Source of the DNA: Termitomyces sp. T153
Lineage: Eukaryota; Basidiomycota; Agaricomycetes; Agaricales; Lyophyllaceae
NCBI GenBank assembly: GCA_018296165.2
Contig: JACKQL020000123.1
Location: 62,001-126,000 of the forward strand
Direction: 5' to 3'
Length of the DNA stretch: 64,000 nt
Both the position numbers and the translations under genes were made by a program. Numbering within the stretch: the first letter of the stretch is position 1; each line of letters opens with the position of its first letter. The notes under the pieces are model-generated. The model had not been told where the DNA came from, did no database searches, and worked only from the letters and a program-made list of their open reading frames with translations. Of the stretch, positions 1 to 64,000 are shown in pieces.

Positions 1-61
1 AACTACTTAATGTGCTCCACATGTGTAGTCCATCTCTACTCCATCCTGGATTTGCACCATC
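1..61. other. 5' flank of the first gene
   Basis: Short stretch before the first start codon. No TATA box or other element could be assigned. The rest of the promoter lies outside the window. Confidence 0.3.
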
Positions 62-2031
62 ATGGCTACTATGCGCGCAGTCGTCTATGAGAAACCTTTC
101 AAAGTATCCGTCCAACGGGTACAGAGACCAGCTATTGTTCATCCCGACGACGTAATTGTTAAAGGCCCGTTCATTTCTTTCTCCTCGTTTTTGATAATCT
201 GAAGTCACTGATATATCTTAGTGACTACGACTTGCATCTGCGGAAGGTTTCGTCCATGAACTCGCATGTTCTTCAGATTCTCAAAACAACCCATTTGCTC
301 TACAGTGACCTGCACATGTATGAAGGTCGCGTAGCCGCCCAAACAGGTATCATCTTTGGACATGAAAAGTATGTATCGCTCTCTTGTTAGTCACAGTGTA
401 CGATTTTGACTTCGGGATCAGCATGGGAATTGTTGATGCAAGCTGAACGTCCTGAGTCATCTTCGTTCGTTGACAAATCTATCTTCAGGAGGTTGGCAAT
501 GCCGTAACTGTGAGTCTGATCTCCATGAAGAAAAAATATCAGTGATTGACAATGGAACAAGCTTTTGAATAAGGGTGATCGCGTGGTCATGCCTTTTAAT
601 GTCGCTTGTGGACGTTGCCTCAATTGCGAAGAGGGAAAGTCAGCTTTCTGTACTCATGTCAACCCTGGATATGTGAGTCTGTGTAAAATCATGTTGTCAC
701 ATGCTGGATGTATTGACAGGTCGGAGGGTGAGCCGGAATCTGTACTTGTGACCAGTGGCTTAACTAATAAATAAAATTCTCATCGTACTTAGTGCTTATG
801 GGTTAGTTGATCTATCCACTCATAGGATTTTGCTCAACTACTCCTTTTCGATATGTCGCGATGGGACCCTATCCTGGCGGACAAGCTGTATAACTTTGCC
901 TTACTATCTTCTCCATTGTGATCTGAAATCGTCATTCAGGAATACGTTCGGGTGCCTTTCGCCGATTACAATGCTCTGAAGCTGCCCCCTGGAAAAGAGC
1001 ACGAGGAAGATTTTGCTTTGCTAGCGGATATCTTCCCAACCGTGAGCATCTGTATCTCAACTTGATTGCTCGACCCTCAGATCTCTTTTTTGTGCTAAGG
1101 GTTGGCATGGCGTACAACTCTCTGTATGTTCCACTCCCACTCCTGTATGGCTGAAGATATGAATTAATCTAATACGCAGGGCTTCCGCCCGGGAGAGTCT
1201 GTTGCTGTCTTCGGAGGAGGGCCAGTCGGGCTCATGGCGGCTTACTCTGCCATACTTTGCGGTGCATCCGAGGTTTATGTCGTGGATAGAGTCCCAGAGA
1301 GACTTGCCAAGGCAAAGGAGATCGGATGTACTCCCATCGATTTCTCCAAAGGTGATCCTGCTGAACAGATTATAAAATTAAGAGGAGGGTGAGCACTCTG
1401 CTTTGTTTCGACTCTGTTTTCAAGCTCAAGATCTGTAGCCATGAAGTTGATCGCGGCATAGATGGTGAGTACTTCTGCATTTTCGTCTTCTCCGTCTTTT
1501 CACGATAAACTTGGAATTATTCAGCCGTCGGGTACCGGGCCATTGCTGCTGATGGAAAGACCGAGCAGCCCAATGTCGTTCTCGAAGGTCTTATCAAGGT
1601 TGTACGTCCTACTGGTGGGCTAGGTGTCCCGGGGCTCTATGTTCCCAAGGACCCTGGAGCATCTGACTCTGCGTCTGCAAAGTGGGTACTTGATTATCTA
1701 TCATCTGTCTTGGCTTGTCTGACACTGCGCATTTTCTAGTGGCTATATTTCATTCCCTTTTGGAAAGCTGTTTGCAAAGGGGTTGACTCTGGGTACCGGC
1801 CCGTGCAACGTCAAAGTCTGCATTCACGCCTCACTTTTTCATTCCATATACAATCTCAACCCTCGTTTACAGACTGACAACCGTTACCTACGAGATCTCA
1901 TCATCGCGGGCAAAGCGAAACCTTCTTTCGTCGTCGTGTCACATAATCTCTCGCTCAATGACGCCGCCGATGCCTACGACAAATTTGACAAACGTATTGA
2001 CGGATACACCAAGGTTTTATTACATCCTTAA
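62..2031 (+). CDS. Zinc-dependent alcohol dehydrogenase, glutathione-independent formaldehyde dehydrogenase type
   Basis: NAD(P)-linked medium-chain dehydrogenase, probably cytosolic. The spliced model is 381 residues, with exons 62-164, 222-246, 306-368, 422-437, 489-509, 562-672, 720-727, 793-801, 851-887, 940-1041, 1100-1123, 1180-1388, 1439-1464, 1525-1681, 1740-1815 and 1873-2031. Visible are the catalytic-zinc segment CICGSDLH, the GHE motif, a structural-zinc lobe with C-x2-C-x2-C-x7-C spacing, and a Rossmann GGGPVG motif after the Zn domain. The reading frame matches the family closely only if two introns use GC donors (165-221 and 438-488) and one ends in CG instead of AG (802-850). 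Two exons are just 8 and 9 nt. Either these are real rare splice sites or the gene carries a lesion near 850. The family assignment is firm; the substrate is not known. Confidence 0.85.
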
Positions 2032-2140
2032 AGCAAAGATATTTATCTGCATGTGAAGTATCGTGAAAAGTTGCTGCAATGTATGTCAATCATTTGCATC
2101 AATGTTCAAAGAAGGGTATACACGATCTGCTTTTGAGCTG

Positions 2141-3919
2141 TTAGAGAGAGATGAGTTGGACGGTGGAAGGGTCGGGGTCGGTGGTCAGGAATGAAGCAAC
2201 ACTTGTCGCATTGGAAACATTTTGAAGACCGCAGGTCTTGACATAGTCACCAGAAGCGATCCCACGCTGCTTGACATAGGTGGTGAACTCGTCAAGAGGG
2301 CAGGAGGAGCCAGGGCCAGAAGTGCATCCAGGAATAGCGACAGGTGCATTGTTAATCTGCAAAACGGTCAAATCGAGCTAACAAAAACATGGACATATGC
2401 AATGAATGACATACGCGAATGCGAACGTAGGAATCTGTAGGACCAGTCAAGGGAAGCTGGTTTGCAATGTGTTTGACAGTGTCGCTGGGGCCGTTGGCTG
2501 TGCAGGCAAGGCGCTCAAGGGTAACGTGACCATGGAAGGAGACAAGGTAAGAGCTGCGGAACTCGCGCTTGTTGTTGGGTTTAGTAAGAGAGAGGGGATA
2601 AACATTCTTGTTCGAGGAAGTATTCCATAAACCAAGGGCGGCGACGACAGGGGGAAGGTTGTTGTCGTGCTGTTCGAGACGTGTCAGCGGATATCAAGTG
2701 GGAGAAAGAGCGATAATCACAGTGAAGCCCATGATCAAAGGAGGAGGAGTCAAAGTACCACCACTCACGGTGTGACCGGGACCTACATTGAAGAGATCGG
2801 TAACTGCCTTCACCCAAGGAAATCCAGTTGCGGCGGCAATGGGGTTACCCGGTCCAGAACTTCGTGTTTCTGAGTTCATTGATTTTCAAGACAAAACAAG
2901 CTCATAGTCGTACCCGTAGTAGTAGTTGAGATCGTCAGCGTATTCATAGTCCAGCCATTCAGAGTCCACACGTCATTCTGGACAAGGGTTGACATTTTCA
3001 TAAGTTCCTCGTACCTTCAAATACATCGCAGAATCTAGTATCACCGTTGATCTCAGCTTGGAAGCCACACAGATCTTGCATCACACCAATGTCAGTGGCA
3101 TTGAGGGTCAAGCCTTCCAAGAAGTGGTTCAAACGGGCAGCAATATTTGATTGGTATGTAGCTCTGAAGTCAGATGCCAATGTAGCGCCAGTACTTGCCG
3201 CGTTGTAGGTGGGGCATGCAGCAGAAGGACTAAGAGAGTCCGCAAATGTAAAGTTGACAGAATCAGCGAGTGTGATGATATTACCGCGATTTTCGTTCGG
3301 GGTTGTCAGGTAGTTACCCTGTGAGAGATATCCACGGACGAAAAAGCTTGCGGTGTCGACGACGCGCTGTTGAGATGCAGCCCTAACCAAAATACAATTT
3401 TTCGTTGGACTCGAATGATCGTTGGTGACTAACTTACCAGACAGTGATGTTATCACCGCCTTTGGTCAAACCATAACGTTTCCTTAGGTCGACACCCAAG
3501 GTAAACGCCTCTCTTGCACCAGTGGAAGACAGGAACAACGGCTGGTGAGGAATATCATCGACTGGTGGAACCCAGGATGGAATGAATGCCAAAGGACCCT
3601 TCGCCGTATAAGTTGCATTCTGGAATTTGGCGAACAAAGACTGCCAGCCGCTGAACGAGCCGGGCTCAGGATAACGACTGAAGAACCTGTTTATATTTAT
3701 GGTTGATGATTATTGATGAGTAACGCACGATCCATGGCGGAGAATGTAGGCTGCTTGGTCAACTTTACAGTTCGAGGGAGTCGAAGTAGCGATGCCATCC
3801 TGCGAGGGGGCGTTGAAGTAAGGCGAAGAAGCACCAGAGTGCTGCAAAGGATCGAACGGTCCTGTGGCGACTGCTCCGACTAGCGCAGCGTAAAGAACAA
3901 CGTGAGCCAACATGATCAT
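2141..3919 (-). CDS. Secreted histidine acid phosphatase (phytase / MINPP-like)
   Basis: Phosphomonoesterase of the histidine-phosphatase branch 2, which releases phosphate from inositol phosphates or other organic phosphates outside the cell. Exons on the minus strand are 3919-3729, 3677-3438, 3382-3015, 2968-2914, 2859-2721, 2669-2415 and 2356-2141, giving about 487 residues. The N-terminus is a hydrophobic signal peptide (residues 1-19). The catalytic RHGSRYP motif is rebuilt across the first intron, and the proton-donor HD pair (HDNN) lies just after the 2670-2720 intron. Several NxT/S sites fit secretion. The intron 2969-3014 has a normal GT donor but no AG at the point where homology resumes (SEWLDYEYADD); the best junction uses TG, and the nearest AG would place a stop in frame. 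This could be a rare acceptor, a small indel or a sequence error. Neighbouring ADH is convergent. Confidence 0.85.
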
Positions 3920-4397
3920 GGAAGATGGACACGCTCGACAGCGGAAAGAAAAGACGGCGACCTCTAAGGCCTAAGGATTTGTGCTCGCTTCGTTGGGAAT
4001 TTCCCATCAGTCATGAGAATTCAGTAGGATCGGTATCTTCTGAGCGTGATGTGTGGGTATCTCGTGCTCCTTCGATTTTCACAAAGCGATGTTTCCTAGA
4101 CACGCCATCCGTCGTGCCTCCATTCCATACGAAGCAGTAGGCCGGGACAAATGTTGGTCGGTAATGTATAGCGAGTTATGGCACTCCTAGTTTCATTCAA
4201 CCGGTGGTTCCAAATCACCGGTGAACCCTCGGAATTCTGCGGATGGGATTGATGGCAAATTGACCCATCAAAACATCATTCTGCTTCATTCAATTTGATG
4301 GTACTATGATCCAGGGATGATCAACGTTTCAAGTTTCAACGTTAACATTAATATTCCTTGGCATCTCAAGGCTCTTGACCTACTGTATTGACTTATC
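3920..4397. other. Intergenic region, divergent promoters
   Basis: Lies between the divergent phosphatase (-) and DUF1838-like (+) genes, so it should hold both promoters. The only ORF is short, unmatched and opposite to the phosphatase start. No clear TATA box was identified. Confidence 0.35.
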
Positions 4398-5397
4398 ATG
4401 AGCACTGCAGACAGTCATGACATTGCTGGGATGCGTCCTCTAAACGCGACAGATCTTGTCCGTATCAGAGCCAGCACGGACGAAAGCAAGAGCACTGTCA
4501 TCGAATGGCAGGGCCAGGTCCTGTGGGTATATTTCCGATTAGATCAATCGCGATATATCGAGCAAAGTCTCATACCAGTCTTCCTAGATCTTATTTACCT
4601 GGAGAACAGCCTAAAGTTCTTTTCAAGGTAAAAGGAATGAGCGTCACGCGTGCGAAAAAGCTGGAGAACGGCAGCTATGATCTCATGACGCGTGAGGTGC
4701 AGCTCTACCTTGATCCATCGACTGAAGAAGTGCTTCATGTATGGCATAACCCGTGGAGCGACAAGGATGTTACAGGTATCGGTGTACTTTTATATCAGTT
4801 TTTTCAGATATGCTAAGATATTCTTGAAATCCCTAAGTTGTTCATGTTGCTAACAACCCCGTATATCAGAACCTGCCCGTAGCGAGTGCATTTGAAGCGC
4901 GTTCTCAACCTGGAGGAAATTATACTTTCCAGGTCTCCATCCCATTGGCGTACCCAAACCCTCTCAATCCTTCCGCCGATCCCGAATCTTCGCTGTACCC
5001 TTACTCAGGACCACAAGCCCTATACAGTGCCATAGAATCATTTACATTCTCATTTCCGGGTATGGAGCTTAACGATTCAGCGGAATCTATACCCTCGACG
5101 CAGGTATTCTGGACACGTACTTCGCCTCTTTTACCATTCATGGAGACCCCTGCCACGAACGTCACCCTTTTGACTATCGCGAACGGTGCCAAGGTTCAAG
5201 GGGATTGGCAGAATCTTAGCTCTGTTCTGCGAGATGTTATCGAGACACAGTTACCAGCATATAAAGACGCGCCGATCTCTAGAGATCGACCTGGTGGTGG
5301 GGTATCGAGCTGGAGCTACTTTGCCCGTCCTGAAGTACTTCAAGCCTACAAAGAGGGTGCAACTTTTCCGCTACCCGACCCACCAGTAAATCCTTGA
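4398..5397 (+). CDS. DUF1838-family protein
   Basis: Uncharacterised conserved family, recognised here as DUF1838 from memory of its pattern, so the family name is moderately sure. Exons 4398-4522, 4579-4775 and 4838-5397 give 293 residues with clean GT-AG introns of 56 and 62 nt. No signal peptide is seen in this copy. Conserved blocks shared with the neighbouring inverted copy are the early DLVRIRAS and VIEWQGQVL segments, PGEQPKVLF, then NNPVYQ, LAYPNPL and QVFWTRTSPLLPFM. No catalytic residues can be named. The gene faces a decayed copy of itself tail to tail, so this is probably the functional member of an inverted duplication. Confidence 0.75.
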
Positions 5398-5614
5398 GAC
5401 TTGCCTTGATATGTAGATTTCGAGGAGCCACCTGATATTATGGAAGATCACAGCTACCCGATTTATATTTTAACGGATTGGACCTCATGTCAATTATGAT
5501 GTGTTACACTGGACATGGAGTGAGCAGTTTACTTGTGTTCGAAGCTGAGAGACCTTGGAGGATATATTGTACTCCACTAAACTACAGAATCAGACAGAGG
5601 GAACGTCGTTCCAT

Positions 5615-6584
5615 TCAAATAAACCTGAAATACTGCTGTATGAATGAATAGCTCCAACTCGTCATGCCGCCGCTACCGCTCAGCCTCTCAGTCGGTGCGT
5701 CCTTGTACGCAGTCAGTGTCGTGGCAATAACATTCCGCACCACAAGGCTTAGGTTCTTCCATCCTTCTTTTATCTTCGTACCGCTTGCTACAAAGAGGAG
5801 CACGACATTGGATGAGAGCGTTGCCATGAATGGTAACAATGATGACGTCCGTGTCCAATAGACCTGTGTTGAAGAAACCGAATTGGATGAGCTCTTGAGT
5901 TCATTCAGGGCAAATGTGAATGTGAATGATTCTATGGCAGTGTAACTTGCTTGTGTGGGGCCGACATGAGGGTATAGGGGTGACGTGGGGTCGTCAGTTG
6001 GATCAAGCGGGTTGGGGTATGCAAGGGGGACAGTCAATTGGAGACTGTTAGTTGGTGCCGTGCAAAATATGTTCTGGAGGAAGGAATTCTTTGATATACG
6101 GGATTGTTCGTGGCATGGGCCACTGATTAACGGTCGAATGACATGTGAATAGTGTGGATGTTATATATAAGGGTCGACATACCTGTAGCGGCCATTGTAA
6201 GGATTATGCGAGACGTGCAAAACCTAGGATTGAGGTACACTTGTACCTCAGGCGAAAGAAGATCGTAGCCACCATCGTTCAACTTCTGAGTGCGTGGGAT
6301 GTTCATACCCTGCACACTGAACAAGACTTTCGGCACATCGCCTGGTTTGTAAGACCTTGGGATAGCATATCAACACGCCATGCACCTACACAGACTCCTA
6401 TTTTATACTCACAGGACTTGACCTTGCCATTCCACTACCGCGCTCTTATTTTCTTTGGTACTAGCGCGAACGCGGATGAGATCCGCTGCGGACAGCGTGT
6501 AAGTCGCAGCAGGGATGGCCCTGCGTGAGTTATAGCGCTTGAGAGAGGGACCAGAAGAAGTAGATTTGCCCTATTAAGAAGCAT
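5615..6584 (-). pseudogene. Decayed inverted copy of the DUF1838-family gene
   Basis: Reads as the same protein as the + strand DUF1838-like gene: AADLIRVRAS, VEWQGQVL, SYKPGDVPKVLF, VQVYLNP, NNPVYQ, LAYPNPLDP, TQVYWTRTSSLLPFM and SWSY can all be found in order. They lie in different frames. A deletion after VQVYLNP removes about four codons and shifts the frame before VLHVSHNP. A second shift lies between the NNPVYQ exon and LTVPLAYP, and the C-terminus ends early after SWSY. The start at 6584 would encode a signal-peptide-like leader (MLLNRANLLLLVPL) that is also out of frame with the body. The two introns sit where they do in the intact gene. Multiple lesions make a pseudogene call safe. 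Confidence 0.75.
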
Positions 6585-7197
6585 GATTGATGGTTCGCCC
6601 CACTGTAGGAAAATAGATGGTGCAAGCCGGCAACAGGAGCGTTACGTAGGAGTTTTCTTAGGGTTAACGCAACCCTATTTGCGCTGCCGGCCCCAGCTTC
6701 AGGCACTTACTCTAAATTGAACTTTTGAACTTTGAGAAGTATTCGCTGAATTCAAGTACTGTTCAAAATCCTCCTCTTGCTGCTGATTCTACCATCCAAA
6801 ATGGTCATTTTCATGCAAGAGCTATCAGGGAGGTGAACAGAGTTTTATTTGGGCCTATCGTGATAATGGACGGCTCTGGGTTTCTAGCGCGACCTAGAAG
6901 TTGATAGAAGCAATCTCAGACAACCAACATTCACTGTTTGCACTTCAAAGAAAAGGGCGTCATAGCACCAGGGTTAAATGACGCTTGTAGTTATAGACAC
7001 ATTTGATATGAAGATACAAGGACGTAGATGACCCCTTGTGCCGATGTAATATCCTTCGTTTTCCTTCTGTCGAGAAGTATGTGAGAGGCGAGTGCCGGCA
7101 ACTCCCGAATGAAACACAGACAAACTATCGCAAGCCACAGCCACAATCCACACGGACGACATCAAGACCTCCTCGGACTCCCTCAAGACACAAAACG
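6585..7197. other. Intergenic region upstream of eL14
   Basis: About 600 bases without a supportable gene. The short ORFs here on both strands have no recognisable content. The 3' part should carry the ribosomal-protein promoter and 5' UTR; I see no TATA box. Confidence 0.4.
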
Positions 7198-7933
7198 ATG
7201 CCCGTAAGTCTGTCAGCCCTACAGGAACCTCCGCTAGATCGTACGAACGAACCCGCAGCGAGAAAGAATGGAAGAGAAAACTGTTTTGGATGGATTGGGA
7301 GAAGTCTGGTAGGATGACGTTGATGGATGGCCTTTGATTTGGCTGGCATAGACTTTGCTGCGGGTTTCTTTAGCGGACACATGAGGACATTGGCGGTTGG
7401 ATGCTGATACTACTCTTTATCTAGGAATCCAACTTCAAGCGCTTCGTCGAGGTCGGCCGCGGTACGTGTAGTAATGCCATAAAAAAAATTCTAGTTTCTG
7501 ATTGTTTTATAGTTGTTCTCCTCAAGGCTGGCCCCTCCGCTGGCAAGATTGCCGTTATTGCTGAGATCATTGACCACAACCGGGTACGTCGCCTGTTCAT
7601 GACCATTCATTATTTTTCAAACGCCGTTTTCAGGCTATTATCGATGGTCCTACGACATCCGTTCCCCGTCAAGCATACCCCTACAAACACCTTGCTCTTA
7701 CCCCTCTAAAACTTACTGGTCTTCCCCGTGCTGCTGGCACTGGTGCCGTCCGCAAACTCGCTGAGAAGGAGGCTCTTGCTGAGAAGTGGGAGAAGTCTGC
7801 GTGGGCACAGAAGCGCGCTGCGATGGAGAAGAGGCGATCGCTTAACGACTTCGGCCGTTTCTCTGTCATGTTGGCGAAGAAACAGCGGAGAGATGTCGTG
7901 AGGAAGGCTATCCACAAGGCGAAGAAGGCATAA
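7198..7933 (+). CDS. RPL14: 60S ribosomal protein L14 (eL14)
   Basis: Structural protein of the large ribosomal subunit. Exons 7198-7203, 7425-7461, 7513-7583 and 7634-7933 encode 137 residues. The first exon holds only ATG CCC, followed by a 221-nt intron, a common arrangement for fungal ribosomal-protein genes. The protein begins MPESNFKRFVEVGRV and continues with a KOW-like fold segment (V-LLKAGPSAGKIAVI) and the family's IIDGPT motif, then a basic, lysine/arginine-rich helical tail ending KKA. Length fits the family. The long first intron was checked for a snoRNA; nothing convincing was found. Confidence 0.93.
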
Positions 7934-8959
7934 ACAGTTTGAGAGTCTCATCTTGTGGGGTATTAGGTCTCTCGTCCGCCAAAATCGATACAGCGCATTG
8001 CGCCCTTATGCCTTCATGTTATGAATTTACCGCTATGCGTATGCCTTCAAATTGGACAGGTCTGCGACTGGACACTTGCGTGGATCTTCGATTCCCTCAG
8101 TTTAGAGATTGCAATTTTGAATAGGAAAGATGATCTTTTTTGGTTCACGTTTATATATCAAAACCTTATTCAACGGTCGTCCTGTCGAGCGACAAAGCGT
8201 TGGGTAGTGGACAACGTTTTGAAAAATCAAGGACGACATATTCGCGCTAGTGAGAATCTGTTTTGTCCATTAAGACGTGTATAATGTGTTTGAGTTCTCT
8301 TGATCCTTCATACATTGAACCTGGTAGATTGAATCCTATACTTTGCAAACGTCCGACGGCTGCGCATCAGAGTTTCCCGACAATTTGTCACAGACCAAGA
8401 ATATATGATTTCCATGGCTAGCCTTGAAAACTTTCTGAAATATGTAGAGATGGACCGCTTGGACCGGTACAAAATCGTACCATATGAAAAGAAGAGTAAG
8501 AAAACTGTATCTTTGCACTACGTACGTAGCTTGGCAGTGACTGTATCAAGGATTGCGGAAGTCTGGAAATTTGCTGACCCGTGGGGATAAGACCAGCCTA
8601 GCACTTGTCAAATGCAAGTATAGACATTTCTGATGATAAGACGGCGAAGCACGGAGCGGCTGTAAATTTGAAACCAGATACACAATGATACACAACATAT
8701 AGATGCCCAAGGCCCAAATGACGTGCTCATGATTGTAATTTTCATCTCGCTCGCTGGAGGTATGAGCCGGACGAAATAGACGTTGAGCTCTTTCCCACGA
8801 AAAACCGTACACGCTGTACACGGATGCGGCATCTGAAGCGAGGGACCATGGTGACGCCTGGATATGTACTCACGTCGAGAGGTTGGCGAAATCAGTGTAA
8901 TGACTATCAAAGTGGTGAATTCTCGATGGATATATCGTGTTCTTGAACAGTTGCAGCTG
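7934..8959. other. Intergenic region between eL14 and the TMEM242-like gene
   Basis: About 1 kb between convergent genes. Two short minus-strand ORFs (8546-8821, 8608-8910) contain a hydrophobic stretch, but they overlap in different frames, lack homology I can recognise and are more likely 3' UTR or spacer than genes. Confidence 0.35.
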
Positions 8960-9787
8960 TCAAGGCAGTTGCCGATCTGTCTCAGCGCTCTCTTGTTCTT
9001 TGTGCCGCCGGGCTCGCTCGATGTTTACTTCATCCTGCAGTTCCTTCATAGCCGTCTCAATCCACGCGGAGAAACCACCTTGTTGATAGGAAGCTTGCAG
9101 ACGTCTTTCTGCTTCTTCCCATTTCCACGTTGGATCGGGTTCCAAAGATTCAGAAATCGGTAAACCTTGATCATTTTCATCCGACGGTCGGTGTATCTGC
9201 GAAGTTAAACCCGGTAAACCACGCCAAACTAGTGTTCGCATCCGATCCGCGAACTCTTTGGTCTACAAAGCCTCAATAAAAGGTCTATCCCACGTTATGG
9301 GGCGGAAACACACACATCTTTGACACCCATCGATGACTGGACGGCAAATACAAGCGCAATCCCTCCAACGGTCACAATACCTGTGGCAATAGCAAATGCT
9401 TTCCCTGCCCAAAGTGCTGTGCTGGAGTCTGCTTTAGATATGGCAGAGAGCAGTTCACCTGCGCCCGGCGTAACAAAGTGCACGGATGATCCTTTGGTCT
9501 CGGAAGATTGGGAACTAGGGGTGGATGGGCGAGCTACGCGTCCCGAGTTTGCACTGCGTCTAGGTGGAGCGGCATTAGACTCTGATAATGCTTTTCTCAA
9601 CACTGAGTTTCTTCGTCTCGCGAGAACAACTAAAGGTATGGCTAAAGCAATACTAGTACCGGCAAACTATAGAAAAGTGAATAAGACTTTGGAAATCAAT
9701 AGAAATTAAAGATTGAATAATCACCGCGGCTAGTGGTACCCATGCTGATATACGTCTCGAAGGATTGGAAGTATCCTGAGACGACAT
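8960..9787 (-). CDS. TMEM242-like mitochondrial membrane protein
   Basis: Small two-helix membrane protein resembling the TMEM242 family, whose animal member helps assemble ATP synthase and respiratory complex I in the inner mitochondrial membrane. Exons 9787-9725, 9666-9316 and 9262-8960 give 238 residues. The first helix (AGTSIALAIPLVVLA) is followed by RRRNS, like the basic turn of the family. A Ser/Pro-rich linker leads to the second helix (AFAIATGIVTVGGIALVFAV), then the family-like SSMGVKDTKEFADRM. A charged C-terminal tail with coiled-coil character is longer than in animal members. The family call rests on helix spacing and the GVKD...EFADRM segment; the function is inferred from the family. 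Confidence 0.6.
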
Positions 9788-10732
9788 ACAATCTTTCATA
9801 CAACGCGGACAAGGACAAGGAGTTTGATTGTGCCTATTTTATTCGGAAGGTGGTCACGTTCTCGAGGGAGTAAATGGCTCCGATTCGGATCGGATTGTAA
9901 TGGACCCGCGTGAAGCCACATTTGCAAACCTACGCATGATTCGTGACAATAGGTCCAACCGCTCTTGTTGGGGGAATGGCGAACCATGAGTGTGGTTGAA
10001 CCATCAGCAGCTTTCACCGGTGGTCTGATATGGATCTGAGTTTTGTCCCTACGGACCCTTCTATGACCGGTCAAACTCAGAAGTAGATTATGCCATTGGT
10101 GTCGACTTATCTATGTAGAAACAGTGGCAGATATGTCAGTTTTTAACAAAGGCATGTCATTTGTCTGGGTTTGTAGAGCCTGGACTTTGACTCCTTGGGG
10201 ATTCCATGCCAACGTTGCACACGGATCAGATCTCCTTCGATTGATCGAGACTCAGAAAAGAAGTTGATCCCCATATGCATCAGAGAAATTTTGCTGACCT
10301 CATACCAGGCTAAGGCTAACCTGGCACCGATAACCCAGGTGTAAAATTTCGACCCTACTATTCATAGGTTGTCAAAATATAATAAAAGCAACTCTTTTTA
10401 CAGAGCGGATCAGATTCGGACCGATTTGGAGTAGTCAGGGCATCAATCGTTGGCTCAACACAACAGATCTATTTGAAACCAGTCTCGAAGAAAAACTAGT
10501 CTGATGGACTGTTCAATCTGAAAAAATGTATACTATTCTACAGACCAAGTCAAACGTATATGTAAGTACTGTCAACAAGATATCATGAACCACTCCACGT
10601 AAACAACGCGTCATGAAATCATTAGGGGTATAGATGGGAATACTGGAGGCGTGAGGTTGGATCTAACCAGGATCTAAGAAAAACATAAACATATTGGATT
10701 CGCAACTGACGATTGAACATACATAATGGTTT
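9788..10732. other. Intergenic region between two minus-strand genes
   Basis: Nearly 950 bases separating the TMEM242-like promoter from the 3' end of the HPP gene. The ORF at 9796-10074 on the minus strand has no recognised content. Repeated GGATCAGAT-like words (about 10215 and 10405) are visible without a clear role. Confidence 0.35.
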
Positions 10733-11559
10733 TTAGACCTGTGACGTGACTTCCTGCTTTGGCGTTCCAATACCACCATCACTCCCAACGGGGGTCTTCG
10801 ATTCAGTGTTCGTCTCAGGCCCTCCAAGTTCCGGAGACACGGGAGCAGGGATTGACACTGCAGGATGGAACCAGAAGACAGGGTATCTGCGCTGGATGTT
10901 ATTGAGAAGTAAAGCGACCACAAGCGCAAGTGTCGAGGTAAGCAACACAACCGGAAGGTAATACCAGCCGATATCGCGAATATCAGAATTGACAGCCGCG
11001 AGCAATGCCGTTGCACCTACAAATGATGTAATAAAAAGCATATCGAGAATTGCGAAAACTGACCTGCAGGTGGATGGGTCGTGCCAGTAACTTGCATGGC
11101 CACAATGGAGGTCGCACACGCCAGAGATCCAGCGAGCCATTCAAGTTCTTGGAAGCGTTGTTCTGTCGGAAGGAGATGGAACAATTTAGTAATGCACACT
11201 CCAAGGAGTGCCCCAACAAAATGGCCCCCAAGCAAAGGCCGAGGTTGAGCTAACGGTGCATCTATGGAACCATAGATTAAAACAGCTGATGCTCCCTGGA
11301 GGCTCATTTACAACGTGAAAAACACCGTGCTAAAACAACTCACGTAACTGGCCACAATGGATGGTACTCCTCTCGATATGAAGTATTGTGCTTGTCCAAA
11401 AATTGCTTGAATCACAGAGATTCCACAGAAGGCACCGATGAACGACCATAACCAGACAATATATTCAGGGCGTTTTGGTGGAGGCGTTGCACGATAGCCA
11501 AGCCAACGAGAGAGCCAGGGCGGCCATCGCGCTAGACGGTGTTTGGTGCCAGTGGACAT
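10733..11559 (-). CDS. HPP-family integral membrane protein
   Basis: Four-helix-type membrane protein of the HPP family; plant plastid members transport nitrite, and the fungal role is not established. Exons 11559-11344, 11295-11064 and 11016-10733 give 243 residues, with introns of 48 and 47 nt. Visible are hydrophobic segments around FIGAFCGISVIQAIFG, the GASAVLIYGS and PLAQPRPLLGGHFVGAL motifs, the name-giving HPP in GTTHPPAGATALLAA, and a last helix (LLTSTLALVVALLL) before NNIQRRYPVFW. A Pro/Thr-rich tail follows. An in-frame ATG two codons upstream (11565) is an alternative start. The family call is confident. Confidence 0.85.
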
Positions 11560-11565
11560 AGTCAA

Positions 11566-12793
11566 ATCTTCAAAACCAGACCAGCTTTAATTAGCATTCA
11601 GTGATTATCTCTAAGCTTACCTCTTTACTTCTCCGCCTGCCTACAAAGCTCAATATTCAACACCGTACGATGTGGATTGAAGATTACGACGGTGAACAAA
11701 ATTTGTACGAATGGTCCTATAGGGACGGAGCTGCGTGAGAAATTTATTCTCCGAACCAGTTCATTTGATGGACACCCTTACTGTTTCAAAGGCGAATTTC
11801 TACATATGTAAGTGCATCATCTCTCCAACGGCCTCATGATTTTTTCCATGCGATCTCGACAAACCGTGAAGGGCGTGGGGCCATAGCTGTCTGAATCTTC
11901 TGGTCTTTTCGTGGGAGTTCAGCACTCAAGTCCTTAGTTCAATGTGTCGACTGTTGCTTTTGGACGATGATCTGTGGATTTCAGTTTCTATGTCAGGAAA
12001 ACCTAGGATCGCCAGGAAGTCGCTCTTGAGAGACTCAGTAAATTACTCTTGGACTGATCAATCTGACTTCTCTGCCAACATATCACGACCTGTCGCAGAC
12101 GTCAGGTTATACTGCGGCGGCCAGGGCGTCTTACATATGAGCCCGAACCACAAGTAAGTTACTTGTCCTTTCGGTGTCATCGGTGGCCGCTTCTCTTACT
12201 GACCACACCAGGCGACCGGCAGTGCGCGCCTGTCGCTTTTTTAAGCGGATACTATGGAAGGGATCACCCGAGGATTATCAATTACCACGTACGGATTAGC
12301 GATGTCTTGTTGACAACCGTGATCGTCGTCCCATTCGCTTGAATTTCTCCCATAGCGCTTTTTTGACTGTTTTCTCGATCCTGGTATCCTTTTCGATGTC
12401 ACGAGCCATAGTAAGAGATTGTTCATCAACATTCATCTTCAGGGTTGTCGTGTGAAAAGCCGCGCAAAGTCCTGAACCCAGCGTCATGTCTCTTCTCCAT
12501 ACAGGAAGCAACGCGACTATGTACATATTTCCGATTGTCGTTTTCCTCTTCGGTAAATTTATACGCGATCGTTCCTCAAAGTCAACAGACATGTTCCGGC
12601 TGGTGGCCTTGTATCCTTTTCCCGAGCCACGCGACAGTCGTGATCCAACGTTGATTTCTGGGTAGGCCGAAAAAAACAGCACAGCCATTGAATTCAATCC
12701 CAGTTACATAAAATGAAAGACATCGATTGACAGAGATGCCCAGCAGGCGCCTTTCATCCCTTCCCGCTCGCCATCACATCTTTACCTTTCGTT
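11566..12793. other. Intergenic region upstream of the first P450
   Basis: About 1.2 kb. A 133-codon minus-strand ORF (12296-12697) has a basic, helical C-terminal part but no family signature and no clear splice partners, so I do not call it a gene. The 3' end should include the P450 promoter. Confidence 0.3.
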
Positions 12794-14831
12794 ATGACGT
12801 CCTTCTCTCCGGTGAACGGGAATTTATGGCATCTCCCTACACTTCCTCAGGGAATTCTTCTCGTTGCTTCAATTGTTTCGGCTTTTGTGTATCTTATTGT
12901 GAAAACATTGCGGTCCAGACGGCCGATGAATAAAGCTGGTGACACCATTCCTGATGGTCCAATAGGACTGCCTATCGTCGGTAAGCTCAATTGAATCAGT
13001 CCGAAGAAAATTTAACGTCGCGGCTTAGGATCATTCCCATTTCTTACAAACTATCCGGAACTCACTCTTGACTTCTGGGCGAACAAGTTTGGTCCGATTT
13101 ACTCGATGTGGCTTGGAAATCAGCTCTTCGTCGTCATCTCGGATCCACAAATTGTAAAAGATCTCATGGTAACTAACGGTGCTATTTTTTCTTCTCGAAA
13201 AGAGATGTTTCTCAAGTCGCAAACCATCTTTGCTGGCCGAGGTATCACCGCTACCCCTTACAATGACCGATGGTAGCTACTTGTCTCCAAATGCGTATCG
13301 TAAAGTTAAAAATACTCACGAAATCTATTTTCAGGAGGAAGCATCGTCGCATCGCGACCGGCTGGCTTAATACACGTGCGGTTGATGACTACACCCACGT
13401 TCTCGACTATGAATCCACCGTTCTCGTGCAAGAACTTTATAAGTATGGAAAGGCTGGAGAAATGCCTATCAATCCTCAGCCGCACGCAGGTCGATGTTCA
13501 CTCAATAACATGCTTGCAATCGTTTTCGGCACTCGTACACCTGCCATAGAGGATCCACTAGTATGGACAGCTCTCAGGCTGTCGCGAGAATTTATGTACG
13601 CGTTCCCCCTTTTATCATTTATGGATGCTTATCTGACGCCCGAATTGCACCCCATATAGGAATACGACTGGACCGGTATCTAATTTGACAGACTTTGTCC
13701 CGCTTCTACAACGTATTCCCAATTACATGATCACTAGAGGCAGGAAGCTTCATTCAAATCTGGTCGAAACCTATGGTGGTTTTATTCAAAAGATTGAAAC
13801 GAAGGTCAACCGTGGCGAATCGGTTCCTGATTGCTTGGCCAAGACTATGATTCTTGCAAAGGAGGAAGAGGAGCTGGACGACGTCGACATGGCTATTCTG
13901 GCTTCGGCCTTCATGATCGGCGGTGTGGAGACAGTCAGTTGATTTGTTTTCTCATTTTCTATCGACCTTTCTGACTTCATGGCCGCTAGACTGCTTCTAT
14001 CATGCAATGGTTCTCAGCGCTCATTCCGGCCTACCCGAAAATACAGGCCAAAGCTCACGCGGAACTTGATCGGGTGGTTGGCCGAAATCGCTTACCCACA
14101 GTAGAGGATGAGAAAAACCTTCCGTATATTCACGCCATCATCAAGGTAAGTCCACTTCATGCTTCCGGGCCTTGAAAAACTGATGATCAAACGATTTTCA
14201 GGAAGTTGAACGTTGCCATAACCCCTTCTGGCTGGGAACACCGCATGTAAATACGGAAGACTTCACTTACCATGGTTACTTCATTCCTAAGGACACTGTT
14301 GTTGTTTTGAATACAGTAAGCTCATCACACAACTAGGCATTGCAATGACTGACATCCTAATCAGTATACTATGCATCACGACCCTCGACGCCATCCTGAT
14401 CCCCAAACTTTCAGCGTAAGATTGTCCTTTTTAGTTATTATTATCCCACAATGAAATTACCCTGTTCTTTATTAGCCTGAACGGTACCTTAACGACTCCA
14501 CATTGTCGTCGGAATCAGCTAATGTGGCAGACCCATATGAACGTGATCACTGGATGTTTGGAGTTGGGTATGCATTCCTCATATTCAAATCAACCATCAC
14601 CATACTCATAGCTATCCGGTCAGGCGTCGTATCTGCCCAGGAATGTGGGTCGCGGAACGTGAAGTCTTCTTAGCTATCTCCAGAATGCTCTGGGCTTTCA
14701 AGATGGAAGAAATTCCAGGGGAGCCCATCGACCTTAAGGAGTATGACGGGCTTTCCGGTCGATCACCAGTACCATTCCGCGTCAGAATGATCCCTCGTCA
14801 CGACAATGTCGCAGAGATCCTAGACGTTTAA
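12794..14831 (+). CDS. Cytochrome P450 monooxygenase (first of two)
   Basis: Membrane-anchored haem-thiolate monooxygenase, probably endoplasmic reticulum, substrate unknown. Nine exons (12794-12980, 13029-13272, 13335-13595, 13660-13933, 13990-14145, 14202-14315, 14365-14415, 14476-14567, 14624-14831) encode 528 residues. An N-terminal helix (residues ~17-35) precedes a Pro/Gly hinge (DGPIGLPIVG). The I-helix oxygen-binding motif GGVETT, the K-helix EVER (ExxR), the PERYLND segment and the haem-binding FGVGRRICPG (Cys464) are all present. The haem motif is only restored if the 14568-14623 intron ends at the second AG. The domain order is complete, so the enzyme looks intact. It resembles the fungal O-methylsterigmatocystin-oxidoreductase-like group common in Agaricomycetes. 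A second P450 follows 2 kb downstream on the same strand but is not a close duplicate. Confidence 0.9.
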
Positions 14832-16030
14832 GGTCTAGACAGGATATTTTGTCATTGTTTCCGTAATACCACGTTGTCCCCTAGTTGTTTAAAGTACGAT
14901 ATACCTTGTAATCTATGTACAACTATACCTACTGATGATTTCACGTTCAGAATTGTCTGAATGCCATAAGATGTATTGGATCGGACCAGATTGATGGCAG
15001 TTGAAAGACGTTGGCCCACAGGACACAGTGGGAGACACGGCAGCACAGATGGGGCTTATCTGTCCTAGGTTTAAAGTGGTAGGCATAAAATAGATCAGGT
15101 TACCATGGAATACAGAGTATCACTCTCAACAGTCTACTTATGAGGACAGATTGTGGTATTTTGAAGCAACAGAATTACAGTGTGACGACCGGAGCGTATG
15201 TTGCAGCAGCTCAGAAAATTTGTTACATTCTATCATGTACATCCCGCGAATTGATCTTTATTGGGTTACCTGAGCCAAATCTTATTCCAAGTCAAGTCAC
15301 AAAACAAGTGGGAAGACATCCCGTGGTTTTGTCGTGATGAAAATGAGGTGGAAGGACACAAAAGTTGATTCGAACTAGCCCGGATCTAAGCAATACTACC
15401 TATCAGTAAGTCATCGTGCTCAATTGCTATAGTAGTGGTACAAGCTTGTTCTCTAAAGATTTCCCGGTTATCTGGAGAGATATAAAAGAAAGAGTGAACA
15501 AGGCGTGATAACCCTGGAAATAGTAAGGCGGTAATGACATTTAACGGGGCCGCGGACGCGGACGTCGAGGCGGTAGGTCCCCTCGCTACTAGTAAGTGCG
15601 CCGGGTCAGCGTGACAATCCGTGACAAAAGTTTTAAGACTGAATCCCACACCACCTGCTTGCCTTCTGCCAAAATCACACCGCAGGTCAGAATACACATT
15701 GATCTACCGACTGTAAAGGTCCGATTGGCAAAAGGTCTCGTCGATGTCCTCCTATTCACGATTTCAAAAAAGTTTTGATCAAACACTGATGGACACGATA
15801 TAGTTTCAAGTTGCTCCAATGTTGATCTGTCCGAAGCAAACATATCTTTTTTTATCTTGAGCTTCTTTGCTCCCTTCCGTTCTAGCTGAACCCTGTCGAA
15901 CCTTCCCAGAGGTTTCCAGTAGCGTGATGCTTGCGAGAACAGATTTACGCTGGGAAAAATACCGTGCCATTATATCAATTTCGAAAAGTGCGACCGTGCC
16001 GCGCCCAATTCTGAGTACAGACTATTTGCC
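14832..16030. other. Intergenic region between the two P450 genes
   Basis: Short ORFs only, none recognisable. A GC-rich patch with repeated GCGGACG words lies near 15549-15570. No other structure was seen. Confidence 0.35.
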
Positions 16031-16307
16031 CTCTATATCCTTTCCATTCTCTGAATGTTTTATGTTCACATAATGGCACTACACAGCAATAGGATTTTGG
16101 ACTCTGGCGGACAAGCGCCGGACCCGGTGCCGCGGGAATAGGAAAGCGCCCGGCATTCAAAATTTGTACAGGCTATTTATTCGTCCACCGTATCCCTTTC
16201 CATTCAAACGTGATGATGACACTACAAAAGCATGAGGTTTTGGACTGTGCGGACAAGCACCGGACCCGGTGCCACGGGAATAGGAAAGCGCCCGGCATTC
16301 AATATCC
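16031..16307. repeat. Duplicated ~70-130 bp block upstream of the second P450
   Basis: Two diverged direct copies. The cores are about 16092-16161 and 16236-16303, sharing a TTTTGGACT start, GCGGACAAGC, CCGGACCCGGTGCC, GGGAATAGGAAAGCGCCCGG and CATTCAA. Similarity extends weakly 5' (CTTTCCATTC, CACTACA). The second copy contains a perfect 6-bp hairpin CACCGG-AC-CCGGTG; the first copy has one mismatch in it. The copies lie about 430-700 bp upstream of the P450 start, so this could be promoter material or a remnant of a small element. Confidence 0.6.
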
Positions 16308-16730
16308 TTCCCATCACGGAAAATCGCGCCTATGATTACTGGCTGGACCGGGCCATGCCGCGCACCCTTATACGGTCTTTGCAACCAATACTCGAACTAA
16401 TACTATGCTTTGACTTGATGTCAAAAGGGCATTAAGAACTTCCCAATTCGGAGGCCCCCGACACATAACTTTTAACCAAAAATGTAAGAACTCCTGCTTA
16501 CCTTCCTCCTCCGAGAACAAGGGGACTCGGCTTTATCGAAGTGTTTTGTGCTTCGTTTTGTTTCTCTGACTCGGACGTAGGCGCGTGGGTTTGATATCAA
16601 AGAATTGTGCCTGCCGGGTGTAATGGATGGTCTGAGCTCTCCGCAATCAAGGACTGAGTCATTATTCCACCGCAAATGCACAGCGTCGACTATATAACGG
16701 GGAGACTAAAGTGATCAACATCTTCTAGCC

Positions 16731-18709
16731 ATGTTCACCCTTTATCTTTACATTATAGGTGGTCTTATCGTTTCTCTGGGTCTATTATATCGCTTCTCCC
16801 GGATTTTAGACTTACCGTTTCCGCCGGGACCTTATAACCATAAGTTCTCTGGCGTCAGACATTTACTTTCTGCTAGTACTATGGAGCCATGGAAGCTCTA
16901 TGACTCTTGGGCTCATGACTACAAAAGTAACTCTTTACATTGTCCTCCGACATTCACACTGACATAAATTTGTTACACAGGCCCCCTCATCTCTTTTCGG
17001 GTGTACAGTCACCGCACCGTCGTCATCAACGATGTAGATGCCCTGCGCGATCTTCTGGAAAAGCGCGGAAACATATACTCTGATCGCCCGAAACTTCCGA
17101 TGTTCCACGATGTATGTGGTCGCGGAAAGACGGTTTTCAACATATCCTCACTTGACAATCGCCACATGCAATACCGGAGGCTATTGCGAACGGGATTGAG
17201 TGCTCGTGCCACACAAGAATATTGGCCCTTGTTGCAATCTGAACTAGAAATTCTCCTCCATGGGTTCGCCGCAGATCCCAAGGAATTTGAGAATCACATC
17301 AGAAGGTAGATGATTTTTATTCTCCTATCAGTTATTTTTGTGAGAACTCATTGTACCTCACAGAAATGTCACTGCAGTTATCATGAAAATGGCCTTCGGT
17401 TATACTGTTACCAAAGATGACCTGTTTATCAAGGTTATTGAGGAAACATCAAGATTATCTGGCCTGGCAATGGCCCCTGGTAGATGGCTCGTTGATTATT
17501 TCCCCATCAGTGAGTGCTTCCCTAAGCTTTTCTTCCAAGTGTCTCAACCTTATGTGACGCAACCCAGTGCGATATATCCCGTCATTCTTCCCTGGTGCAG
17601 GATGGAAGCGCCAAGGAGAGGCATGGGGAGAAAAAATGAATGCACTGTCCGAAGTTCCTCATGATTGGGTCAAAAAGCAGATGGTACAATATAGCATTTT
17701 TGCTTCTTTCGTATCATGCATTGACATCCCTTATAGGAAACTGGTGAATTTATCGAGTCGTTTACCTCGCGACATCTTCGTCCCAATGGTGAAGACATGG
17801 TCGACGCTGAACAAGAAGACATCGTCAAATGGTGTGCTGGCGGCTTGTACGCTGGTGCCGGCGATACCGTACGTTATCAAACCAGAGTTTAGGACGTGTA
17901 TTGATTGTTTAATCGGATAGACGCTCTCGGCTCTTCTATCATTCATCATGCTCATGGCGTTATATCCATCCGTCCAAACCAAAGCTCAAGCCGAGTTGGA
18001 TGCGATGGTCGGTAAAGGTCACGTCTTCCACCTCTCGGATCTCAGCAAGCTCGAGTACCTTCCTGCGGTTATGAAGGAGGTGCTCCGGTACGCTCCAGTA
18101 GCCAATCTAGGTGTGCCATACGGATCAAAATGTCGGAGACCTGGATTTTGATGATGAACAGCTCTCCCCCATAGAGTCACTCGAGATGACGAATACAAGG
18201 GATACCGCATCCCGAAAGGAGCCACCATCATAGCCAATGTCTGGTGAGTCTTTTCTGTTGTCTACTTTTGAACAGTGAAGCTCATCTGCGAAGGGCAATT
18301 TTACACGATCCAGACTTGTATCCAGACCCTTATACTTTTGATCCGGAACGATTTGTCTCTCCTCAGCCAACCTCATTGAGCAAGTCGCGACAGCCGGATC
18401 CCAAGACCTATGTTTTCGGGTTCGGGGGCCGCAGATGTCCAGGTACGTTTCTTTTACTATTATTTTGTCATTGACATGAACCCTCTGTTCAGGTGTTATT
18501 TTCGCCGAGACAACAATGCTTTTGACAATGGCTGGAATTCTTTCGAATTTTCATATCTCTCTACCAAGCAGAGAACCCCTTCCCACTTTACAGTTCACTC
18601 GTGGAATCACAAGGTAAGCAAATAACAATATTTGTCATCTTCGAGGGCTCATGCTCTCTATTCTAGTCATATTAAACTATTCAATGTTACAATTTCTTCC
18701 CGCACATAA
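16731..18709 (+). CDS. Cytochrome P450 monooxygenase (second)
   Basis: Haem-thiolate monooxygenase of unknown substrate. Ten exons (16731-16926, 16981-17305, 17364-17509, 17568-17683, 17737-17868, 17921-18110, 18162-18243, 18294-18442, 18493-18613, 18667-18709) give 499 residues. Visible in order: N-terminal membrane helix; PFPPGP hinge; C-helix-like region with RRLLRTGL; I-helix AGAGDTT; K-helix EVLR (ExxR); PHRVTRDDEYKGYRIPKG; FDPERF; haem motif FGFGGRRCPG (Cys444); then a short final exon ending SSRT. All introns are GT-AG. At 18111-18161 the correct acceptor is the CAG before CTCTCCCCC; using the later TAG would wrongly suggest an abnormal donor. An intact, typical Agaricomycete P450 of the same broad group as its neighbour. 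Confidence 0.9.
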
Positions 18710-19096
18710 GTGCTTGATCTATTTCACCAACTCTTTACTAAATCTCAGATAATCATAATCTATTGTATATTTGGAAAAGCTAGTACAGAACATGCATGTA
18801 TTGGGATATACGTCAGAATCTAGGCCGATCACCTCAAGCTGACGTGTGTCACTAGGTTTTCGGATATTGGGATCTGGGACAGTAACCGTTCTCAGGCAGA
18901 TTTCCTGGTGCTCAGCGATCTTGCAGCGATCAGGCTACACTTTCGCCGCCCATGATCTCGCCATTAGGTTTGCTCGCTATAAACATCGATTTTCGAATGT
19001 GTGACCGCGTCCGTGGACACGTGACTCAAGATCCAGGGCAAGCTGATTTTGAACATCATCAAACATCTCCTGAACTTAGTTGTTCCTCTTAACAGT
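18710..19096. other. Intergenic region upstream of the roadblock gene
   Basis: About 390 bases with no gene. A CRE-like TGACGTG word lies near 18841. The 3' part is the presumed promoter of the LC7 gene. Confidence 0.3.
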
Positions 19097-19673
19097 ATGG
19101 TTCGTTCATACAACGCCAAGCGGCTTTGCTTTTAGCCTTACCCATTTAATGACAGTCTACGAGCACGGAGGCACCAGCAAGAACATCTTTTGTCTCCCAT
19201 CCAGATGGCCAGACCGCGCCGAGTAATTCTTCATCATCATCCGCGATGCCGCCAGAACTTGAAGCACAACTCGGGATGCTTTCATCTCACCGCTCGGTAC
19301 TTGGGTACATGCTCTTATCAAGGGGGCATCCGTCGAGTATCATTCGACATTCGGGAGTCATCTTCGAGGGCGAGCAAGGGCGGAAGTACGCGACGGTGAT
19401 CGGGCGAATTGTAGAAAGTGTTCAAGGCGGGTTGGAAGAAGTTCATGCAGGAGAGACAGATGGGGTGCGTGTTTGTCACTCTTCTCATTGGAGTCGCTTT
19501 CTCAGATGTAAACGTGATAGGACGAGGTTCGATTCATGAGGATACGAACGAAGCGGCATGAATTGATGATATCTCCTAGTCCGTGAATATCCTATATTCT
19601 ATATCTCCTATTGACGCGTCGCTCTGTAGATGACAGGTACTTGCTAGCTGTTCTTCATGATCCGGCAACATGA
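19097..19673 (+). CDS. Roadblock/LC7-domain protein (dynein light chain type)
   Basis: Small protein of the roadblock/LC7 superfamily, which forms homodimers that bind dynein intermediate chains or regulate GTPases. The proposed exons are 19097-19099, 19156-19464, 19521-19582 and 19637-19673, giving 136 residues. The core reads SHRSVLGYMLLSRG, SIIRHSGVIFEGEQG, KYATVIGRIVESV, then DEVRFMRIRTKRHELMISP and YLLAVLHDP, the order expected for the family. The first exon is only the ATG, inferred because the next exon opens in frame as STSTEAPARTSF. A start at 19246 within exon 2 is the conservative alternative. The last intron (19583-19636) is needed to recover the terminal strand YLLAVLHDP. Confidence 0.75.
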
Positions 19674-19834
19674 CTTCCGTCATCCTTGCAACACATCTCT
19701 TGTAAATGTTTTTTGCATCGCATTGTATCTCTACGGGACTTTTGGATATCACATTTATTATATTTCTTGCTCCCTTTCTTCTCAGCTGTCGTCCTTGTTG
19801 ACCACCTTTCCGTTCTTGAGCGAAAAGACCTCTC

Positions 19835-20359
19835 TTAAATCGGCTTCTGTAGATTATCGTTGTCAGGTTTAATCACAAGCGTGTAGTTCCAGTTATACTC
19901 ACCTTTAGCAAAGGGAAAGACGCCTTTAGGCGTGCGACGAAGCTGGGCCCTCTTATTTGGGTTCTTCACCACCCTTTTCAAGCGTTCCATCACCGCCTCG
20001 AAGTCCTCTGAGATCTTTGTCAATCGTGCGACAAGTGCTGTGAGTTCCTCAGCGGATTTTCCTGTACAGCCTGATCTTATGGCTGCCTCTAACCACTCTT
20101 CACTCGTCTTGTACTCGGGTAGATCGAGATTTTCCAGGCTTTCCCACTCCTTTCTCTCGATTCGGAGTCTCTCTGCGATTTGCAAGAGTTCTTCCCATAT
20201 ATCCGAGCTATCCTGACTTTCTTTGGGAGTGAAGTCGTCATGATCAGGAAGACCGAAAGGATAGAGTTCGACGAAGGTTTCGTAAGAAGACATTGTGTTG
20301 AAGGGAATTGGTGGGTTCGGATTACTGTCGTGGCATTCGAGCCAGAGGTTTTTATCCAT
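19835..20359 (-). CDS. Conserved-looking protein of unknown function
   Basis: Single open exon of 174 residues starting MDKNLWLECHD. I do not recognise a family. The protein is acidic in its N-terminal half and has two amphipathic helical stretches (EELLQIAERLRIERKEWE and ALVARLTKISEDFEAVMERL) with coiled-coil character, then a basic segment (KRVVKNPNKRAQLRRTPKG). No signal peptide or membrane segment. The open frame extends a few codons further 5' without an ATG, so a spliced upstream exon is possible; a candidate lies at 20582-20815. The gene is convergent with the roadblock gene. Confidence 0.5.
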   Translation of the reverse strand: MDKNLWLECHDSNPNPPIPFNTMSSYETFVELYPFGLPDHDDFTPKESQDSSDIWEELLQIAERLRIERKEWESLENLDLPEYKTSEEWLEAAIRSGCTGKSAEELTALVARLTKISEDFEAVMERLKRVVKNPNKRAQLRRTPKGVFPFAKGEYNWNYTLVIKPDNDNLQKPI

Positions 20360-20581
20360 ATGAGTCCTCTCTTTGTCCACCTACTTTAGTCATCTTTTTG
20401 GCCACTGCGATCGTCCAATGGCCGCTGCCACTCAAATGGACCGGTAAGTGAATAACGATCCATTGTATGGCAATTGTATGGCAATTGTCACGATGATGCG
20501 ACGCGGTTATCCCGGTGGCCAGAGTCAATAGCTTTGACAGTTCAATTCGCGCTGTATTGATGCAAACACGCAGGTGTTGCA

Positions 20582-20815
20582 CGCTGATATTGAATCTTGT
20601 CAATCTCTTCCTGAACCCTCTGCAGGAGTACCATGCACTCTTCTGGCTTGAATGTTTCTTCGGCATGCGCGCGACAAATTTTATCACAAAAAAAACACAC
20701 GAAGAGAACGACGATGATGGATAGACGGATATGAAGCGTCAGGAAGTCACAATGGGGGTTTTCGGGGTCGAAGCAGAATTTACAGCCAGCGTCAGACAGA
20801 GAGCTCTAGATACTG
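20582..20815 (-). CDS. Possible 5' exon with Cys-rich and membrane segments, partial
   Basis: An open stretch without its own ATG on the minus strand. It begins after a TATCTAG that could be a splice acceptor and reads through a Cys/His-rich start (CKFCFDPENPHC), a hydrophobic helix (IIVVLFVCFFC) and an amphipathic segment (CMVLLQRVQEEIDKI). A GT donor in phase 1 near 20582 could join it to the unknown gene downstream at AGAGGACTCATATGG. The intron would be about 210 nt, longer than its neighbours. Protein-like composition argues for coding, but start and linkage are unproven. Confidence 0.3.
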
Positions 20816-22620
20816 TGAACTAGAAAGTCAAAGCATGATTTGTCTAGGTCTGTCAACCTTTTCTCCTGTGGTAATTTTATAGCTTGTGAAAATTGAGCTA
20901 TGTTGGCAGGGGTGAAGATTGATAGTGAGGTTGAATTCATTCATTCGAGTGGTATTATATATGATGTATAAGCCTTTATTATCAATAATATACTCAAGAT
21001 CTTTGCCTGGTATAAATCAAGCTTCGTGTTCGGTAAGGGTGTAAGTATATATGACAGAGCATTTCCCGAACTGGACACGCGTTATTTGTCACCGATTGTC
21101 ACACTAACCCCGTCGGCCATCAAGATGACGATGATGATGAAAGGTTAAGAGGCGGTAGAGTCAGTACTCTACGCCTATCGTAAGTGTTGTAGACAAATTG
21201 TGTATTGTGAGTCGGTATTGGTGTATCATATAGTTTTCCTCTCAGAGATATATGTGCAGGTACAAAGGCGGGTTCATGCCGTACTTTGCTCGGCCATCAA
21301 AATTCAAGAACTCATCTCTCCTTTTTCTCAAACATGGCGCACAGCCCCTCTTGGTAACGAACTCTCCTCAAATGAATGCTTTAATGCCTGGTTTTATTAT
21401 CTTGAACTGCAGTTGAAGCGCCATTTTTACAGCTTATTCGGAACAGAAGACTGTAAAATTCAATCAGAAATGTGGGAGGATTTAAGAGTCCATTTCAAGT
21501 TCGTGTTTCGCTTCTTAGGGTCCTAGATGAAACTTGAGTAGTTGTATTGGTATCAGAAAGCAGTGAAGGAGAAAGACCTCGTCATAATTGCTACAGCAAG
21601 CGATGGATGAGAATTCTTTGACAGAGCCTCCATCTCCTCTTTCATCAGAATCTTGATCCTGTCTTTAAGCGACTTTGACAACTGTAGGTACGGCATTTTC
21701 ATACGGCATTTTCATCACCATGTCGAATACGCTAATCAGAATAAAATAACATCTATTTGATGCCCACTATTTGATGCCCAATATCTCTGCCGTCCTTATG
21801 GATATGATTTCTTGGATATGATTTCTGACTCTCTTTTTCAGCCGCAATTCAAAGGTGACGTCACTCAGATTGCACATCCGTTGTGCGTATAAGCATCATA
21901 ACTCAATCAAAACAATAGTGCTGTGCATCATAGATCAGAAGTCTTGATGTGACTCGTATCATGATGGCATGGGGTCAGCTTTCGAGTGGACAAGATACTC
22001 TCGACCACAGCTGCATGAGAGCTCTGAAACACATAGGAACGAGCTTCGAATTGAGGAGTGATAAAATATTGAAGGTTGTTGGCGTTATGAAACCCAGGCT
22101 AAGAATCGGACCCGAGGGAACTGACTTACACAATGGGCAGTGTACAATGATTCATCAGCATCATTCTGGGGTCTAAATCATCTAAAATAACTCAGATCCG
22201 CATTCAGATCCTGTGGCTACGATATACAGTTGAGGAAACACCAAGGTCTCATCAGGTCTTGATTGCCTCACTATACTTTGTAACGCTAGGTATATGCAGT
22301 GGCGGGTATTCGGGAAGCTCCAACAAATGATGCCGTGCATTATATCAAAACAAGCTCGACCTTCTTGTTACACCGACGGGGATTTGTATGATAACATCTA
22401 AACGTTTTCTTCATCGCATCTGTACGCAGTCCTCTGTGTACGCACCACTGCAATCATAAATGGATGGGCGTAGCGATGAAAGCTGATGCCCCGGTTTCAA
22501 GGGGCAATATACAACTTTAATCACCCATTTCACTGGTCTCGAGTCTAACCTGGCTAAATTTGTATACATCGTGGTACGATTGGGGCGGGCTGTGTGTGTT
22601 GTTCAACCATGCATGAAGCT
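20816..22620. other. Intergenic region without a convincing gene
   Basis: Holds a 108-codon + strand ORF (21200-21526) with no recognised features and several short ORFs. A short GC-rich hairpin at 21155-21172 recurs near 27451. Otherwise nothing identifiable. Confidence 0.35.
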
Positions 22621-22627
22621 TACATTT

Positions 22628-22638
22628 GCTATAAAAGA
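22628..22638 (+). promoter_or_regulatory. TATA box of the F-box gene
   Basis: A GCTATAAAAGA match lies about 45 bases before the chosen ATG at 22678. It would fall inside the transcript if translation began at 22594, which supports the internal start. Confidence 0.5.
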
Positions 22639-22677
22639 AAGACTGATCTGATGTCATCCAGTTTTCTACGTCCCACA

Positions 22678-23918
22678 ATGTCCCAATTTCGACAAGTCCT
22701 TCCTGCTGAGCTTACCGACATTATTATTGATTACCTTTACACTGATATCTGCTCTTTGAAGGCTTGTAACCTCGTGTGCAAAGCTTGGCAGCCGCGGAGC
22801 AGACGTCATCTCTTCCGTTCCAAAAACCTCGACCTCTCCCTTCCACCAGAATCGCTTGACAACTTTTTGTCTCACGTTGCGCGGCCCATCTCCCACTTTC
22901 ACAGTACGGTTCGCTCCCTCTCTCTGCGATCTGAATGTGTTCCACAGCACCAGCACGACCTTGCGGCACTTGCCTCCTTGCGGAGCCTTACCAATTTGAC
23001 TCTATCATATTGGTACATTGCTATGCCAGATACGCGTTGGTTCGGCGGCTCGCCTAGTGTGGTTTCCCTCGGGCTCGAGTCATGTCGCATCAGCTGTCCG
23101 GACTTCAAAGCTCTCCTACAGCAATTTCCCAAACTTGAAAGTTTGGAGCTGAAGAACGTGTCATGGAGAGGTCGCTTTGATATAGACCAGGCTGGGGGAA
23201 GAGGCAAGGTTCTCAAGTATCTGCGAAAAGTTCACCTGGGAACAAATAGCATGCCAGTAATCCCGGCATTGACGACATTGATATCGGAAGGGATTATAGG
23301 GGAAAAAGTGGAGGAGATTGTCCTCGAGGACGTTGAAACGAGGGACGAACGCATTGCAGGAGACTTCTTAGCGTCTTTGGACATGTCTCTTCGTTCCCTC
23401 GTTATCTCTGCCAAAAATCAACTGAGTAAGTGACGAGATCTATCTTTTATGATGTCAGTCAACTTTGATCGATGGCAGACTATGTTACGCAAACTTTTGC
23501 GTTGGGGAAGAATATCAATCTCAAGTCGATCCACTTCGCCGACCTAGTGGATCCAACCCACACTTATATGGGTGCCCAACAGTTCTCGTTTGATTGGGTC
23601 ATCGCATTACTACTTCAGCTCCCTGACTCGACAGAACGAATTACCTTCAGTTTCTGGCTAATCCCGAGTGACAAACTTGGCTTAGAGGATAAGCATGACA
23701 AGATCGGCTGGCCGAAGCTGGTGCGAGCCTTGAGGCGTCTGCAGCGGCTGACGTGCGTCGAGTTACGTTTGAACGCCAAGAAAGCTCACCGTTGCTGGAT
23801 AAGGAGAAAGTGCGAGCAATCACTGCTGGCGCTCAATTGTGTTTCCTTGGGAAAAAATCAAAAGGAAACCTGTTATGCCATTTCCTATGTGGCAATTTCG
23901 GATGGAAAAAGTCTTTGA
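22678..23918 (+). CDS. F-box protein with LRR-like C-terminal region
   Basis: Probable substrate-recognition subunit of an SCF ubiquitin ligase. Exons 22678-23425 and 23479-23918 give 395 residues. An N-terminal F-box (LPAELTDIIIDYLYTDICSLKACNLVCKAW) is followed by leucine-rich segments such as LRSLTNLTLSYW, FPKLESLELKNVSW and LRKVHLGTNSM. The start at 22678 (MSQFRQVLP) puts the F-box at the N-terminus. Near 23785 the frame becomes unlike the family: a neighbouring frame continues with PLLDKEKVRAITAG, so a small indel may have shifted the end. The annotated C-terminus overlaps a MITE-like inverted repeat (23842-24003) and is probably not ancestral. Confidence 0.75.
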
Positions 23919-24003
23919 ACAAAGGAAACTGGCCTTTTTCTATAGTCAAAAGCTAGCCAAGGAACATATGACAGGTTTCTTTGACTCTTTTTCCATTAGA
24001 AAC
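23842..24003. mobile_element. MITE-like inverted repeat at the 3' end of the F-box gene
   Basis: Two imperfect arms of about 45 bases (23842-23886 and 23956-24003) are mutual reverse complements: the left arm holds GGAAACCTGTTATG and the right arm holds CATATGACAGGTTTC, each beside a GGAAAAA / TTTTTCC run and a CCTTGG / CCAAGG word. About 70 bases lie between them. No transposase and no clear target-site duplication, so the mobile origin is inferred from shape. Confidence 0.4.
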
Positions 24004-27000
24004 ATTTTCTAGCCCCAGCAGTGAATGCTTTCCGCAGTTAAGGCATCTATTGCACGTTACCAGTATTGATGGTGAACAATGAAGGTGCTTGTATTTCTAT
24101 CACACCTTGTATTTCATTGCGGTCGGAACACTGTGTGGACTGTCGAGCTGGCCCAGGTGACGTAAATTATATTGTTCGCTATATTTGCATGTAAATTATG
24201 TATATCACTAGGACAATCGATAGTCTCGCTGGCTCGCATGTAACTTGATTCGAAGTCGCGCGTATTATGTGTACTTTTATGATTTATACCGTGGGCGCAG
24301 CAGAGGTAGTGATTGTTCTCTATGTTGCACATGTGAAAGATCGGGACAAAACAAATGGTTCACGCGAACCCTAGCTGTCTTTTCGACCAAGCTCGACGCC
24401 TAGTGACCGACATGCTGGGCCTGATGAAGACCAGACAGAACAGCCACGACTTGATGACATGCCTTTTTACGTGAATCAGCCGTCTACGATGTTGATCGGC
24501 GCTCCAAGAGACATGTAACATGATGAATACAGCAAGTAGCAACATCAAAGCGGCTTTCAACAGGGTTCAACCTCGTACCCAAACGAGTTTTAAATGAGAG
24601 ATATTCGGCTAAAGATGCCGAACATTTTGATCTGGAAACGATACGGTGAGGGAGTTTCTCTCTAAAAATTGGGTCATGTTATAAGGCGATAGAAATGTGA
24701 GGAACCAATCTGAACCCACATAATTTTCCAGCCTGCTAGTCTCGACAAACGACAGGACTTAGCATTGGTGCCTCTTCACTTTTGGCTTTCTTCATATCTA
24801 TCAAGTGGTGTGACGTCAAATCAACATCACAGGAGGTATCGCTAGTTTGGGCCACAACACGAAACAGATTTCCGGAGCACAAGTTGTTGCAACCAATATC
24901 AGGGCGAAATCAGAAGCTTCTTTAGAATGCATGACAAGCAATAATGGGTAATGGAGATGTTCTGCAGAACTAAGCTGACAGCCTACGGTAATCAGTGCGA
25001 AGTACTGTTGATAGTGATTAGAGGGTCACCTCGATCGATTACGATAGCACCAGCATCCTAGACGACTCGAAATCTATGTCCATGAGGCGAAGATAATTTG
25101 CGGTAGTGTTCTACAGAGGATCAGTAGTAACGACCGCCGCGATGACTCGTACGTAATCTTGGCCGCTAGCATCGTTGTAGGAATATCCTTAGAATGCATC
25201 GATCCGAAGTTCTAGTTGACCCGAAGGATAAAAGACCGTATTACATTACATACATAAAAGGCAATTCTGATATGGGAGATTAGTATCGGAGAGTGTTACC
25301 AAAATTGTGAACGCACATGGGACAAGTCAGGCGTCGAAGAGGATCAATCTCACCATGAAGGTCCAACAAAACGAAACGAGGGGGATATTGTGTGGGGTAC
25401 ATGGCGAAAGGTGTGAATTTTGGGTCCACCTATTACTTCTTTGTCTTTCTACTCTCTACGAACAATACTCGAGCCTTAACTAGACGAAGCATCAGCTTTG
25501 AACCAGTCAGCTTCGAATCAGGTATAGTCTACCTTTAGGATCGTATTTGACAGCGGAAAGTTTTGGACCCTGGCGAAGACGCTGAGTTGTGTAGAAAAAG
25601 CCCGTTTGAGCTGTCGAGATCATGCGAACAATAAGTGTCCTAGTATATAAAATAAGCAGGTGCTAAACATCATAGAACAACTTGGAAGCTTTCTTACCTC
25701 GCTTTTGCTTTCGCAGCCATAGCTATGAGCGAACCTTATTCGGCTGCTCCCTCAAAAATCGTGGCCAGATCCGTGATCGTGAGTAATTTACCGTATCACG
25801 TGAGAGAATTGTGCTTAGGGCTGCTTTTTCGTCTTTCTCGAGTTCAACGTTCATAAACACAAAATAGACAATCTGGCGTACGGACATGAGTTTTCCATGT
25901 GATCCCGGAGGGATTCCACCTGTTGCGCACTCAAAAACAGAATACTTAGTAAGTATTGAATGTTGGATTTTTTCTGCAAAAAGTTCATTTACAAAACTAT
26001 GAGTTCAACGGCAACATTTATATACTGATGTCATTATTGCCATCTAGACGGTTGTTCAGGGGTTTCGCTTTCGCTATAAATGTTGATATTCAGCATCTCT
26101 TATGACAACTTTGTCAAACATCCATACTTCGTATACGCTGGAGGTATGACCCGATCGTTTTCTCACAATAGCTCGACGGAATACACGTCTATGGAACTGG
26201 GAACTTATTAAGCGCGGAAACTATGGCCACCAGGTTCTCGAATTTTTTCAGGCATTCGTTTCTTGGACCTTCTGTAAGTGTGCGGGCACAAGACTCCTCC
26301 TGTGAGTGCTCTTTGGCTCTGGTTGTCATGAAAATATCACTGTTATTGAAACGCTAGCTAGATTCAGACAGATCGCTCATTGTTCAATCTCCGTTCAAGT
26401 TTGTAGGTTTGCCTTAGTCATTCTTCTGACTTGGATTCTCACTGATAATCTTGCCAAGGCTTTCGCCAGAAATGACGGTAACCTCAGAAGACAAACGTTG
26501 GTCTGAAGTTGTGCCGCCGAACATCAGCCTTCGCAGCTGTATAGGACCTCGAAACTGGCATCGCCTCGTTTTCCGGTCATGCCGATCTCTCGCAAGGATT
26601 TGACGTCGACGCTGCAGGCCCATCGCATGAATCTCCAACAGACCTTTGTGATCGATTTTCTCGCGTCCTCGCCGACGACGAATCCAAACTTCGGCAAAAA
26701 ATACCCTAACATTCGCGTTCTTCAAAGATTGTCACGAAATCCTATCAGAAAATCACTCTTCTGACCAGTCCCAACTTCACCGATCGCGGATTTCGTTTAC
26801 TGTAGATGGACTAGATGTATATTTGCGAGATTCGATGTTTGCTGCAGCTCATCTGGGAAACTGCTAATTTTCCTTTCTTGGAGAGCTCGCGCGAGATTTC
26901 GAGTTTGATCCAACGATTCCTTTTGCTATACGAGTAGGAGAATGAATGGATGTTCAAAGTGATACCGCGCCAAACGGACAATATTAATCGGGGAATGGTG

Positions 27001-28268
27001 CCGACGAAAAGGAGAACAACCTCGTCAGTTTGACCACACATTCCATATGGTGAAGCAGAGCTCATTTTATCTATTAAGTGTTCTGCATTGTCTGCCATTA
27101 TATAGTCTCATTGTTATGTCAATGTCAGTAGAATGATGATGACGACGATGATCAAGGCTCGTCCGATTGGTGAACCTCAAAAGCCCCCCACTACGAGTTT
27201 CTTTCAATTGACCGACCAATGTCAATTTCCTAGACGACTAAAGAAGTGCAGGCTAATCAAATATGTCAAGTATGATGATAAGCCAGCGTCCGAAGTGCTC
27301 CAGCGGCCACATTATAGTTAACTTCGTACCAGTTGCCAAAGCGAATAGCGGTCCCTGGCTTCCTACGAAGCATCAGTCTGTCTGAAGGAATGAATGAATG
27401 GACTCTGTTTATACCGTCGGCAAGCCACTATACAGGGCTAAGGGGCGGGGGTAGAGTATCGACTCTACTCCTATAATAAGTGCGAGTTATCAATGTAACG
27501 TATCGGTGTTTGTAGTGTGATTGTTATTAGAACTCTCGTCGCAGAATTTGGTGTGGCGGGTGTATGGCGCGGTCACGTCGCTCTGTCTGAAGGATAGCTA
27601 GAAACACATCTGCGTCGGATAGCAGACCAACGTCAACTGTGTTCTAGTGTCTTTGCATTAGCGTTTTTTCTTCCCATGTCCGAGTCGGGCAGTATCCTTT
27701 TCAAGATTTAAATTTTAGTCCTTACGTAGTGAGCCGATCTCGGAAGAGTCAACAACCTATGAATCAATCTAAACCATCTTTGCTTAGGCAAAACCGATAA
27801 GTAGATCCACGCCTGGATACCCTGGTGTGGAGACCCTCCGAATTGTCATTCTTAGTGTTAATTGTGTTTGGCTACTACCTTCTTGACCCAGATCTACGAC
27901 AGAAAGAACAAATACAAGGCACATACTGACTTCAACATCGTAAGCACCATTGAATTACAGTACTTTTGTAGGCAAACCATTAAACTAGTACTTTGTAGAT
28001 TAAAGAAAGATAGAAAGCGAAACCAATCGTATTAGTAAAATTGACCGTATCAGTAAAATCCAGGGATAAATCAAAGAGATGTACACGTCTAATTTCACGA
28101 TCTATGGGAGTCCTGCCATAATCGGAGAAATGAGAGCACTTGAGAACTACAGCTGCCAGGTACGATGGCATTCATAATATCTGAAAAGGAGTGAGGAAAC
28201 AAGTCGAACGAAAAGAAAGCAAGGGACGGGAAAGTGAGTAGGGTTGATCCATTTAGGCACGGGAATGC
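24004..28268. other. Gene-poor region of about 4.2 kb
   Basis: Only short ORFs. From about 24600 to 26300 there is almost no open frame above 60 codons. A string of short segments between 25724 and 26763 can be joined by plausible GT-AG introns (for example a start MSEPYSAAPSKIVARS at 25724 and a last frame ending SRNPIRKSLF at 26763), but no family emerges and the joins are arbitrary. A hairpin like that at 21155 lies at 27451-27468. Confidence 0.35.
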
Positions 28269-30305
28269 TCATACAAAGTCTGCGTCCTTGAGGTGTTCAC
28301 GTAAGATACTGTCTCGTACGGTTTTGAGAGTTGTTGCCGTAGCTTTCGTGTCCTTTCGGTTAAGGTGAGCGCACGTAGATAGTGCGATCGCAATATGCGT
28401 ACTTACAGTGACAGAGGTGGCGTAAAAGTAGCTCACACGCGGCTCAGGCGAATGCTGGCGTAATGTATCTCTAAATTTATCTTTCAAATCTTTAAGGAAA
28501 AAGTTATTCTCAGCTTCTGAGGGGGCAAAAACGAGGACAGGTACACGTACATTTGGTGAAAGAGCGAGCATCGTTCGGACGGTCACCATAACTAGGAAGG
28601 AAATCCTTCACTCGAGCACCGCTCTTGAGTTTCCTCCGCAAAATATCGCATTTGTTGAGGAATAGGATCATTGTCGTCTTCGCGAGGATCTTGGAACTGC
28701 ATACCGCCCGCCAAAGGAGGAATGAATCTTCGAGTCGATTAACATCTGGGTCTTCAAGGAGACGTTCATCGAAACACGAAATGGCTGTTGAAGACGTTCT
28801 TCAGCTACGCAAAGGCAAGGAAGCATTAGGTAAGGGACATACGTGCAACTGACAGAAGGACAAGATACGTGACAAGAAAGGCATAATCAAAATGAAAGTA
28901 CGCACGGAAAATGATGGCATTGACACCTTCAAAGTAAGGAAGCCAGGCATTACGCTTTAATTGATAGTGAGTTTGACATAGCTGTTAACGTGAATGCTAG
29001 TGACATACAACGGTTCGAGCTCCACCCACGTCATAAAGCTTCCATTCTTGACCAAAATTGCCGGTAAGACCCACATCTGGAGTGCGAATTTCAGACGTTG
29101 ACAGCAGTAATGAAAGCGAGACTGAACGCACTGTCCATAAGAGAGTTGTTCTGCTCGAATTCAATCTTGTACTCCTGTATTCCGAGAGTTCGGAGTCGTG
29201 CACGTACAATATCATCATCAGTCGGTTCGTAATGCTTCGTCGCTATACGATCCAGGTCGTCTAGGAAACTGGAAAATTTCCGAGACACGTCAAGAATATT
29301 ACGCGCCCACAACAAAGGGAAGACGTACAAGCCAGCCGAATCTTCCAATCGTATCCGTCGTCTCTTCAGAACTGCCCTCACCGTCGGATCCACCCAGAGT
29401 GCCCCCATATCTTGCTTACATTCCGCAATCACCTCGGTCGCATCATCCACAGCATTGGCCTTCTCCCGCGAATTATGTTGACTATTGCCACTGAGCGCAG
29501 CGAGCGGACCCTCAAGCATATGCTTCCACCCTTGGACTCCAAACTCTTTCGTCCTACCAACAGGATCCTCGCCGAGTACACCCCCACCCCCACCAACGAT
29601 CTCCTCTGTTCCCGCCCCGAGGCGGCGCTTAAGATCGGTTTCTACACGACGAAGTGGTCCAAGTCTAAGTTTGAGTAGCTCGTGCTTGTCCGTAAGCCGT
29701 ATAGGCTCTGACGCCCATGTATCCATGTCGGAATCCAGAAATTCAGAGTCTATGGATTTGCGCGGAGGTGGCGCGTTCGATCGTTTTCCTGCGCAGGTGA
29801 GGGGCGGGCGAGGAACAGGAAGTGGCCGAATAGGTTCGCCGTCCATCTCGGCTTGTAGGGCTTCGACAATGGTAATGATGGAACGAATAAGATTCAGCTG
29901 GATAACGACGCGCCACGAGAGTCTTTCTACCTTCCAAGCCGCACGAGCATATTTCATGCGGAAATCTGGATGCAGGATGTCAGATCATGAGATGTGAAGA
30001 GTAAAAAGCGTACTTTTTAGAGTAGTAGATTTGCCTGTCAAATCAAAATCTCCACAATCAAACTCCTGGTGCACATAGAAAAAAAACTTGAACATACCGC
30101 TTTCTGATTGTCCAAGTAACAATACCTTGACGACAGCTCTCTGTTTCTTCATCGCGGCCTTTTCAGCCTTGATTTCCTCGTCAATACGGTCACTGATACG
30201 TTTCTCCTCCGTCTCCCGTCGTTCCCGAGCACTCTTCTCTGCCGGGGTCTCATTTTCGGGAGGCGTGATGAAAATGGCGAACGGGTCATTCTCACTAACT
30301 TTCAT
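28269..30305 (-). CDS. Atypical heterotrimeric G-protein alpha subunit
   Basis: GTP-binding signalling protein of the expanded basidiomycete G-alpha group, 528 residues. Exons: 30305-30098, 30034-30014, 29965-29132, 29076-29009, 28954-28906, 28848-28843, 28784-28551, 28489-28407 and 28352-28269. G1 is GQSESGKST (about residues 64-72) split by an intron. G2 keeps the arginine finger and Thr (RLRTLGI, R333/T336). G3 reads DVGGAR, with Ala374 where nearly all G-alphas have the catalytic Gln. G4 is NKCD (439-442) and G5 is degenerate (ATSVTDTK). The helical domain is enlarged by a Pro/Gly-rich, low-complexity insertion. One exon is only 6 nt (28843-28848) yet is needed to restore FLAPISCFDE. No N-terminal MGC myristoylation/palmitoylation motif: the chosen start is MKVSENDPF. 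It likely hydrolyses GTP poorly; this is inferred from A374. Confidence 0.88.
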
Positions 30306-32021
30306 GTTGACAGTGACGTCCGAGTGCGAGATAGAATGAATGGTTCCCAATGGACAATTTGTTCCGGGAGAGATAGCTCAGGACAGCCCAATATGGTCAG
30401 TCCTGATTCAAGCTGGAAATAAACTTCCTTGGGTCCCTGAAGGGGGGACGTACGCTTCACCTGGAGCAAATTTATACAACGAACCAACGACAACGGAACA
30501 GTCGAGCGTGTTCCACTGAAGTATACGTGGTGTTCTGGGGGCTATGAATCGCACGCTGTAGAGACGACGCCCAGCCTTTTATTTATGTACCAATTGAATG
30601 AGACGAACTGACGACCCTCTGCGCTGCGGATCAATAGTGGATAATCGTATTTGGCCACGCTCCCCACTGAACGTCTGTTCCCTTTGTAGCAGAAGACTTG
30701 CTGCTGTCTGGCCCAGAGTATGCTGTACATGAGAGATAACGGAAAAGAAGTCAGTGTTGACTATACTTCTTACAGGCACCAGCGCCGATAGCAGGCGTGA
30801 TCACATCAGATGTGTGATTGTCACTCACCAGACGATTGTCGATGGGGACGCACAATCTAGCGAGAGTTAACGGCGGGGGGAAGCAGACGTCGATGACTTG
30901 GTAGCTATGGTTTAAGAGGCGAGGCGAGGGCGACCCTGAACAAGTCAGGCTTACCGCCATTAAGCGTTCTTTTGCTTCTTTGGCCCGGCTTCTCGAGCCC
31001 CAAACGGCGACCTCACGTACGGTCTTAGCGACCATCCGGCTTCCCTCCCTCTTCTTAGTTGTGATGGATGGACAATTTTGGTCCGGTTTGACATGTAGCC
31101 ACAGATGCCATATGTACTAAATTTTTGACAAGTCTGAGTGCCATCCCCGTAGGTCCTTTAACCGATAAGTGGCGACGCACCGAAGTTTCCGATGATTGAT
31201 TTAGGGATGGGTACAAAGATCGTCATACATGTCAGACTAAGATTGACACAAAAAGTCCCCAGAGGATCAGCCGCGATCAACAGGCATACAGTGACTCACA
31301 GCTCCAGGAGAGTGTGAGGTAACCAATGCCGCGAAGGGACCCAACAGGCGAGTGTATGTAGTGTGGGTCTTGTTGAACCATTTGCAACTTGTCATCTTGT
31401 CTGTTCCACTGTCCATCCGGATCCGTCAAGTTTATCCACGTCAAACCCACATGTTATGTTGGAATGTTTTATTACGCAATTCAATCAAGATCCAGACATC
31501 GCAAGCTAACAGATGTAGATATGTCCAGTGGTCCATAGAACCACCAAAAAAAAGGATCCAGGCATCGCAAATGACGAGTAAGATGTAGAAGTGATCGTCG
31601 ATACGAGGCTCGTGATATGATGGTGGAATTGTGGTGGATCAAAGCAAATTGAAGATGATTCAATTGAAGTCACCGTGACACATAATCATATGCACTTATG
31701 ACTGCACCTTAAGTACAATTTCATTGGTTGGCAACCATTACAGGTAACTTGTGAGATATACTTCAATGAATGATCAAGCCGGATATAATGACAATTATTC
31801 TGTTCCACTAAAAAAGAGAGCATTCACGATGACCGGTCCGGGGAGAAAACCTTGGAAATCCACTTGAATTTTATATGCAACGAGAGATTACTTGGAAAAA
31901 ATAGCCAGCGAGAACAAGTATGACAAAACGAGAACGGTAGACACGGCGCAAAAATGAATGGAGAGCTCATAGATAGTCGGAAAAAAGAAAGGAGGCAAGG
32001 AGCAAAATATCTCAGATGCCC
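30306..32021. other. Region with possible unresolved minus-strand exons
   Basis: Between the G-alpha start and the VPS74 stop. Minus-strand open stretches at 30751-31035 (MVAKTVREVAVWGSRSRAKE...), 30542-30779 and 30302-30493 look protein-like and are separated by GT/AG pairs, but I could not join them in one frame or recognise a family. From 31040 to 32021 only short ORFs are present, with nothing else identifiable. Confidence 0.3.
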
Positions 32022-33993
32022 TTAAAGCAGGGAATCCAATTTCGACAGGACTTCGAGGACTCCAGCAATCAGCTCAAAGCTGGGGTCCTCGTCCCCCGTT
32101 GACTCCTTCTTCACCTCCTGCACGAGCCCAAGCACCGAATCTCGTCCACTCACGGTACTCCCACTACCAATCCTCGCCGCTTGCCTCCGTCTCGCCGCAG
32201 CCGCAGCCGTCCCTTCACCGGCTCCAGAGCCTTCAATGGCACCAAATGGCCATACCGTAAATTCCGCCAGGATCTCATCGCACCGCCCGAATGCCGCCTC
32301 TCGCTCTTCGTACCCGAGCCGCCCAAACGCATTGTCCAGCACGCTTGCAGCATATGCAGCGCACACGAGACACACAGCTCGTAGGACGCGACACTGTGTT
32401 CCCTCTTTATCTAAGGCGTTTGGTGGGACACTGGCGGTTGTTGCGGTAAGTAGTGAGACGGCACGGCTGATGATGGATTCTTTCGTTCGTACATCGGCTA
32501 CAGGGTGCGTTGCCATGTCGAATAGGAGGAAATTACGCTTCTCAGTTCTTAGAACACCTTTATCGACGAGGCCCTTCGCGAGTCGTTCTCGTACTTGCTT
32601 CAACTGGAAACCGATCTTCATAACGTTCCATGTTTCTCCTGTCAATGGAGGGAAAGGTCAGGTTCGGCATGGATGAGTAATCAGAATAGAAGTTAGAGAA
32701 GGGGATAAATATAATGGAATATCAGAAGGTGAAGAACCAGGCTGGATCGCTGCTTCCACTTGTAACAACAACTGGGACAACAATGACAAGAAGGAACATA
32801 AAGTAGTCCAGGTCTGGAGTGACCGGAAGCATGAGGTCAGATTCAGAAAGGCATCAAAGCCATTTCTTGCCAATGCCTCCTGTCCTCCGTTGATATACCC
32901 CTCAAAGGCCTGCAACAGATAGGCGGATGATAATGATAGAAGAGGAAGATGGAGAAATTCAGTGGAAAAGATAGATATAGGAAAAGGGGAAGGGAAGTAA
33001 GTCATGTCAAAGCAGCTGTCACCAATCAGCGATTCAACCCAATTGAATCAAATGTGTGTTATTAATCACGATAACACATTCAAAGGGATAAGGGTAGTAA
33101 GAGAGGAGTCTCATTCATCCCCGGTCGACCGACGATCTGTCGGTCGTGATCGAACAACCCAACAATCGGCGGCAGGCGACATATGTTAAAAGGGGAACAA
33201 TGGGCTTCTGCCAAGAAAATAGGATACAGGAGGAAGAATGTCGTAAAATGAGTGAAAGGTAACTCTGGTCGGTTCGATTTGGTTCAACCAAATCTGATGG
33301 ACGACAACCGGTAAAACAAGAACAAGAAGAAAAGAAGAACACGGATAAGTTTCATAGACTGATAAAGAGACGTACCGCTTAGCAAGTCTATCCAACTATT
33401 GATACCGATTTTACTATGCTCCTGGGTCTTCATCATCTTGAGAGCCTCATCAAGTATCGTCTCTCCCGTCTGACGGTCATCAATAACTTCAATGATTCGT
33501 TCTGAAATAGGAATTCGTCTCCGGTTTGGGTCCTTGATAAGCGCGATACGTCGGCGCAACGCCAGCTCTATGAGAATACATCCCCGCAGCGCATAAGAGA
33601 TATTGTCGTTCCAAAATGACAGGTATCCCTACAACACAAAGACAAAAAGGCTCAGTCTGAGGAGATTAAACTAGAAATTATGAAGATAAGCAGTTCCATG
33701 AGCAAACTTACCTGCTTATCCTTGAGTCCTAGTAACAAAACCTCCTCCATAATCGTCAGACGTGGCATTTTACCGCCGATTCTTGCCTCCTCTCCCGCAT
33801 CCTGATCCAAATCCCGCGGGTCATATGCAATCTTGCTACCGCCGACAAAAGCAGACCCCGCGTGATGTATTGTCCCACCATTCGAATGTGGTTGTGAATT
33901 CACAGAATTCGTCCGAGACGGAGCGGGGGAGCCATCTGAATCATTGTTTGAGGATGCTGCTGCGCGACGACGTGATAGGCCGGCGGTGGACAT
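32022..33993 (-). CDS. VPS74: Vps74 / GOLPH3-like Golgi phosphoprotein
   Basis: PtdIns4P-binding Golgi protein that retains glycosyltransferases in the Golgi by binding their cytosolic tails and COPI. Exons 33993-33712, 33628-33376 and 32638-32022 give 383 residues. After a Ser/Asn-rich N-terminal tail with SRRRAAA come the GPP34 core motifs: [80 protein letters not shown] and the C-terminal [22 protein letters not shown] low-complexity Ala/Gly-rich insert ([18 protein letters not shown]) lies near the C-terminus. The second intron is 737 nt, far longer than others in the window, yet SG and ETWN are adjacent in the family, so no exon is missing. Confidence 0.93.
32639..33375 (-). other. Unusually long intron of VPS74
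   Basis: 737-nt intron with two perfect-stem hairpins: TGTGTTAT...ATAACACA (33055-33078) and GACCGAC-gatct-GTCGGTC (33126-33144). A 115-codon ORF (32658-33005) within it is unremarkable in composition. Could host a structured RNA; no snoRNA box pattern was convincing. Confidence 0.4.
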
Positions 33994-34577
33994 TGAGAAT
34001 CTGGATGCTGCAACCAGCGATGAGAACGGTGATGAGTAGCCAACACTGCCCAGGGCAACTGATATTTCAATTATTTGGGGTTAGGGTTTCATCACAATCA
34101 ATTTGCCGAAATCACCGAGGCTTTACACAATTGATTCGGGTCACAATTTGAACAGCGTTATTTCAATGGATTTTTAGAGTCCTCTCTTCAACATCTGGAT
34201 CCCCCATTCCGAATTTTCTTGGTCTGTCTTTTCTTGGTCTGTGATGGTGATATGCAATCAGGAAAAGACACATTTGACTGACATTTCGCAAAGAATCTAG
34301 AAAATCCGACGAAGCTTGAATTGTGAAATTCGAACAACAAAGCTTTCTACTGGAGCTCGAGCCTATCATTGAGACTACCTCGTGAATGATTCTGATTGAG
34401 CGCATCAGGAACTTCTCCAGTCGCCTGTGCGTCAAAGCTTGAGGTGTCCAAACTGACTCGTGTCACCAAAATGTAAAATATTACGTAGGCTGTGTGCGCG
34501 AGGCACAAACGAGGTAGCGCCCTGGCTTCGTTTGTGTTGAAACGTTGTTCTTTGTCCATTCATCGGCATTAACTACA
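33994..34577. other. Intergenic region between VPS74 and the BTB group
   Basis: About 580 bases containing the VPS74 promoter. Minus-strand ORFs here have no recognised content. No gene is called. Confidence 0.35.
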
Positions 34578-35597
34578 ATGACAGAAAATCCATCTCGCAG
34601 TGACACAATGACTTGCCTCATTCTGAGAAATGTAGGTGTCCGACGGTTTTCAGGTTCATGTCTGGCACTGATGCCGCCGAACTTGTTTCTAGTCAACGCT
34701 CCCGATGCAGAGGTAGTATTCCAATCATCTGATGGAATTCTCTTTTGGATACACAAAATAAACTTGGCTATCTGTGCGGAGGGCTTCTCGCCGCCGGAAC
34801 ACAGCACATTCAGTGACATCGTATTATTACCAGAGTCGTCGTCTACTTTGGAATTACTCTTCCAATTCATCTCCTCAGCCTCAGCCTGAGCTTGGCGCAA
34901 TTTACTTTGAAACATTAGCTCTGCTGGCAGAAGCCGCGGAAAAATATCGAGTCTTTCCTACGATGACCTTGTGCACAATTTACATGATGTGAGCCACGTT
35001 CAATGATGGTATCCACCCATTCTCACTGGGGAACATCTCGAGGAGCATGCTGAAGGGATCCTTTTACATGCCCTGAAGCATGGCGTGCATAAACTCGTCA
35101 TTCGTGCAGCGCCCCTCCTTCTGGATCGTCCTCTAGAACAGTTGCTTCCGATTCTTCCTGATTGTTTCGTGATCCCATGGGTACGTCATGCTCCTAACCG
35201 TTCTACTACATCATTGACGACAGGATAGCTGCGATACCATTCCCTATGGATCAGGGTCTGGAAGCTTGTCATCTCCAGTGCTCCAGTGTCTCGATCCATA
35301 TCTCACTCCGCGTGCTCTAAATGTTACAAGTTGGTTCACGACTATGTTTTGAGCATCATTGTAAAGCTGAGTGTCGACCTGAGTGTACTTCAAGACCTCA
35401 GCGCTGTGTTTGAAATTCCCACCTGTTGTTCACAAGCCACTTGTGAACTGCTAGAGTCTTGGCGCGATCAACTTCGTGCCGAAATATTCCTAATCTCAAC
35501 CTTCGCTGATATTGTTTTCTCTTGTGATACAACTGCGTCACCCCAGGTAAATCATCCGTTCCAGAGAAAGATACACTCTGTTGATCGCCACGTATAA
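34578..35597 (+). pseudogene. BTB/POZ-domain gene A, frameshifted
   Basis: Reads as a member of the expanded Agaricomycete BTB family. A short N-terminal exon (MTENPSRSDTM...) joins by an intron (about 34638-34695) to the BTB start VNAPDAEVVFQSSDGILFWIHKINL. Further on, STLELLFQFI is followed by PQPQPELGAIYFETLALLAEAAEKYRVF in the next frame, so one base is missing near 34870. Later exons give HALKHGVHKLVIRAAPLLLD, a PW-ended exon and a C-terminal Cys-rich region (SACSKCYKLV...ELLESWRDQLRAE). A single-base lesion in otherwise well-kept sequence means a recent pseudogene or a sequence error. Confidence 0.55.
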
Positions 35598-35639
35598 GGA
35601 AACTTTCCAAACTTCGGAAGTCAACGCAGGCTCCGGAAT

Positions 35640-36645
35640 GACTTTAATACCCGAGGAATCTCCTGAATCCATATCAAAAGCTGGTAGGTTTCCTCGTTTT
35701 GTTTATGACAGTCACTAACGAGTTAGTTGGTCAAGGAGCCCTGGATGAAACCAACTATATCATGTTTGTTTCTAGTGACCAAATTTCCTTTCATTTACAA
35801 AGGAACCATTAAGGCATGAACGAAAAATCTGCTACCCAGTCAACATGACCAACCTGTGCATCTTCCTGAACCCTCGACGACACTCGCGGTTCTCTTCCAA
35901 ATTCTTAGAACTTCTCCTCATCCTGATTTGGAAGCGCTCGATTTCCGCGTTCTTGGACCACTTTCCCTTGTTGCAGATTTGTATGGAGTCTATCCCGCAA
36001 TTCAGGTGTGCTGCATACGCAGAGAGTAAGTCACGTCGATGTGTGATGCACTAGTTTAACGAGTTTCTTTTGAAAGACAAGCCCTACCGTATGATCTTGT
36101 TGATCGACCCTAGCGTTGTCATGGCTTATGCTTTGGAGGGCAACAATTATGACCTTATGAACAAGTCTGCGCCTTTGCTGGTCGGCAGATCATCTGTGAA
36201 GATGGTTGAATTATTTAAAACTCCAAGCAGGATTGCTTCATCGGTAAGTACACTAGATTCAGTAAGAATATATGAGTTAGCTTGCTCATTATGTCGCTAG
36301 TTCAAATATCTTCAGAAATGGGACAATGTCGTTCAAATGGCTTTGTCTCTTTCAGAATCTCGTAAAGTATCCCAGTATTACTTTGAAGGATTTTTGAGAC
36401 GTGGGTGTGATGGATGCAGGTCTCCTACGAGCGACGACACTACGTTACGCATCATGCGTAAGTTAGGCAAGGGGGTAAAGTCACTATGCAATCTCGGCGA
36501 TGCTTTCGGTATATTGTATTTTTCCTGTTGCAGCACTGAGATCGAGGATATTCGAGCGTGGAGAATAAAAGTGGAGAGAGCCATTGAAGATATTCCGAGC
36601 TTCACCGACGCAAGTATTGTAAATTCATCTCACGATGATCGTTGA
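35640..36645 (+). pseudogene. BTB/POZ-domain gene B, degraded N-terminal half
   Basis: A second BTB copy in tandem with the first. The 5' part keeps NYIMFVSSDQISFHLQRNHLKA but then meets an in-frame TGA. EPSTTLAVLFQILRTSPHPDLEALDF and LSLVADLYGVYPAIQVCCIRRE follow in frame after that stop. The next exon (DPSVVMAYALEGNNYDLMNKSAPLLVG) does not join in phase. The last exon (36301-36645) is open for 110 codons with CDGCRS and a C-terminal WRIKVERAIEDI helix. Relative to gene C the order of segments is conserved, so this is a decayed paralogue; the 3' half could still be expressed. Confidence 0.5.
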
Positions 36646-37057
36646 TGTCTATACATGATGTGTTACACTTGGTGACCAGTGGTCAGTTTGAATGTGACTG
36701 GTCGGCTACAGTGTGAACACTTGGCAAAATTGTCTGATAATATCGAGCGGAGTGATAAGGGCGCTAGCTGGTCACGCATACTGGCTCTCTGTCCGCCCTC
36801 GCATGCAGATGATCTCATCTCATGATTAGATACCGCAGTCGTTGTAGGAAAAATTACAGTCCATTTCAATTTTTTTTGAGACGTATTGACTTGTAAATTT
36901 CTAGATTTAATGTACAAAACCTATGTCTTGTCGGCTCGCCGAGTTTTCGAACTTCCTATCACCTCAACTGTGCGAAAAGGGACTAAGTACATAAATTTGC
37001 TGTAGCGACATTGAAACGATGGTATTCTCTTACCTCATGTTCGATCCGGCTTAAGCT
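36646..37057. other. Intergenic region between BTB gene B and the xylanase
   Basis: Roughly 410 bases between convergent genes; presumably 3' UTRs. Nothing else seen. Confidence 0.35.
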
Positions 37058-38049
<992 letters not shown>

Positions 38050-38098
38050 GGTGTTCAAGTGATAAACCTGGATGAGTACTGCAATGTACCGTACCATT

Positions 38099-38110
38099 CA
38101 GCTTTTATAC
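38099..38110 (-). promoter_or_regulatory. TATA box of the xylanase gene
   Basis: GTATAAAAGC on the minus strand, about 55 bases upstream of the xylanase ATG, a usual distance for strongly induced fungal secreted-enzyme genes. Confidence 0.6.
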
Positions 38111-41100
38111 AAGTCCTTCCCGGTAAAAATACGGTATCGTGGATGAAAAATTGATCCTCTGCTAGTGGCTTTAGACAGCTAATGGAAGTCAAAAACCTGA
38201 CACGTGAGATACCATGTGTTCATTTTGATATACGTCGAGTTCTTTCTTGAACCCGAGAATTTCACGTTCGAGACGGGAACTCATGCCAAGAGGTGTTCTA
38301 GCCCTATTAGTGCTCAGTTATCCGCGTTGGTAGGCATCTAGTATGAGGTTTTCCCGCTCCACCGGACACCAGAAGTTGCGAAATCCCAGGTTTTGGTTTT
38401 CTCAACCTCAACGGGCGGATATATCTCGGTGCGGGTTGTGTTCGGTACTTTTGTCTCCAAGAGTCGGACGCCGAAAGGCAATTTTATTTTGTGTCACGGG
38501 GATCAGGGCTGTGTCGATGGTGGCTCTGATTACTGCATTTGGAAATATATGAGTTCGTCTTGCGGAAGCACTTGCTCCCTTCGGGTGACTGAAAAATACT
38601 GGCCTGATACTGTTTCGAGGTCAAAGTCACTCAATGTTCGAGATCAGCATGATAGAAGCGTATGACACGTCTTGGACACGATTCGTACAACCGCTGAAAC
38701 CGATTGCCGAGCGACATCGCTGAGCGGAAGTTAGGAATATCTCCAGTGTGGGACCGTTACTCGTCAGGCGATTTTAAGAACTCATGTTCAAATGAAGACA
38801 GCAGTACTTCTTGATCAGTTCTCGAAAGCCGAAGCACAATGGTCCGGAGATAAGTGCAACAGCGAGCCGTTCTTGGTGGTGGCAGGCCACGTATATGTGG
38901 TATGGGACCAGATAAAATGCCTGGGGAGGACCAAATAGCGTTAGACTCTAACGGTGCGACTGTACCTAAATGTCAGTTACTTGAGCCACGACACAGAATA
39001 ATTTTGGAGCCAAAAATAAGCGAAACGGGACGCGAAAGGCAAAGGTACGAGCAGGTATTTACACGTAATGACCCTTAATGGATAGGAAGATCCTAGTCTG
39101 CAATTCGGGGTTCCAACATCTCGTTTCTAGCAAACGATGTGTGAAAAGTACACCGGGAAGGATAGGCTAACAGTCTAAGCTCGACAGCGAATTGTGGGAA
39201 GTAACAATAGAGCTTGAATATTGCAGTCTGGAAACGGTAACGTGGAGGCCTGTACCCTGAGACAGATGAGAAAGTGCTAGGCTTTTGAAGGGGTCGCGCT
39301 TCTCAGCTAGCGCGTGAGTGTTTGAGTTCCAAAAACAGTGCAGATTGATACAAAGCATGTCCTTACCCAAAATTAACTCGATATGCAAGAAATTACCGCA
39401 GCGTGGGGAAAAACGCGTTACGGGTTCAGAGAATCATCAGTTCCCTGCTATTCAGATAAGGTCAATCTATGAGAAAACAAGTGAAAACTTCAAACCATGC
39501 AGTGCGTTACTGATTGAATCTGACACATTTTCAGCTAAACAAGGTGAAAGTCAAGAATTAAGCGCCACGAGCTCCAAAAAATGACACCTTCCTGTTGAAC
39601 TTGGAGATATTGAAACGATGTCCGCGGGCCGGGTCAGTTGACAACTGACAGTGGCACCTTGGTGGCATCCCCAAGTGTCCTTGGATCGTGATAACCGGCA
39701 AATACTGACCTTTTCTGGGGTTTGTTTTCAGTACTTAACTGGTTTAGCATAATGCCTGGTGGGATCGAATTGAGCACATTCAATCGAGAGATTTTTCGCT
39801 TCCATAAGCTTGATGAAAGCAGTGTGACCGCAAGCCACAGTTGCGATCATAAATTATCGTCACGAGTGACAATGTCATACGGGAGACTGGATCCTATGGA
39901 CACCTATCCCGCATTCTTAACTTGAGGTTTCGAAAACGCCAAATTACAGATACAAGACAACTTAATTTACCCTGAAAACCTTACCTGTTTCCCCGCTGGC
40001 CCACCTCCTGGCCAGCCCAATCTCGACAAACGAGCACTGCGTCGTTTTTCGGCGTCAACCACGCATTTCGAATTCTTCTCACACAACGTGTCAAAATCCC
40101 ATGGGACGCTATCGTTTTACTGATCTCTCCAGCCTTCTACCCGCCATCAGGCTCTATGATTCTCGGATTGAGCTGAGTGACTTCTGTCTCAGGACTCCAC
40201 TGCAGTAGCTTTCCTGGTCAGTTTTTCCCGTATATCTAACAATGGGACATGAGCATGTTCTGCCATGATGCTTTGATTACAAGCACTATGACATTACATG
40301 AGTGTAGAACGGAAGCATCCAGGGTGTGAGTGGTCTCTTCTTTTCCAGGCCGCGCTACGACTGAGTATATTCATTACATCGACAAGAGTTTCATTGGTGA
40401 AAATTCGATTCAACTCTGCCGTCAAACATCGAACAGGTCTCTAATCTACCCTAGAACGCCACGGTTCTCCTCAGTTTCCAGCCGCAAAATCTCTATCCCT
40501 TTTGATATATTCTATGTCTATATGGCCTCTTCAACTAAGATGTCAACTTTTTTCGTTGCGAGTATGTACTCGAACCACCAAGTTTATGCCCATACAGGTC
40601 AGTTGGACTGCTGGATCACAGAAGTCATACTTTCATTATGTAGATACCGATCTTTGCCGCTTGAAACAACTGATTAAGGAGCTTCACAATCCTTATTTGA
40701 ACCATATCCTGTCAGCTGAACTCGATCTTATCAAGGCTTTCGACGACAACCGTGCTGAAGATCTTTCAGTCCTCTTCAAGGCTCAGTGAATTTCGGCTCT
40801 AGAGAGGCTTGACTGCTAGAAACGTTGTCTACTTCCAATTTCCAAAGTTCTGGCCGGAGCGCGTTCACGTTGCCGTCTATATACTCTGTGGGCTTGCATC
40901 GCCACTCATCATCTCTGTCTTTCCCGCGTACGCTCTCGAACTCACCCTCGAACATTCCCCGCCAGTCATAGTGAAACCTAGTCTCGTCTTTCTCAAGGCT
41001 CTTCCGAAGCAGGCGAACCTGTATTGTTTCGTAAACAACAGGCTTTGTAAGAGCAGACGATATATTGTAACCCGACGGTTCTGCTGATCATTCTTTTCCA

Positions 41101-42420
41101 AATTTATAGAGAATATAATTTGCGAGGCGCTTTCCCCGATGAAGGAGGATAATCCCTTAGTAATGGTTTGGAATGCATTCCGTCCGGGCTTTTATACGAT
41201 AAGAGGCTACCCGCCCAAAAGAATTTATTTCACAAGGATATGACCAAGTCATTGAAGATACTTACAAATTAGATCAACGGCGCCGATCATGTTGGCTCTT
41301 GCATGAGGCTGCTTCAATCATTAAACTCTCCATATATACAACTTACACACAAGTGACCCATTACCACCTCTCAAAGGGGTACCCATGTGTCATGTTGCAT
41401 TCGGTGGTTGTCTGTATCATCTTGTTCCTCGGCATTTTGTTCTCGCCCTTCTGACATTTAATACAGACCCCTATCTTGCTTTTACTGGTACAGCGTGTAG
41501 TCATCGTAGTATCAATATCTGGATCCTTTCTCCTGCCACCGTTACATTTCATATGACACCACACCAGCTCCATGTGGCCATTCCATAGCATGTAGCTCCC
41601 TTCGATCGATAAACGTCCTCTTCTTATCCTACACTATTCACAGCAACTGACGGTACTACATCTAGGGGTTTGAGGCGATGGACAATAAATGTCTATGGGG
41701 ACATGATATATAACATTTACGCGCACTTATTGAGGAAAATATATCAATTCTGTGCGGTCGATGGACACTGTGTCTTGCTTACTTAGGAGCCTTTATTTGA
41801 TAACAACGAGGCGAGTCTCAGCGTCTTCGGCATCTACAAAACTTACGAGTATTGGTCTAGCGTACAGGCTCTAAGAGACTATTCAGACTTATCTTCGTGT
41901 TAGATCCAGCCCTGGTTCAAGGCTATCTTCTTCCTTCAATCCTTGAGTTTGTCGATGCATTTACTAGGACCTCTTTTTTTTATCCATTTGCCAGCGCGTA
42001 AATCTGATCGCCGCCTTTCTAAAGCACATACATAATAGAAAAAGCTCGAAAACGATTGAGAATTCGCTGCAAGCCTGTAGTGCATCAAGGGTCGCTGTTG
42101 GCGCAAATTGACTGGGTTACTATTATCCTCGAAGTGGGTATGAATATCATGAAGAAGTCCATACAAACATCACACGCATTGCACGCAAAATATATCCCTC
42201 AAGAGGAAAGAAGACGATGAAACAGGAAACGGGACGCCTCATATCCGAATTCATCTACATACTACATGCGCATAGTTAGGTCTCGGTTAGCCTTAGCCTG
42301 AGCATAGTCTTTCATGAATCTCGACCATGTTTCGATTGCGATACATTCTTGGCGATCGTGCGACCGGATAAATCCCGCTCGACAAGACTCTATGCATCAT
42401 CAATGATCATGCGCTTCAGT
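38111..42420. other. Gene-poor region of about 4.3 kb
   Basis: Many short ORFs, none with a recognisable family. Slightly better open frames lie at 40502-40789 (ending in a helical segment LKQLIKELHNPYLNHIL) and 40809-41087 (a hydrophobic stretch AVYILCGLASPLIISVF), possibly remnants of one gene, but no start or splicing could be supported. A perfect 17-base odd palindrome lies at 39633-39649. Its first part is upstream of the xylanase. Confidence 0.35.
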
Positions 42421-43351
42421 TCAAGAAGAAGAAGAACGTCTGCTAAAGATACACGAACCAATATAACATCTCCTAGCCTCACACCGCACTGTATCAACAC
42501 CAGGAATCACGCTGTAATCTCTCGGATCAGCTCTCGAGGGCCGATTTGTCTGAGATGACCGGTCAACACAACCACCACGAAATCTAGGTAAGTAATGCCA
42601 ATTATTAAATCGAAATCCAGGATAAGAAAAGAAAATCACTGCTCCTGTCACTCACTTTAGGTTATTGACGACGTCGATACATTCATAACCCAACAACACC
42701 GACTGGACTCGGCCCATTGCAGCACTGTACAGCGGACAGGCTTTTTGTCCCGCCGTCATGCATCTTGGTGGTCTGACGGCGCGCTTCAATGATATGTAAC
42801 TCGGGACAGGAGGCGGGTAGGTGGACGTGTGCGTTTCCACATCGGAGCTGCTAATACTAGAATCTGAACTTGTGTAACTTGGGCTTCGCTTTTGTTTGAT
42901 ATGATATTCGACGTCAGAGCTTGCTGGATAGGGCGCGCAAGTACTACTAGAGTTGGTATCGTTGCTGCCAGACGTGGCATTTGTTAGACATGGGGTTGGA
43001 GATATGGATTTGGATTTGTCGGGGGTATAATGGTCAGGTTGTCCGGAAGGGGAGCACTTCGTAGAGCCGAGTGCTAGAGAGATAAATGAGCATTGTCTGT
43101 ATGTATTTGGGTTAGCGAGAAGGGGGTTCAAACATACCATTTGAGAAAGTACGAGGCGGGCACTCGTAACAAGGAGAAACACCGCTCGAGTGAAGAGAGT
43201 ACGTCCCTGGTGGGCATTTCAAATGTTTACGAAGATGAGTCGATGTTGCGGGAGTCTTGATGCTCCCCGAAGGTTCGGAAGGAATGATAGATGCGTCACA
43301 GAAATGAGTGAAAAGAGCCCAGCTCGAGATAAATGTGAGGTAGTGACGCAT
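42421..43351 (-). CDS. PriA-like cysteine-rich secreted protein
   Basis: Resembles the PriA family first seen as an abundant transcript in mushroom primordia; molecular function is unknown. Exons 43351-43138, 43073-42656 and 42583-42421 give 264 residues. A signal peptide (YLTFISSWALFTHFCDA) is followed by a Cys-rich start (CPPGTYSLHSSGVSPCYECPP), a Ser/Thr-rich, probably glycosylated middle, and the family's C-terminal block RCMTAGQKACPLY...GYECIDVVNNL, then GGCVD, VIPGVDTVRCEARRC and IGSC. One deviation is LKFRGGC where the family commonly has LESCGGC, which would remove a cysteine. It ends in a Ser/Arg-rich tail. Probably an extracellular or cell-wall protein. Confidence 0.78.
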
Positions 43352-43918
43352 TAGAAAATGTGTGGGTCAGAGTCTACACCAGGTATAATAGAGAAGTGGA
43401 GTTGGTGCATCGTTGTATTACCGAGAACTCGAGTAGAAATAGGTTTTCGAGAGCTGTCCAAGCTCAGGCTATGCGAAAGATCAGGAAAACAGACAAGTGT
43501 TATTGTTCTGTCTCCGGCCTTGAGCGTTCATCTCCTTGTACTTGGTAGTTCGGGTCGAGGTTTAGACTAGACAAATTTGGTTTAGCGATTTCCCGCGATC
43601 GACTCCACTTCAGGACGTCTTGAGGCTCCGAACTGAATTTTCGCCCATTGCCCTCGCTTGCGTGGAGCCAGCAGAATCATGATGTGAGTATAATGCTTTT
43701 CCCATCTGAGGTGCGATTCACTGTACTTGCATAGGTTAGATTATAGATTTAGCTAGGAATGACGTAACCTCATCCATCGATCATCTTTTTACCTCCAATA
43801 CCAAAGATCTCGAGGCAAGTAATAATACTCGGTAGGTCCCACGGGAGATTACGCAACTTTGATTAATGGACCCATCGGAGTACGGAAAAGTTTTCTTGGT
43901 CTCTTTTCAACCACAAAA
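43352..43918. other. Intergenic region, divergent promoters
   Basis: Between the divergent PriA-like and BTB gene C. Two overlapping short + strand ORFs (43358-43570) are unremarkable. Nothing else seen. Confidence 0.35.
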
Positions 43919-44944
43919 ATGAGTTCAACACCGGTTCAAGATGCGATGGCAGACATGTCGTTAGAAGAGTCAAATCCGACAAGATCAGCATCCTGTGAGT
44001 ACACGTCACACCTCCAAAAATCGGCCTTGGGGAAAGGTGACACGGAGTACATTTATAACACGATCTGGCAGTCCGTGAGAGTGATGCAGATATAACATTC
44101 AAATCTAGCGATAATGTTCTCTTCGGGATCCATCGTAAAAACCTGCAAACGTCGACAGGCGTTTTTCCGCCTGCAGAGTTTTCTCCTGATGGGGAAGTTG
44201 TACCGCTCAGCGAGGACGCGGAAACGCTCGAGATTCTCTTCCAATTTGTGTACCCACGGCGCCATCCAACGCTTTTAGAGACACCTTTTCTTATTCTGGC
44301 CAAGGTATCGGAGGCTGCGGAGAAGTATCAAGTATTTGGTGCGATGAATATATGTAATATACGTATGGAGTGGGTTGTGCTTTTTCTTTCTTTTTTTGTT
44401 TGTTTGGGATCAGATGTTGAAGTGCTGATAATTCTAGGCAGGCGCTTCCGCGGTTTCCTGTTGAAGTGCTTAATTATGCAGCGAAACATGGCTACCCGAA
44501 TCTTGTAGAGGCAGCTGTACCCTGCCTACTTGATATGCCAATGGAAATAGTGGTGCAAAAACTGTCGGATAGCTTGGTCGTACCATGGGTATGTATGACA
44601 TTCTCTTTCTTGTATCCCTTTTTACTCACTCGGCACGACTGTTTACACAGGTCGTTTTCAGGCAACGCTGGAGTAATGTTGTCTTGAAATTCGTTCGGAC
44701 ACCGATTGAAGGGACGAACTTTCAGGGCCAGAATGGTAGTAAATCATGCAGGTATGGCTGTGTACACGGAGGTGGACTCATTGGTGACATTTGGCAAATA
44801 CTGGATGAGAGAAGGTCACTAAACGCCGTCATCGGTGCCTATGCGATGTTAAAACCACCATGCGCGCATATTACTATTAACACGGTGGAGCTTCGTGCGA
44901 AGTTGAGTGCAGAACTCGGCGCGATACCGGCTTTCAGTCCTTAG
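43919..44944 (+). CDS. BTB/POZ-domain protein (gene C, intact)
   Basis: Probable adaptor of a Cullin-3 ubiquitin ligase or a protein-interaction module, from the expanded Agaricomycete BTB family. Exons 43919-43994, 44072-44373, 44442-44588 and 44651-44944 give 272 residues. The BTB core reads ESDADITFKSSDNVLFGIHRKNLQ, then FPPAEFSPDGEVVPL, ETLEILFQFVYPRRHP, LAKVSEAAEKYQVFGAM and a helix FPVEVLNYAAKHGYPNLVEAA. The C-terminal region includes RYGCVHGGG and ends LSAELGAIPAFSP. All introns are GT-AG. It is the only BTB copy here with no break, and it serves as the reference for the four damaged ones. Confidence 0.8.
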
Positions 44945-45189
44945 GTGTTTGCCGATTACCTTGGATTCTTGCTATGGACAGGTGGATGTATTGCGGTCAG
45001 CCGAGCACATACTGGGCTTTGGTGTAGATATGAAATTTGACCATGAGGCCTAGGAGCGTCAGTAGCATCGCTCGAAGAATGGGTGATCGTGGTCGTGGTT
45101 GATATGAGCGTCCCTCCTGCCCTCGAATAAGGGTATTGTTGCGTCTTAATCGATTACTTTTTTCTCCGTCGACTTGAATGAAGATATTC

Positions 45190-45850
45190 AATAGACCCGT
45201 TCCTCAAATACATCAAACATGGCAACAATTCTCCGCAAGATTCAGATGGGGCATTCTCTCTTCAGAGCAAGCTGCAAACGTATGTTTTCTCGTTCCTGCT
45301 TCTTGAGCAGAGCCCACTACCATCTTCTGTAGAAAGATCATACAAAGTATGATAGTCACTTTTTCTTTCGAATTCTGACTCTTTTTTTGCAATTCTGGAT
45401 ACGGACTGGGGCGCAGATGGCCGATGGACCCAGCCACAGCCGGGATGATGCCAGTGACCCAAGCTGGAAGGGGTTAAATCCCCCCCGCAGGCGGCGCGAA
45501 CCGCAAAATTGGGAACTTGAAGATTCTCAATCGACGACCTGGCCAGATTCGTAAGACAAAAAAACCGCAAACGTCTGTCGAGGTTTCTCGGTATTGTGTT
45601 CTGTTTGAGTTTCTACCCACTCGTGATTTGACACGGCTGTTTACTGACACACTTGTTATACTGAAGAAACGCAGGGAGCACAATATCGTCGTCGAATTCG
45701 TTGGTGATATGTGGGAAACACACGATGAAACACTAATTGCTGGATGAGATGCAAGGCCACCGTGCACGCATGTAACTAACGGCTATTATAATTGACCCAG
45801 CGGAGAGCTCGGTGCGATACCGGGAAGTTTCAGTCCTGAGATTTGCTTTT
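45190..45850 (+). pseudogene. BTB-family fragment D (C-terminal remnant)
   Basis: The end of this stretch aligns with the end of BTB gene C at the DNA level: both read a CCACC[AG]TGC[AG]CGCAT block, then a GAGCT-rich stretch, then GAGCTCGGTGCGATACCGG / GAACTCGGCGCGATACCGG, followed by AGTCCT. In D the frame is broken by stops between these blocks. Upstream an open frame of 76 codons (45517-45747) may be a diverged middle part. No BTB core is left. Confidence 0.45.
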
Positions 45851-46019
45851 GATTTATCAAAACTTTGAGTCACGCCACTCAGTTCTTCGCTCGTGCTGGG
45901 TATATTGCGGCTCTGAGAAGGTACTTGCTCGAAAAAGCATATTGATCTGTTTTAACAGCGCCGGGAAGCCTCGTTTGAAGACGGAGATCAAGCCACATGG
46001 GGAGGGTTGTTACCTATAG

Positions 46020-46730
46020 ATGTGCCCGCTGATCCTAAAACTCTAATCTTGTGAAGATACATGTGGATCGTGACGACCTGCCGCCCGCGCGTGTGGGAGT
46101 TTTTATTTCGGTTTTCCGAGATTGATGTGGGTGCCGGGTCATATAAAGAAGAAGGGGTTTTGTTCGTGTATAGTATAACAACCACAAGGACAATGAGTTG
46201 ACCCGTGATATCCCTCTTCACTCTGGACTCGGAGCGCTCTAAGGATTGCACGAAAATGCCAGCGACGTCCCCCAACTGTATGGCTTCTTTTTTGATGATT
46301 TTCTCCGACTAAATGATTGTGATTTCAGTTCATGCATCAGATGCGGACATTGTTGTACGATCAAGCGACAATATCCTGTTCCAAGAATCAGTATTATCGG
46401 AGCCTGACTGTATGCGTTGGGTTGAGCTGGGCGAGAAACGGTCTCTCAAAGTCATTTCCGAAGTATATGATCCCAAGCCTCACGGGCTCGACAACGCCAA
46501 GTGCCCAAAGTGCAGATATGGTTACAATCTGTCCAGGTTTAACTTAAGGAAACTTTTGAAAAGATTCCGGCCTTTACTACGTTCTTGTAATTGCCGTCTG
46601 CAATGGCTCGCCTTGTAATGTAGTTAATCAGATGTGGACGTGACAGCTTGCCGCCGCGTGTGATCCACGAGCGTAAAAACGTAACGGGCACACTTGAAAC
46701 TCTAATCCTGTGAAGCTATGACGTCGAAAC
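46020..46730. repeat. Short direct repeat flanking BTB fragment E
   Basis: AAACTCTAATCTTGTGAAG (46037-46055) recurs as AAACTCTAATCCTGTGAAG (46697-46715). Each lies near a GTGGA...CGTGACGACCTGCCGCC / GTGGACGTGACAGCTTGCCGCC block (about 46060-46090 and 46632-46655), in swapped order. Looks like a local duplication around fragment E. Confidence 0.45.
46310..46618 (+). pseudogene. BTB-family fragment E (internally deleted)
   Basis: Opens with a BTB start SVHASDADIVVRSSDNILF after a splice-acceptor-like TTTCAG. It then jumps to a C-terminal-type sequence (CPKCRYGYNLSRFNLRKLLKRF) without the middle of the BTB fold. An internal deletion is the simplest reading. Confidence 0.45.
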
Positions 46731-46807
46731 GTGATGCCTAATGCCATGTGCGATCACGTGGAGAAAACAACAACGGGGGATTCGAGGATCGAGGACACCT
46801 TTGCAGA

Positions 46808-47915
46808 ATGTTTGGCGACTTTGGGCCGCTGTGCTCGTCGGTGCCGTCGTATGGCTGGTGCAATCTCTTCTACCGCCAGCTCGTCCGCACGTCCAACGCC
46901 GCCGTCCTCCACGGCCCCTCGGCCAGCCCGCACTCGGCCGGCGTCGGCATCAACCCGCAGTGCTTCATCGCGCCGACGGTTGGCCAATCGCTGGGCAACA
47001 TTGCAAACGACATTGCATGCGGCCTCTCGTTTGTCCTCACCCTCGTCCTCATCTGGCTCACCCACCGACGCAAGGCCGCCGTGGGCCGCATCGAGCTCAG
47101 ATCCCTCCTCGCCGTCTACGCCATCACTCTCCCCCTCAACGCCATCGCCACCGGCGCATTCCTCAGCCAAGGCAGCACAGCCCTCGTCGTTCTCACCGCC
47201 CTCCACGCTGGCTTTGTGGCAGCTTTTTTCTGGGGTCTCCTTGCCAACGCCATCGTCGCGACCCAGGTCGTCGAGGACGGCACGTGGAGCAGTCTCGTCG
47301 TGCGTTCCCCGATCTGTCATCCTTGCACATCTCACCATCCCACAGCCATACCACATCTTCTCCTTTCTCATATTTGCACTCGGCACATACCTCGCCCTCG
47401 ACACCGCCCTAGGCGCAACAACCGCCATCGGCGGCCCATCAACGCCCCCTGCCGCCCTCCGCAGCATACCCCTCTTCGTCGTCCTCTCCATCTGGCCGCT
47501 CGTCTGCGTCGTCCTGTACATCGCCATCATGGCATACATCGTCCTCAGGGTGCTCAGGGAGTACCGCCCCATGGCGTACTACGCCCTTGCCGCGTTTCTG
47601 TTCGTCCTCAGCCAGCTCGCGTGGTTTTTGCTCGGCAGGGTCTTGTGCACCGTGAGTCCAAGCCCCACTTGGCGGCGTTTGCTTAATGTCCTTTCTAGGC
47701 GTCCAATCAGCGCATAGACGGATCGTTCCTGGCGACTATACTCGAAACAGCGGCGATCGGCGTGCTTTTCTTGGCTTGGAGGAGTATCACTGAAGGTATG
47801 TCCGTTTCTAGTCTGCGGGATCTTATCTGCTGACTTCACAATAGACTCGTGGGACGACGACGCGTACTACCCAGCGACAACATACCCAACATACCCAGCG
47901 TACTCGTCGCCGTAA
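46808..47915 (+). CDS. CHS7: Chitin synthase export chaperone Chs7
   Basis: Endoplasmic-reticulum polytopic protein needed to fold and export a class of chitin synthase. Exons 46808-47299, 47346-47651, 47699-47795 and 47845-47915 give 321 residues. Family marks: start MFGDFGPLCSS, INPQCF, NIANDIACGLSFVLTL, VEDGTWSSL, QLAWFLLGRVLC, RIDGSFLATILETAAIGVLF and the acidic EDSWDDD after the last helix. Seven hydrophobic segments are apparent. The ATG at 46808 is chosen because MFGDF aligns with the family start; an in-frame ATG at 46748 would add 20 residues. The gene is visibly richer in G+C and in C-ending codons than its neighbours, giving long shadow frames. It ends in a Tyr/Pro/Thr-rich tail. 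Confidence 0.9.
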
Positions 47916-48699
47916 TGGCAGCCTCCATACCCCTCGTCATACCCTCCCCATCATACAACTTGTGCCCGAGGCATACCATACGACTATACTTTTTTCTTGA
48001 TGCGGGTCCGGGCGAACCCTCGTTATATCGACTCTTGTTATATTACCACTGTCTTTCTTTTTTGGTTTAGGAATATGTCGTTGTTGTTGTTTCGTCGCGT
48101 TGTAACCTCATTCTGCACTCTACCATCCACGCGTCTGCTCGTTCTTGACGACTGTACACATAGTTCTGATCAAATGTCGAGCCAGGTCATTAACGTTGCC
48201 TTGCGTTGACAGATTCTTTTAGATAACATTTTAATCTTGTCCACCTGTTCCGTTTGTCATCTACGCGTGCCTTCAGTCGGGAATATTCTAGGGCAGCTGC
48301 AGGTATACATGCCATTCACACTAGAGATTTCACTGTCACACTGCCAGGGGATTCGACTGCGGGCGCGTCGTTGGTTGTGCATGGCTGTATTTGCTTAATC
48401 AGTGCTTGAATGCGTACAAGGCAGGCTAGTGTATCCCATTCCCCGCCCACATTCTACCTTGCTTTGCTTTCGTCGTGGGTGAGGTTTTGTGGAAGTTATG
48501 CAATGTACGGACATCTTGAGTAGTTTCAGAGCTCGCGCGAGTTGTGGATCTCCTTCGTACCTCATAACACGAGACATCGAGGGGGTGCAACTTGGAACCA
48601 GGAAAAAAAACTTAATATGGACAACCTCAAGGGGTGATTGTCAACTAGAAACCAGCTGATAATCATGACGGTCAACTCCTCCCAGTATTGCAAGCGTGG
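47916..48699. other. Intergenic region downstream of CHS7
   Basis: About 780 bases between convergent genes, with no supportable gene. Confidence 0.35.
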
Positions 48700-49715
48700 C
48701 TAACATTGATAATCTTCGACGACGTTAGAGCACCACCTAGCACGTTCGCGCATCTTGGCCGTCCCCATTGCAATCCTGAATTTGGTGAGATGGTGATCAA
48801 CTGTAAGGATAGTAGCCAGCGTGGAAAATGTGACTTCACAAAATAGTGGAAGAAGTTGGGCCAGGAAAAGCGCTACGTCTTCGGCTTCTGACTCATCCAC
48901 AATCGATCTCCCTAGATGGAGCTGTTGCAGGTCAGGGAAAGGTATCGCAGCATATAGATTGAAAGCCGTTTGAGCCTCCGACAGTGCTTGGCCAGGATGA
49001 GAAGATCATTGAGAGTGAAGTGGCTGCAGTCGCCAATCTGGTCCAGGCCATATGGTCCCGGTTTGCATGGCTCGGGAGCGAGTTTTGTGATGTCCTTTGG
49101 GAAAGATTCCAAAGATGACCAGTAACTATCGATCCGGAGTCGAGTGAGGTTGTAGGCGAGGAAGATCTCTAAATCACTGTATAACGTAACGACTTGCGGG
49201 ATAACATCACGCAGCGCCAGTTCAGTGAGCATTCGGCATTTCTTGACGATGCGTTGCAATTCTGGAGAAATGTAGTAGGGCCTGTTGTATTGCATGGTTT
49301 CGATTGATAGAGAACGAATTTGAGTGGGGAAATGTATATTTTCCACAAAATCTGAGATCTGGCATGGACATCCGGAGAAAGTCAGGGTACGAAGGAGGTG
49401 GAAAGCTCCACTGCGAAGAAAAATGAACGGATGATGATGCACTTTGACTGAATCAAGTGGGCGACCAGTGTTATTTTTCCGAATCTCCCGCAGGGCTGGG
49501 AAGTAGGCAAGAATTTCAAGTACTTCGGTCGTCACCGAGTAACGAGGAAGTGACAAATATGCGAGCCTTGGCAGTCCTTCGAATGCTCTGAGTGACTCGG
49601 CTCCTATCATTACAGCCTGGATTCTAAGATACACAAGGCCAGATAGTCGCGAGACAAGAACCAAATGTGTCAAAAGCTCGACAGGCACGCGACGAAGAAT
49701 GATAGAGATAAACAT
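48700..49715 (-). pseudogene. LRR/F-box-like gene with a 2-bp frameshift
   Basis: A 267-codon frame from 49715 contains leucine-rich segments typical of Agaricomycete F-box/LRR proteins (LVYLRIQAV, LAYLSLPRYSV, ILAYFPALREI, IRSLSIET, LILAKHCRRLKRLSIY). At LSIY the frame ends badly. Skipping a TA (the sequence reads TATA where TA is expected, about 48950) continues with AAIPFPDLQQLHLGRSIVDESEAEDVALFLAQLL to a stop at 48700. A dinucleotide gain is the likely cause. The N-terminal F-box itself is not clear; an upstream minus-strand frame (49670-49873) may supply a first exon. Confidence 0.5.
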
Positions 49716-49874
49716 AGGAGTAGGACTGGAAATTTCTGAGCCCTGAGGGTTCCGTCGTGTGGCCGATCAATGAGACGGTGATTCTGAACAACAAACCTCA
49801 AAGTCTTCAAGGCTGAAGCTTGAGCTTGAGCTTGGAGCTTAGAATAAGTATAACGCACGTCCCATAATCTCACA

Positions 49875-51150
49875 ACGAGCGTTGGAAATCTACGACCCAG
49901 GGCTCAACAAACCAATGCGACTCACGCCTCGACTCGTTGGAGAAGCCTGTCTAGGCTGACCAGTGAAAGCAACTCCTAGTCAGTCTTATCTCGGACACCT
50001 AAGAGGACGGAGTGCCGCGCGCTGTGCATTAACTGACGGCCGCAGGCCGCCGAGTATGGAAAGAGGGGTTGGGGGGGGGGTTACATGAGAGCCAGCGAGA
50101 GTAGTTTGATCATGATCATGTAATGAAAGCGAGGTCTTTGTCTCCGCAGCATCGCAGCGTAAATACCCATCGTTTTGAATGTTGGACAATAACTTCGCAG
50201 TGCATCGGCGGCGCATATGTACAAATCGAATCACCGAATCACGTTCTACGCGCTAATGTCCACAATTTGCCCCCCCTGCCCGCTGCCAGTATCGTTCCTC
50301 TTAGAGGTCCTTGATCAGAACTAACAGACCGCCCATGGGCTAAAGAACGACAGCAAAGCCCAGTTACATACCATCATTCCGCTGAGCTTCGACTCCTCAG
50401 GTACTCAAGTCCGTACTGGGAAACGGGATCCAGTATTGGGACCGATTTCCAACCACTCTACATACTTGAAAAAGGTCAGAAAAAAAAACCTTGAGTGAAA
50501 GTTTTAAAGGCATCATCGCGGCTTAGCTTAACAGTGCTTTCAGATCGACGACGGTTGACAGGGGGCCTGGTTTCAAAGAAAAAAATCCACGCTGGTTACT
50601 TACCTACCGCTCGCCAAGACTTCTCCAGTTTCGACCAAACGTTGGTACACTAGTCCCTTCGCCGGAAGTCGCAGAGTTCTACCATTTGCAGAGTCCAGAA
50701 GCCCAGTAATTGGTGAAGAAAGGATCAGTACTGCTTTCTCAACGTTCGTCAATTCCTTGTCCCGAGAGGTGGCTCTTTTCGAGAAGGAGAATCAATCACG
50801 CTCAAAACCGGGTCAGTACTTGCGCGAACAGGCACAATGCAGCATACTGGCTTGGGGTCAGGCGCACGCGGTAGTGGCTCTGGAGGCGCCGAAAAAGTAC
50901 ATTGGATGAGCAATCGTGTGAAGCAAAAGTAAAAGTCAGTAGAAGGTGCCAAACCGTCGGCAGTTCAAGCGGCCGACAATTCGTGGAGTCGAGTAGATGA
51001 GCACAGTATCTTGTTCTTTGCAATCAGGAACCTGTTTATATCATGCCCCCAGTGAGTTGAAATATCTAATTACATAACACACATCAGAAAACGCAGACTT
51101 GTACTATCATCTCAGCTACTGGTGATCTTAGTGTTATCTAGAGAAAAAAA
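49875..51150. other. Intergenic region before the repeat-rich domain
   Basis: Short ORFs without recognisable content. A G-run of 11 sits at about 50070-50082. The segment ends in an A-rich run immediately before the TAGGG-rich tract. Confidence 0.35.
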
Positions 51151-51158
51151 AAATGGAC

Positions 51159-51253
51159 TTAGGGTGGACTAGGGTTGGAAAATTTTAGCTAGGGTGCAGG
51201 GTGAGAGGACTAGGGTGCAGGGTTCGAGGTGAGATACAGGGTGAGGGGACTAG
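51159..51253 (+). repeat. Degenerate telomere-like TAGGG tract
   Basis: About 95 bases holding one TTAGGG and four more TAGGG or CTAGGG words, interleaved with CAGGG, directly after an A-run. The G-rich strand reads left to right, the orientation expected if the chromosome end lies to the right. It is not a clean telomere array. Confidence 0.45.
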
Positions 51254-51308
51254 TTATATACATCGCTGGAATACCCACTAGTTATATACATCGCCGGAAT
51301 ACCCACTG
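51251..51308. repeat. Tandem pair ACTAGTTATATACATCGC
   Basis: Two adjacent copies of a 29-base unit (ACTAGTTATATACATCGC, then TGGAATACCC or CGGAATACCC). They differ by one base and open the compound array that follows. Confidence 0.6.
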
Positions 51309-51339
51309 TGGTAGCGATCCTTCCCGCGATCCCGGCGAT

Positions 51340-52900
51340 ACCCACTCTTAGGATCTCATCTGGTCATTTTCTAAGATAAAATTGGCTTGGCCTGGTCTTG
51401 CCACCGTTTTTGGGCTCCAGGAGGGCTCACTTTGAGGGATTGCTGTGGGATCGCCAGGAGTCGCTGAGCGATCCCAGCCATCCTAGACTTAGAATCTGAC
51501 TAGGTCATTTTCTAAGATAGCATTGGCCTGGACTGCTTTTGAGGGATCATCTTGGCTGAGCGATCCCAGCGATACCCACTCTTAGGATCTTACTTGGTTA
51601 TTTTCTAAGATAAAATTGGCTTGGAGTGCCCTTGCCACTGTTTTTGGGCTCCAGGAGGGCTCACTTTAAGGAATTGCTGTGGGATTGCCAGGAGTCGCTG
51701 AGTGATCCCAGCCATCCTTGACTTAGAATCTGACCTGGTTATTTTCTCGATACCCACTCTTAGGATCTTACTTGGTTATTTTCTAAGATAAAATTGGCTT
51801 GGACTGCCCTTGCCACTGTTTTTGGGCTCCAGGAGGGCTCACTTTAAGGAATTGCTGTGGGATTGCCAGGAGTCGCTGAGTGATCCCAGCCATCCTTGAC
51901 TTAGAATCTGACCTGGTTATTTTCTAGGATAGCATTGGTCAGGACTGCTTTTGAGGGATCATCTTGGCTGAGCGATCCCAGTGATCCCCAGTTTAGGGAC
52001 GTTATACAGTTCTTTTTTAGCCTAGTCTTAGAATCTAATCTGGTCATTTTCTAAGATAGCATTGGTCTGGACTGCTTTTGAGGGATCATTTTGACTGAGC
52101 GATCCCAGCGATCCCTAGTTTAGGGACGTTATCCAGTCCTTTTTTAGCCTAGTCTTAGAATCTAATCTGGTCATTTTCTAAGATAGCATTGGTCGGGACT
52201 GCTTTTGAGGGATCATCTTGGCTGACCGATCCTAGCGATACCCACTCTTAGGATCTTACCTAGTCATTTTCTAAGATAAAATTGGCTCGGCCTGCTCTTG
52301 CTACCGTTTTTGGGCTTCAGGAGGGCTCACACTAAGGGATTGCTATGGGATTGCCAGGAGTTGCTGAGCAATCCCAGCCATCCTTGACTTAGAATCTGAC
52401 CTGGTTATTTTCTAAGATAGCATTGGCCTGGACTGCTCTTCAGGGATCATTTTGACTAAGCAATCCCAGCGATCCCTAGTTTAGAGACCTTATCCAGTCC
52501 TTTTTTAGCCTAGTCTTAGAATCTAACCTGGTCATCTTCTAAGATAGCATTGGTCTGGACTGCTTTTGAGGAATCATCTTGGCTGAGCGATCCCAGTGAT
52601 ACCCACTCTTCGGATCTTACCTAGTCATTTTCAAGATGGTATTGGCCTAGACTTAGAATCTGACCAGATCATTTTCTAAGATAGCATTAGTCTGGACTGC
52701 TCTTGAGGGATCATCTTGGCTGAGCAATTCCAGCAATCCTCATAGCTCAGGACCTGACTTGGTTCTTTTTCAAGATAGTTGATCCCAATGATCCTCACAG
52801 CTTAGGACCTTATCTGGTCCTTTTCTGAGATGGCATTGGTCCAGACTTAGAATCTAACCTAGACATTTTCTAAGATAACATTGACCTGGACTGCTCTTGC
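51340..52900. repeat. Compound repeat array with TTCTAAGAT hairpin cores
   Basis: Two interleaved unit types. Type I (about 51347, 51587, 51758 and 52240) carries TCTTAGGATCTTACTTGGT, TTTTCTAAGATAAAATTGG, a CTCCAGGAGGGCTCAC word and GGGATTGCCAGGAGT. Type II (about 51490, 51720, 51895, 52025, 52150, 52385 and 52510, with later partial copies) carries CTTAGAATCTGACCTGGT, TTTTCTAAGATAGCATTGG and TTTTGAGGGATCATCTTGG. Each unit contains arms TCTTAGAA...TTCTAAGA, the same inverted motif as introns in the two genes downstream. No open frame runs through it. Confidence 0.8.
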
Positions 52901-53656
52901 CACTCTGCTTTAGGCTATTAGAAGGTGGATTGTCTGTATTACTAGAAACTTGGCTCATAGCTGGGGCTGAGCTTATGAAATTATCCAGAATTGTCAAAGT
53001 TCCCAGCAATTAGATTCTAGCTTTAAGCTTCAGATTTCAAATGGTTAGTTTTCAAGACAGCATGATAGACATCTTTCCTACAAACTTAGTGATTTCTGTG
53101 TTCAAATCTGATTGGGCCCCCTTTCAAAAATTCTATGGCTCTCAGCTGCTTTTGGTCCCTTCTTACTTGTCTGTATATTTGGATGAGCAGTACTAAGCAT
53201 TGCATGAATCATTTAAGCAACTTGACAATAACTCACAGTCTTCAGACAAGTAATATTTTGGAATGTGTCCCACTTTTATCAAAGTGAAAGCTTAATCCTA
53301 CTAGTAATTGTCTGCTTAAAATTCATAAAACCAACAATTAATACACATTTTATGGATCTTACAACTTATTCTTATTATTGTTTGCATCAGTCATTATCTG
53401 ATCACTAATCTGTTCTAATAGCTCAGTCTTATTATTTGCCCAAGTCAAATTATAAGATAGAATCATTTTAATTCTTTTGCTATTCCTCAAGGTTTGCTTC
53501 CTTTGGTTCACATTGAAGATCACATGATCAAATTACTGACCTGCCCTAAAGTCACTAGATCAAATTTCAGCTGAGTTTCAATTGTCTTCTTAACATTCAA
53601 CCACTACCATCCTTAAAAGGAATCATCTGTTCTTGATTACATAAGCGATAAGATCA
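52901..53656. other. AT-rich spacer and presumed promoter of the exon-array gene
   Basis: About 750 bases of non-repetitive AT-rich sequence with no ORF of note. Presumed promoter and 5' UTR of the gene starting at 53657; no TATA box could be fixed. Confidence 0.35.
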
Positions 53657-56600
53657 ATGGCATCTCAAGTACTGTCCATTTACTTTTTAAAGTGATTGTT
53701 TGCTGATTTCCACATTTTCCTTCTTTTAGTCATCCTCCAAGGTATTTTCCACTTATCTTAGAAACTGCTCAGAGCAGATTCTAAGATCCATTGTCAGTCT
53801 ACCAAGGCCACTGATTCCGGAGCTAGCAAGGTATTTTCTGCTTATCTTATAAACTGCTCAGAGCAGATTCTAAGATCCATTGTCAGTCTACTAAAGCCAG
53901 TGATTCTGGAATCAGCAAGGTATTTTCTGCTTATCTTATAAACTGCTCAGAGTAGATTCTAAGATACATTGTCAGTCTACCAAAGCCAGTGATTCCGGCA
54001 CTAGCAAGGTATTTTCTACCTATCTTACAAACTGCTCAGAGCAGATTCTAAGATCTATTGTCAGTCTACCAAAGCCAGTGATTCCGGCACCAGCAAGGTA
54101 TTTTCTACTTATCTTATAAACTGCTCAGAGCAGATTCTAAGATCCATTGTCAGTCTACTACCAAGGCCACTGTTTCCGGCACCAGCAAGGTATTTTCTGC
54201 TTATCTTATAAACTGCTCAGAGCAGATTCTAAGATCCATTGTCAGTCCATTAAAGCCAGTGATTCCGGCACCAGCAAGGTATTTTCTACCTATCTTAGAA
54301 ACTGTCCAGAGCAGATTCTAAGATCTATTGTCAGTCCATCAAGGCCACTGATTCCGGAGCTAGCAAGGTATTTTCTGCTTATCTTATAAACTGCTCAGAG
54401 CAGATTCTAAGATCCATTGTCAGTCCATCAAAGCCAGTGATTCTGGCACCAGCAAGGTATTTTCTACTTATCTTATAAACTGCTCAGAGCAGATTCTAAG
54501 ATCCATTGTCAGTCTACCAAGGCCACTGATTCTGGAACCAGCAAGGTATTTTCTACTGATCTTATAAACTGCTCATAGCAGATTCTAAGATCCATTGTCA
54601 GTCTACCAAAGCCAGTGATTCTGGCACCAGCAAGGTATTTTCTGCTTATCTTATAAACTGCTCAGAGCAGATTCTAAGATCCATTGTCAGTCCATCAAAG
54701 CCAGTGATTCCGGCACCAGCAAGGTATTTTCTACCTATCTTAGAAACTGTCCAGAGCAGATTCTAAGATCTATTGTCAGTCCATCAAGGCCACTGATTCC
54801 GGAGCTAGCAAGGTATTTTCTGCTTATCTTATAAACTGCTCAGAGCAGATTCTAAGATCCATTGTCAGTCTACTAAAACTAGTGATTCCGGAGCTAGCAA
54901 GGTATTTTCTGCTTATCTTATAAACTGCTCAGAGCAGATTCTAAGAAATACTTTTAGCCCAGAAAAACCACAATTGGAAGCATCACAAATCTGGATAAAC
55001 AGGTTGGAAGAAATTGTTAAACCTGTTATATGTTCTATTCAGCTAGCTTTTTAGATTCCTAAAGCTCTTAAAAAGGCTCAAAGAAAACTGGATGAGGCAG
55101 AGGAGCTGACTGCAGTTGCTTTGGATTCTGTGAAGGAACGACAAACCTTTCATGATATTATCTTGGCAGCTGTCATGGGCTACTGTTACTGGCCTGCACT
55201 CTGTGATCTTGGCTTTGGATTGATTGCACAGCTTCAAAGAGCTCTCATTAACAGCCGCCCCCAACATTATAAAGATCTCAAGGACATGTGGACAGCTCTT
55301 AACAATGGACAAGACCTTCACAATCATTCTGTGGAACATGCTATATATGTTCTTGTCAGCAAGCAGACTATCAAAATGGAATCTCTGACCTTCAATACCA
55401 GAGATATGCAGATGATTGAATTCTTGCCAGGCTGGAAGGGACTCACACTAGCAGATGCAACTGAGGAGCAGAAAATGCAGATGCCTGTTCTGGGCAATGG
55501 TGGTCACCGCCTAGATCTGTTGCGCACTTTCCAGTATTCACCCAAACTTGAGGTGTACAAAGATATCACTGCACAGATCGCAAAAATTGATGACACTGGC
55601 AAGAACACTCGCTCTAGACAGCCCTTGGTGGAGGAGCTGGAGAATTTGAAGAAGGAACTTCGAGAAGTGACTTGGGTAGCAAAGGTACTAGATTTGGGTG
55701 CGATATTTTCATCTTATAAAATGCTCAGAGTAAAAACTAAGATACAATTTATTAGACATGATCAATGCACATGAAGATGCTGCTTTAATCAAGGCAGAGT
55801 TGGCCAGCAACAAGTTGATCTTTCAAGTCCAGGAAACTGCGCAAAACACACTCTCAATGTTTTTCGACGTACTCAATCAACAGGATGTGGTTGATGCAGA
55901 CAACATAAACAGGATTCTGTCATCTCTCACAATTCAGACTGAAAGCAAGGATCGGCGTATCATCAAAGCTTTGTCCTCTGTTGACCTTGTCTATGCTTAT
56001 TCGCGCCTATGCTTTAACAGCTATTTTCATCGTGACATGCCTTTTTCAGTCACTGCATTGACTCGCTGGCGTCGTGCTTCCAGTGCCTATGCCATCGTAT
56101 ATTTCCAATGGATGGCCCTCACTTTTGAATGCCTATTTTCTGCCCATTCTCTCCTTGACTTTTCCACACTTCCAAGTTCTGAAGATTTTGGTTCTGACGA
56201 ATTCATACAAATGAGACGCAAGCTGCTTGGGAAACTCTGGGTATTTGATGGTCTTGACTTTTCTAAGAAAGAAACCCGATTCGATATATTGGATGACAAA
56301 TTCTACTGCCTCTTGAAGAATGCATCTAGCATTTATCGGACCAAATTGGACTCTTTTGGCTATAATCGTGACCAGCTCGATGATGATTTCATGGCCAACT
56401 ATGGGAAGGAGGTCTTTGATGTTTATATGACCTCCCTTTTGGACAACTTGGATAGCTGGATCAAATCTGCTCATGCTAAGTTTGCCAATGATCCAGTGGC
56501 TCAGAAGATCATCAATGCAATTCCCAACAAGTTGAATTGGCTTACAATGGCCCAACTTGGAGGTCAATTGTTTTATCCGAAGTATTATACAGCTCATCCT

Positions 56601-58614
56601 GTGGTCACAGCAGAATTCATCATGTCTGTTTGTGATGCCATGACTGAGCATGAAGAATCTATGATTATGGTGAGATCTTATAATCTGCTCTGGTCATATT
56701 CTAAGATGCTCAATGACTGGACAGATTGCTGGTCTTTATGAACCTCTGGTCCAGGCAATGCTTAGTCAAACCACATATACTAGTGGATCGGCAACAGTCT
56801 ACTCAGTATTGTGGTCTGCCTACAAGAAGCAAAATCCCAGAGCTGATACTAGAAAGGTCCAGATAGCCATCAACAATTGGCTAGGCACTCTTTTCCGATT
56901 TCGTCATTCTGGTTTAGAAGACATTCGTCGTTACAACATTGCCAACCATCCAAAGGAGAAAAATGCTCCACCATACCTTTTCAACAAGGTCGTTCCATTG
57001 CTCACTGGTCCTCCCAATGGTGATCCTCATCTTGAAGCAATGGAAGAGATGATTCCTATCCTGGCTGGTATTATAGATGGTGTTGACAGTGATGAGTTGG
57101 AGGATTGCTATGCAACTCTTGGATCTGATGAAGAGAATGAACAAGCTACAGATGGTGCCATCTTGGAGAATATTCTGCAGAGAACTTGCTATCAGTGGAC
57201 CAAAATCCCAGGGATGGAGAAGAGCAATAAAAATCGAACCAACAAATTGCGGCACTTGGTTCGATTCTTTTGGATTGGTGCTCATGCCCTCTATGGTTGC
57301 ATTGACTTGGATAGTGATGATGAACTTGATGACACTGACAACATTTATCAAGGAGGGGATACTCCATATTTGAAGAATCCCCGAGTCAGATGCATTGTGG
57401 ATGACTTGAAGGATTGGCCAGCTTGGTACTGCATTGGCCCTGCTGATCAATATGCAGCTGAAGGAAACTCAACTGACATCCTCAAGGCTGGATTAATTGA
57501 AGATGTTGAGCAGTTCCTCTCTATGCGCTCACTGGAATCTCAAGTGAAGAGTGTCAATACTACACATCAAACATTGCTCGAGCTCTTTTTGAAAAATCCA
57601 CTCTATCACTGCATTGTGAATGATCCAAAGACCAACAAGCCAGTGAAGACATTAAAAAGGCCATTTTTACGTATTTTGGAAGACCTTCATCAGGTGAGTC
57701 TTAGAATTTGACTTGGTCAGATTCTAAGATAGTTTTGTCTACAGGCATCATTTGAAGAGTTGCAAAATGGAGCCAAGCATCTTTTGCAACATGACTATAA
57801 TTTCAACAATCCACTCACCTCTGAAAATGTTGAAATGATTCACAAGCAGATGTTACCCTTGCCTGAATTTCCTTGGATTCCGACTAATCAAGAAATGATT
57901 GCTTGGCATTCACCAGAGAACATGGAGCTTTTGAACCGGACTGAAAAAGAGGAGGATCGTGATGTGCTACGCTTGGAACGTGCTCGTGAAAAACGTATGG
58001 CTGCCCAGGAGAAATTAAAACATGCAGAGAAGTCCTTTGTTCGTACACCAACTGTTGCTGCTATAAGGTCTGCATGTAAGTGTTTTAGTAACAAAAAGAT
58101 CTTGGCTGGCTTATGATTATACCTTAGCACGCTCTAGCAAGGGCAAGGGGAAGACCAAGACTTCTAATGATGATGTGGTTGATCAAGGTGGATTGGAACC
58201 AAGAGGTATGCTACTCAGTCTTATAAAGTGACCTGGCAGATTCTAAGACCATTTTCAGAGGAAGCTTCAGGGACATCTTCAGCTCTTCAAAAAAGTTCAT
58301 CAGTCAAGGGCAAGCGGAGTCGTTCAACATCTAGTATGCTTGTCTTATTATCTGTTCTGATGTTTTTATAAGATTCATTTTGAGCAGCTGAACAACATGA
58401 ACATGGACCAGCCAATGCCAAGAAACCCAGGGGTCCTGAAGGTGTTTGTGATATGCTTCAGAAGAGCTTTGAGTTGAATCATAGTGGGGGTGACAGTGGT
58501 AGTAGCAAAGGAGCAGCAATGCCAATTTCAACCAAGAAAGTGGTCTCTGCTTCTCAAAGCTCTATTGGAGGTGCAGCATTGGACAAGGATATTGAGATGG
58601 CTTCTTCTCCATAG
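53657..58614 (+). CDS. Large protein of unknown function with a 13-fold 15-residue exon repeat
   Basis: I do not recognise this family. Spliced by eye: 53657-53668 (MASQ), 53730-53741 (SSSK), thirteen repeat exons of 45 nt (the fifth, 54142-54189, is 48), then 54958-55002, 55055-55697, 55756-56669, 56725-57693, 57745-58075, 58128-58205, 58259-58333 and 58388-58614. All frames join, giving about 1297 residues. Each repeat exon codes IHCQSTKASDSGTSK or a variant and is phase 0 at both ends, so skipping any number keeps the frame. The body after residue ~220 is mixed alpha-helical with no signal peptide; it includes acidic runs (DSDDELDDTD) and, near the end, a charged coiled-coil stretch (RLERAREKRMAAQEKLKHAEK) and Lys/Ser-rich, nuclear-signal-like segments (GKGKTKTS, VKGKRSRSTS, KKPRG). 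Most introns carry the ATCTTA/TAAGAT hairpin. It lies 330 bp upstream of and co-oriented with the recombinase-helicase gene, suggesting a functional pair. Confidence 0.75.
53742..54945 (+). repeat. Tandem array of 89-bp exon-intron units (14 introns, 13 exons)
   Basis: Introns start at 53742, 53831, 53920, 54009, 54098, 54190, 54279, 54368, 54457, 54546, 54635, 54724, 54813 and 54902. All but the last are 44 nt, GTATTTTC to TTCTAAG. Exon units are 45 nt except one of 48. Each intron folds as arms ATCTTATAAACTGCTC / GAGCAGATTCTAAGAT, 14 of 16 pairs, with a one-base loop. The 3' splice site lies inside the stem. Between exon copies about half of the varying positions are third-codon positions in the proposed frame and all of those are silent; the single length change is +3. 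Units from 54190 and from 54635 share a higher-order block (IKASDSGTSK, then IYCQSIKATDSGASK). Confidence 0.85.
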
Positions 58615-58944
58615 AATTCTTAGTGCCTTTGATATCTTGGATTATAGCATATAACTTGTTGCTTTTCTGAAGTGTATTGCATTGAATGGCAATGAAAATT
58701 GCTAGTCTTTGTAATATCTAAAAAGTGACTGTAAGGAGGGTATGAGATTCAATTAGTTGTAGATCATCTAAGGTGTAACTTTGAAAAGATTGCATGCTTC
58801 GGTCATTTGTTTAGTTGCCGGGATTTGTATTTGTTGACTTGATTAAGATGTACAGTTCCTGGAATTTTTGATCCTGACTTGTTGGAACTCTTTCCTGTTT
58901 TGCTACCTTCCAAAAGCAGACATCACGTGATCATTACATAATCT
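58615..58944. other. Spacer between the two co-oriented genes
   Basis: 330 bases of AT-rich sequence carrying the 3' UTR of the first gene and the promoter of the second. No ORF and no hairpin-intron motif. Confidence 0.4.
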
Positions 58945-61900
58945 ATGGCTCAAACCACTGCTTTTGCTTCTTGCACAACTTGTCAACAGTCTTTTGAAGC
59001 AGAGACCTATGCTCAAGCAAAATCAGCTCGTGATGCTCATACTCGAACTTGTGTTGACTCTGTAGAGGTCACATATCTCAACACTACTGTGACATTGCAT
59101 CGAGATTCTGAAACAAATAATTTCTTCTGCATATGCTCCAAGTTTCCTAATGGCCACCAATACAACTCTACTCTTAGTCTCAAAAAACATGTTCACAGTT
59201 CTCAGTGCCACTGGCTGGGACATGTGGTATGCTCTATGTCTTATTATATGCTCTTGAATTTATTAAGATCATCAGAATCAACCACCAGGAATGACTGATA
59301 CTGGATTTAATGATGATTCTAGTGACTGTCAGGTATACTCAACATTTGACTACTCATTTTGTTACTAATACCTTTTTATTAGAAAACTAAAAATGACAGA
59401 CAAGTCAAATCACAACTACTTCATCCCAACTATCTTCAAAAATTTGGCATTGCATATAACACCAATATTGCTTGCCTAATCTGTCTCACTTGCTCTATTG
59501 CATTGGCACCTGGCCATATGGTAGAGCACATTAAAAACCAGCATGGTGATTGTGGAATACGACTTGACCAAAAGCTAGTAGATGAGGATCTAGCCCTGCT
59601 CATGCTCTCACCCCAACTTCCTCTTATGGATACTGCTATCAGGGATGAAATTCTGGGTTTATCTGTGCATTCAGCCTGGCAATGCAACTTATGCAATAAA
59701 GTTTATGGTGCTCAATCTAGCATGCTCAAACACCATAATATGGAGCATAACACAATGCCAGTTCCAACTACATGGACCCAAGTTTATGCTCAGCGCTTGA
59801 ATCACACCTTGCATCGATCATTCTTTCCAATTACTCCTGCATTGCAACCAATCAAGCAGCCAGCCCAAATAATTATTCATGAATTGCGAAGCAGGATGGA
59901 AGCTTTAGATGGCAAGCCAACTGGCCACAGACTTGATCCTAGACTTTTAAGTCCTTGGCTCAAATCCAATCGTTGGTCAGAGCTCATCAAGAATCATTCA
60001 ATTGATGAGTTGCTTGCTCTGGTGGCTCCAGTCAAGACCACTGAATTTCCAAGACTGGTGGAAGCTGTACACAGTTTATTTCTTGGGTCTGAAGACATGT
60101 TCAGCTTCATTCCAGAGCTTATTCTCCAACGTTTAAATTCTCCAGATCCTGCTAAAGAGTAGGTATCTTATTTTCTGTTCTAGTCATTTACTAAGATCGT
60201 GCCATACAGTGGTATCAACAACCAGCCATTCCATTGCCATCAAGATCATATTCACAGAATGAAGGAATATACCACTCCAGTTGTTCAATTGCTTGCCATG
60301 CTATTGCGACCATCCACAAGCCTTGTCTTTCCACTTTCCTCTGAAGCTGACAAGCGCTTGAATGATCTTCGAGATGCCATTTCTGATCCACATGCATTTG
60401 CACTATCTATGAAGGTGCTGCGAATTTTGATTGCTTTATGGACACACACTTGGACACCAAATCAAGATAATCTGTTCCCTGATCCCACCATTGTCTGTCT
60501 AGCATTGATGATGCTGCAGCCTGATGGATCATTCAAGCATCCAAAATATACCACTGGCCCAATTGCTCGCTTTGAATATTGTATGCGAAACACCTTCATG
60601 ATAGAAATCTATCGCAAAGTCAAACTAGATCCTACAACTTCCTTTCAATTCCAGATGGAATTGCTTGCACCATGGTTCACAGAAAAATATGATTCCACCT
60701 TCAACTCCTTGCGATCTCTGCAACATCGTGCAACTGCTATTGCTGAATCAACAATGGCTTTGCCTCGTGTTTGGTGGCTTGATCGCAAGCACTATCAAAC
60801 AATGCTTTATGAAGGCTGTCAAGTCACATTTAGCAACATCCAATGCACCTTTGTCAAGATTGAACATGTTTTGATCAAGGCTTGGCAACAAAATGTCTTA
60901 TGTGGCCTGAACTTACATGCCCAGTACAATGATCTAGCAGATGATTTAACCAATACTGCTGTTGGCTATTCCTTCATCACAGACCCTCGCAATCCCTTCA
61001 ACCAGCATTGTGACAGTCTAATCACTGCCATTCTGAAGGATCCTCTGCTTCGCAAACGCTTCATTGCTGTTGAACATGAAGATGGAACTCTAACATGGAA
61101 TAAAATGATTCTTCGCTCCTGGTTATATCAATATGCTCAATTTGAAGGCCTTTTGCTAGTGCGTGGACAGATGCTGGGTGGTGCACCAGGTCGAGGTACA
61201 GAGCTCACAGCAATGACTTATACAAATATTGCCACATCAACTCATCGGAATTGTGTGGCTTTTGGCAAATACTTGGCCATGCTTGTTACTTATCACAAAG
61301 GAACAGCTCTCACCGGCTCAGAAAAGCTCATTCCTCATGCATTTGATGGAGTCACCTCTGATCTCATTATTCAAAATCTTGCTATTGCTCGTCCCTTTGC
61401 TCAGTTGGCTGCATTTATATGCCATCATGATAGCCCAGACATACGTCAACTCTATCGTGATCATTTATTTGTGAACAATGGCAAGCTCTTCACTTCCACT
61501 GAGGTCTCTCGTATTATGCAAAGTTATACAGAGGAGACCATTGGTGTAAAGCTTGGATTGCAGGCATGGAGACAAGTCTCAATTGCTTTTCGACGCAAGC
61601 TATGCTCTGGACTTGATGATCTAATGGAAATTGATGAGCAAGACACCATCTCAGCTCAGCAAGCAACACATAGCCGTCGCACTGAAAACCGCATTTATGG
61701 CCTCAGTGCAGATGCACTCTCTGGAGTGGCTGAAGATGTACTGCCATTATATTTGGATGCCAGTACAGATTGGCAAATCATCTCTCGTGCTGTACCTGGA
61801 GGTCTTGGACTGGCCTATTATGATTGCCAAGCAATCCACTTTGACAAACTAGTTCAAGCTGGTGCTATTTCACCTTCAAGCAAGGGATCTTTAATTGCTC

Positions 61901-64000
61901 CCACATTATCTGCTACAAAAATCACTGCTGAAATGACCAGTGCTATCACTGAACAAGTGTTACAAGGGATACCCAATGCTGTTCAACATGTAGTGACCAC
62001 TGCAATTGAGCAAGCTTTAACTAATTTCAGTGAGATCTTATTATCTTTGCTTTCATATTATAAGATTAAGCTTTGTTCTATTGCAGGGACAAATTTGCAA
62101 GTTGAAATCCAGGATGCATTGAAGTTATATGCCAGTCAAAATGGACAGGACAGAAATACTCAAACATGTCAAAATAGCCTTGCTTTGACATCATCTCCAC
62201 TGCTCAACAGAGAATTCATCTCAGAATTCAACATCTCCAGTTCTAATCCAGCTCCTTCTGAGAGCTCTTATATCTCAGATGGTGACCTCAGCTATGTTAC
62301 TGATGACAAAGCCAGTATTCATGATGCATTATCAAGTGATGGTCCAGTAGAAATCATCACACAGGATATTTCATCTCCACAAATTGAAAAATATGATTTG
62401 ACTGGCAGTATGTGATGAATTTTCCTTTCAACACAATGATGTTAAAAATTGTTTCAATAGATCTTGAGTCAGCTGCTCTGGCAGGACTTTGTGCTGCACT
62501 CCATAATCCACAAGCAACATGGTCATCTCCTGAACAAAAGCATGCAGTTATAGCAGTGCTCCAACTCAAACAAGATGTTTGTGCCTTTTTGCGAACAGGA
62601 GCTGGAAAAACAATGCTGGCAATCATTCCAGCCTTGATAGAAGGGGGCCAAGTCACTGTGGTCATTCTTCCTCTCAAGTCACTAATCAGTGACTATAAGC
62701 GGAAACTTAAACAAATGAAGATTCCCTTTGAACATTATACTGGAGCAGAAGAAGAAATAATTACAGGCAATCATGCTTTGATTCTGGTCTCTGCTGATCG
62801 ATCTCGTACACCTGGGTGGCGCCAAACAGTTGCCAGAATACACAATACCAAGAAAGTCAATCGTTTTATCTTTGATGAAGGCCAGCTGGCTCTTACAGAT
62901 AATGATTTTCGGCCAGCTCTCCAGCACTTGGAAGATGTTCGCACAATTCCAGTGCAGCTTGTAGTTCTGTCTGCAACAATTCCAATTGCTAGTGAAAAGG
63001 CCCTTGCTAAAGCCTTTGGCCTAACACATGACTGGATTGGAATCAGAATGTCTACCGACCGACCCGAATTGGAATACATTATGCATTCACCAACTAGGTC
63101 ACACGAGGCAACATGTGCAGCTGTCTTAGAAACACTGCATGCAGAAATGAAGACATTCACACAGAGTGATAGAGCTCTCATTTTTGTCTCTTTGAAGGAA
63201 GAAGAGGGGCGACCCATTGTTGAGGCCCTTGGATGTGATTTTTATGAAGGAGGAGAAAGCATGGCTGATCAAAAGCGTGAGGCCATATATCATCGATGGA
63301 TTCAAGGCATCCACAAAGTTATGGTCTGCACCAATGCATTTGGAGCTGGCAATGACTATCCCAATGTTCGACTTGTGATTCATGCTGGCACACCCAAACA
63401 AATGATTGGTTTTACTCAAGAAGTGGGCCGAGCAGGTAGAGATGGACAATGGGCAAAATGTGTCATCATTCCACGGTATAAATCGAACATGGGCAAATAT
63501 CAGCATCCTCCTAAAGATGGTATTGATCACCGTGGATACAAGGCTATGTGGACAATGATATATCGCTCAAATCATTGCATTCGCTATAGCATTACTTCTT
63601 TCACTGATAAGGAGGGAATGTCTTGTGGTGTCACTGAAAATAGTCCAAGATGTTCTCGATGCTTGGTGCCTGCAATTGTACAGTGTGTTTTATATTATTT
63701 TACAATTATGAACACTTCTAACACATTTATACAGAAATGTAGGAAGAAGTGAGCCATCAAGCACTACTGCCTTAGTGTCTAGACATGTCCAAGAGTTTAA
63801 TCTCTCTAAGGCTATCACTGAGCAGCCCAACATATTATCTGGTGGCACTTCCTCAATCACTCGATCTATGTCTATTTTGAGATCGATTTCAGCTTGCTCA
63901 GAGTCAGTCTTAAAAACTTCATTATTGTTTTATAAGATTAATATCCATTGACAGGCCTGAGATGAAGTCTTTAGAGAGGAAAGGCATTTCTAGACCTGTG
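58945..64000 (+). CDS. Zinc finger, tyrosine-recombinase-like and RecQ-type helicase fusion protein (3' end beyond window)
   Basis: Exons 58945-59226, 59276-59332, 59393-60158, 60209-62029, 62087-62407, 62461-63682, 63735-63902 and 63955 onward give 1561 residues so far, all in frame. The N-terminal part has Cys/His pairs like zinc fingers (CTTCQQSF...H, CLICLTCS...HMVEHIKNQH, CNLCNKVYGAQSSMLKHHNMEH). The middle domain holds GGAPGRGTEL (R697), TYHKG (K732), LQAWRQ (R823) and THSRRTENRIYG (H856, Y865). The order and the 9-residue H-Y spacing match tyrosine recombinases, with Q in place of the usual first H of HxxR. The helicase has SSPEQKHAV, Walker A TGAGKT (about 1128-1133), a DEGQ motif II (from D1221), LSATIP, CTNAFGAGNDYPNVR and QEVGRAGRDGQ, a RecQ-like set. 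It resembles fungal subtelomeric RecQ helicases. No RQC/HRDC domain is visible before the window ends. Confidence 0.82.
60159..60208 (+). other. Hairpin intron of the recombinase-helicase gene (example)
   Basis: 50-nt phase-2 intron with arms ATCTTAT...ACTAAGAT. Splicing it joins the zinc-finger frame to GINNQPFHCHQDH; unspliced, the frame meets TAG at once. Comparable introns lie at 59227-59275, 62030-62086 and 63903-63954. Those at 59333-59392, 62408-62460 and 63683-63734 lack clear arms. Confidence 0.75.

Follow-up and report, generated by a model that had tools for sequence, protein, structure and literature searches.

Fungal chromosome ends have been recognized since the 1990s as sites of RecQ-type helicase genes, and we know of no agreed function for these genes and of no explanation for the spread of their near-identical copies. 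Among tyrosine recombinases (YRs), Starship captains are DUF3435 proteins located at the edge of cargo-bearing elements, Cryptons are discrete elements whose termini have 4-6 bp direct repeats, DIRS-like retrotransposons encode a YR and carry reverse transcriptase/RNase H and no RecQ helicase, and Xer and Int proteins have nine residues between the last histidine and the tyrosine. The gene analyzed here lies in a 64,000-nucleotide stretch of Termitomyces sp. T153 DNA (the window) and was compared, by description only, with the telomere-linked RecQ genes of Agaricus bisporus var. burnettii (RecQ), Ustilago maydis (UTASa/UTASb), Magnaporthe (TLH), Metarhizium, and S. pombe (tlh). Like these, it has a RecQ-like core without RQC or HRDC Pfam matches, and several nearly identical copies of it lie at sequence ends. 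In U. maydis, the OrsD-bearing segment UTASb can sit 5' of the RecQ segment, according to the portion of PMC10532341 consulted. The literature search returned no report of a recombinase domain in the telomere-linked RecQ genes of fungi, and none of a tyrosine recombinase fused to a RecQ-type helicase.

With Xer, Cre, and lambda Int, the encoded protein shares the predicted fold, the R-K-R-H-Y order, and nine residues from the last His to Tyr. In contrast with them, its family has N, R, A, S, or Q in place of the HxxR histidine, and the protein itself has 33 residues from the second Arg to the His, joins the recombinase in one chain with a helicase and a zinc-finger-like region, and has no YR Pfam match. 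DIRS-like retrotransposons share a YR with the gene, but only the window gene has a RecQ helicase. Cryptons, a group of DNA transposons found in fungi and elsewhere, are likewise eukaryotic, fungal, and YR-encoding; the word "helicase" is absent from the main text of the Crypton paper (PMC3212892), parts of which describe a C-terminal GCR1_C domain in fungal Cryptons. Starship captains are also fungal YRs, linked to mobility in the sections of the Starship literature consulted, where Starships, unlike the window gene, are described from Pezizomycotina and with cargo, and where "RecQ" was not found among the matches listed. Scanned with Pfam to E 1, the three ORFs of the window matched neither GCR1_C nor DUF3435.

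The preliminary description placed a recombinase-helicase at 60209..63682. The gene is present there, but the interval was too short at both ends: on the + strand, the start is presumed at 58945 and the frame runs to window-equivalent 64661, giving 1766 aa under the splice model, in which residue numbers are those first given plus 3. All of the motifs originally quoted (e.g., GRGTEL, TYHKG, and LQAWRQVSIAF) were found on the + strand and in frame. The parts of the gene are as follows:

58945..59226, + strand: exon 1, N-terminal zinc-finger-like region with the presumed start ATG (splice model)
59276..59332, + strand: exon 2 (splice model)
59383..60158, + strand: exon 3, C2H2-like cysteine/histidine region
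60210..62029, + strand: exon 4, helical N-terminal part, then the tyrosine recombinase catalytic domain (AlphaFold2 model, structural matches)
61063..61806, + strand: tyrosine recombinase catalytic domain as folded on its own, 248 aa, within exon 4
62087..62407, + strand: exon 5, linker (splice model)
62461..63682, + strand: exon 6, RecQ-like helicase with GAGKT, DEGQ, and QEVGRAGR
63735..63902, + strand: exon 7, donor uncertain, with 8 alternative splice combinations remaining
63955..64000, + strand: exon 8, acceptor uncertain, passing the window edge
ending at window-equivalent 64661, + strand: last exon, Cys-rich C-terminus

The zf-C2H2 match in exon 3 (ORF 59503-60159; E 0.057 in the Pfam scan) fell short of the cut-off. 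The predicted layout is a zinc-finger-like N-terminus, a YR with intact catalytic residues, a RecQ-type helicase, and a Cys-rich C-terminus.

Pfam matches to DEAD (2.8e-16) and Helicase_C (5.6e-13) confirmed that a RecQ-like helicase follows the recombinase in the same chain. Its closest solved relatives are BLM (7e-25) and WRN (1e-21); in ORF 62412-63749, the Pfam scan (E up to 1) matched none of RQC, RecQ_Zn_bind, and HRDC. A YR and a helicase were found in one chain in 52 of 254 fetched proteins, with the recombinase preceding the helicase in 52/52; these fusions do not constitute an independent discovery, since family members went into the building of each of the two profiles. The helicase profile matched 150 proteins, 98 of them without a YR, including bacterial RecQ, BLM, WRN, and others (P0156 onward), indicating that ordinary RecQs lack the YR domain. 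Pairwise identities of the YR and helicase parts were correlated (r = 0.92; 48 proteins >900 aa).

Six intact copies of exon 4, all encoding the same protein sequence, lie close to six contig ends and are transcribed outward in 6/6 cases; for all six, the contig continues >100 kb upstream and stops 7-10 kb past exon 4 downstream. No TTAGGGx5 occurs in the assembly, and because repeats break assemblies, location at a contig end is not by itself proof of a telomeric location. The blocks around the copies match at 99.4-99.99% over 15.4-17.7 kb, with no more than 12 substitutions relative to the window's copy outside a minisatellite. Two further features belong here:

53738..54946, + strand: 89-bp minisatellite array upstream of gene A, holding most substitutions between block copies
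55121..58614 (extent approximate), + strand: gene A, a neighboring multi-exon gene that accompanies the helicase gene in the copies near contig ends

Given that the substitutions are mostly in the minisatellite, no claim of selection is drawn from the copies. For the same reason, the 99.5% identity of C3 to the other ends was rejected as a sign of divergence around a conserved exon.

We favor, with some confidence, the interpretation that the gene encodes a single-chain recombinase-helicase that serves its own persistence as a YR-driven, end-associated selfish gene. The initial suggestion of a mobile or telomere-maintaining element is plausible, and the six outward copies near contig ends are in keeping with it. 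It is possible, if rather unlikely, that the protein is instead a host-serving chromosome-end enzyme that homogenizes or repairs subtelomeres, for example by end exchange when telomeres are short, and is not selfish. The near-identical copies near contig ends and the homogenized block of 15.4-17.7 kb would fit such a role, as would the upregulation of the telomere-linked helicase gene UMAG_12032 in telomerase-negative Ustilago maydis survivors (reported in the portion of PMC10532341 consulted). However, a whole Agaricus bisporus subspecies is described, in the consulted sections of PMC7473861, as being without subtelomeric RecQ genes and having no apparent telomeric abnormality, and a second, divergent recombinase-helicase lies ~25 kb inside a contig, both of which argue against it.

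The structure prediction favors the catalytic fold of YRs and topoisomerase IB, in agreement with the recombinase fold originally proposed. The AlphaFold2 model of exon 4 reached a pLDDT of 86.6 and a pTM of 0.76, and for both this model and that of the catalytic domain alone, the best structural matches (VIA re-alignments of Foldseek-ranked chains, pdb) were tyrosine recombinases and topoisomerase IB; other folds rank far below these when the catalytic domain is taken alone. The structural alignment ranges end with residue 497 at Cre 325 and at Tn1549 Int 380, and if the alignments are contiguous, Y496 would fall on Cre 324 and Tn1549 379. Cryptons and captains are missing from the match lists, an absence that carries no evidential weight. 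XerH, XerD, XerA, and Cre all rank above topoisomerase IB, which argues against the protein being a single-chain junction processor, in which RecQ is paired with a YR/topoisomerase IB-like cutter to resolve or dissolve Holliday junctions. Counterparts of such a processor exist in RecQ-topoisomerase pairs and in reverse gyrase, a helicase fused to a topoisomerase, but the copy number and contig-end location are also unlike those of a housekeeping repair enzyme, and we regard this alternative as improbable.

The five residues named in the preliminary description proved to be conserved among homologues, as counted in 150 proteins plus the window (156 YR-profile matches less six with a matched span of <=190 aa):

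61192..61194, + strand: catalytic Arg I, R328 of exon 4, R700 of the protein (first numbered R697), kept in 151/151
61297..61299, + strand: catalytic Lys of the beta hairpin, K363, K735 (first K732), kept in 151/151
61570..61572, + strand: catalytic Arg II, R454, R826 (first R823), kept in 148/151
61669..61671, + strand: catalytic His, H487, H859 (first H856), kept in 143/151, R in 8
61696..61698, + strand: nucleophilic Tyr, Y496, Y868 (first Y865), kept in 151/151

Family alignments comprised 68 proteins plus the window, picked for spread from 120 listed of 211 found (A1), 51 proteins plus the window (A5), and 19 fetched proteins plus the window, to which the others are 17-43% identical (A4). 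The R, K, R, H, Y order, with Tyr nine residues after His, was found, and in the distant set the residues are kept in 20, 20, 20, 19, and 20 of 20. Only 8 of the 606 columns of A4 are invariant; four of these hold named residues, and the fifth named residue is kept in 19/20 (hypergeometric P = 6e-8, assuming an equal chance for all columns). Divergent relatives (~20% identical), among them the lichen ascomycete protein P0155, retain G...R..E, Y.K, [WFY]R[QH], and [HR]........Y; exceptions in the distant set are C for the Y of Y.K (1/20) and R for H (1/20), and P0017 and P0019 have R instead of the catalytic H. A regular-expression search matched 30/46 proteins and missed true members (e.g., P0155), and its count was not used. 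P0010, P0122, P0128, and P0140 have alignment gaps at catalytic places, and these proteins look truncated or differently modeled.

Three residues ahead of Arg II, the HxxR histidine (or Lys) is not conserved, the residues listed at this position being N (73), R (26), A (16), S (15), and Q (11) of 151. This position varies in some YRs, and since the fold and the other residues fit, membership is kept, as a variant YR. The variation would also suit a relic YR domain kept for DNA binding only, as in Crypton-derived GCR1/Ndc10-type and DUF3504 proteins, with the protein working as a helicase, and the consulted sections of PMC3212892 provide precedents for domesticated, catalytically dead YRs. However, the domain has few invariant positions and these include R, K, R, and Y, and the DUF3504 genes in those sections are all without the tyrosine and the second arginine, making a relic very improbable. 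Arg, Lys, Arg, His, and Tyr are near-invariant across distant fungi in a domain with a predicted YR fold and fused to a helicase, and a family keeping a YR active site over such distance most likely uses it.

Sequence-level searches missed the YR. No Pfam family, PF00589 included, matched the window's exon 4 at E up to 1, and no YR family was among the matches listed for relatives (25 of 39 families for 57 members; 25 of 26 for 20 members). Phmmer and profile searches against PDB sequences found no YR, PF00589 yielded 12 sub-cut-off candidates in the genome, none at the six gene copies, and the family profile gave nothing below E 0.38 against 85 bacterial/phage YRs (HMMER). With hhalign, the recombinase region scored P 0.21 (probability 0.3%) against a XerD-only profile and P 0.0082 (5%) against XerD plus lambda Int, Cre, FimB, and FimE, and a control with the first 200 residues of exon 4 scored P 0.32 and 0.22. 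A 25-row profile scored P 0.4 and 0.15, its alignment spanning all motifs up to the tyrosine; with a 95-sequence profile, P was 0.052 (1%) for XerD alone and 5e-4 (31%) for the mixed set. The match in the proposed HMM-HMM comparison is thus weak even at best, but with the 95-sequence profile XerD R148, K172, and R247 are paired with R328, K363, and R454. The tyrosine recombinase interpretation is supported, the proposed tests being on the whole in its favor. That the resemblance is a motif coincidence, as the lack of a significant match to known YRs in the Pfam, PDB, and genome searches (among the matches listed) might suggest, merits almost no credence.

If the YR is catalytically active, as we infer, Tyr868 would attack DNA at a phosphate activated by the two Arg, Lys, and His, forming a 3'-phosphotyrosine link, and the junction would then be open to unwinding or branch migration by the RecQ motor. 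More tentatively, the zinc-binding part might locate a subtelomeric or satellite site, the YR might perform strand exchange that the helicase extends, and the surrounding block might thereby be copied onto, or integrated at, other chromosome ends. Having a recombinase active site in one polypeptide with the helicase would offer a testable answer to how copies reach many ends, and suggests that chromosome-end genes might copy or move themselves by way of the conserved recombinase part. An active enzyme could also serve as a new tool for recombination and give rise to structural variation at the ends of fungal chromosomes.

The recombinase part of the gene seems to have gone previously unnoticed, and fungal subtelomeric RecQ genes may belong to the same YR-driven family. 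We give roughly even chances to a broader proposal, in which many RecQ genes of the subtelomeric and OrsD types, from basidiomycetes as well as ascomycetes, form a single ancient family of active single-chain recombinase-helicases. These would be either YR-driven mobile genes of chromosome ends or enzymes of end recombination, and their recombinase half would have been overlooked for want of a profile that recognizes it. OrsD (PF12013) had no match in the window's own protein in the Pfam scan; near the N-terminus of relatives it was matched in 14/20 A4 members at E up to 1, and in P0001 at 7e-8. P0155 and other OrsD-helicases are homologous to the window's protein, and OrsD-containing helicases in fungal annotations may, these results suggest, be disguised recombinases.

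As a separate observation, DIRS-like retrotransposons are probably present in the same genome.

The interval in which the preliminary description had seen tyrosine recombinase (YR) motifs and a RecQ-like helicase covers the greater part of a single forward-strand gene with several exons, and an ORF scan returned three long open frames there:

59503-60162, + strand, long open frame 1
60199-62415, + strand, long open frame 2
62412-63752, + strand, long open frame 3

In our splice model, short GT-AG introns join these frames into one chain; the motifs and the helicase had been rightly placed in a single protein. With later exons beyond the window included, the model predicts 1766 aa and stays open to window-equivalent position 64661; the C-terminus is approximate, since eight splice combinations are possible at the last introns. 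The predicted protein comprises, in order, a zinc-finger-like N-terminus (zf-C2H2, E 0.057, below the Pfam cut-off), a long middle region encoded by exon 4, a linker, a RecQ-like helicase and a Cys-rich end. The helicase part matched DEAD (2.8e-16) and Helicase_C (5.6e-13) in Pfam, has BLM and WRN as its best solved relatives, and carries DEGQ, not DEAH, as motif II. The exon 4 region had no Pfam match.

Sequence searches (Pfam on the window ORFs, PDB sequences, and PF00589 against the genome) did not recover a YR identity for this middle region, and no YR family was among the Pfam matches listed for relatives. Conservation, unlike these searches, marks the region almost certainly as a tyrosine recombinase. 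Among 69 aligned proteins (the window protein and 68 homologues), R328 and K363 in exon 4 numbering are present in all 69, R454 in 66, H487 in 63 and Y496 in 68, the remaining one having a gap. When the window protein and 19 distant relatives were aligned, only 8 of exon 4's 606 columns were invariant (G324, R328, E331, R346, K363, R454, Y496 and W521), with H487 retained in 19 of 20. An alignment of 52 YR domains left only G, R328, E, Y361, K363, R454 and Y496 invariant. Across 151 YR domains, the five positions hold R in 151, K in 151, R in 148, H in 143 (R in the other 8) and Y in 151, confirming the conservation of the tyrosine numbered 865 in the preliminary description (Y496 of exon 4, Tyr868 of the protein).

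The same genome contains a second, strongly diverged recombinase-helicase gene, approximately 25 kb inside its contig:

C128:25359-29999, minus strand, diverged recombinase-helicase gene (L022)

This gene is 28% identical to exon 4 over 203 residues and repeats the pattern as ARGTE, YNKS, DWRQ and HSLTTGQNHY, after which a RecQ-like helicase follows. Over the region searched, a Termitomyces sp. T112 protein shares 97% identity with it, which makes Termitomyces the probable host genus. A search with it returned 20 proteins of 796-2240 aa, and four relatives of 1637-1719 aa (P0121, P0123, P0124 and P0126) each combine OrsD, DEAD and Helicase_C. A third search, for which P0121's helicase region served as the query and 120 of 202 matches were listed, reached more distant OrsD-helicases, including one from the lichen ascomycete Xanthomendoza (P0155). 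YR and helicase profiles both matched 52 of the 254 fetched proteins, with the YR domain first in all 52, and pairwise identities in the two domains were correlated (r = 0.92; n = 48 proteins >900 aa). This co-occurrence in constant order, together with the correlated identities, implies that the two domains are inherited together. The YR part is missing from 98 of 150 helicase-profile matches (ordinary RecQs and others).

The assembly (72.4 Mb, 307 contigs), in which the window is C123:62001-126000, holds six copies of exon 4 with identical protein, on C3, C12, C60, C81, C110 and C123. The distance from copy to contig end is 7.4-10.3 kb, and all six copies point towards that end. The surrounding block is 99.4-99.99% identical over 15.4-17.7 kb, and outside the 54-55 kb minisatellite the copies differ from C123 by at most 12 substitutions, of which at most 2 fall in the recombinase-helicase coding exons compared. 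One and the same base ends the sequence of C12, C81, C110 and C123, while C3 and C60 continue into a repeat. No run of five TTAGGG occurs in the whole assembly, and the telomeres themselves are therefore not seen. A degraded relative with two internal stops (C147:4731-5689; 45% identical over 119 residues) lies approximately 5 kb from another contig end. GC content in window 52001-64000, near the repeated contig-end block, is 0.39-0.43, down from 0.43-0.55. The outermost part of C60 (L011:1-4000) is a satellite with 803-bp spacing, partial copies of which occur at C26:534419, C30:331559 and C5:1542539.

RecQ genes at subtelomeres are known from many fungi, and AcademH elements have been described as DDE transposons. 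Near-telomere RecQ genes are reported in PMC10817607 and PMC4522978, whose accessible portions name no recombinase in connection with them. In Ustilago maydis, UTASb, a segment with a possible OrsD domain, is placed close to telomere repeats or on the 5' side of UTASa, which carries the RecQ part, the same order as in the window's gene family (PMC10532341, available text). In excerpts of PMC10799480, many of the helicase fusions found in fungi are put down to AcademH, KolobokH or Helitron; helicases are unmentioned in the available sections of a Cryptons paper (PMC3212892), and in those of PMC13066641 YR captains appear only as a search method. The literature searched, consulted partly as excerpts, contained no report of a YR-RecQ fusion; subscription papers fell mostly outside it, and a report there is possible. 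As subtelomeric or OrsD-type RecQ helicases, the gene family is already familiar in outline, and the named subtelomeric genes may belong to it; its recombinase half appears new to the literature searched. Given that chromosome-end RecQ genes and YR mobile genes are each already known, and that activity is a prediction, we do not count the family as categorically new.

The core of the original proposal, a tyrosine-recombinase-like domain fused to a RecQ helicase, is supported; the fusion, the predicted fold, the conserved active site and the repeated copies near contig ends are shown here. The protein is very probably an active enzyme. By analogy with established YR chemistry, Tyr868 would attack the scissile phosphate to form a 3'-phosphotyrosine, which the two Arg, the Lys and the His would hold. 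With less support than this chemistry, the zinc part may select the site, the RecQ motor may open or migrate the junction, and chromosome ends may as a result receive an integration or undergo exchange with one another. That the protein acts in spreading at these ends is the reading we somewhat favor; its main rivals are that the protein maintains chromosome ends in the service of the host, or that it is a junction-processing enzyme.

The block also includes a gene of unassigned function (gene A), and in each of these six contigs a diverged paralogue of it follows the helicase gene:

approximately 55121-58614, gene A, upstream of the recombinase-helicase gene
L014:2762-5756 (C123:127762-130756), diverged paralogue of gene A, downstream of the helicase gene

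The two are 55% identical in the part compared. At a further gene A copy, on C105, no recombinase exon was found among the matches listed. Both gene A and the paralogue contain a GNGGHR(L) box, which we take to resemble ParB/sulfiredoxin-like motifs, a reading with no Pfam support. Several minisatellites (units of 28, 89, 127, 178 and 234 bp) occupy window 51249-54946. Copies of the motif TCTAAGAT number 27 on the window's + strand, with 26 located from 51 kb onward, two of these in the gene A region (56700 and 57723), the latter within an intron-like stretch. Elsewhere in the assembly, sub-cut-off Phage_integrase matches (E 0.002-0.05) at loci L023-L033, on C216, C38, C268, C202, C132 and others, adjoin reverse transcriptase/RNase H-like frames identified by eye, and these loci are probably DIRS-like retrotransposons.
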